Position numbers and translations under genes: made by a program
Notes under the pieces: model-generated
What the model saw: only the letters and a program-made list of their open reading frames with translations
Told to the model about the DNA's origin: nothing
The model's database searches: none
Part shown: one piece after another, positions 1 through 34,135 of the stretch
How the letters are laid out: each line of letters opens with the position of its first letter
Numbering within the stretch: the stretch's first letter is position 1
Assembly: GCA_903896675.1 (NCBI GenBank)
Contig: CAITYU010000173.1
Location: 1 to 34,135 of the forward strand
Reading direction: 5' to 3'
From: an uncultured Planctomycetaceae bacterium
GTDB taxonomy: Bacteria > Planctomycetota > Planctomycetia > Planctomycetales > Planctomycetaceae
Length of the DNA stretch: 34,135 bases

Positions 1-774
1 CAGCAGGGTACGAACCGCGACACCAATGTCGGGCTGACGCATCAGGGATTCACCGACCAGCACCGCACCCACGCCGGCTGACCGCAGACGCTGCATGTCG
101 GCGGCCGTTGCAATGCCGCTTTCGCTGACCAGCAGCACGTCGGCAGGAATCTGCCGCTGCAGCGTGAAAGTGTGCTCCAGCGATGTGACAAAGGTCCGCA
201 GATCACGATTGTTGATGCCCAGCAGGTGAGTCCCTGTGGCCAGTACGCGACTGACGTTGGGCAGGTCATACAGTTCAATCAGGACATCCATGCCGAGACT
301 GCACGCGTAACCGTACAGATCATGCAGTTGCACATCGTCCAGACACTCAGCGATCAGCAGCACGCAGTCAGCCCCCACGGCTCGCGCCTCGGCGATCTGG
401 TACCGATCGATAATGAATTCCTTCCGCATCACAGGAATGCTGACTTCCCGGCGGATCGCTTCGAGGTAATTCAGGTGTCCCTGAAAGTAATGTTCGTCGG
501 TCAGTACGCTGAGACAGGCGGCACCGGCTGACTGATACTGCAGGGCGATGCTGACCGGGTCAAAATCAGCGCGAATCAGACCGGCGGAAGGTGATGCTTT
601 CTTGACTTCGGCGATCAATGCGGGCGGGGCAGCCTGCCGCAGTGCAGCCAGAAAGCCACGCGGAGCCGGCGCGGCACTCAGGCGTGCCTCCAGTTCGCTG
701 AACGGCACTCGCTGCCGCGCGTCCGCCACTTCCTGAATCTTTCGGGCGATGATTTCGTCCAGAATGGTCGACAA
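1..774 (-). CDS. trpC: Indole-3-glycerol phosphate synthase, C-terminus cut by window edge
   Basis: This enzyme closes the indole ring in tryptophan synthesis, converting 1-(2-carboxyphenylamino)-1-deoxyribulose 5-phosphate to indole-3-glycerol phosphate in the cytoplasm. Translation of the minus strand gives 258 codons with no stop. Family landmarks are visible in order: an N-terminal ILDEIIARK helix, the AEVKKASPSAGLIR segment with the catalytic lysine, ADCVLLIAE, GINNRDL and VSESGI near the end. Only a few C-terminal residues should be missing, given a usual length of about 260-270. The chosen start is TTG at 774 (reading MSTILDEI), because GGAG lies 8 bases upstream and no ATG or GTG in this frame fits the family N-terminus. 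It diverges from the CPBP gene across about 150 bases. The identification is firm; the start is an inference. Confidence 0.93.
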   Translation of the reverse strand, partial: MSTILDEIIARKIQEVADARQRVPFSELEARLSAAPAPRGFLAALRQAAPPALIAEVKKASPSAGLIRADFDPVSIALQYQSAGAACLSVLTDEHYFQGHLNYLEAIRREVSIPVMRKEFIIDRYQIAEARAVGADCVLLIAECLDDVQLHDLYGYACSLGMDVLIELYDLPNVSRVLATGTHLLGINNRDLRTFVTSLEHTFTLQRQIPADVLLVSESGIATAADMQRLRSAGVGAVLVGESLMRQPDIGVAVRTLL

Positions 775-921
775 GCTCGCTGCTCCACTGTTTGATACGT
801 GTCTTCTGAATGCTATTCGATTCCAGGGTTGCAGGTCGAGCATTCGCGGGGGATTCCCGTGATCCCGGCGAAACTTCCCGCGGAATGATGCGGAACACAC
901 TGAGTCAGGGGTGCGTGAACT

Positions 922-2082
922 GTGGGCAACGTTTTTCAGGTGATGCTGGCTGTTCAGGCTGCGCCTGAGATCGAAATGACTCCGGCGAAAACCATCGCCG
1001 GTCTGCTGCTGTTCCTTACCATCGCTGCCAGTTTCGGTACCGGAGTGTCGTGGCTGATCCGCATGCTGCAGGGCCAGCACCCGCTGCCCGCGGCCCGCCG
1101 GTCACCCCTGCAGACACCTCCCATGGCCATGCTCTGGACCGCCGTGCTGACTCTGCCAATGGCCGTGCTGGCCCTCATGATCAGCCTGAATGAGCTTACG
1201 GCGACAGCCCCCGCAGAGGCCACAGCAGCAGATTCCACAGCAGCCTCAGCAGCCACCGTGGCGGAAGCTGATGCCGCTGACGCTGACCCCGCAGAAACCG
1301 AACCTGCCGACATACCACCGGCACAACTGCAGCGCCGCCGGGTGCAGATGGTGCTGGAAGGAATCGCGTTCAATGCACTGATGGTGCTGGTCCTCGGATT
1401 CGTTGTCTGGCGATACACAGTGAAGCGACGACTGCTGGACAGCCCCGTTGCCGAAACACCGGCTTTTGCCCCGATTGAACCTCCGGCGGGGGTGCGTGAA
1501 CTTTCCGGATGGGGCGATCTGAACTTCGGAACGGCGGACTGGTCCGCAGCGCAGACACCGTGGCAGCCAGCGCAGGCGGTGCAGGCGGCTGCGGCACCCG
1601 AGCCGGCACTCGAACGGCTGCATCTGCCCACGGAACTCAGGTATGCCCTGCAGGTCTTTCTGGCCGTGGTACTGCCCTCCATGCTTTTCAGATTTCTGCT
1701 GGTGCTGGTCATCACGCAACTGACAGGAAGCGTGCCCGATCGCAATCCGCTGCTGGAAATCCTGGATTCTGAAACGGGACCTCTGCTGCTGCTGCTGATT
1801 GTATTGACCGCAGTGGTCGTGGCTCCGATTGCCGAAGAACTGCAGTTCCGCGTCGTGCTTCTGGGCGGACTGCAGCAGGCCGGATTTCCCCGGCTGGCAG
1901 TACTGCTGTCGTCCACTCTGTTCACGCTTGCGCACGGTTTTCCCGACTGCATCGCTCTGGTTCCTCTGACGGCCGCGTTGTGTTACACGTGGCAGCGTCG
2001 TCGCAGTTATCTGACGTGTGTGCTGGTCCATTTTCTGTTCAATCTGTTCAACATTCTGCTGGCTGTGCTGGTGCTGTTCTGA
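922..2082 (+). CDS. CPBP-family intramembrane metalloprotease
   Basis: This is a predicted multi-pass membrane protease of the CPBP (CAAX protease and bacteriocin-processing, Abi) family. In the C-terminal half are the family motifs EExxxR (E305, E306, R310), FxxxH (H338 in FTLAHG) and HxxxN (H370, N374), all in hydrophobic helices, as expected for an active glutamate-histidine metalloprotease. The N-terminal half adds about three hydrophobic helices (near 24-47, 68-90 and 147-165) and a low-complexity Ala/Glu/Asp linker around 92-135. A second linker rich in Ala and Pro lies around 175-230. At 386 residues it is longer than the minimal family core because of these additions. The GTG at 922 has AGGGG about 11 bases upstream; an in-frame ATG at 943 is a reasonable alternative. 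The substrate cannot be told from sequence. The next gene starts 40 bases downstream, so they may be cotranscribed. Confidence 0.85.
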   Translation: MGNVFQVMLAVQAAPEIEMTPAKTIAGLLLFLTIAASFGTGVSWLIRMLQGQHPLPAARRSPLQTPPMAMLWTAVLTLPMAVLALMISLNELTATAPAEATAADSTAASAATVAEADAADADPAETEPADIPPAQLQRRRVQMVLEGIAFNALMVLVLGFVVWRYTVKRRLLDSPVAETPAFAPIEPPAGVRELSGWGDLNFGTADWSAAQTPWQPAQAVQAAAAPEPALERLHLPTELRYALQVFLAVVLPSMLFRFLLVLVITQLTGSVPDRNPLLEILDSETGPLLLLLIVLTAVVVAPIAEELQFRVVLLGGLQQAGFPRLAVLLSSTLFTLAHGFPDCIALVPLTAALCYTWQRRRSYLTCVLVHFLFNLFNILLAVLVLF

Positions 2083-2122
2083 CGGTGCCACGCCAGTGAC
2101 TGAGAAGTGCTGGAGAATTCTG

Positions 2123-3886
2123 ATGAAGACGATCTGGACCTGCTGCATACTGGTGTTGCTCAGTACAGTCACCACGGCCCCGCTCAGGGCCCAGACAGCC
2201 GATCAGCAACTGGAAACATTCTTCAGGAATCATCTGGAAGAGTGTTTCAGAATGCGTCCGCTGGAAGCAACGATGCTGGGGGACCACCGGTTTGACGATC
2301 AGCTCGACGATATCTCTGCAGAAGCCCGGCAGCGCTGGCTGCAGCACTACCGCAGCCAGTTGCAGCAGCTCCAGCAGCAGATTCCGCGGCAGCAACTGAC
2401 TCGCAGTGGCCAGGTGGACTACGAAATCCTGCGGGACGAACTGGTTCGCAGTATCTGGCTGGCTGAGCATACTCGTCCCTTTGAAGAAGACCCGCGCACC
2501 TACGGCAGTTACATCAGCGACAGCGTTTATTCGCTGCTGGTGCAGTCCACACTGCCGCGGGAAACAAATGTTCGCAACGCGATTGCCCGCATCCGTCAGA
2601 TTCCCCGCATCGTTCGCACGGCTCGTGAAACGCTGCGAGACTCACCACCCACCATTCTGGAAACTGCCATACTGCAGAATCGCGGTGCGATCGGGTTTTA
2701 CGAAAAGGGCATCTACGAATTAATCGGGGCTTCGGCTCAGTTGGACGACCTGCGCGCTGCGGCAGCCCCCGCCCTGCAGGCACTGCGTGAACATCAGACA
2801 TTTCTGGAGGACAGTCGTCGCCTGCGGGCCAATGGAAACTGGCGTCTGGGTCCCGACCTGTTTGCCGAAAAGCTGCAACTGGTGCTGAACGCCGGCGTGT
2901 CTGCTCAGCAGGTCCTCGCGGATGCGGAAGCGGAATTCCTGCGAGTACAGGACGAACTGTATGTGGTCTCACGACAGCTTTGGAGCCGTTATTTTCCGCA
3001 GTCGGTCCTGCCACCTGACGATGCCGCAGGTCGCCGCGAGACAGTGACGAAGGTGATCGCAGCGGTCAGCCAGGAACACGGGGCCCCGGAAACGCTGGTT
3101 GCCGACGCTCGGTCCTCCGTCGGTCAGATTCAGGATTTCATTCGGCGTCAGGACATTCTGAGACTGCCGGATCCCGATCGCTGTCAGGTCATTGAGATGC
3201 CGGAATTTCGCCGTGGAAATTCGCTGGCCTACCTGGATCCGGCACTGCCGCTTGATCCGGGTGGAATCAGTTCGTATGCCGTCAGTCCGCCACCGGCAGA
3301 CTGGGGTTCCGAGCGCGTCCGCAGTTTTCTGGAAGAGTACAATTCGCACATGCTGCAGGTGCTGACGATCCACGAAGCGTATCCGGGACATTACGTGCAA
3401 CTGGAATATTCAAATCGCTGCCCGTCACTCATTCGTCGCGTGCTGCAGTCGGGTGTCTTCATCGAAGGCTGGGCCGTTTACACCGAACAGATGATGCTGG
3501 ATCAGGGGTATGGTGAAGGCAGCCTGCAGCTGCGCCTGAATCAGTTGAAGTTCTACCTGCGTGCTGTTGTGAATGCGATTCTGGATCATCGCATGCACTG
3601 CACTGAGATGACGGATGAGCAGGCGCTGGAACTGCTGACCGTGCAGGCCTATCAGTCCGAGGGCGAAGCGCGGCTGAAGGTGATTCGAGCCAAGCAGAGT
3701 TCAACACAACTGAGCACCTACTTCACCGGACGCATGGCACATTACCGCCTGCGTCAGGAGATTCAGCGCGAGCAGGGTCCGGCATTCAGCCTTGGGCGAT
3801 ATCACGAAGCCGTGCTGGATCACGGTTCCGTACCCATGAAGTACCTGCCCGAACTGGTGCGGGAAAGACTGCAGAAGCCGCGGTAG
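2123..3886 (+). CDS. Secreted DUF885-family metallopeptidase-like protein
   Basis: This 587-residue protein belongs to the DUF885 family, whose members look like zinc peptidases although few have been tested. The metal-binding signature HEAYPGH is at residues 417-423. The downstream EGWAVYTE segment (glutamate at 448) fits the third zinc ligand of gluzincin-like enzymes. The N-terminus (MKTIWTCCILVLLSTVTTAP) reads as a signal peptide, with cleavage likely after LRAQ, so the protein probably acts in the periplasm or outside. The ATG at 2123 was chosen because TGGAGA lies 6 bases upstream and it places the signal peptide at the true N-terminus; the frame stays open upstream to 2018, but that part only re-reads the CPBP gene. 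The family assignment is secure; the substrate is unknown. Confidence 0.88.
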   Translation: MKTIWTCCILVLLSTVTTAPLRAQTADQQLETFFRNHLEECFRMRPLEATMLGDHRFDDQLDDISAEARQRWLQHYRSQLQQLQQQIPRQQLTRSGQVDYEILRDELVRSIWLAEHTRPFEEDPRTYGSYISDSVYSLLVQSTLPRETNVRNAIARIRQIPRIVRTARETLRDSPPTILETAILQNRGAIGFYEKGIYELIGASAQLDDLRAAAAPALQALREHQTFLEDSRRLRANGNWRLGPDLFAEKLQLVLNAGVSAQQVLADAEAEFLRVQDELYVVSRQLWSRYFPQSVLPPDDAAGRRETVTKVIAAVSQEHGAPETLVADARSSVGQIQDFIRRQDILRLPDPDRCQVIEMPEFRRGNSLAYLDPALPLDPGGISSYAVSPPPADWGSERVRSFLEEYNSHMLQVLTIHEAYPGHYVQLEYSNRCPSLIRRVLQSGVFIEGWAVYTEQMMLDQGYGEGSLQLRLNQLKFYLRAVVNAILDHRMHCTEMTDEQALELLTVQAYQSEGEARLKVIRAKQSSTQLSTYFTGRMAHYRLRQEIQREQGPAFSLGRYHEAVLDHGSVPMKYLPELVRERLQKPR

Positions 3887-4027
3887 GCAGCGATTGTGTC
3901 AGCGAACAGGCCGGGGATGGACCGCCTTGTCATCACCCACAAACAGGGTGTTTGCGACGGCTTTCCGCCGACGCATCACGGGGAATCCATCGTTTTCGGG
4001 CTCAACGTAAAATGAAGTGCGCGTACC

Positions 4028-4142
4028 GAGCCGGTAAACCTGGGAGGGCGAGGCTCCCGCCGAGCCGGTATACCCTGGGAGGGCGAGGCTCCTGCCGAGC
4101 CAGTATACCCTGGTAGGGCGAGGCTCCTGCCGAGCCGGACGT
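4028..4142. repeat. Tandem 35-base G-rich repeat, three units
   Basis: Three near-identical units with a period of exactly 35 bases start at 4041, 4076 and 4111. Each begins TGGGAGGGCGAGGCTC (TGGTAGGG in the third), continues into a GAGCC half that pairs with the GGCTC just before it, and ends in a GTATACCC-like spacer. The same core recurs near 13250-13630 and 25910-25987. Short reading frames across it yield a GSAGASPSQ-type peptide, which is a repeat artefact and not a gene. Confidence 0.9.
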
Positions 4143-4254
4143 CAGTGTTCAGTAATCGCAAAGTCCCCCCCGTTTGGGAGGAGGGAGGTTCCTGCTGAGC
4201 GTGGGATACATTGGCGTGCCGAGCTGTTCGGCTCAGCAGGAGCTTCGCCCTCCC
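4143..4254. repeat. Inverted pair of the dispersed repeat plus a 68-base-unit remnant
   Basis: Bases 4143-4170 (TCAGTGTTCAGTAATCGCAA and following) are the reverse complement of the tail of the 68-base unit found near 13450-13620. They lead into a diverged repeat core at about 4176-4200. A second copy in the opposite orientation (GGCTCAGCAGGAGCTTCGCC onward) occupies 4230-4254. The two cores can fold back on each other, with mismatches, around a loop of about 30 bases. Confidence 0.75.
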
Positions 4255-4798
4255 GGAGAGAGAAAAAAACCTGAGGTCGGAAACCCTGTTTTCGGGGTCG
4301 TTTCAGTTCTGCCTGGACCACTCTCTGTCAACACCCCTCGCTATGCAATCGACGCCTGCGCACAGGATTTCGCGTTGAGCCCATTTTTGGCCTGCAAAGT
4401 GAAACCGATCTGATCCACCGGTGCTGTTCTGCAAATGCATTGGCTGTAAATTCAGGGACGACTTTGCGACGGAATGGCGCGATTCTGACAATGGAGGACA
4501 CTCTTTCGGATTCCGATCTGACAGGTCTCACCCAGGGCTGCGCTGGGCTACCGGAAACCGTCCCTGCAGGCCGGATTCGCAAACGAGGCAAGCCCCAAAA
4601 GAGCCGGCCTCAGCAGAACCACTGTGTTAGTGCTGATGAAACCGAAACTCGCGAAAAGGCCGTTGACGGTTTACGAATTCTTCCGCGGACCTGCGAAACT
4701 CGGTGGCTTCCTCGGTCGCAAGCATGATGGCAGTCCCAACTGGTTTCGTGGGTCATGACAAGGATGGACCGCCCCGGCTCAATCGCGGCAAATCATGT
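4255..4798. other. Intergenic stretch without a recognised gene
   Basis: This lies between the repeat locus and the 3' end of the PAS-GAF-receiver gene. Short open frames on both strands show no recognisable domain, no convincing ribosome binding site and no start consistent with a gene. A small imperfect hairpin (CCCAG, loop, CTGGG) sits near 4532-4549. Nothing else is supported. Confidence 0.5.
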
Positions 4799-6475
4799 TC
4801 AGCGATTCTGCGAGGCAACCGCCTTTTCGATTTCATCCAGCATCTGGGCCCGCCGGAAAGGCTTGTACAGCACCGCGCGCAGGCCTTCCTGGCGAGCCTT
4901 GACGATCGAATGCGTCGAATCGTAACCGAAACTGGTCATCATGATGATCGGAACGGCCGTATTGATCTCCCGCAGTCGCCGGAAACATTCGTAACCGTTC
5001 GCGTCACTGAGCCGAATGTCTATCAGCACCACGTCATACGCATGGTTCCGCAGCATCGAACAGGCCTCGCCGGCCGTCGTGACTGCGTCCACCTCACACC
5101 CCATCTGCTCCAGCAGCGTGTGGGCTTCTTCACGAGTCCTCGCGTCTTCATCCGTCACCAGCACGCGGCGATTCCGCAACGCTGATCGAGGCGGACGCGG
5201 AATCGCCGGGCTGCTGAGCCCCGGACTGGCATCCAGCCCCACCACCGCACCCACGTCGAGGCGGATCTTGCGGACCTTGCGAGTAATCACGTCAAGACGG
5301 TCGGCAAGATCCGGATCGTGCCCGACATATCGATCCAGAATCCACGTCGCCGCTTTCAGAATCTCATCCGAAGGCTCGGCCACCTCACGTCGCAGTCGAT
5401 CGGCATTCTCCGTAGTGACCGTCGCCTTTTCTGCTTCCAGCAACTGTAACTGGTTCAGCGAACTGGCCACCACTCGACCGAACAGCACCAGAAACTCCAG
5501 ATCCTTCTCACTGAAGGACTTTGTCCCCGGACCCTCCACGTTGAAAGTGCCCAGCAGAACGTCCCGGATCATCAGCGGCACTGTCAGTGAGCTTCGCGCA
5601 TCGGCTGCACCACACAGATACAACTGGTCCGATTTGGTGTCCACACACAGATAACTGCGCTTGCTCCACGCGACAAAACCCGTCACACCGTTGCCATTGG
5701 CTTCCGCATACAACCGACGGCTGGCAGCCTCCGGGGCCATGCCGAATTCCAGCAGCGGCTGAAGCTCGTTCGTTTCAGTATTCAGCAGGCGAATCTCGAA
5801 GCGATCGTAGCCCAGTACCTCCTGAGTCAACTGCAGGATCTGCTCCTTGAGGATGGCGACACGCTCATCCGGAGTCATGCCGGTCACTTCGTCCGGAGAC
5901 AGATTGCCCAGCTCAAGACCGGCGCGATAAATCGCATCCTGCTTCTGTTTTTCATGAATCAGGGCCGTCACATCACGAACTGTCAGAATCACCGCGCACT
6001 GCTTGCCATCACCCAGATTGATCGGACGGCGGGACAGTCGCAGTGACAGCACCGTGCGGTTTTCACGACGCACCTGCAGTTCGACCGCACCACCATTCGT
6101 CGGCATGGCGACACGAGTCAGATCGGTGCCGTCCATCGGTGCAATCACGTCCTGCAGCGGACAACCCACCAGCCGCACCGCAGGCTCAGACTGCAGAATG
6201 GTCTGAAACGTCTGATTGTGCCACAGCACCGTCAAGGCATCGTCCAGCAGGACCACAGCGTCGGGCAGCGCATGAAACACCCCCAAGGCACCAACCTGCA
6301 CGTCCGATAACTGCTGCGGCTCGCAGCCGGCCACCAGCACGTAGTCAGCCACCGCGTCCGGAACGTGAACGTCACCGGCACGCACGACATCCACAGGGTC
6401 GTCCGCCAGCGAGAAATGCGGGATCGATTCAGATCCGCGTCCAAACACCAGCATGCGTTTACGTTGGCCGGTCAT
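4799..6475 (-). CDS. PAS-GAF-receiver signalling protein without a kinase domain
   Basis: This is a cytoplasmic multidomain sensor-regulator of about 558 residues. After a variable N-terminal part come a PAS-like domain (ALPDAVVLLDDALTVLWHNQ, ending in VILTVRDVT), a GAF domain (around VLGYDRFEIRLL to ASSLNQLQLLE), a helical linker, and a C-terminal receiver domain. The receiver has the acceptor aspartate at 486 (VVLIDIRLSD) and the conserved lysine at 538 (LYKPF). The linker lies where a histidine kinase dimerisation helix would be, but there is no phosphorylatable histidine motif and no ATPase N or G box. A full kinase is therefore absent, and a partner kinase is an inference. The ATG at 6475 was chosen because GGGGA lies 8 bases upstream; the frame extends to a TTG at 6499 with no visible ribosome site. 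Confidence 0.85.
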   Translation of the reverse strand: MTGQRKRMLVFGRGSESIPHFSLADDPVDVVRAGDVHVPDAVADYVLVAGCEPQQLSDVQVGALGVFHALPDAVVLLDDALTVLWHNQTFQTILQSEPAVRLVGCPLQDVIAPMDGTDLTRVAMPTNGGAVELQVRRENRTVLSLRLSRRPINLGDGKQCAVILTVRDVTALIHEKQKQDAIYRAGLELGNLSPDEVTGMTPDERVAILKEQILQLTQEVLGYDRFEIRLLNTETNELQPLLEFGMAPEAASRRLYAEANGNGVTGFVAWSKRSYLCVDTKSDQLYLCGAADARSSLTVPLMIRDVLLGTFNVEGPGTKSFSEKDLEFLVLFGRVVASSLNQLQLLEAEKATVTTENADRLRREVAEPSDEILKAATWILDRYVGHDPDLADRLDVITRKVRKIRLDVGAVVGLDASPGLSSPAIPRPPRSALRNRRVLVTDEDARTREEAHTLLEQMGCEVDAVTTAGEACSMLRNHAYDVVLIDIRLSDANGYECFRRLREINTAVPIIMMTSFGYDSTHSIVKARQEGLRAVLYKPFRRAQMLDEIEKAVASQNR

Positions 6476-6627
6476 TGTGCGCATCCCCGATTTATGCAAT
6501 TGGTTGATCAGGCTGAATTCTGCACTGCCTTTGCCGGGCTGGCAAGAAGGTTTCCGCCACGGAATTGCCCGATTATCACCGAATCCTTAACTGAGAAATC
6601 AAGAACCGGCAGACTTTTCCACCCCGT

Positions 6628-8109
6628 TCACGGATTCCACACACGCTGCCCGCACTGCCGCACGGCCGTCAGCAGGTCCCGCAGGTCCTGTTCCGTGGTC
6701 AGCGGATTGATCACCGTCGCCCGCAGGGCCGCCAGACCATCCAGCGTGGTCTGGACAATATAAAAGCTGCCCTCACGAATCAGCTGAGTCCTCAATTCCC
6801 GCTGAAACCGGTTCTGTTCGGACAGCGGCAGCAGCCTCACTTCCGCAGGCAGGTGCCGGAACGCCAGAATATTGCACTCAGGCTCATGCAGCGTCTCAAA
6901 ATCAGGCTCGGAATTCAGCAAATCACGGAATCGCACTGTCAACTGCAGCATGCCGTCCACCAACTGCTCAAACAGCTCGGCACCAAACAGAGCCCACAAA
7001 CCCCACAGCCCAAACCCCGTGGCCCGCTTGGTACACTCCACCGTCCGCATCCCCACATCCACGTCCGCCATCCCCGGAGCTGAGGGATCAAACAGATACG
7101 GCGCATCCTGCTGGAATGTTTCAAACCGCAACTCTCGGCGACGATACAGCACCGCTGTACACAGAGCCGGCACAAACAGCATTTTGTGAGCATCCCAGAC
7201 CACACTGTCCGCGAGGGAAATCCCCTTCAGCCGGTCACGATAACGACGACTGAACAGCAGCGATCCCCCGTGGGCAGCATCCACATGCATCCACACCTCA
7301 TGGCGCCGACACACTTCGGCCACAGCCGCCAGATCATCGATGGCCCCGGTCGGAGTCGCTCCGGCACAGGCAGACACCGCGATCACCGGGCGATTCCCGC
7401 GTCGCAGCTCGGTCAGCACATCATCCAGCCGCTGTACGTCCATCCGTCGACGAGCATCCAGTGGCACCTTCTGCACAGCCGCTGCCCCCAGGCCCAGGAT
7501 CCCGGCCGCCCGCGTAATGCAGTAGTGCACGTCCGCATTGGCCACCATCGTCGTTCCCGCCGGTACACCGTCCCGCCACGACTGCGGTAATGCCACGTTA
7601 CGAGCCGTCAGCAGGGCCGTCAGATTGGCAAGGGAACCACCATGCGTCAGAATTCCCGAACTGGTGCCCGGATCCCAGCCCGTCAACCCACAAAGCCGAC
7701 TCACCAGCGCCTGCTCAACTGCTGTGGCCCACGGTCCCATCTCATAAATGGCCATGACCTGGTTCGTGATCGCCGCCGCACCATCCAGCAGGCCGGCCAG
7801 CGGCGACGATGCCGGAACCTGATGCCCGATATAATGCGGATGATGCAGATTCTGGCCGGCTGACAGCATCTGCTGCAGCAACTGTCGCATACCACCAGCC
7901 ACTCCGTCGGGACCAGCCGCCAGCGGACGCTCCAGCCACGCTGCCGCCGCCTGAAAAGACTGCTGCGGGTCAGACCAGTTCAGCACTTTTGTCCGGCCCG
8001 CCATCACCTCACGCAGATGCTCCGTCAGCAGTCGCTGCCACTCAGCCGCCGCTGCTCCGAATTCGTCCGCCGACCACGCCTTCGCGACAGCGTCAGTGCA
8101 TCCATCCAT
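6628..8109 (-). CDS. Group II PLP-dependent amino acid decarboxylase
   Basis: This belongs to the pyridoxal-phosphate decarboxylase family that includes aromatic-amino-acid, glutamate and 2,4-diaminobutyrate decarboxylases. Key features are HPHYIGHQ early on, the THGGSLANLTALL cofactor segment, HVDAAHGG with the cofactor-binding aspartate, and WDAHKML, whose lysine (residue 309 from this start) forms the Schiff base. Length, about 493 residues, fits the family. Substrate specificity cannot be read with confidence. The ATG at 8109 is preceded by GAGGGG with an 8-base gap; an ATG at 8136 and a GTG at 8148 are alternatives. It lies 45 bases downstream of priA, or 6 if the GTG is used, and looks like the last gene of a four-gene minus-strand operon. 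Confidence 0.9.
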   Translation of the reverse strand: MDGCTDAVAKAWSADEFGAAAAEWQRLLTEHLREVMAGRTKVLNWSDPQQSFQAAAAWLERPLAAGPDGVAGGMRQLLQQMLSAGQNLHHPHYIGHQVPASSPLAGLLDGAAAITNQVMAIYEMGPWATAVEQALVSRLCGLTGWDPGTSSGILTHGGSLANLTALLTARNVALPQSWRDGVPAGTTMVANADVHYCITRAAGILGLGAAAVQKVPLDARRRMDVQRLDDVLTELRRGNRPVIAVSACAGATPTGAIDDLAAVAEVCRRHEVWMHVDAAHGGSLLFSRRYRDRLKGISLADSVVWDAHKMLFVPALCTAVLYRRRELRFETFQQDAPYLFDPSAPGMADVDVGMRTVECTKRATGFGLWGLWALFGAELFEQLVDGMLQLTVRFRDLLNSEPDFETLHEPECNILAFRHLPAEVRLLPLSEQNRFQRELRTQLIREGSFYIVQTTLDGLAALRATVINPLTTEQDLRDLLTAVRQCGQRVWNP

Positions 8110-8154
8110 TTCTGTGTCCCCTCGCTGCCCGCTCATCACCGCCTGCACCCCGAT

Positions 8155-10443
8155 CTAACGACTGTTGATCGGATCCACATCCACCGCGAACTCCACGTCC
8201 TCCGGCAGTTCCAGAGTCCGCTCCACCGCCTGCCACACCGCCCGCACCTGCTCCACCGTGGCAGCACAGATCTGCAGATGAAATCTCCAGAAATTTCTCA
8301 GCCTGACAATCGGCGCCGGTGCGGCTCCCAGAACCCGCACCGACTGCAGCTCACCCCTGCACGCCGCTCGCAGCCTTTCCGCCACGGCAATTGCCGCCTC
8401 CCGAGTCCGACGTTCGTCCAGACCGCGAAAAATCACCCGCGCAGCACAGGAAAATGGCGGTGCCTGAGTATCCCGGCGCTCCGCCAACTCATGCCCCGCA
8501 AACCCAATGTAATCATGCTTCGCAGCAAAACGCACCGCCGGATCGTCCGGACACGTCGTCTGCACCAGCACTCGACCACTGCGTTCACCACGACCGGTAC
8601 GCCCCGCAACCTGCGCAATCAGTTGAAACGTACGTTCCGCCGCACGCATGTCCGGCTGCCGCAGCATCGTGTCCGCATCCACCACTCCCACCAGCGTCAC
8701 ATTCGGAAAATCGAGCCCCTTGGCGATCATCTGCGTCCCCAGCAGAATGTCCACCTCGCCCCGACGAAATCGACCGAGGGCCTCGTCATGGCTGCCGGGT
8801 TTGTTCATCGAGTCACTGTCCATCCGCAGCACTCGCGCCTGCGGGAATAATCCACTGACCTCCTCATCCAGCTTCTGCGTTCCTGCACCCAGATAACGCA
8901 CGGCCGCACTCTGACACGCTGGACAGGCCAGCGGCGGATCCGACGTCCAGCCACAACTGTGACACACCACCGCCTGACGATCACGATGCCACGTCAGAGT
9001 AATGTCGCAGGCCGGACACTTCACACCAGTACCACAGCTGCGACACCACACCACCGGCGAATAACCCCGCAGATTCAGAAACAGAATCGTCTGACCACGC
9101 TCCTGCAATGCCCGCGAAATCGACTGATGCAGTGCACGCCCGATCGATGAACCACGCGATATTCGGGGGTCGGTTCGCACATCCACAATCAGCACCGGTG
9201 GCAGCGGACGATCCGCCACTCGCTGCGGCATCGAGACCAGCCGGTCCTGCCGCCGCGCTGCTCGCAGCCACGATTCCAGTGTCGGGGTCGCCGAACCCAG
9301 CACCAGCGGCACCCGCGCCTCTTCACAACGTCGCCGGGCAACCTCCCGAGCGTGATAGCGGGGAGTACTGTCCTGCTTGAACGACGGCTCATGCTCCTCG
9401 TCAATCACAATCAACCCAGGATGCGGCACCGGAGCAAATACGGCACTGCGCGCACCCACCACCACCTGCACTCCGCCCGCCGCGATGTTCTGCCACTGCC
9501 GATGACGCTCTGTATCCGACATGTGACTGTGCAGCACCGCCACCGAACCAAATCGACTGCGAAACCGCCGAATGGTCTGCGGAGTCAGACTGATTTCCGG
9601 AACCAGTACGATCGCCTGACGACCATAACTGACCACCTCCCGAATCGCCTGAATGTACACTTCCGTCTTCCCACTGCCCGTCACGCCGTGCAACAGCAGT
9701 GTCTCATGGCGGGCTTCGCGAATCGGCTTCAAAATTGCTTCCAGTGCCTGCTGCTGCTGATCATTCATCTGCAGGTCAGCCTCGGTCTGTCCCAGCGGGC
9801 CGGCCTCCGCGTCCAGCTCGGACCGCAGCTTCATCGGCACTACCAGACCCTTCCTCCGCAAGCCCGACAATGATGCCGGTCCACAACCCACCGCTGCACA
9901 CAGATCGGCTGCCGTCATTGGCTGTCCCGACTGCTGCAGAGACTGCAGCAGGGCACGCTGCTGCGAACTGAGTCGACCGCCGGCCTCCTGCCCGGCCAGC
10001 AACGCCAGTGCCTGCTCTGACAACTGAAAATACTGAACTTCGCGAGTCCCGCTTTTGTTCCGTACACCCGCCGGAATCACACTGTCCAGCACCTGACCCC
10101 AGCCACACAGATAACGCTCGCCAATCCAGCGAGTCAGGCTGAGCATTGCATCGTCAACCAGCGGATCACGGTCCAGCAGACTCTCCAGCTCCTTCAGCGA
10201 CCGCTGACCACGCTCACCCGGAGCCACACCCACACAGTAACCGGTCACGAGGCGATTCGAGCGACCAAGCGGAGCCCGGACTCGCTGGCCAGGTCGCAGC
10301 AGATCCCTCAGACCCTCCGGCACTGCATACGTGTAAGGTTTCTCCAGCGGCAGATTGAACACCACTTCCGCCACCAGCACGTCATCCTGCGCCGCCTGCT
10401 CCCACTCAGGTGTGTCGGCAAAGCCAAACTTTCCCTGACTCAC
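8155..10443 (-). CDS. priA: Primosomal protein N', replication restart helicase
   Basis: PriA recognises stalled or recombinant forks and loads the replicative helicase. The 762-residue product has the N-terminal fork-binding region (VVFNLPLEKPYTYAVPEGL), Walker A (GVTGSGKTE, 253-261) and Walker B (DEEH, 348-351). Eight zinc-binding cysteines sit at 467, 470, 476, 479, 494, 497, 507 and 510, and helicase motifs follow (GTQMIAKGLDFPNVTLVGV, QVAGRTGRG). All are intact. The start is GTG at 10443, overlapping the stop of the upstream glycosyltransferase gene by 4 bases (GTGA), which implies translational coupling. Length is typical. An ordinary essential-type gene in an unusual transcriptional neighbourhood. 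Confidence 0.97.
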   Translation of the reverse strand: MSQGKFGFADTPEWEQAAQDDVLVAEVVFNLPLEKPYTYAVPEGLRDLLRPGQRVRAPLGRSNRLVTGYCVGVAPGERGQRSLKELESLLDRDPLVDDAMLSLTRWIGERYLCGWGQVLDSVIPAGVRNKSGTREVQYFQLSEQALALLAGQEAGGRLSSQQRALLQSLQQSGQPMTAADLCAAVGCGPASLSGLRRKGLVVPMKLRSELDAEAGPLGQTEADLQMNDQQQQALEAILKPIREARHETLLLHGVTGSGKTEVYIQAIREVVSYGRQAIVLVPEISLTPQTIRRFRSRFGSVAVLHSHMSDTERHRQWQNIAAGGVQVVVGARSAVFAPVPHPGLIVIDEEHEPSFKQDSTPRYHAREVARRRCEEARVPLVLGSATPTLESWLRAARRQDRLVSMPQRVADRPLPPVLIVDVRTDPRISRGSSIGRALHQSISRALQERGQTILFLNLRGYSPVVWCRSCGTGVKCPACDITLTWHRDRQAVVCHSCGWTSDPPLACPACQSAAVRYLGAGTQKLDEEVSGLFPQARVLRMDSDSMNKPGSHDEALGRFRRGEVDILLGTQMIAKGLDFPNVTLVGVVDADTMLRQPDMRAAERTFQLIAQVAGRTGRGERSGRVLVQTTCPDDPAVRFAAKHDYIGFAGHELAERRDTQAPPFSCAARVIFRGLDERRTREAAIAVAERLRAACRGELQSVRVLGAAPAPIVRLRNFWRFHLQICAATVEQVRAVWQAVERTLELPEDVEFAVDVDPINSR

Positions 10444-11516
10444 GGTACACCTGCCCGCACATCCGCAGACACCAGCTCCAGCAGAGCGTCACGCAGACGC
10501 GGATAACAGGACTCCACCGCATACTGCTGCTCCACCAACCGACGTCCCGCCAGTCCCTGCTGCTGACGCAGCTCCTGCGAATCCAGCAGCCGACGCAAGG
10601 CCACCAGCCACTCCTCAGAAGTCCTCACAGCATAGCCCCCCCGATCACCCTCCAGAATCTCCGCATTCACTCCCACAGCCGAAGCCACCCCAGGCACACC
10701 CACAGCCAGATACTGAATCAGCTTCAGACCGCACTTATACACCGTCCACTGCTCACGGTCCGATAATGGCATCAGACCAATATCAAACTGCTGCAGGTCC
10801 GCAATCTCCGTCGCCGCCTGCCAGGGGCGAGTCGTCATTTGCACCCGCCCCAGGTCCATCGCCCGCGCCGCACTGGCGTCCGGAACCACCAGCCGCAGCT
10901 CAAATCGCCGTTCCTCCGCCAGCAGCCGCAATGCCCGAGCCGCCTCAGTCAGATACTGCAGATTCACCGTGGTACCCATCCAGCCGATCACCGGACATGC
11001 CCCCCCAGCCACTGCACCCCCGGCTGACCACGAACGCACCGCATACCGTGACAGTTCCACACAGGTCGGAATGCGCAGCAGGCGCGAATTCAGGGGACGC
11101 GCCCACTCCTCCAGATACCGATTGCCGCAGATCACCAGATCCGCCAGCGGTACCAGCTGCGAAAACTTCTGCGGATAACGCAGAAATACTGCGTCGTCCA
11201 GATCCAGAACCATGCGACCACACGACTCACGAAAACGCTGCTCCATATCCAGCGTCTCGTTGTCAAAAATCTCCCGATCAATGAACACCAGATCAAAATG
11301 CTGCAGCCGCGTCCGCAGCCAATGCCACCAGCGGATACTGCGTTTCAGTAACTGGCTGGGACGGAAACCCATCCACGGAAAGTAGTCGTACTTGCGCGGA
11401 AAGCTGTGCAGGACCACCGCCCGATGCCCATCCTGACGCAGTCGCTGCACCCACGGCTGAATGCGAAATCGCGATGATGGCACCAACGGACCGGATGACA
11501 GAAACAGAATCCTCAT
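10440..11516 (-). CDS. Glycosyltransferase, GT4-like group 1
   Basis: This is a 358-residue predicted cytoplasmic sugar transferase with a two-domain GT-B layout. The N-terminal domain opens with MRILFLSSGPLVPSSRFRI, typical of group 1 transferases. The C-terminal domain has PVIGWMGTTVNLQYL, then the donor-binding region DIGLMPLSDREQWTVYKCG followed by LKLIQYLAVGVPGVAS, and ends in a helical tail. The sugar and acceptor are not predictable. The ATG at 11516 was chosen because it starts exactly at the conserved first strand and lies 16 bases after the stop of the upstream regulator gene; the longer frame to 11660 only re-reads that regulator. It overlaps priA by 4 bases. Confidence 0.85.
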   Translation of the reverse strand: MRILFLSSGPLVPSSRFRIQPWVQRLRQDGHRAVVLHSFPRKYDYFPWMGFRPSQLLKRSIRWWHWLRTRLQHFDLVFIDREIFDNETLDMEQRFRESCGRMVLDLDDAVFLRYPQKFSQLVPLADLVICGNRYLEEWARPLNSRLLRIPTCVELSRYAVRSWSAGGAVAGGACPVIGWMGTTVNLQYLTEAARALRLLAEERRFELRLVVPDASAARAMDLGRVQMTTRPWQAATEIADLQQFDIGLMPLSDREQWTVYKCGLKLIQYLAVGVPGVASAVGVNAEILEGDRGGYAVRTSEEWLVALRRLLDSQELRQQQGLAGRRLVEQQYAVESCYPRLRDALLELVSADVRAGVP

Positions 11517-11532
11517 GTCCCCGCCGCCAATC

Positions 11533-12951
11533 CTACCTGGTAAGATCGTATTCCTTGATCTTCCGATACAGCGTCCGCTCTCCAATGTCCAGCATTCGTG
11601 ACGCCTCTTCACGATTACCGTCCGCCAGATCCAGCGCCCGCTGAATGTAATACTTCTCAACCTCTGTCATCGGCTTGCCAATCAGTGCATCAGCGCCAGT
11701 CGGAGCATCCACGTCGGGCTCCGGAAGCTGATCACGCACCAGAACCGCAATCTCAGGCGGCAAACCGTCAATGTCCAGGATTCCGTCCGAATCCAGCACC
11801 AGCATACGCTCTATCACATTTCGCAGCTGACGGATATTGCCCGGCCAGTGATAGGCCAGCAGGGCCTTGCGAGCTGCCCGGGAAAAACCCTGCACCTCAC
11901 GTCCCATCCGCCGCGACATCTCTCGCAGAAAATGCTCCATCAACAGCGGTATGTCACCCTGACGCTCACGCAGCGGCGGCAGAAAAATACTGACAACATT
12001 CAGACGATAGTACAGGTCTTCACGAAATTTGCCGTCCGCCACGTTCTTCTGCAGATCCGCATTTGTCGCTGCTACCAGCCGCACATTGATTGATAACTCG
12101 TCGTTGGCGCCAAGGCGAGTAATCCGGCGGTCCTCAAGCACGCGCAGCAGCTTCACCTGCGTGTCCAAAGGCATCTCACCCACTTCGTCCAGAAACAAAG
12201 TGCCCCCGTTCGCGTGCTCAAACTTGCCGATCCGCCGCCCCTGAGCACCCGTAAAGGCACCCGCCTCATGACCAAACAACTCGCTCTCAAGAATACTGTC
12301 CGGCAATGCAGAGATGTTCAACGGTACGAACGGCTTGTTCTTCCGCGGACTGTTCTGGTGCAAAGCACGAGCCACCAGCTCTTTGCCAGTGCCGTTCTCT
12401 CCCTGAATCAGCACCGTAATGTCCGTCGGTGCCACGTTCTTCAGTATCTCGACGATCGCATGCATCTGAGGACTTGTGCCAATCACACCCTCGAAGCCAA
12501 AACGCTCGTCCAGCGACCGACGCAGCTCTGCGTTGCGACGAATCAGACGCAGACGAGCCGATGCTTTTTCCACAGCCGATCGCAGCTCGGTAATGTCCAG
12601 TGGCTTCGTCAGATAAGTGTAGGCCCCGTGCTGCATCGCCGTCACAGCCGAATGAATCGACCCGTGACCCGTCAGCACAATCACCTCAGCCTCTGGCAGC
12701 TCTTCCTTCGCAATCCGCAGAATCTCCAGACCGTCCACGTCCTCCATACGCAGATCCGTGACAATCACGTCCCACGATTCCGCATGAATCAGCTGCACAC
12801 CACGCTCGCCCGATCCCGCCACCCGACAGTCACAGTTGATCCGCTCCAGAGCCTCAGCCACGGCCTGCGCATGACCTTCGTCGTCGTCCACAATCAGGAC
12901 GCGAATCGGGATGGTGGAAAGATCGGATGAATCTTGCTTGAGGTCAGCCAT
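11533..12951 (-). CDS. NtrC-family sigma-54-dependent response regulator
   Basis: This 472-residue transcription activator has the classic three-part layout. The receiver domain (about 14-130) has acceptor D66 in VIVTDLRM and lysine K116 in LTKPLD. The AAA+ domain has Walker A GENGTGKE (184-191), the sigma-54-contacting GAFTGA loop (231-236) and Walker [11 protein letters not shown]. The Fis-type helix-turn-helix at the end reads [20 protein letters not shown]. All key residues are present, so it should be activated by phosphorylation and drive sigma-54 promoters. No partner histidine kinase lies next to it. It heads a tight minus-strand run with a glycosyltransferase, priA and a decarboxylase. 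The ATG at 12951 starts just before the receiver domain. Confidence 0.95.
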
Positions 12952-13246
12952 GAACGTATTTGCTGTGCGTGCGTTCAGCGATGAGCGGTTCAGCAGAGAA
13001 CCGTCTGAGTGTCCGTCAGAGTAGTCATTTCCGGCGGGAAATCAAAATCGGTCGCCGTTTTTTGGTCCGCGGACCGGGAAATTCCAGGGAGTTGCCGTAA
13101 CAGTGTGACACCGGAGCCCATTTGCCAGAGAAGAAAAAAACGTACGGGCCACGATTCGCAGCCGTGGAAATCCCCATACGTAAAGACTTTCGCTCCAACC
13201 ACCACCCCACCGGTAACACCAACGCTCTCGAACGCAACTCCACCCA
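12952..13246. other. Intergenic region upstream of the NtrC-type gene
   Basis: This region must hold the promoter of the regulator operon, but I could not pick a convincing -35/-10 or sigma-54 site. Short frames on both strands re-read the repeat and have no recognisable product. The right side passes directly into the repeat array. Confidence 0.45.
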
Positions 13247-13417
13247 CTTGGGAGGGCGAAGTCCCGCTGAGCCGAACACCTGCCACGCCACTCGCTCACC
13301 ACTCGGGAGCGCGAAGCCACCGCTGAGCCGAACACCTGCCAAGCCACTCGCTCACCACTCGGGAGGGCGAAGCTCCCGCTGAGCCGAACACCTGCCAAGC
13401 CACTGGACGTCCACGGC
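13247..13417. repeat. Forward array of the dispersed repeat, three units
   Basis: Repeat cores begin at 13251 (GGAGGGCGAA), 13306 (GGAGCGCGAA) and 13362 (GGAGGGCGAA), a period of 55-56 bases. Each core leads into CGCTGAGCCGAACACCTGCC, then AAGCCACTCGCTCACCACTC. This is the same core as at 4041-4142 and 25910-25935, with a different spacer. The unit to the right switches orientation. Confidence 0.9.
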
Positions 13418-13640
13418 TCGTCAGGAGCCTCGCCCTTCCGGATGGGGACTTTGCGATTACTGAACACTGAACACTGACGTCCGACTCGGCAGGAGCCTCG
13501 CCCTCCCGGATGGGGATTTTGCAATTACTGAACACTGAACTCTGACGTCCGGCTCGGCAGGAGCCTCGCCCTCCCGGATGGGGACTTTGCGATTACTGAA
13601 CACTGAACACTGAGCACTGACGTCCGGCGGCAGCCTCACC
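13411..13640. repeat. Inverted-orientation array, 68-base units, running into the thiC stop codon
   Basis: Three units have AGGAGCCTCGCC at 13423, 13491 and 13559, a period of exactly 68 bases. Each continues CTCCCGGATGGGGACTTTGC, then GATTACTGAACACTGAACAC, then TGACGTCCG. The ACACTGA stretches are heptamers. A decayed fourth copy (CGTCCGGCGGCAGCCTCACC) covers 13621-13640 and supplies the thiC stop codon. Peptides such as KVPIREGEAPAEP from this array are artefacts of the repeat. Confidence 0.9.
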
Positions 13641-15456
13641 CGCCCAGGGCCGGTGGTGTCGCCGCCCCGTTCAACTGCACCAACTGAATCTTCCTCGCGT
13701 CCTCGCTGTCCACATAGTCGCTGTGGCAGTTGGCTTTCCCCGCATCAGCACCCACCGTGCGACGCGTCTTGCTGGCCAGACGATGAATGTCCTCCGGAGA
13801 CAACACTCCGCGTTTCTCCAGAATCTCCTGCTGCTCAGACGTCAGCGCCGCTGAGACCTTTGCCTTCTCCCACTGCAGATGTTCGGCCTTGCCACTGGCA
13901 AACAACTGGATCTCCTTGCTGATTCGCACACTGCACCAGTCATGGCCACACATCGCACAGAAGTCCGTATCGACGTCCAGATCCTCGTCGTGATAGGCCC
14001 GGGCTGTGTCCGGGTCAAAACTGAGTTCAAAGTGTCGCTCCCAGTTGAGCGCCGCACGGGCTCGAGTCAGCTCGTCGTCGCGATCCCGACTGCCCGGAAT
14101 CCCCAGAGCCACGTCAGCCGCATGCGCCGCAATCTTGTAGGCAATGCAGCCCTGCTTCACGTCATCCTTCTTGGGCAGCCCGAGGTGTTCCTTGGGAGTC
14201 ACGTAGCACAGCATGCTGGCTCCGTGCCACGCCGCACTGGTCGCTCCGATACAACTGGTGATATGGTCGTACCCGGGGAACATATCCGTCACCAGTGGGC
14301 CCAGCACGTAAAACGGAGCCCCATGACACAGGCGACGCTGCAGTTTCATGTTGAATTCGATCTGATCCAGTGGCACATGCCCTGGCCCCTCGATCATCAC
14401 CTGCACACCCATCCGCCACGCCCGCTCTGTCAGTTCCCCCAGCGTCGACAATTCGGCCAACTGAGCAGCATCGGTGGCATCCGCCAGACCACCCGGGCGC
14501 AGGCCATCCCCGATGCTGAATGTCACATCGTGACGACGCAGAACTTCGCAGATGGCTTCCCAGTGCGTATACATCAGATTCTGAGCATCGTGCTGGATCA
14601 TCCACTTGGCCAGCAGTGAACCGCCACGACTGACAATGCCGATCAGGCGGTCCTTCACCAGCGGCAGATGCTCCTGCAGAACCCCCGCATGAATCGTGAA
14701 ATAGTCCACACCCTGCTGAGCCTGATGCTCCAGAGTTTCCAGCACGATTTCAATGTTCAGTTGCTCGATCCGCCGACCAATGATCATCGAATAGATCGGC
14801 ACAGTGCCGATGGGGACAGTGCTGTTCCGAATAATCGCGTCCCGGCAGGCATCCAGATCACCACCGGTGGACAGATCCATGACCGTGTCAGCGCCCCACC
14901 GCTCCGCCCAGCGCAGCTTCTCAACCTCTTCGTCCGTTCCCGAAGACACCGGCGATGCACCCATGTTGGCGTTGATCTTGGTCCGCGATGCCCGACCAAT
15001 GCACATCGGGTCAAGCTGATACTGCAGGTGCTGGCGGTTGGCCGGAATCACCATGCGCCCGGCGGCCACTTCATCCCGGACCTGCAGGGCTGTCAGATGC
15101 GGTTCCCGCTCAGCCACCCGCTGCATCTGCGGAGTGATCACGCCCAGTCGAGCAAATTCCAGTTGAGTGCACGGCTGAAATCCCGCCGGTGCCTGCCACG
15201 CCTCAGGACGCTCATAATCCGCCTCAAAACCCGGCCGCAGTGACCAGTCCTGTGGCATGAAATCCCACGCCGTTTTCTCGGAAGGAGCCGGCATGCCGGG
15301 AGTGTCGGGGGAGGCATAGGTCAGAGCACCGGCCCGACCGGATGAAATCCGCGGTGCCCGGGAAAAGCTGCCCGGAGTGGTTCCGGCAGGCTGGCTGGCC
15401 GGGCTGGAAGCTTCAATCTGAGGCAGATATCCGGCGGCTCGTTCAGCGTGATTCAT
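13636..15456 (-). CDS. thiC: Phosphomethylpyrimidine synthase (HMP-P synthase)
   Basis: ThiC is a radical-SAM enzyme that rearranges 5-aminoimidazole ribotide into the thiamine pyrimidine HMP-P. The 606-residue sequence carries the non-canonical iron-sulphur motif CxxCxxxxC as CAMCGHDWC (C500, C503, C508), the ThiC-associated N-terminal domain ([20 protein letters not shown]), [32 protein letters not shown] and [14 protein letters not shown]. It is full length. The ATG at 15456 begins 5 residues before variable N-terminal sequence. No TPP riboswitch was recognised upstream, although a small hairpin is present. The stop codon falls inside a decayed copy of the dispersed repeat. It diverges from folC. 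Confidence 0.97.
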
Positions 15457-15788
15457 GAAACATATCCTGAAGACCGCTGCCCGGTCCTGTGACCGGCGGC
15501 ATGGTCTGCGTCTGGAAGAACTTTGTGGCAGGCTTGCAGCACTGCTGCTGCACGCTGAATCCTAGTGAGAACGGGGTGTTTTGCAAACTGCGACTGAAAT
15601 CCACGCCATCGATTCCGGGATCGGGCGAAGTTGAATAGCGGATGGACTTGTCAGAATTTTGCAGCATTCGAACCCCGGCATCCGGGAAAAGCCGTTTGGG
15701 GAACTCGCCTGCGCTGCTAGAATTCGGACCACCGCGGACGAACGCCCTGCGTACACAGCCACCCCGTTTGGAACTCGGAACCTCAGGA
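15457..15788. promoter_or_regulatory. Divergent thiC/folC intergenic region with a leader hairpin
   Basis: Both promoters should lie in this 332-base region. On the thiC leader strand a perfect 6-base hairpin (CCGGTC, loop of 4, GACCGG) occupies 15481-15496, about 25 bases before the ATG, where it could affect translation. It does not match the conserved TPP riboswitch elements. No clear promoter hexamers were picked. Confidence 0.35.
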
Positions 15789-17192
15789 ATGAGCCTGCCG
15801 GAGCACGCCTCTGCCGCCGATGTCGCCTACAACTCAGCCATCGCATGGCTGTATGACCGCATCGACTACGAACGCACGCGACCAGTCAGCCAGGAACCAT
15901 TCCGGCTGGAACGCATCCAGAGATTGCTCACACTGATCGGCTCGCCACACCTGCGTATCCCCGCCATTCATATCGCCGGGACCAAGGGCAAAGGGTCGAC
16001 TGCGGCGATGATCGAGTCCATTGCCAGGCATGCCGGGATTCGCACGGGATTGTTCACGTCACCGCACATTGAACAGTTCGAAGAACGCATGCGAGTCAAC
16101 AGCCATATGCCGTCTCCTGAGACGCTGACGCGGCTGGTGCAGCAGCTGCGAACCCTGCTGGAATCAGCCGATGTCGATGATGCCGATCGCATGCCCACAT
16201 TTTTCGAGGCTGCCACGCTGCTGGCGTGGATGCTGTTTGACGAGCAGCAGGTGCAGTTGGCCGTGCTCGAAACCGGCCTCGGGGGACGCCTGGACTGCAC
16301 CAATGTCTGCAATCCCGTGGTCACGGTCATCACCAGCATCGGCTTTGATCACATGGCAATTCTCGGCAGTACCCTCGACCGAATCGCATGGGAAAAAGCC
16401 GGGATCCTGAAGGCTGCAGTGCCTGTCGTGCAGGGGTTGCTGCCCGCCGAGGCTGATGCCGTGGTGGCGGCCCGCGCTGTCGAGCTGGGATGTCGCCGCT
16501 ATGTCTGTGGCACAGATTTCACGTGGACGGAGGACGAATTCGCAGATGCCCGTCACGTCCGCCGACGCACTCAGCGGCTGGACTTCTGGACGCCTCGCGG
16601 AGCCTGTCGCGCGGCGACCCTGCCGCTGCTGGGAAAACACCAGGCACACAACGCCAGTCTTGCCGTGATGGCTGCTGAACTGGCGTCCTCCCGCTGGCCG
16701 CAGATTGACCAGCAGGCCATCATTGCCGGGCTTGGCGATACCCGCTGGCCGCTCCGGTTCGAAGTGCTGGACGGACATCCGACGGTGGTGCTGGATGCCG
16801 CCCACAACACTGACTCGCTGCGCGCCCTCGTGCAGGTTCTGACCGCTACCGAATGGCGGCAGCGGCGACGGGTCCTCGTGTTTGCCGTGTCTTCGGACAA
16901 GGACTACCGCAGCATGCTGCAGGAAATCCTGCCGCATTTTGACCACGTGGTGCTGACAAAATTCCGCATCAATCCACGCAGTGTTGCGCCGGAAATGCTG
17001 GCCGAGCTGGCTGCTGAAATGGCATCTGCCGGGCTGCACGTGCCGCCGCTGCAACTGACCGATTCCGCAGACGCGGCTATGCAGGTGGCTCGTGGCCTTG
17101 CCGAGCAGGATGGTGTCGTGGTTGTCACCGGCTCGATTTTTCTGGCCGCGGAAACGCGAGGTCTGCTGACGGATGCCCCGCCCGTACCCTGA
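15789..17192 (+). CDS. folC: Bifunctional dihydrofolate/folylpolyglutamate synthase
   Basis: FolC adds glutamate to dihydropteroate and to folates, using ATP. The 467-residue product shows the Mur-ligase-type layout: a P-loop in HIAGTKGKGSTAAM (62-74), the GLFTSPHIEQFEERMRVN segment, ETGLGGRLDCTN, TSIGFDHMAILGSTLDRIAW, the LGKHQAHNASLAV central motif, and a C-terminal domain with VVLDAAHNTDSL. The ATG at 15789 matches the expected N-terminal length; the frame continues upstream to 15642 over non-conserved sequence. Its ribosome site is poor, with AGGA directly against the ATG. A gene of ordinary length and motifs. Confidence 0.94.
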   Translation: MSLPEHASAADVAYNSAIAWLYDRIDYERTRPVSQEPFRLERIQRLLTLIGSPHLRIPAIHIAGTKGKGSTAAMIESIARHAGIRTGLFTSPHIEQFEERMRVNSHMPSPETLTRLVQQLRTLLESADVDDADRMPTFFEAATLLAWMLFDEQQVQLAVLETGLGGRLDCTNVCNPVVTVITSIGFDHMAILGSTLDRIAWEKAGILKAAVPVVQGLLPAEADAVVAARAVELGCRRYVCGTDFTWTEDEFADARHVRRRTQRLDFWTPRGACRAATLPLLGKHQAHNASLAVMAAELASSRWPQIDQQAIIAGLGDTRWPLRFEVLDGHPTVVLDAAHNTDSLRALVQVLTATEWRQRRRVLVFAVSSDKDYRSMLQEILPHFDHVVLTKFRINPRSVAPEMLAELAAEMASAGLHVPPLQLTDSADAAMQVARGLAEQDGVVVVTGSIFLAAETRGLLTDAPPVP

Positions 17193-17234
17193 GCCTCGCT
17201 TTTCCGGATGGGCCGGTTTTCGGTGGCCACTCGA

Positions 17235-17262
17235 CTGACAAGGCCCCCAAAGCTGCTACCAT
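17235..17262 (+). promoter_or_regulatory. Candidate promoter for the NIPSNAP-family gene
   Basis: CTGACA (17235-17240) and TACCAT (17257-17262) are separated by 16 bases and lie about 115 bases before the ATG at 17379. They resemble sigma-70 -35 and -10 hexamers imperfectly. No experimental support is implied. Confidence 0.3.
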
Positions 17263-17378
17263 ATCACTGTGCGATCATGGCTGTCAGGCACGGCGGAACG
17301 TCACGGGGCAGACCGGATCGGAAATCGAAACAGTTCAGAAGAATTCTGCGGAATTCAGGCTTTCACGGAGTCCCTGTT

Positions 17379-17846
17379 ATGGCGCGTTCGTTGTGGTCGG
17401 GAGTGATTGCGGGGCAGTCATTCTGGGCGGGTGTGATTGTGGGTGTCTCTGCTGTCATCGCTGGCAGCGGTTTGCTGCTTTCAGCCAATGCAGCTGATGA
17501 AAAGCCGAAAGGGGAAGGCATGCTGTACGAACTACGAACTTATTACGCGCCGGAAGGCAAGCTGGAAGAACTGAACAATCGCTTCCGCCAGCACACGATG
17601 AAGCTGTTCGAAAAGCATGGCATGAAAAACATCATGTACTGGACTCCGACCGACAAGCCCAACACCCTGATCTATGTGATTGCCCACAAGGACAAAGCCG
17701 CAGCGGACGCCTCCTGGGCGGCCTTCCGGAATGATCCGGAGTGGAAAAAAGTGGCCGAAGAGACTCAGCGAAACGGCAAAATCGTGGACAAGGTTGAGTC
17801 TGTCTACATGAAGCTGACTGATTACTCACCCCAGCCAACTCCCTGA
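17379..17846 (+). CDS. Exported NIPSNAP-family protein
   Basis: This 155-residue protein starts with an N-terminal hydrophobic segment (GVIVGVSAVIAGSGLLLS, about residues 18-35) that reads as a signal peptide ending near SANA, or as a membrane anchor. The mature part has the NIPSNAP dimeric alpha-beta barrel pattern: MLYELRTYYAPEGKLEELN, then KLFEKHGMKNIMYWTP, LIYVIAHKDKAAADASWAAF and a final VESVYMKL strand. Such proteins are common in planctomycetes, and their function is mostly unknown. The ATG at 17379 has ACGGAG 8 bases upstream; the longer frame to 17208 lacks a ribosome site. It is followed 92 bases later by floA. Confidence 0.85.
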   Translation: MARSLWSGVIAGQSFWAGVIVGVSAVIAGSGLLLSANAADEKPKGEGMLYELRTYYAPEGKLEELNNRFRQHTMKLFEKHGMKNIMYWTPTDKPNTLIYVIAHKDKAAADASWAAFRNDPEWKKVAEETQRNGKIVDKVESVYMKLTDYSPQPTP

Positions 17847-17938
17847 GCAATCCGGGAAAGCAGCACTGGCGACTGTCACCTGCAGTGGCAGTCGCCCGAT
17901 GACCACGCGGTTTCCGGCAACAGGCACAGGAGCAGGCG

Positions 17939-18940
17939 ATGACGGCAGTCTTTCAGTGGTTGATGCTGGCACAGGCAGCAGCGGAACCCATGAGCTTCAG
18001 CAGTGTGCTGATGATCTCGCTGGCCACAATTTTCGGCCTGATTCTGCTCGTTTTCGTGCTGATGTTCGCCACCGTTGCACAGCTCTGGTTTCGTGCGTGG
18101 ATGTCCGGCGCTTCGATCGGACCCGTGCACCTTGTGGTCATGAAACTGAAGCGGATCAATCCCGAAGTGATTGTGGACTGCCGCATCAACGCAGTGCAGG
18201 CCGGTCTGGCGGGTGAAATGTCGACGATGGCCATGGAATCGCACATGCTGGCTGGAGGTCGTGTGCCACTGGTGGTGCGAGCCATGATTGCCGCGCATCG
18301 CGCACAGATTGAACTGGACTGGAACACTGCTGCAGCCATCGATCTGGCCGGGCGGAATGTCCTCGAAGCGGTGCAGACCAGTGTGCGGACCAAGGTAATT
18401 GACTGCCCCGATCCGGCTCGCAGCGCCCGCCCGACTCTGGACGGCATTGCCAAAGACGGAATTCAGTTGAAAGCCAAAGCTCGTGTGACTGTCCGCACCA
18501 ATATTTCACAACTGATCGGCGGCGCCACAGAAGAGACCGTGATCGCCCGTGTCGGCGAAGGCATTGTTTCAGCAATTGGGTCCTGCGAAACGCATAAGGA
18601 AGTCCTTGCCAATCCCATGTTGATTGCCAAAGCGGTACTGGCCAAGGGGCTGGATTCGCAGACCGCCTACGAAATTGTTTCGATCGACATCGCCGACATC
18701 GACGTCGGTGACAACGTCGGAGCCAGGCTGCAGGCGGACCAGGCCGAGGCCGACATGCGCATCGCCCGGGCGCACGCTGAAGAACGCCGCGCCGCCGCTG
18801 TGGCTCATGAACAGGAAATGCGAGCTCTGACGCAGGAAAACCAGGCGCAGGTGGTCCTGTCAGAAGCCGAAGTGCCGCGCGCCATGGCAGGAGCCTACCG
18901 TCGCGGAACGCTGCGAAAAGCGGAAGATGAGTCGCGTTGA
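17939..18940 (+). CDS. floA: Flotillin-like protein FloA
   Basis: FloA is a membrane scaffold protein of bacterial functional membrane microdomains. The 333-residue product has an N-terminal membrane segment (about 24-47, [20 protein letters not shown]), then the conserved [19 protein letters not shown] and [19 protein letters not shown]. The SPFH-like core ([17 protein letters not shown]) and [19 protein letters not shown] follow, and it ends in an Ala/Glu-rich helical tail. Length and motifs match the UPF0365/FloA family throughout. AGGAG lies 6 bases before the ATG at 17939. No NfeD-family partner is adjacent here, which differs from some Firmicute operons. A confident call. Confidence 0.95.
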
Positions 18941-19129
18941 GTCCGCAAGGTCAGGGTCACAATCCGCGACTGTCAATCCTGCCGCCAGTGCACAGACAGC
19001 GTAGCCTGGGCTTTAGCCCGGCCAATCCCTGAAAAACACCGCGTTTCTGAACAATTTGAAGTCGGTTTGACGCCTCACTCCGACTTTTGTCCATCACAAA
19101 CTTGCCTCGGCGACCACACGCGGCTCAGC
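18941..19129. other. Intergenic stretch after floA with a small hairpin
   Basis: This lies between the convergent floA and minus-strand coiled-coil genes. A short hairpin (GGGC, loop TTTA, GCCC) spans about 19006-19021 and is not followed by a T run, so it is a weak terminator candidate. Nothing else was recognised. Confidence 0.4.
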
Positions 19130-19241
19130 CCACTGACCACCGACCACCGACCACCGCCCACCGACCACTGCCCACTGACCACTGCCCACTGACCACTGAA
19201 AACTGAAAACTGAAAACTGAAAACTGAAAACTGAAAACTCA
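19130..19241. repeat. Sixteen exactly phased heptamers ending on a stop codon
   Basis: From 19130 the sequence divides without slippage into 16 heptamers: ten of the CCACTGA/CCACCGA/CCACTGC type (to 19199), five AAACTGA, and a last AAACTCA (19235-19241). The TCA of that last unit is the complement of the TGA stop codon of the gene at 19239-20156. Related ACACTGA heptamers are present in the 68-base units at 13411-13620. Confidence 0.95.
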
Positions 19242-20156
19242 CTCCGCCTGCGACACCTGAGCGTCCGCCTTGGTGCTGCCGTCCTGCTGGCGAATGGTCT
19301 GGAGGAGTGTCTGGCGAGTTTCCGTTGCGGTTTTCAATCCGCGTCGCAGTGCATCCACGTCGTTCTGGATGCTGTTTCGCTCTTCTTCCAGATCTTTAAT
19401 GGCCGTCACCAGCCCCACGCGGTACTCGGGATGATCCGCCACGTCGGCACCGTTCGGATCACCGGACAGTTCGCGTTTGCGAGTATCCAGGGCGGCCTGG
19501 GCTTTGGTGTTCAGGTCTGTCTGGTTCTGCATGTGCACGCCTGTCAGGTAGTTCTGTTCGAACAACCGGATGATCGATTGGTTCAGATTGGCAAAGGCGT
19601 TGCGCTGAGCGGGTGGCACTTGAGCATGCAGGCGAACGCCGTTACCGAAGTTCCAGGAGAGAGTCTCCTGGTCCATCAGCGTCCATGTCGGCTCAAGCAC
19701 GCAGGATGCGTTCTGCAGGCCGTCCAGACGGGCTTTGAATTCACCAATGTAGCGAGTGGTATTGGCATCGACGATGGCGAACACGTGCACGATCGGTTCG
19801 ACGTCGCCATCGCCGCCGGGCAGAGTGACCGGCACAAGGCCATTGTCACGTCCCAGACCAGTCACGGACAGGCGACCACCGGCCACCGTCTGAATGTTGC
19901 CGATGTTGCCACCTGGCGGAAACACCCATTCACGACCCCAGCCCATTTTGACTGACGTCAGGGCTGACCTCGCAGCCACATTTTCGACCCGCGCCGTTTC
20001 GAAGGCTTCCTGAGCCTTGCGGCTTTCTGCCTGGGCCTTCAGCATCGCCGCTTCGATATCGAACCGTCGCTTCAGCACGCGACCGCCGAAATAGAATTCC
20101 GTACCCAGCCCTGCAAGGACAAGGAAAAACAGGGTGCCTCGAAGATATGCATTCAT
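19239..20156 (-). CDS. Unrecognised membrane-anchored coiled-coil protein
   Basis: I do not recognise this 305-residue protein. It starts with one membrane helix (about 8-24, TLFFLVLAGLGTEFYFGG), followed by a charged helical stretch (about 28-65, KRRFDIEAAMLKAQAESRKAQ) that looks like coiled coil. The central region (about 70-215) is beta-rich, with glycine-rich segments (FPPGGNIGNIQTVAGGRLSV). The C-terminal half returns to helix (AIKDLEEERNSIQNDVDAL). The topology suggests an inner-membrane anchor with most of the protein outside the cytoplasm. The ATG at 20156 fits the membrane segment. Its stop codon is part of the heptamer array. It stands alone between floA (convergent) and serC (divergent). 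Confidence 0.75.
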   Translation of the reverse strand: MNAYLRGTLFFLVLAGLGTEFYFGGRVLKRRFDIEAAMLKAQAESRKAQEAFETARVENVAARSALTSVKMGWGREWVFPPGGNIGNIQTVAGGRLSVTGLGRDNGLVPVTLPGGDGDVEPIVHVFAIVDANTTRYIGEFKARLDGLQNASCVLEPTWTLMDQETLSWNFGNGVRLHAQVPPAQRNAFANLNQSIIRLFEQNYLTGVHMQNQTDLNTKAQAALDTRKRELSGDPNGADVADHPEYRVGLVTAIKDLEEERNSIQNDVDALRRGLKTATETRQTLLQTIRQQDGSTKADAQVSQAE

Positions 20157-20567
20157 CGAATGGCTCCGGAATCAGCCGCAGAGCGGTTGTCCGCCGAACT
20201 TGCAGGATGACAGAAAAACCTGAGAGTACTGTTGGCAGAACACCCTGCCAGCGGGTGCACCAGACAGCCACCGAAACCAGCGGTACCGCACATCGACGTG
20301 CGAAACCTGATCCGGCAGTCCACAGGGTGCACCGTATCCAGTCAGATCGGCGCCAAATCGGCAGAACTTGGGAGTCCTGAGACGTGGCCAACCTGATCCG
20401 GAAGAATCCTTCTCTGCACGCCGTTGCATCGGAATTATCATGCTAAACCGCAAGGTTATGAACTGCAACTGCGAAAAATAAAATGTCGGGGAAGTTTGGG
20501 GGGATTGATGGGATTCTGCCGCTGAATTTGCGGTTAGGGTGTGGGAGGATCCGGCTTTCCCGCTCGC
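20157..20567. other. Intergenic region between the coiled-coil gene and serC
   Basis: This should hold the promoter of the minus-strand coiled-coil gene and perhaps that of serC. Short frames on both strands show no recognisable domain. I could not identify specific promoter hexamers with confidence. Confidence 0.4.
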
Positions 20568-20624
20568 GGGCGGGCAGGCGCCGGGGTTTGAGACCCACGG
20601 GCTGCCCGCCTAGAATCCGGGCAG
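20568..20624 (+). promoter_or_regulatory. serC leader with two mutually exclusive hairpins
   Basis: GGCGGGCAG (20569-20577) pairs perfectly with CTGCCCGCC (20602-20610), enclosing a smaller GGGT/ACCC stem near 20584-20596. The same CTGCCCG (20602-20608) can instead pair with CGGGCAG at 20618-20624 across a 9-base loop. The element lies about 73 bases before the serC ATG. This two-state layout resembles an attenuator or riboswitch expression platform, but I recognise no known class, and no T run follows. Function is inferred. Confidence 0.4.
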
Positions 20625-20696
20625 GGCAGACGCCTTGCGGCTGTTTCGCACAGGTCTGATTCGCAGCCGCAGAAAATCGGGGAAAGTGAATAGAAC

Positions 20697-21776
20697 ATGA
20701 GCAGAATCTGGAATTTTTCAGCGGGACCGGCGGTTTTACCGGAAAGTGTGCTTCAGGAAGCTCGGGAAAACCTGCTGTCGCTGGGGAACACCGGTATCGG
20801 CATCTGCGAACATTCTCATCGTGGCAAGCCGTTCATGGCCGTGGCTGCCGAAGCCGAAGCCCTGTGTCGTGAGCTGGCCGGGATTCCGGATGACTATGCC
20901 GTGCTGTTTCTGCAGGGCGGGGCATCGCTGCAGTTCTCGATGCTGCCCCAGAATTTCCTGACTTCGGACCGGACTGCCGACTATCTGATCACGGGCATGT
21001 GGTCCGAAAAAGCCCTCAAGGAGGCCAAAGCGTTCGGTCGCACTCACGAAGCCTGCAGCAGCAAGGACCGGAATTTCTGTTACATTCCGGATACATCCAG
21101 CTACAGCGATGCCCCGGTCTACGTCCACTTCACCTCAAATAACACCATTTTTGGCACACAGTTTCGCTCCGAGCCCACAGCCATCCCGGCTGGGGCGTTT
21201 CTGGCCTGTGATGCCAGCAGCGACATTTTCAGTCGACCGATCGATGTGCGGAAATACGGCATGATCTACGCCGGGGCTCAGAAGAATCTGGGGCCCAGCG
21301 GGGTTACTCTGGTGATCATCCGCAAAGATCTGGTGGCCGCAGCCAGTAAGACTCCGGCGACCATGCTGCAGTACCGGACGCATGCGGACAACGAATCCAT
21401 GTACAACACGCCCCCCACCTTTGGCATCTATCTGATGATGCTGGTCTTCCGCTGGATCAAACAGCAGGGCGGGCTGGCGGCCATGCAGCAGCGGAATCAG
21501 GCAAAGGCTCAGATGCTGTATGATTATCTCGACGGCAGTGCTCTGTTTCGCCCGACGGCCCGCCCGGACAGTCGTTCGCTGATGAATGTCACATTTGTCA
21601 CCGGCAGCGAAGAACGCGATAATGCGTTTGTCAAAAAAGCGGAAGCATCCGGATTCAGCGGTCTCAAAGGCCATCGCAGTGTGGGCGGCATGCGTGCCAG
21701 CATCTACAATGCGTTTCCTCCGGAAGGCGTGACGGCACTGGTTCAGTTTCTGAAGGATTTTGAGGCGGCGGGCTGA
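20697..21776 (+). CDS. serC: Phosphoserine aminotransferase
   Basis: SerC converts 3-phosphohydroxypyruvate and glutamate to phosphoserine; it can also act in pyridoxine synthesis. The 359-residue product begins [15 protein letters not shown], typical of SerC. The PLP-binding region includes GGASLQFSM, the aldimine lysine K196 ([18 protein letters not shown]), and NTPPTFGIY. The C-terminus [20 protein letters not shown] matches the family strongly. It shares one base with the next gene: the TGA stop ends at 21776 and the next ATG starts there, so the two should be translationally coupled. The leader contains an unusual paired-hairpin element. Confidence 0.97.
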
Positions 21777-22561
21777 TGAGTGCATCGAAGGACGCAGGAC
21801 CTGACCGATCGACGGCAGACATCGCCCTCGTCTGTACTCACAAGGGTGAGCTGCGTCCGTTTCTGAAACGGCTGGATCGTCAGCGCAGCTACACGGAGGG
21901 ATCACTGACAGTTCGTGGCGGTTTTCTGCGTGAGACCATTCGGATTGTGGTTGCCGAAGTGGGCCCCGGTTTCGCCAGACATCGCGCCGCCGCTCACTGG
22001 CTCGTCGAAACTCACAAACCCGCATGGATGCTGGCCGTGGGCTTCAGCAGTTCGCTGACACCTGAGGTTCATCCCGGAGATCTGGTCCTCGCCAGCGAAA
22101 TCGTGGATACTCACGGCAACACCATGCCGGTCAAATGCACGCTGAAACCTGGCGGGCGAATTCATGTCGGACGACTGGTCGTCGCTGACAGCCAGCCGGA
22201 TGATGCGGCAGGAAAAACAGCTCTGGCACATTCGTCCCAGGCCCTGGCTGTGGACACCTGTTGCCTTGCACCAGCCCAGATCTGTTACGAACGCAACGTG
22301 CGGTTCCTGGCCATCCGCAGTATCATCGATGGTCCGGAAGAATCCGTGCCGTCGGCATCCGCCGGGATGGTCTTTCGAGCTGACAGTCGATCTGCAGGGG
22401 CGGCCCTGGGCGGACTGCTGGGGCGATTTTCCAAAGCGTCAGAACTGAATCAGTGGCGACAGCGGGGCGTGGCGGCGGCTGAGCATTCGGATCGCTTTCT
22501 GGCGGGTGTGGTGGAACAGATTGCGGAGCTGCTGGAACGGCAGCGATTGGACCGCAGTTGA
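21776..22561 (+). CDS. Nucleoside phosphorylase/nucleosidase family protein (MTA/SAH nucleosidase-like)
   Basis: This 261-residue protein belongs to the PNP/UDP phosphorylase superfamily and most resembles 5'-methylthioadenosine/S-adenosylhomocysteine nucleosidases. Supporting segments are IALVCTHKGELRPF at the start, VVAEVGPGFARHRAA in the ribose/phosphate-site region, AVGFSSSLTPEVHPGDLVLAS, and FLAIRSIIDGPEE, whose aspartate is in the position of the catalytic residue. Exact substrate is uncertain; a role in SAM-product recycling or in another nucleoside-linked pathway fits. The ATG overlaps the serC stop by one base. ispH follows after 48 bases, suggesting one operon. Confidence 0.75.
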   Translation: MSASKDAGPDRSTADIALVCTHKGELRPFLKRLDRQRSYTEGSLTVRGGFLRETIRIVVAEVGPGFARHRAAAHWLVETHKPAWMLAVGFSSSLTPEVHPGDLVLASEIVDTHGNTMPVKCTLKPGGRIHVGRLVVADSQPDDAAGKTALAHSSQALAVDTCCLAPAQICYERNVRFLAIRSIIDGPEESVPSASAGMVFRADSRSAGAALGGLLGRFSKASELNQWRQRGVAAAEHSDRFLAGVVEQIAELLERQRLDRS

Positions 22562-22609
22562 ACAAACTGGTGATTTCCAGGGAACTGGTTTCCTGAAGGG
22601 CCCGGTCTG

Positions 22610-23542
22610 ATGAAAGTCCTGCTTGCCAACCCTCGCGGCTTCTGTGCCGGTGTCAACATGGCCATCGAATGCCTTGAAGAAGCCATTCGCCGTGTCGGCC
22701 CCAACATCTACGTATACCACGAGATTGTCCATAACAAACATGTGGTCGATCGATTCACGAAGCTGGGAGTCAGGTTTGTCGATTCCCCGGATGAGGTTCC
22801 CCCGGGGTCCATCCTGCTGTTCAGTGCCCACGGGGTCAGTCCCGAAATTCGCAGGCTGGCTCGTGAACGCAGCCTGCAGACCGTTGATGCCACCTGCCCG
22901 CTGGTGACCAAAGTGCACCTGGAAGCCATCCGTTATGCCAACGACGGCTACAACATCATCCTGATCGGACATGACGGTCACGACGAGGTGATCGGGACCA
23001 TGGGGGAAGCTCCTGAGAGCATTACTCTGGTGGAAACGCCTGAGGAGGTGGACAATCTGCCGTTCAGCCCCGCTGATCGACTGGCTTACCTGACTCAGAC
23101 CACGCTCAGTGTGGACGAGGCTGGTGCGGTCATTGATGCACTCAAACGACGATTCCCGCACATCGAACACCCCAAAAAGGAAGACATCTGCTACGCCACG
23201 ACAAATCGTCAGGAAGCGGTCAAGACGCTGATTGGCCGAGCCGACCTGTTGCTGGTTCTGGGCAGTCAGAACAGCTCAAACAGTCGTCGACTGATGGAAA
23301 TCGGGCTGAATTGTGGCATCGGAGCCCATTTGATTGACGGTGTTGGGGAGATTCAGGACCAGTGGTTTTCCGGAGTGGAAACGGTCGTCGTCACAGCCGG
23401 CGCCAGTGCTCCGGAGATCGTTGTGCAGGAGTGCATTCAGTTGCTTCAGCAGAAGTACGGTGCGGAGGTGCAGGAGGTCACCCTGCGTGAGGAGCACGTG
23501 CATTTTGCATTGCCCAAAGAGCTGCTGCAGTTGGGAAACTGA
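22610..23542 (+). CDS. ispH: 4-hydroxy-3-methylbut-2-enyl diphosphate reductase (LytB)
   Basis: IspH is the last enzyme of the MEP isoprenoid pathway, making IPP and DMAPP on an iron-sulphur cluster. The 310-residue product carries all three cluster cysteines: C12 (ANPRGFCAGV), C96 (DATCPLVTKVH) and C194 (DICYATTNRQ). The substrate-binding segments VYHEIVHNKHVV, SAHGVSPEIR, HDGHDEV, TQTTLSVDE, SQNSSNSRRL and AGASAPEIV are also present. Length is standard. The ribosome site is weak (GAAGGG some 12 bases upstream of the ATG at 22610). It is the last gene in the serC run. Confidence 0.97.
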   Translation: MKVLLANPRGFCAGVNMAIECLEEAIRRVGPNIYVYHEIVHNKHVVDRFTKLGVRFVDSPDEVPPGSILLFSAHGVSPEIRRLARERSLQTVDATCPLVTKVHLEAIRYANDGYNIILIGHDGHDEVIGTMGEAPESITLVETPEEVDNLPFSPADRLAYLTQTTLSVDEAGAVIDALKRRFPHIEHPKKEDICYATTNRQEAVKTLIGRADLLLVLGSQNSSNSRRLMEIGLNCGIGAHLIDGVGEIQDQWFSGVETVVVTAGASAPEIVVQECIQLLQQKYGAEVQEVTLREEHVHFALPKELLQLGN

Positions 23543-23681
23543 CGCTGCGGATTGCGACCTGGCCCGAATTTCCCCGAACCTGCCGCATTTTCCCCCTGTC
23601 AGGACACTGCGAAACTTTGCGGAATTTTCTGACCCAGTCCATTTCTCCAGCGGGAATCGCACCTGCAAACGTGTCGGAAGC

Positions 23682-23710
23682 TTGAACAATGCCGTATTTC
23701 AGGCTACATT
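23682..23710 (+). promoter_or_regulatory. Sigma-70-like promoter of the tRNA-His gene
   Basis: TTGAAC (23682-23687) and TACATT (23705-23710) are separated by 17 bases. This places transcription start near 23717, just before the mature tRNA 5' end at about 23724. The spacing and position fit a dedicated tRNA promoter. Confidence 0.6.
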
Positions 23711-23723
23711 GACATGAGTCCAT

Positions 23724-23798
23724 GGTGGCTATAGCTCAGTTGGTTAGAGCGCCAGATTGTGGTTCTGGAAGTCGCCGGTTCGAACCCGGTTAGCCACC
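23724..23798 (+). tRNA. tRNA-His (anticodon GTG)
   Basis: The sequence folds as a standard cloverleaf. The acceptor GTGGCTA pairs with TAGCCAC, a G sits at position -1 opposite C73 as expected for histidine tRNA, and the D arm reads AGCTCAGTTGGTTAGAGC. The anticodon stem CCAGA/TCTGG encloses a loop with GTG, and the T arm has GGTTCGAACC. The CCA end is not fully encoded (CCAT follows C72). A promoter precedes it and a strong hairpin follows. Confidence 0.96.
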
Positions 23799-23802
23799 CA
23801 TC

Positions 23803-24033
23803 CTAAGCCTCATTCGCTTTCTCAGCGGATGAGGCTTCTTCGTTGAACGGCCCCGGTTTTGGGGGCTCTCCGACAGATGCCGTCCGCGGCAACTGAGGGA
23901 TCAGGGAACCCTCGTACCGAAGGTCGGCCGACTCCTTCGCGAACCGGGCTATCCCCGATACCAGCCTGAGTGCCATGGAACGGTTCGATCCGAAGTCTGT
24001 CCCGACCGGCGTCCTGCCACAGGTCACTTGCAT
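23803..24033 (-). CDS. Unrecognised 76-residue ORF downstream of the PPC gene
   Basis: This minus-strand frame sits between the end of the PPC protein gene and tRNA-His. From an ATG at 24033 it reads MQVTCGRTPVGTDFGSNRSM and ends GPFNEEASSAEKANEA, with its last codons forming the tRNA hairpin. The composition looks like protein, but I recognise no domain and see no convincing ribosome site. The frame is also open leftward into the PPC gene (to 24153), where it is only a shadow. It could be a degraded C-terminal fragment left at a tRNA, or chance. Confidence 0.22.
   Translation of the reverse strand: MQVTCGRTPVGTDFGSNRSMALRLVSGIARFAKESADLRYEGSLIPQLPRTASVGEPPKPGPFNEEASSAEKANEA
23805..23837 (+). 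terminator. Strong hairpin after tRNA-His
   Basis: AAGCCTCAT (23805-23813) pairs with ATGAGGCTT (23829-23837), and CGCT pairs with AGCG inside, giving a stem of about 14 pairs with one T-G wobble and a 5-base loop. The tail (CTTCTTCG) is only weakly T-rich, so efficiency is uncertain. It also forms the end of the small minus-strand frame at 23803-24033. Confidence 0.55.
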
Positions 24034-24046
24034 CCGGTAAGGCTCG

Positions 24047-25714
24047 TCATGGGACAGCGGACAGCAGCAGACTGTAGCTGCTCCGAACCCCCAGCACTGA
24101 CTGAACCGTCGCAAGGTCGGACTCCAGCCCCTGCTGATCCGAAATGGCCACAACGAAATTCTGCGAATCGCCGACGCGCGACACGCGAATGCAGTAGTTG
24201 CCCGACTTCAACTGAGGGGAGGTCAGGCGTGCGGAATTGCCTGAGCTACCGAACACATCAATGGTGACTCTGCCGGCAGATTCCATCGCGAATCGATACC
24301 AGTCAATTGATTCAGCGTGCAGACTGCCGGCAATTCTCAAGCCTCCTGCAGCCACCTCCGACGACTGGGCAGGCTGCGCGGCAGCAGATGGAACTGTCAC
24401 CGTTCCGACGTTCGCTCCTGACGTTCGCCGATTGTTGGGTTCTGCGTCGAAGTACCCGGCAGGGGTCAACTGGGTTTCAAGTCGATAACTCGATTGAGCT
24501 CGCCCGTAACTGAAAACCCTGATGAAGTACTCGCCGGCTGCCAGATTCTGCAGACTGATTTGCTCGCCGGTCACCCCACCGCTCGATGACGACCTCACGA
24601 CTTTGCCGTTGCTGTTCAGAATTTCCAGATCCAGATCTTCCGCAAGTCCGCTGAGCCCCACCGTCATCGCACTGCCAGCTCCGGCATTCACCTGATACCA
24701 GTCCTGACGATCCGCACCGAACAGGCTGCCTGTCAGCGATACACTCTCACCCGGAGGCAGATTGTCCAGCAATTCAGCCTGGCCAGCATCATCATTGATC
24801 TGTGAATCCCGACCCACTGCCGGCACGCTTCTGAGGATCGCCAGACTGTACAGGGAACCCTGACGCCTGAACCGGTGCACCCTGACGTAATAGGTGCCCG
24901 GCAGTAATTGCTCCAGTCGAATCTGCTCGCCTGCAGTCCCACCCTGGTCGGAAACCGCCAGTGTTCGCCCCTGTTCGTCCTGAATCTCAAGATCCAGATC
25001 CTGCGTGTGTTCGGTCAAACTGACTGTCACAGTGCCACCTGCCGGCATGGATACCTGGTACCAATCCTGCTGATCAGACTTGAAAAGCCCGCCGTGCAGC
25101 ACAGTCGGCACGTCCGTGGAAATTTCACCTGCGCTCACGGCAAGTAAACGACTGTCATTCGGCTCACTGTCACCTGTCCGTACTGCAGTTCCGGAAGCCG
25201 TGCTTTTAGTGCCGCTGAATGTGGCCGTGTACACACTGCGAGTTTTCGGAGATTCAGAATAGATACGGATGAAATACGTCCCTGCAGCAAGATTCCGCAA
25301 CTGGATCCGCTCTGGCGTTGTACCCGTATTGACACCTGTTCCCAGAACTTGCCCCCGCGTATCGCGTACCTGCACATTCAAATCGTCGCGCAGCCCCTTC
25401 AGTTCGACAGTGCCACTGCTGATGGGTTCAGTCAGATCAAGCCGGAAAACATCCTGAGTGTCCAGCGGACCTCTGCAGACTCCCTGGAACCGGCTTGTCA
25501 ACTCTCTGTTTGTACTGACGACAGACACAAGATCCGCCGCTGCCAGCGAATCATTCGGCTCGGTCTCAAATCCCCCGGGCGTAACGAACGTCATCAACTG
25601 CCGTGACTCAAGGCAGTCTGCGTTACGGCCAAAGTCACCTCTGCGATTGCGACGACGTGGCCGTTCAAACGTACGGCCAATTCCCGCACAGATCAATTCA
25701 AAAAGTGTCATCAC
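24047..25714 (-). CDS. Exported protein with repeated PPC domains and LEPR-XLL-like N-terminus
   Basis: This 555-residue protein is built from about four beta-sandwich modules of the PPC type (bacterial pre-peptidase C-terminal domain). Typical signatures repeat: EPNDSLAAAD or EPNDSRLLA at module starts, DQQDWYQV or DRQDWYQV, DLDLEIQDEQG or DLDLEILNSNG, and AAGTYFIRI, PGTYYVRV or AAGEYFIRV. No protease domain is visible. The N-terminus lacks an ordinary signal peptide. It has an arginine-rich stretch (RPRRRNRRG) followed by CLESRQLMT near residues 34-42, resembling the planctomycete LEPR-XLL motif, so export to the cell surface is inferred. It is a paralogue of the gene at 26711-29341. ATG codons at 25714 and 25711 are both possible. 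Confidence 0.85.
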   Translation of the reverse strand: MMTLFELICAGIGRTFERPRRRNRRGDFGRNADCLESRQLMTFVTPGGFETEPNDSLAAADLVSVVSTNRELTSRFQGVCRGPLDTQDVFRLDLTEPISSGTVELKGLRDDLNVQVRDTRGQVLGTGVNTGTTPERIQLRNLAAGTYFIRIYSESPKTRSVYTATFSGTKSTASGTAVRTGDSEPNDSRLLAVSAGEISTDVPTVLHGGLFKSDQQDWYQVSMPAGGTVTVSLTEHTQDLDLEIQDEQGRTLAVSDQGGTAGEQIRLEQLLPGTYYVRVHRFRRQGSLYSLAILRSVPAVGRDSQINDDAGQAELLDNLPPGESVSLTGSLFGADRQDWYQVNAGAGSAMTVGLSGLAEDLDLEILNSNGKVVRSSSSGGVTGEQISLQNLAAGEYFIRVFSYGRAQSSYRLETQLTPAGYFDAEPNNRRTSGANVGTVTVPSAAAQPAQSSEVAAGGLRIAGSLHAESIDWYRFAMESAGRVTIDVFGSSGNSARLTSPQLKSGNYCIRVSRVGDSQNFVVAISDQQGLESDLATVQSVLGVRSSYSLLLSAVP

Positions 25715-25909
25715 TGCCTCGCTGTCTTAACAAAGAACAGACCCGATCCACGGAACTCACCGACATTTGCTTCCGCTACGCTCGGCAGCTCGCGACGTGA
25801 CACACTGATACGCCGCATTCGGAACGGTCACGTGGACGCCCCATAAAAAAAGATCAACGCGAAATCCTGTGCGCAGCCACGATTGCCCTGCGGAGGGGGT
25901 GACCCCTTC
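25715..25909. other. Intergenic region upstream of the shorter PPC gene
   Basis: This lies between the PPC gene start and the third repeat locus and probably carries the promoter. No hexamer pair or operator could be chosen with confidence. Confidence 0.4.
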
Positions 25910-25987
25910 GGGAGGGCGAAGCTCCTGCTGAGCCGAATCCCTGTCAGTCCGCTGGATCGTCCGGCTCGGCAGGAGCCTCGCCCTCCC
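25910..25987. repeat. Inverted pair of the dispersed repeat (26-base arms)
   Basis: The left arm (25910-25935) starts GGGAGGGCGAAGCTCC; the right arm (25962-25987) ends GAGCCTCGCCCTCCC. The arms match at 24 of 26 positions, and both differences still allow G-U pairs on one strand. The loop is 26 bases. The flank CCCAGGGTTTACCGG on the right resembles the spacer at 4031-4045. This is the cleanest hairpin of the family in the window. Confidence 0.92.
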
Positions 25988-26082
25988 AGGGTTTACCGGC
26001 TCGCCTCTGGATGACTCTGTACGTGGTGTCTTTCGTGGTCAAAATACTTCTTTACACCGCGCACTTCATTGTGCGTTGAACC

Positions 26083-26112
26083 AAAAAAAATCACCCGCAT
26101 TTCTGCGGGTGA
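26083..26112 (-). terminator. Intrinsic terminator of the small secreted-protein gene
   Basis: On the minus strand a perfect 9-pair stem (TCACCCGCA, loop GAAA, TGCGGGTGA) is followed directly by eight T. It lies 38 bases after the stop codon at 26151. This is a textbook Rho-independent terminator and probably ends the transcript of the 29341-26151 pair. Confidence 0.93.
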
Positions 26113-26150
26113 CCTCGACGATCGATTCTGCAGCCAGACGTTCCTGCCTG

Positions 26151-26645
26151 CTACTGCATCTGGTTCAGGAATTGAAATCGTACATCGCTGTTGTAATGCT
26201 GATTGTATGAGTTCCACAGGTGCTGGTTGACAGAAGTCCCCGCAGCCCCTGCTGGAATCGTCGGGGACGTCGGCTGCCACGATGAAGCCGCAGATGACGC
26301 CGCCGAAAATCCCTGTCCCAGACCACTGACCACCGCTGCCAGTGTCTGCAACCGCCTGATCCGCTGATCCGCCGCCTGCTGCACAGTGATCCCCTTACGG
26401 TCTGCCTCCCGAACGTCCTTCTCATAAGTCCGCTCCACACGCCTCGTCTGCAGCCGATTCAATGGCCTGTTGGCAGGATTGTACACATGCTGCAGATGCC
26501 GTGGCACAACTGAGGATGTGGCTGACGAGTTACCACTCGAGCGACTGGCTGCTGCTCGTCGACCAAACAACTGGGCATCAGCGGTGCTGCACACACAAAC
26601 GGTCAGAATCAGAGCAGCAGCCTGAGCTGTTACGTTTCGAAACAT
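26151..26645 (-). CDS. Small secreted protein of unknown function
   Basis: I do not recognise this 164-residue protein. It starts with a clear signal peptide (MFRNVTAQAAALILTVCVCS, cleavage likely after ADA), followed by a serine-rich segment. Next is a basic helical region around 58-100 (RLQTRRVERTYEKDVREADR, then KGITVQQAADQRIRRLQTLA). A low-complexity Gly/Ala/Ser/Pro stretch follows, and the end is Asn/Gln-rich (NQHLWNSYNQHYNSD). The ATG at 26645 has AAGGAG 8 bases upstream, one of the best ribosome sites in the window. It lies 65 bases after the large PPC gene and ends with a strong terminator, so the two may be cotranscribed. Confidence 0.8.
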   Translation of the reverse strand: MFRNVTAQAAALILTVCVCSTADAQLFGRRAAASRSSGNSSATSSVVPRHLQHVYNPANRPLNRLQTRRVERTYEKDVREADRKGITVQQAADQRIRRLQTLAAVVSGLGQGFSAASSAASSWQPTSPTIPAGAAGTSVNQHLWNSYNQHYNSDVRFQFLNQMQ

Positions 26646-26710
26646 GGTCAGTTCTCCTTCATTACAGAAATTCAGCGAAAGGTGTTATTCAGCACACAGG
26701 AAATTCAATC

Positions 26711-29341
26711 TCACACCGCTGCAGGCGTTGCCGACAGAGTGTACGGCGACGCCAGACCACTCGATGTCCGGAAAACTCGCAGGTAGTATGTCCCAGCCGA
26801 AAGTGAAGTCAGCGACAGACGTCGAACGCCGGAGCGATTCGTTGTACCAAACGCTGGAGTACTGTCCTGCAGTACATTGCCCCACGCGTCACACAACTGC
26901 ACGTGAGTCACAATGTCGCAGCGATTCAGAACACCCCGCCCATTTCTCCAGTTGCTCATCGTCAGCTCCACGGACAGCGACGACGAATCACTGAGATTCA
27001 ATACAAACCAGTCATCGCTTTCTGACGATGACAGACTGCCGGTCACACTGGTCGCTGCACCCGTTCGCATCGTCCCGAATGCTGACGCCGACCAGCGCGA
27101 ATCATTCGGCTCAGAATCGGATCCCACAATCACCGGTGGTGCCACCGGACCGGAAGCGGTAAACAGGGTAGACAATCGGTAGCTGGACGACGAACTGCCA
27201 AAACCGTAAACGCGGACATAATAGTCACCCGCAGACAATCCATTCAGTACCACCCCATCATCTGCGCTGCTGAACCTGTATGAGCCACCAAGAATCAGGC
27301 CATTCCTGTCCCGCACCTGCAGATCAAGGTCGGTCGACAATCCGGAAAGGTCAACCCGCAGGGAACCACCAGAGCTCAGGGTGACTCGATACCAGTCCTC
27401 CTGATCACTGCCCGCCACGCTTCCATAGACCACGTTCGCCACACCTGAAGTCAGCACCCCTGCGCTGCCGGCTGCCTGCAGACTGCTGTTCGGCTCCACA
27501 TCCCCACTCAATACAGGTGGTGTCACCGGTGGAGTTACCGGTGGAGTTACCGGTGGTGTCACCGGCGGAGTCACCGGCGGAGTCACCGGCGGAGTCACCG
27601 GCGGAGTCACCGGCGGTGTCACCGGTGGTGTCACCGGAACATCAGCTGACTGAGGCGTTGCACGCAGGGTATAGGGAGATGTCATCCCGGTACGAGTCCT
27701 GAACACTCGCAGATAGTAGGTGCCGGCCGCGAGGAAATTGATGTCGAAACGTCGCCCTCCGGTCCGATGAGTCGTACCAAACGCCGGGGTACTGTCTCGC
27801 AGTACAATGCCGCTGGCATCACACAGCTGCACGTTCGTCACGATGTCGCAGCGATTCAGGACACCACGTCCATCCCGCCAGTTGTCCATCATCAGCTCCA
27901 CTGACATCGACGACGCTTCTGTCAGAGACAGCTCAAACCAGTCATTGCTGTCAGTTGTCGTCAGACTTCCGGTCACACTGGTTGCTGAACCCGCCAGCAT
28001 CGTCCCGAACTGTGACGCCGCCAGTCGGGAATTGTTGGGTTCCGTATCTGATCCGATGATCACCGGAGGCAAAGTCACTTCCTGTACAGCGGCCGAAATC
28101 CGATAGGCCCTGTTGGTCGTACTGATGCTCACGTTCTGCAGATCCACCCCACTGGAATTGACCAGTGTGACCTTCAGCTCACCCGCAGTCGACTGCACTC
28201 GCAGGTAATAGGTGCCTGCCGCCAGATTACTGATGGACCGTGTTGCCGGAAGAGCCGTCGTTCCTGACAACTCCAGTGAACCGCTCCACCTGCTCGTTGT
28301 CTGGAACCGATACCAGTCCACATCGCCGGACGGCAGCGTTCCATCGATGACGATGCTGGCTCCGGACGTCGCCGTTCCCAGATCTGCTGCTGACCACTGA
28401 CTGTTGTTCGGCTCAATATCAAATGTGCTGGAGGAACCTCCGGTCGTTGCCAGAGTCGACAGGCGATAAGCGGATGCGGCCCCGTCAAAACGCTTGATGC
28501 GTACGAAGTAGTCGCCGGCAGACAGCTCGCTCAGCTGGATCTGCTCATTATCGCTGCCACCGAAAGCGGACGTCCCCAGAACAAAACCGCTGCTGTCCTC
28601 AACCGAAATGTCGAGGTCGCCGGACAGACCCGTCAGATCGATCTGCAGCGAACCGCTCGCTCCCACCGGAACACGGTACCAGTCCTCCTGATCACTGCCT
28701 GTCAGGCTGCCGTTGACCACGGTCGCCACACCCGGAGTCATGGTACCCACACTGCCGGCCATCAGACGGCTGCCATTGGGCTCAACGTCTCCGGTGAGCG
28801 ATGGGGGAGCTGGGGGATATTCAGAATCCTCGGAAATCGTTCCGCTGAAGACAGCAGTATACTGGCTGCGGGCTGTTGTAGTGCCTTTGTAGATGCGAAT
28901 GTAGTAGGTACCAGCCGGCAATGACGGCAGCGAGACCAGCTCAGAGGCCATGCCCGTTCGCAAACCCGATGCCAGAACTCGACCACTGGAATTCTGAAAC
29001 TGAATATTCAGATTGCTGGTCATTCCGTTCATCACGAGGCGACCGTTCGTCACATCATCTTCCAGCTCCAGCATGAAAAAGTCCTGCGTATCGGCCCCTC
29101 CGATGAAGCCCCCCATGCGACTGTACACATCATCCGTCGCAGTACCACTGACATCCAGCTCGTTCGCCTCCAGTCGTGAATTGTTGCCCTCAGACTCAAG
29201 GAATCCGCTGATCACCGCCGTCATCAACTGCCGCGACTCCAGTCCATCACCAGACCGGTAAAGCCGCTTCGCCGAAGAACGTCGGCGCGGACCGCCACAC
29301 AGACTCCTGAACGCCTGACAGAGTTCGCTGATCGACTTCAT
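26711..29341 (-). CDS. Large exported PPC-repeat protein with a VTPP linker and LEPR-XLL-like N-terminus
   Basis: This 876-residue protein contains about six PPC-type beta modules. The N-terminal region (PRRRSSAKRLYRSGDG, then LESRQLMT) matches that of the 24047-25714 paralogue. Modules alternate between two kinds: one with DQEDWYRV and SAGDYFVRI or SAGDYYVRV, and one with SNDWFELS or SDDWFVLN plus a NRCDIVT.VQLCD segment holding two cysteines. A ten-unit VTPP linker (about residues 569-608) separates the first four modules from a second copy of the two kinds. No enzymatic domain is visible, so a structural or adhesive surface role is inferred. ATG 29341 has AGGAG 8 bases upstream. Confidence 0.85.
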   Translation of the reverse strand: MKSISELCQAFRSLCGGPRRRSSAKRLYRSGDGLESRQLMTAVISGFLESEGNNSRLEANELDVSGTATDDVYSRMGGFIGGADTQDFFMLELEDDVTNGRLVMNGMTSNLNIQFQNSSGRVLASGLRTGMASELVSLPSLPAGTYYIRIYKGTTTARSQYTAVFSGTISEDSEYPPAPPSLTGDVEPNGSRLMAGSVGTMTPGVATVVNGSLTGSDQEDWYRVPVGASGSLQIDLTGLSGDLDISVEDSSGFVLGTSAFGGSDNEQIQLSELSAGDYFVRIKRFDGAASAYRLSTLATTGGSSSTFDIEPNNSQWSAADLGTATSGASIVIDGTLPSGDVDWYRFQTTSRWSGSLELSGTTALPATRSISNLAAGTYYLRVQSTAGELKVTLVNSSGVDLQNVSISTTNRAYRISAAVQEVTLPPVIIGSDTEPNNSRLAASQFGTMLAGSATSVTGSLTTTDSNDWFELSLTEASSMSVELMMDNWRDGRGVLNRCDIVTNVQLCDASGIVLRDSTPAFGTTHRTGGRRFDINFLAAGTYYLRVFRTRTGMTSPYTLRATPQSADVPVTPPVTPPVTPPVTPPVTPPVTPPVTPPVTPPVTPPVTPPVLSGDVEPNSSLQAAGSAGVLTSGVANVVYGSVAGSDQEDWYRVTLSSGGSLRVDLSGLSTDLDLQVRDRNGLILGGSYRFSSADDGVVLNGLSAGDYYVRVYGFGSSSSSYRLSTLFTASGPVAPPVIVGSDSEPNDSRWSASAFGTMRTGAATSVTGSLSSSESDDWFVLNLSDSSSLSVELTMSNWRNGRGVLNRCDIVTHVQLCDAWGNVLQDSTPAFGTTNRSGVRRLSLTSLSAGTYYLRVFRTSSGLASPYTLSATPAAV
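27516..27635 (-). repeat. Ten tandem 12-base units coding for VTPP
   Basis: The 120-base tract divides exactly into ten in-frame 12-mers of the form GGNGGNGTNACC on the plus strand (read VTPP on the coding strand). Four central units are identical (GGCGGAGTCACC), while the outer units differ only at synonymous positions. The pattern fits growth by slippage or unequal exchange while the reading frame is kept. Confidence 0.95.
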
Positions 29342-29674
29342 CTGAATGCTCCTGTAACTTACTCAATGACCTCCGGCCAGCCCCTTCGCTGCCGTCTCCC
29401 ACATCCCCTTAGTCCACTGCACTCCTCATGTGACAGCGAATTTCAAAGTTTTCTGAAAAGCGTCTCAATACCCGGCAATCCCACCTGTGCTGAACGTGAA
29501 AGAACATCTGAAAGTCACCTGGTACATCCCATCGCATCGTCGTACAGGCTGCTGTACAGCGATTCCCACTAGTGACATTGCTCCCTGCCTGCAGGCATGC
29601 AGATGCAACACCCAATTCAATACGGCATACTTCGCACTGACATCCAGACTGAGGCAAACGCTGCGGAGACGGAG
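29342..29674. promoter_or_regulatory. Divergent region between the large PPC gene and the truncated kinase
   Basis: This should hold the promoter of the large PPC gene. A perfect palindrome (GTACAG, 4-base spacer, CTGTAC) lies at 29542-29557 and could be a binding site for a dimeric regulator or a leader hairpin for the kinase fragment. Which, if either, is not clear. No other feature was recognised. Confidence 0.3.
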
Positions 29675-30277
29675 ATGAGCACAACCGCTGAGGATGATTT
29701 CAGCAATCATTCAGCAGACGACATACACCTCACACCTGCTCCCGTGGGGTCCCACCGGCTCGCCCATTCAATATCACCGCAGAACCTCGGAATCCCCGTT
29801 CCCGGAACACCAGCCGCACTGAATTACTCCCAACCAGAACACTGGCCGGAAATCCCCGGATATGTCATTCACGAGCATCTTGGTGAAGGCGGATTCGGCC
29901 GTGTCTACCGGGCCCACTCAATACGCCTCGATGCAACCGTGGCAGTCAAGGTCCTGCGGCACGTCGCTGACGCCTCAGACGACGTCACATCCCGTTTCAC
30001 GCAGGAGGTCTCCGCCGCTGCTCGAAACCGTCACCCGAACGTCGTACAGGTGCTCGACTCAGACACAATCTACTCTGCCGGAGTCCCGGATTTCTGCTAT
30101 CTGGTTACCGAGTATCTGCCAGGTGGGACACTGCAGGACGGGCTGCAACGGCACCCCGGAAAGTCGGCTGACTGCGAAAATCTGCGCGACGGTGTCCGCA
30201 TGCTTCGGGAAATCTGCAGCAGAAACACCCCAGACCATGGCAGAACAGCCATCCCGGCGCGTTTTCAAAAGGGCTGA
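29675..30277 (+). pseudogene. Truncated Ser/Thr protein kinase, N-lobe only
   Basis: This 200-residue frame encodes the start of a Hanks-type kinase: a low-complexity N-terminal part, then WPEIPGYVIHEHLGEGGFGRV with the glycine-rich loop near residues 70-77. The ATP lysine is at 92 (VAVKVL), followed by RNRHPNVVQVLD and LVTEYLPGGTLQDGLQ. It matches the full kinase at 30509 segment by segment until about REICS, then ends after 18 unrelated residues. The catalytic HRD loop, DFG and the whole C-lobe are missing, so it cannot be an active kinase. ATG 29675 has GGAG 6 bases upstream. It is most simply a decayed tandem copy. Confidence 0.75.
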
Positions 30278-30508
30278 TGCACCCGAAATGGACAGACTCC
30301 TCGGCAACTGTCCACAACTCCGACAGGATCTGACGGAATTCCTCAATCCCTGAGTGCTGTCACTCCCCATCAAATTTTTTTATTTTTTTGTCACAGCATT
30401 CCGGTCCTGTCATAGCAGAGCCAGCGGAGGCTCTGCCGACCACAAAGGCCACGACCCGCCGCCCCCTTAACCCGGCTCACCTGAACACCAGACACAGCAG
30501 GCTTCCAG
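30278..30508. other. Junction region between the truncated and full kinase genes
   Basis: An overlapping small frame (30237-30353) reads MDRLLGNCPQLRQDLTEFLN at its end, and could be a scrap of another gene joined by deletion. A T-rich block (30376-30392, two runs of seven T) lies between TGCTGT (30356-30361) and ACAGCA (30396-30401), a possible weak terminator. Otherwise nothing was recognised. Confidence 0.35.
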
Positions 30509-33500
30509 ATGGCAAATCAGGATCCTTCAAATTTCTCAGACAGCGACGATTCCGCCGACAAATTCGCATCGTCGTCCAGTCCACCCCCGGCTCCCCATGG
30601 TCGCAGACAACCGGTCACTGATGACAGTCGGCCACATGCCGCCGATCTGTCCCGGTCAGCCCCACCCGCATGGCCCGAATCACCCCCCGTGGACGACCCC
30701 GAAAATCCCCTCTCGTGGCCCGAAATTGAAGGTTACGTCATCCTTCAGTACCTCGGTGGAGGCGGATTCGGCAGCGTGTATCGCGCTCACTCCGCCAGAC
30801 TCGACGCCACTGTCGCCCTCAAAGTCCTGAAACCCGACGTCCTGCAGAAACCCGATGTCGTCAGACGCTTCGCTCAGGAAGTCCGCACCGCCGCCAGAAA
30901 TCGACACCTCCACGTTGTGCAGGTCCTCGATACAGGCATCGTGAACAGCGGCCACGGACTCCCATCTCACTACCTCGTGACTGAATACCTCTCCGGAGGT
31001 AACTTCCAGGATTGGCTGCGAGCCCACCCACGCACAAAAGCTACGGATCCCAGCCTGCGAGTCTCCGTGGAAAAACTGGTGCAGATCTGCAAAGGGCTGG
31101 AATACCTGCACCAGTCAGGCATCCTGCACCGGGATATCAAGCCTGAAAATATCCTGCTGGACGAACAGGGCAACCCCAAACTGGGTGACTTCGGACTTGC
31201 CGGCGTTTTCAATGAAGCACTCGCCAGTGATCGCAGCGGAAACATCTCCGTTCCCTCACTCGACCTGTCAGGTGACACCGGAATCTCCAGACTGACCGTC
31301 ACCGGAGAAGTTTTCGGCACCCTCGCCTATATGGCCCCCGAACTGCTCCTCGGCGTTCAGAATGCCACACCCGCGTCAGATCAGTATTCCATCGGCGTCA
31401 TGCTCTACATGATCCTCTGTGACCTCAGGCCCTTCCAGAAACATCCGCGCGATGCTGCCGAAAGAGATCGCATCAGGGACCTGGTCATCAGCCTGCGAAA
31501 ACGTGAATTGCCGGCCCCTGTCGAACCACCCAGCTCACGCGGACCACTGCACGTACGCGGTCTGGAATTCATCTGCCTCAAATGCCTCCGACCAGACCCC
31601 GCGATCCGCTATCGATCCATCGGCGATCTCCGCAGCGATCTCGAAAAATGGCTCGATGGCCAGGCTGTCGGTGAAGGCTGGGCTACCAGAGTCTGGAACG
31701 AACAGATCTACCTGCCCGTTAAAGCCAGACCCTTCCGCACCCTGCTGATGGTGTCCTCAGTACTGGCCTTCGGACTGCTGCTGCTGTTCAATCGGCAGCT
31801 GCAGGAAAAAAACTCGCAGCTGGAGTCAGAACAGCAGAAAGTCACACAACTGAATGAGCAGTTGAGTGTTTCAAATACGGACCTGACGAACGCCAACTCA
31901 GACCTAGCAGCCAGCCGCAAAACACTGCAGGAACGCCTTGTCAATACCTTAATCAGCGCCGGACAGACAGCCGCTGATGCCGGTGAAAATGGCCAAGCCG
32001 CCCTCGCATGGGCCAACGCATGGCAGGCAATCGAAAATGACCCCGACAAAATTCCCGCACCCAGTGAACTGCAAACCCACAGAGTCCGCGTCCAGACCGC
32101 ATTTAATCGCTCTCCAGCCCTCCTCAGATTCCTCCCGGGAACTCGCGAAACCCAATCTGTACTGGCCGCTCAAACTTCCACAAATGGACAACTCACGGCC
32201 GTGCTCTTCAATGGTACAGCACGATTCTTCGATCCCCGATCAGGGGCCATCCTCGCCAACGCCGGCCCGGCAAACGTGGCCGGCAGAATCGCTGCCTTCA
32301 CGATGGATCCCGCCGGAAAACGCTTCGCTTCACTCGCCGTACCCCGAGGCTTCGGACTCACTCTGGAAGTCTTTAACACCTCGGACGGCAGCAGAATCGC
32401 CAGCAGAAAACTGCCAATGGCTGCTGAACAGTCAGGACTGCCCATCGCACTCCAGATCTCACCCGATGCTCAGGTCCTCGCTCTCGGTTACAAAACAGGA
32501 CTCCTGGAGCTGCTCCGCACCGACACGCTTGAAGAAATCCACGCCGTGGAAGCACCAACCGGCATCACTGCGCTCAGATTCTCACACGACGGTGCAACAC
32601 TGTTCGCCACCGCCACCAACCCGGACACAAAGTCCTCCGACGCCACTGCATGGCAGACGACAGAGCTCAGGACACTCTGGACGGCTCCTGTGCCCAACCC
32701 TGATCTGTACTCGATCCTGCGAGTCAGCCCGGATGCGCAGGCACTGCTGCTTGCTTCTGCCACAGGTTCCCACGTTGTACTCGATACCACGTCCGGAACT
32801 GTCATCGGCACACCACGCAGTTCCGTATTGAAAGAAGCTGCGATCGATGAGTTCGGCAGACAACTGGCAGCCGCAGAATTCGCACCGGATGGCTCGTACT
32901 TCGTCACCGCCGCCGGCAGTCTTCCAGTGCAATGCTGGAAAACAAAAACCGGATTCCCGGAAGGTGCCGGCATCCGTGTGACAGGGCAGGTCACTGCCAT
33001 CAGCTTCCGACCCGACGGAAATCTCCTCGCAGTCTCCGACTCCACAGGACTGTGCAGCCTCTGGAACACCCCCGCCGGCAGCAATGCTGCCCTGAATATC
33101 CGACTTCCGAACGCCGCCACGACGCTGCACTTCATACCACAGTCCGAAGAACTGTTCGTCGCAGATTCTGCCGGAAACGCCACGATCTGGAAGCTGCCCC
33201 CGCCGCATGCCTTCACGCCACTTGCCAGCGACGCTGTCTGCACCAGACTCAGTGCCAGCCAGAAATGGCTGGCCGTCACGCAACCGGATCACTCAGTCCG
33301 GATCGCCAACACTGCACAGGAGACAGCGTCCGAGTTTCGGTTCACACCTGCAGAACCTGTTCATCTGCTTGAGTTTTCGCCGCAGGACAATCGCCTTGCA
33401 CTGGCGGGGTATACTCCGCAGCAGGGGGGCAGCATCGTATTGGTTGATCTCCAAAGTCAAAAACCAACCGGTGATGTGCTCCACTTCGACGGCTGGCCCA

Positions 33501-34135
33501 TGCAGGCAAGTTTCAGTCCCGATGGGCAATGGCTGGCCATCCATGTGCTGCGGCCTCAGGGGAATCAATTGCAACTGCTGAACACCACTGCACAACAACT
33601 CCACCTCATCGACCTCGATCGACCCGATGTGGTCCTTTGGCAGACAAACGGCACACCGCAACTGTATGCCGGTTGCAGAAATGGAAAACTCTATCAGATC
33701 AATCTGCCGGACCTGCAGCCGCAGGCGCTCACCGTCACCAATGATCGGCAGACTTTCGCCAGCATGACGCTCAACAGTAATGGCACGATCCTCGCGCTCA
33801 ACAACCGTGACGATGTCAGTCTCTGGGACACTCGCACATGGCAGCTGGTGGGAAAGAGAATCAACTACCCGGCCGACGTCGAAGGTATCGCCTTCACGCA
33901 ACACAGACCAGGGCTCATCCCCGATTCCCTGATTCTTGCCGTCTGGCTGGCAGATGGAACTGTCGATGTCCTGCAGCCGCAATCTGGACAGCCACAGCAG
34001 CCGTGGCAGGTCATCTCCTCCATCCGCGCCAGCACCACTCATCTTGTTGACTGCGCATTCAGCCCCGATAACGCACTCCTCGCAACCATCGACGAATCCG
34101 CCAAAGTCAGACTCTGGGATCCACGCTCCGGCCTC
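30509..34135 (+). CDS. Membrane Ser/Thr protein kinase fused to a WD40-like propeller, C-terminus cut
   Basis: The frame is open for 1209 codons to the window end. A Pro/Ser-rich N-terminus (1-70) precedes a complete Hanks-type kinase: glycine loop [13 protein letters not shown] lysine K105, HRDIKPEN (207-214), DFG (227-229) and the YMAPELL activation-segment end. One membrane helix follows (about 408-428, [16 protein letters not shown]), then a coiled coil ([20 protein letters not shown]). From about 520 a long beta-propeller region carries repeated motifs such as [38 protein letters not shown] and [12 protein letters not shown]. Kinase inside and propeller outside is the expected topology. 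This layout is common in planctomycetes; ligands are unknown. ATG 30509 was picked by domain position. Confidence 0.9.

Follow-up and report, generated by a model that had tools for sequence, protein, structure and literature searches.

The stretch of DNA analysed here (the window, 34,135 nucleotides from an uncultured Planctomycetaceae bacterium) carries at three places copies of one short palindromic sequence, which raises the question of what kind of element this is and what copies or keeps it. A pattern search with the core consensus [C/T]GGGAGGGCGARGCTCCYGCYGAGCCG retrieved 11 window copies with at most 3 mismatches, whereas no core was found at this cut-off in dinucleotide-preserving shuffles of the window (n=100). 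The covariance model recovered 12 cores at E≤0.015, including an extra one at 13250–13274 that is one base short, and a marginal 13th at 4176 (Table 1). The repeat family of the original prediction is thus real at all three loci (12 clear cores, none by chance). The first locus was said to begin at 4028, but its first full core lies at 4042 and positions 4028–4041 are a mere 3' remnant of a copy. The cores occur on both strands and their positions bear out the proposed periods: 35 bases (cores 4042, 4077 and 4112), 55 and 56 bases (13250, 13305 and 13361) and 68 bases (13414, 13482 and 13550). The claim of a fixed core with variable spacing is therefore supported. Heptamer-like repeats, ACTGAACACTGAACACTGA and TTCAGTATTCAGTG, occupy gaps between 68-bp-spaced cores (window 4140–4160 and 13455–13625; locus L176, 7770–7940).

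All window cores are intergenic, as predicted and as the neighbouring genes confirm. The stretch 4042–4254 is flanked by two gene 3' ends, those of a DUF885 gene (ending at 3886) and of a sensor/response-regulator gene (4799–6499, minus strand). The stretch 13250–13575 lies immediately downstream of thiC (13636–15456, minus) and upstream of a sigma-54 activator gene (11533–12951, minus), and the isolated doublet at 25910–25987, which has no T tract, separates the minus-strand genes 24047–25714 and 26151–26645. A terminator-like hairpin with a T run, distinct from this doublet, follows gene 26151–26645 at 26087–26116 (minus). Elsewhere in the window a tRNA-His (GTG anticodon; 23725–23799, plus) adjoins ORF 22610–23542, whose start, MKVLLANPRGFCAGV, is like that of IspH.

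Table 1. Cores and associated features in the window.
Feature	Position	Strand	Basis
Core, G:C type, exact	4042–4067	+	pattern, covariance model
Core, 1 mismatch, 35 bp past 4042 core	4077–4102	+	pattern, covariance model
Core, tag GTAG replacing GGAG, 35 bp past 4077 core	4112–4137	+	pattern, covariance model
Degenerate marginal core	4176–4201	+	covariance model, E 0.81
Exact core of A:T type, opposite in orientation to 4042/4077/4112 cores	4229–4254	-	pattern, covariance model
Core with 1-base deletion	13250–13274	+	covariance model, E 2.6e-4
Degraded core, 3 mismatches	13305–13330	+	pattern, covariance model
Core, A:T type, exact	13361–13386	+	pattern, covariance model
Core, 2 mismatches, inward pair with 13361 core	13414–13439	-	pattern, covariance model
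Core, 1 mismatch, 68-bp period	13482–13507	-	pattern, covariance model
Core, G:C type, exact, 68-bp period	13550–13575	-	pattern, covariance model
Left core, A:T type, of isolated inward doublet	25910–25935	+	pattern, covariance model
Doublet spacer (26 nt), related to other spacers of own genome	25936–25961	+	spacer comparison
Right core, G:C type, of doublet; whole 78 bp = one hairpin	25962–25987	-	pattern, fold, covariance model

Hairpin capacity had also been predicted, and each single core indeed folds by itself, while the doublet 25910–25987 forms one long hairpin. RNA and DNA parameters agree on the single-core fold, .....(((..(((....)))..)))., which consists of a 5-nt tail (GGGAG), a GGC/GCC stem, a GA/GA internal loop (2x2), a 3-bp upper stem and a TCCY loop. 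Read on the other strand, GA/GA would become TC/TC, which gives the signal a polarity. The constant tag is GGAG, placed directly at the stem foot, position 1 being T in one clade of a second phylum; a tail-loop pair between G1 and Y17 was dropped, as that clade has T at position 1. GGAG was found in 380 of 413 hairpins and GTAG in 2, a share inflated by the retrieval of most loci with a GGAG-containing pattern. Neither GTAG (or GT[AG]G) nor CGTC is thus the tag at the hairpin foot. Per-site conservation of the core is likewise inflated, copies having been found by core similarity, while the absence of conservation just outside the core is unaffected. Rfam gave no match at the gathering threshold apart from a tRNA, and its weak miRNA-precursor matches to the doublet were set aside as generic hairpin noise.

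Compensation was examined by reading the upper stem freely with the other core positions fixed, which gave 408 distinct cores in the loci examined. The upper stem is fully Watson-Crick in 388 of them, with seven triplet types and covariation of all three pairs, as against 238 paired on average and 263 at maximum with shuffled partners. Where the 5' triplet is other than GGC (106 cores), the matching 3' triplet is present in 94 and GCC is retained in 6. Sequence kinship inflates these compensation counts, but the types GCC, CGC, GCG, ACC and ACG stem from different genomes. Mutual information reaches 0.62 for pair 11:20 and 0.13 for pair 12:19, and is at most 0.046 elsewhere; a hand-picked set of slid controls fails to show compensation. 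The GA/GA loop stays invariant while the upper stem varies.

In the own draft genome (5.89 Mb, 589 contigs) 474 cores were counted within 3 mismatches (270 + 204), and the core pattern read backwards had no match. This is the high copy number of a short palindromic hairpin expected of a REP, and a far cry from the few copies that would have spoken against the prediction. The intergenic bias also extends beyond the window: with a simple codon-usage gene caller, 1 of 127 cores fell in called CDS across 458 kb (82% coding), and the corresponding count for five genomes together (G000, G065, G379, G361 and G050; 77–86% coding) is 2 of 198. The bias is weaker in G575, of the second phylum, with 11 of 31 cores in called genes (89% coding). 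The loci were selected for containing cores, which leaves the comparison of genes with intergenic sequence within a locus unaffected. Position relative to 3' ends, another of the checks proposed, showed that gene 3' ends and convergent gaps are preferred: gaps between convergent genes hold 16 of 61 sites (8.6 expected, p 0.009) and gaps between divergent genes 5 of 61 (16 expected from intergenic bases, p 0.0003).

Rare copies lie inside genes. At L193 an exact 78-bp doublet (1501–1578) lies within a helicase-like frame that stays open, and a homologue (38% identity) has a gap at the doublet position. L064 (550–632) and L136 (7647) hold orthologous exonuclease-like genes with 68% protein identity that carry the peptide REGEAPAEP at the same site, where the third base is the same in 9 of 9 codons, compared with 57% at identical residues gene-wide. 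In this one case the codon match points to the DNA sequence, and not the protein, as what is constrained or homogenised. The in-gene doublets of all three loci keep their frames open and add peptides such as EGEAPAEP...GSAGASPS.

The 276 sites in the loci examined comprise 119 plain inward doublets, 105 single cores, 37 arrays of at least three cores and 15 tandem pairs. Neighbours no more than 200 bp apart face inward in 151 cases and outward in 8, and the inverted doublet is the main unit, as in REPINs. Within a genome the spacers are related to each other (those of the own genome measure 26 nt); between genomes they differ, and some are as short as 0–8 nt. The outer flanks are partly common to the copies of one genome in some cases (G065) and without relation in others (G379). 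Doublets of the own genome usually combine one A:T-type with one G:C-type core, in which the pairing of each core is kept and the arm-to-arm pairing is lost. Such mismatched arms argue that cores are recognised singly and not as parts of a perfect terminal inverted repeat. At 79 isolated doublets flanking direct repeats were not in excess and no target duplication was seen, and the loci examined contained no empty site. Larger imperfect palindromes (score at least 9) enclose 21 of 76 isolated doublets (1.7 expected); the enclosing sequences are unrelated (L202, L114, L104, L128, L165, L087, L112, L023 and L199) and several are repeated in their own genome. The doublets may have inserted into hairpin loops or been captured by MITEs.

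The distribution of the core is patchy. Copies range from 0 to 525 per genome within the genus, and in an even sample of Planctomycetota the core is present in 12 of 343 genomes, mostly of the own family. Among the matches listed, labels with the core include Phycisphaerae (another Planctomycetota class), Armatimonadetes/Chthonomonas, Hydrogenedentota, Acidobacteria, Chloroflexi, Zixibacteria and Deltaproteobacteria; these labels come from the records, mostly of MAGs, and GTDB membership was checked for one, the phylum of G060. The named genomes of this label scan hold 21 to 284 copies each. A near-identical core occurs in 31 of 291 genomes of G060's GTDB phylum, to which the genomes labelled Armatimonadetes (G062 and G063) belong and no genome of the Planctomycetota sample does. 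The copies of G065 are spread over about a hundred contigs and have a variant of their own (...GAGCCT), which argues against stray contigs. From this distribution we infer horizontal spread of the core family. Plasmid and phage collections gave no core match, and in IMG/VR 11 stretches contain the core, so that viral spread is not indicated.

The window holds no RAYT-type transposase, as had been noted from its sequence, and the proposed search of the genome had a mixed outcome. At E≤0.001, Y1_Tnp (PF01797) had no match in the own genome and G007, which have the most copies in the genus, nor in G060 (284 copies, a MAG), where no Y1 appeared even at E 10. At a weaker threshold, long divergent HUH proteins were detected in G000, G007 and G008; in the own genome, a weaker cut-off and a family profile gave three long divergent RAYT-like matches. 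Against the NCBIfam REP-associated tyrosine transposase model these proteins reach E 6e-7 and 6e-9, below the model cut-off, and they carry invariant N-H-x-H and Y-x-D-L-N motifs; the PF01797 negative must therefore not be read as a lack of RAYT relatives. Members of this HUH family of 350–450 aa, under the Pfam and NCBIfam Y1/RAYT cut-offs, are encoded at L327 (1321–2502, plus), L322 (691–2037, minus) and L323 (1258–2427, plus). The family is present in 18 of 18 sampled genomes of the genus, three core-less ones included, and absent from the complete genome G379 (138 copies), G032 (97) and G065; no cores flank its genes or lie nearby. The Spearman coefficient of core number with this family is 0.59, but 0.42 within the genus (p 0.08). 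As a candidate mobiliser this family (A1) was rejected, being common in core-less relatives and missing from several core-rich genomes.

Linkage to Y1 genes was equally absent where it was sought. The first 30 Y1 loci inspected contain no core, and 11 cores were observed near 60 Y1 genes of 14 core-rich genomes against 15.6 expected, figures that rest on a subset of Y1 genes and on drafts that may lack short contigs. Core number does not follow Y1_Tnp number (Spearman 0.13, p 0.44, 37 genomes), and a negative for G575 with a Y1 profile built from just 5 sequences carries little weight. Neither mark of a REPtron is therefore seen: no cognate RAYT flanked by repeats at the Y1 loci inspected, and no repeat number that follows RAYT presence. 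A RAYT link through PF01797 was abandoned after the own genome, relatives, 25 label-diverse genomes and the phylum sample gave none. Comparison of all ORFs of 148 loci with one another returned large diverse families only, with no high-identity neighbour recurring beside cores. No parent IS ending in cores was found either; the loci examined contain four inward pairs 200–3500 bp apart, and the one checked encloses an ordinary gene. The family behaves like a REP/REPIN, and the REP/BIME reading originally put forward stands for behaviour, fixed core, variable spacing and intergenic site; tag, compensated stem and occurrence in more than one phylum had escaped that first reading. As a member of the GTAG REP/RAYT system the family fails on two features, the tag and the linked RAYT.

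We favour, with moderate confidence, a dispersed non-autonomous REP/REPIN-like family whose core is a strand-specific hairpin signal copied in trans. A trans-acting enzyme would recognise the folded single-stranded core and copy the signal, mainly as inward-facing doublets, into intergenic spaces without target duplication. The likeliest candidate is a RAYT-family (HUH/Y1) protein whose gene lies elsewhere in the genome or was formerly present. This reading is weakened by the absence of a transposase linked to cores at the Y1 loci inspected, by a core number that does not track Y1 number, by the high-copy genome G060 with no Y1 match, by the failure to find an empty site in the loci examined and by the tag GGAG in place of GTAG. 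A GGAG-tagged family of REP-like hairpins across several phyla, propagated or maintained by a trans-acting factor which these phyla share and which lies outside the known RAYTs, is put forward more tentatively. We think it rather unlikely that the hairpin is moved or kept by a non-RAYT factor, such as a nuclease or recombinase of unknown type, or a nucleoid or RNA-binding protein that several phyla have conserved. The missing Y1 linkage and correlation (with no Y1 match whatever in G060), the conservation of the core at the DNA level within a coding gene and the departure of the tag from GT[AG]G would agree with such a factor, as would the CGTC REPs of the literature, which likewise have no dedicated transposase (PMC3733652). 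However, tag, mismatch-interrupted stem, strand asymmetry and doublets together are the layout on which RAYTs act, the variation from 0 to 525 copies in one genus is more in keeping with a mobile element than with a host function, and RAYT loss after spreading is known.

The bias towards gene 3' ends and convergent gaps would also be expected of host signals that are under selection for a function and not copied, such as transcription terminators, stabilisers of mRNA 3' ends or DNA-uptake sequences. This explanation is improbable: most relatives have no core (12 of the 343 sampled phylum genomes do), the doublet 25910–25987 lacks a T tract and a separate terminator is found at 26116–26087, and a terminator needs no strong primary-sequence conservation. 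Uptake sequences tend to be shorter, to occur in far greater numbers and to be common within genes. Least probable are classical MITEs, with the doublet as the terminal inverted repeats of a DDE-transposase element, since inward-facing doublets and the quarter of isolated doublets in larger imperfect palindromes, some repeated within their own genome, are outweighed by absent target duplications, spacers down to 0–8 nt, within-core pairing kept at the expense of arm-to-arm pairing and the failure to find, in the loci examined, any longer parent element that ends in cores.

REP families have been characterised as bound to a transposase of their own and as largely confined to related species. 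Here the core is nearly letter-for-letter the same across two phyla and its upper stem alone co-varies, which offers a natural mutational scan of the recognising factor's target. This factor would be expected in genomes rich in the core (Planctomycetota, Armatimonadota and others) but not in their core-free sisters. Through the elements, recurrent peptides (EGEAPAEP, GSAGASPS) enter translated frames, and carrier genomes may be harder to assemble and annotate; none of the papers searched contained the core strings or the peptides.

Among known systems, the group-2 REPs of E. coli combine a tetranucleotide with an imperfect palindrome with conserved mismatches and are processed as ssDNA by TnpAREP (PMC8266576). 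The present family resembles these REPs and BIMEs in its tetranucleotide 5' of a mismatch-interrupted imperfect palindrome (PMC8266576), in its inverted pairs and tandem arrays, in the pairing of A:T and G:C sub-types and in its hundreds of intergenic copies; the conserved stem mismatches, which TnpAREP requires in group-2 REPs, correspond to the GA/GA loop, as judged from fold and sequence. It differs in having GGAG instead of GTAG, in that no REP-flanked RAYT was found and in a core near-identical in two phyla, whereas every tnpAREP has been reported to come with a REP family specific to it (PMC6006769). Tagged hairpins, doublets, positions downstream of genes and occasional intragenic copies are shared with the GTAG- and CGTC-tagged repeats, from which the family is set apart by a tag that is neither; tagged REPs have been reported from Planctomycetes, and CGTC types have no dedicated transposase (PMC3733652). 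In REPINs (PMC3116915), the inverted REP doublet is the basic mobile unit, a likeness with the doublets described above, and REPINs are studied with RAYTs within genomes, whereas the present family is without a RAYT link. Finally, like the Rickettsia palindromic elements, the palindrome is able to sit in frame in protein genes, although here it rarely does so and 26 bp are conserved.

Follow-up and report, generated by a model that had tools for sequence, protein, structure and literature searches.

Polar degenerate heptamer repeats adjoining stop codons in the genome of a planctomycete

A minus-strand gene of an uncultured Planctomycetaceae bacterium ends inside a tandem repeat of heptamers, and its stop codon forms part of the last unit. 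Why should a repeat of this kind begin precisely where a coding sequence ends? The array lies in the window, by which we mean the whole stretch of 34,135 nucleotides that was analysed, and the features concerned are collected in Table 1. A sequence-only reading of the window had described an exactly phased 16-unit array free of slippage, with a clean switch between two types of unit and a final AAACTCA that supplies the TGA of the minus-strand gene, and all of this was borne out. The ten distal units (CCACTGA, CCACCGA, CCACCGA, CCACCGC, CCACCGA, CCACTGC, CCACTGA, CCACTGC, CCACTGA and CCACTGA) are followed by the AAACTGA units and by AAACTCA, and Tandem Repeats Finder reported two arrays of period 7, at 19130-19199 and 19195-19239, with 0% indels each. 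The window has 13 copies of ACTGANNACTGA, and 100 shuffles gave 0.05 copies on average; a chance origin of these heptamers is therefore excluded. The gene whose stop lies in the array had no Pfam match at E 0.001. The window also holds a 12-base tandem repeat, GTCACCGGCGGA, with 9.7 copies at 27516-27637, in a gene on the minus strand that encodes pre-peptidase C-terminal (PPC) domains.

Table 1. Heptamer features of the window and the genes next to them.
Feature	Positions	Strand	Remarks
Three family heptamers inside the 68-base repeat unit	13457..13477	+	
Four family heptamers within and just behind the last 68-base unit	13593..13620	+	15 nt from the stop of the ThiC-family gene
ThiC-family gene	13636-15456		stop 15 nt from the heptamers at 13593..13620
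FloA flotillin-like gene, convergent neighbour	17939..18940	+	stop 189 nt from the array, on its ORF-distal side
Whole array, 16 heptamers	19130-19241		from the sequence; no phase break over 112 bases
ORF-distal block, ten CCACYGM units, partly degenerate	19130..19199	+	from the sequence and unit list
ORF-proximal block, five AAACTGA units, all identical	19200..19234	+	from the sequence; Tandem Repeats Finder, 100% matches at 19195-19239
Edge unit AAACTCA	19235..19241	+	gene sense TGAGTTT, that is, TCAGTTT with the stop TGA in register
TGA stop codon inside the edge unit	19239..19241	-	plus strand TCA, its reverse complement; belongs to gene 19239-20156
Gene of 305 aa with its stop in the array	19239..20156	-	orthologues with 83% (G007) and 81% (G008) identity, same final residue

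The window array is not alone: degenerate heptameric tandem repeats of the same family, of the kind known as STRR or heptameric simple sequence repeats (SSR), are spread over the whole genome, and their unit is NNACTGA, or TCAGTNN on the opposite strand. In the draft genome to which the window belongs (G000; 5.89 Mb in 589 contigs) three consecutive NNACTGA units were matched 578 times on one strand and 479 times on the other, 1,057 matches altogether, and the reversed pattern used as control was matched 2 and 0 times. Exact arrays in 733 kb of sampled sequence numbered 70 for period 7, as compared with 9 for period 5, 5 for period 6, 1 for period 8 and at most 5 for each of the other periods between 5 and 30 bases; periods 2-4 exceeded period 7, as a match then needs just a few bases. 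The commonest among the 29 unit types listed for these 733 kb were CCACTGA, AAACTGA and CAACTGA, and the NN letters found in the genome include CC, AA, CA, AC and GA. A sample of 118 stretches (1.13 of the 5.89 Mb, about a fifth of the genome) contained 53 arrays, 2 of them inside called genes, and the whole genome is estimated to hold a few hundred. The triple unit was also present in 24 of 58 relatives, including 15 of the 17 from the same genus, in counts that were all below that of G000. Across the phylum, 148 further genomes were sampled, and 13 of them, scattered over several families, had four consecutive units. It was also possible to see ACTGA-core heptamers with TC, TT and AT, besides CC, as NN letters in other planctomycete families (G094, G098 and G167); the reversed control was zero in these three genomes, though not in every genome of the 148-genome scan. 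One named relative was found, a 'Planctomyces sp.' MAG, a contig of which encodes an 81%-identical protein.

The position of the arrays with respect to genes was measured in the 118 stretches of G000, 13 of the first 20 contigs having been picked from a list of array-bearing ones and the remainder taken in numerical order. Genes were called with a purpose-written, simple hexamer-scored ORF caller; its start codons are unsure, and the start side was examined only through them. Arrays with GAGGGCGA within 60 bases (12 of the 53) were set aside, and the others are referred to as plain. Among plain arrays whose ACTGA 3' side faced the stop of an oppositely oriented gene, 17 of 20 lay within 12 nt of it (distances of 2, 2, 2, 3, 3, 3, 3, 3, 4, 4, 4, 4, 6, 6, 8, 10, 11, 24, 333 and 599 nt), as compared with 1 of 16 where the ACTGA 5' side faced the stop (Fisher, 4e-6). 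Start codons within 12 nt were found in 0 of 10 cases on the 3' side and 0 of 14 on the 5' side. When arrays with both neighbours were slid along their gaps, 13 of 15 were at the stop against 1.8 expected, and none of the 20,000 simulations reached 13. The remaining three classes of gene edge had no excess (where a stop faced the ACTGA 5' side, 1 of 11 was close to it against 1.2 expected), so that the anchoring is polar and not a general attraction towards 3' ends. Gap by gap, the ACTGA 3' side was the nearer one to the ORF in 17 of 18 plain gaps (p 1.4e-4), with 13 of 13 on the stop side and 4 of 5 on the start side; called starts lay at 15, 15, 16 and 30 nt from the ACTGA 3' end, and at the locus L263 that end abuts a called start codon. 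The arrays of this genome are polar, with the ACTGA 3' edge pinned to the ORF boundary and the opposite edge free.

The family is then neither rare nor randomly placed at gene ends, as the 1,057 triple matches and the 17 of 20 arrays at stops indicate. A shared heptamer-generating process that targets 3' ends had been put forward by the sequence-only reading. The abundance of the heptamers, their tie to gene ends and the register of the stop speak for this proposal, which is only partly supported and has to be narrowed, since only one side of the array is concerned. The same reading had pointed to related heptamers within the 68-base repeat, and they are indeed there (13417-13613). In this genome heptamers within or next to the larger repeats of the GGGAGGGCGAGGCTCC type are not anchored to stops (0 of 8 GAGGGCGA-associated arrays within 12 nt), so that the copies at 13411-13620 give no sign of 3'-end targeting.

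Other repeats accompany the heptamers. The core GGGAGGGCGAGGCTCC(T/C)GCCGAGCC marks a dispersed repeat seen in the window at 13417-13613, 13244-13404 and 4026-4138 and at several other loci of G000, and this core is often followed by GGACG, family heptamers and TCGCAAAGTCCCC, a composite of which the heptamers are one module. Another intergenic dispersed repeat, of the ATTCGTGTCATTCGTGG / TTCCGTGTTCTTCCGTGG type, stands beside heptamer arrays (L034 3440-3600, L077 69-210, L092, L051 and L037). In L044, L129 and L039 the ORF-distal edge of the array runs into G-rich tails of period 7, such as GGAGTGGGGAGTGG or GGCAGGTGGGCAGG, which look as if they were decayed or converted heptamers. The arrays of L034 and L077 are preceded by T-arm-like letters, and tRNA 3' ends were considered as a second target; this was discarded, as ARAGORN found no tRNA in L034, L077 or L092.

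Regarding the stop codon itself, two junctions recur in gene sense, TAG followed by TTTTCAG and TGA followed by GTTTTCAG. They are described by an edge unit TCAGTNN in which TAG replaces CAG, or TGA or TAA replaces TCA. With a definition of register that was made after the junctions were inspected, the stop was in register in 10 of the 18 stop-abutting arrays (those within 30 nt, the window array included), against 1 in 7 expected (p 5e-5). TAG was the stop in 9 of these 18 arrays, as compared with 87 of 704 genes (p 1e-4). A second set was obtained with a genome-wide pattern, the edge unit without C, which had 60 matches, 26 of TAG type among the matches listed; 20 matches outside the sample were taken, and a lower gene-score threshold was used for them. 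Sixteen of the 20 were at an in-frame stop (11 TAG, 4 TAA and 1 TGA) and 15 of these 16 were in register, which, the set having been selected on the edge unit, supports the register and is no measure of its frequency. L263 is one of the four loci that were not at an in-frame stop. By contig strand, the edge-unit matches numbered 46 on the minus and 14 on the plus strand (C60, C123, C181, C228 and others), and several were near contig starts, possibly an effect of contig orientation in the assembly.

The units also have an order within the stop-abutting arrays. In just 2 of 12 arrays were CC-type units the ones closer to the stop (sign p 0.04, Wilcoxon p 0.007), and perfect ACTGA cores were closer to it in 10 of 11 arrays (sign p 0.012, Wilcoxon p 0.04); core-mutated and CC-type units are thus distal to the stop, as they are in the window array, and arrays away from stops had no unit trend (CC 4/9, core 7/13). 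A gradient arising from single units was also considered and rejected, since these were right behind the stop in 50 of 652 genes and at +30 to +41 in 57 of 652.

The anchoring was then compared with that in two relatives, G007, of the same genus, and G018, a single-contig genome of another genus, using 20 stretches of each chosen around arrays and, in G018, a part of the listed places. In G007, 8 of 18 arrays were within 12 nt of a stop, namely 2 of 9 plain ones (sliding test p 0.04) and 6 of the 9 repeat-associated ones; arrays with GAGGGCGA within 60 bases made up 10 of 26 in this genome. The ACTGA 3' side was nearer the ORF in 8 of 13 plain gaps of G007 (p 0.58) and in 16 of 22 when all arrays were counted (p 0.05). 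In G018 the anchoring to stops within 12 nt showed no excess over expectation (2/7, p 0.57), and the ACTGA 3' side was nearer the ORF in 14 of 18 gaps (p 0.03). Anchoring is weaker in both relatives than in G000. The rule may be nearer to 'ORF edge' than to '3' end', although the start-side cases of G007 are contrary, the 3' side being nearer in 1 of 5 plain gaps and in 0 of 5 with all arrays.

The same gene ends were also inspected in relatives. The window gene ends in SQAE, TGA and 16 units in G000, in SQAE, TAG and about 3 units with other NN letters in G008, and in SQTE and TAA, with no array behind them, in G007. Each of these two genomes yielded orthologues for 16 of the 18 array genes. 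By eye, TCAG-type units stood directly behind the stop at 7 of the 16 ends of G008, often with other NN letters, and one further end had the variant unit TCCGTGG; in G007 sense units were at the stop in 1 of 16, and one array of opposite orientation was at a stop. Sites are therefore partly shared between species, with turnover of the units, and copy number and NN letters vary at roughly half of the sites for which G008 was compared. Protein ends at arrays are mostly unchanged with respect to orthologues: the length was equal in 9 of 16, shorter in 6 and longer in 1 against G007, and equal in 12 of 16, shorter in 2 and longer in 2 against G008. Array-free genes of the window also vary in length, three of seven having no difference. 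C-terminal erosion at the arrays was discarded, the length differences being inconsistent in the two comparisons. The stop codon differed from that of G007 in 10 of 16 array genes and 10 of 30 others (p 0.07), and from that of G008 in 6 of 16 and 1 of 10 (p 0.19), the array-free controls being taken from stretches around arrays or their orthologues and not at random; a raised switching of stop codons at arrays is suggestive only, since neither difference is significant.

Tandem heptanucleotides dispersed between genes are known from heterocystous cyanobacteria as STRR repeats. The present arrays share with STRR and heptameric SSR the exact period of 7, the dispersed copies and the same-site variation between relatives, and we regard them as a planctomycete variant of the known intergenic heptamer repeats. 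The accessible parts of PMC4692102 describe intergenic heptameric simple sequence repeats, GGGAATC in Xanthomonas and GGGGA(C/T)T in Nostoc, with more than 100 per Xanthomonas genome, degenerate positions and a length that varies between related species. There the 5' side of the G-rich strand is nearer the ORF in any orientation, one figure legend wording the downstream case differently; some repeats overlap stop codons, and the function is left open. The polarity is the same as in G000, where the 5' edge of TCAGTNN is at the ORF (PMC4692102); it was seen in 17 of 18 gaps of G000 and 14 of 18 of G018, and was not clear in G007. In Xanthomonas and Nostoc every unit has a G-tract, whereas in G000 the common units give at most GG, and GGG comes, on the opposite strand, only from the minority units CCACTGC (25) and CCACCGC (11). 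The in-register stop seen in G000 has no mention for the Xanthomonas and Nostoc repeats in the accessible parts of PMC4692102.

By comparison, the accessible parts of PMC4679880 (MacGregor 2015) describe direct repeats of TAACTGA, mostly intergenic, in Beggiatoaceae, Cyanobacteria and Bacteroidetes. In BOGUAY, the main genome, they are mostly just upstream of starts, with the 3' edge of the ACTGA strand adjoining the ORFs, and related heptamers are rarely repeated; two Cyanothece strains differ in steps of 7, and one Bacteroidetes set is directly behind a stop in reverse orientation. The ACTGA core and the period are those of G000, TAACTGA fits NNACTGA, and its place upstream of starts is equivalent in orientation to the arrays of G000. 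The mostly start-side placement in BOGUAY and its rarity of related units (PMC4679880) contrast with the stop-side anchoring and many NN letters of this planctomycete, in which 17 arrays were within 12 nt of stops and 0 of 10 of starts, L263 being the one start-abutting case. TAACTGA is absent among the 29 unit types listed for 733 kb of G000, and the string 'Planctomyc' is absent from the text of PMC4679880. Neither a planctomycete heptamer family nor an in-register stop in the edge unit was found in the literature searched, of which subscription papers are mostly not part.

Taking all this into account, the best overall explanation, which we think about evenly balanced between being right and wrong, is one of polar degenerate heptamer repeats whose edge advances to the ORF, with selection for an in-frame stop and no proven regulatory role. 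The array is probably a non-coding repeat of which one edge advances up to the ORF boundary. Arrays would lengthen and be rewritten by slippage, or by recombination of one array with another, and their ACTGA 3' edge would move forward at the expense of spacer DNA until it is halted by selection on the coding sequence. At a stop codon only those junctions that keep or re-make an in-frame stop would survive, and such survival would give TAG for CAG, and TGA or TAA for TCA, in the edge unit TCAGTNN. Replacement and insertion look alike in these data, because no pair of strains is close enough for the spacers to be aligned. Ordinary repeat turnover and selection at the coding boundary can explain much of what was seen.

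An alternative that is more interesting than the advance of an edge is a general directional process, working in several phyla, in which 7-base repeats would be built or lengthened starting at the edge of a coding sequence and away from it, the stop being rewritten into the first unit under one polar rule; we consider it possible but doubtful. The rule, to which we attach the same doubt, would be that the 5' edge of one strand is pinned to the ORF boundary, with GGGAATC in Xanthomonas, GGGGAYT in Nostoc, TAACTGA in Beggiatoaceae and NNACTGA in Planctomycetota. That strand is the G-richer one in Xanthomonas, Nostoc and G000.

It is also conceivable, though rather unlikely, that the array is a functional 3' element, in which the TCAGTNN RNA behind the stop, by binding a protein or by its structure, would set the stability of the mRNA 3' end or termination, and selection would hold it in position. 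Consistent with this, self-pairing beyond what the composition gives is confined, in the window array, to the gene-sense strand (z -4.05; the opposite strand has -0.46), a folding z below -2 was obtained for 11 of the 13 stop-abutting arrays that are 40 nt or longer, units are also present at about half of the sites in G008, and a post-transcriptional role is suggested for the start-side TAACTGA repeats in the accessible parts of PMC4679880. Against it, the 120 nt behind array-bearing stops fold less than ordinary 3' flanks (median of -33.9 kcal/mol, n 18, against -39.0 kcal/mol, n 300, uncorrected for base composition), the pure TCAGTTT repeat, which is the type nearest the window stop, does not fold, no terminator-like site is present in 18850-19400, and arrays are mostly missing at the orthologous ends of G007. 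An intrinsic terminator or structured 3' UTR was rejected on the same terminator and flank results. Rfam at the gathering threshold gave one tRNA in the window and nothing else. The features of phase-variation (contingency) repeats, which lie in or before a gene and switch its frame or promoter as units are lost or gained, were not seen either: 51 of the 53 arrays are outside called genes, and the stop-abutting ones leave protein ends mostly unchanged. There is no good evidence for a regulatory role of the arrays and they have no protein-coding role; they would seem to lack a function.

We judge it distinctly unlikely that heptamers are added at ORF edges, starting at the stop, by a directional process dedicated to this, be it a mobile element or templated DNA synthesis. 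The adjacency to stops, the in-register stop, the one-sided polarity and the matching polarity of other heptamers in other phyla (PMC4692102 and PMC4679880, in their accessible parts) are what such a process would leave. However, none of the 400-nt flanks on the anchored side of stop-abutting arrays matched another sampled stretch (blastn, E 1e-6), and thus no shared element was seen in the sampled stretches; a common flanking mobile element was rejected on this ground, although many array flanks do match dispersed repeats. Moreover, DNA should carry no mark of an in-frame stop, so that targeting would require a link to translation or RNA.

Random insertion of arrays followed by purging, in which an array that is open in gene sense survives nowhere but behind a stop, is in our opinion about as unlikely. 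TCAGTNN has no gene-sense stop for the common NN letters, so that the protein would gain a long tail from any array placed ahead of the stop, and the near absence of arrays inside called genes agrees with purging. Nevertheless, insertion at random predicts random distances, and the distances to stops and the sliding test given above already disfavour it. That the arrays are an artefact of assembly in a fragmented, metagenome-derived genome, several of whose 589 contigs end in arrays, has a negligible probability, since G018, which is a single contig, also has the NNACTGA family, and so do relatives that were assembled separately, among them G008 at the orthologous gene end.

The over-representation of intergenic 7-base repeats in bacteria and their asymmetric adjacency to ORFs lack an explanation. 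One-sided anchoring together with an in-register stop is a sharp signature that any model for the spread of heptamers must explain, and it can be checked in strain collections. For gene annotators, the stop codons in such genomes may belong to a repeat.
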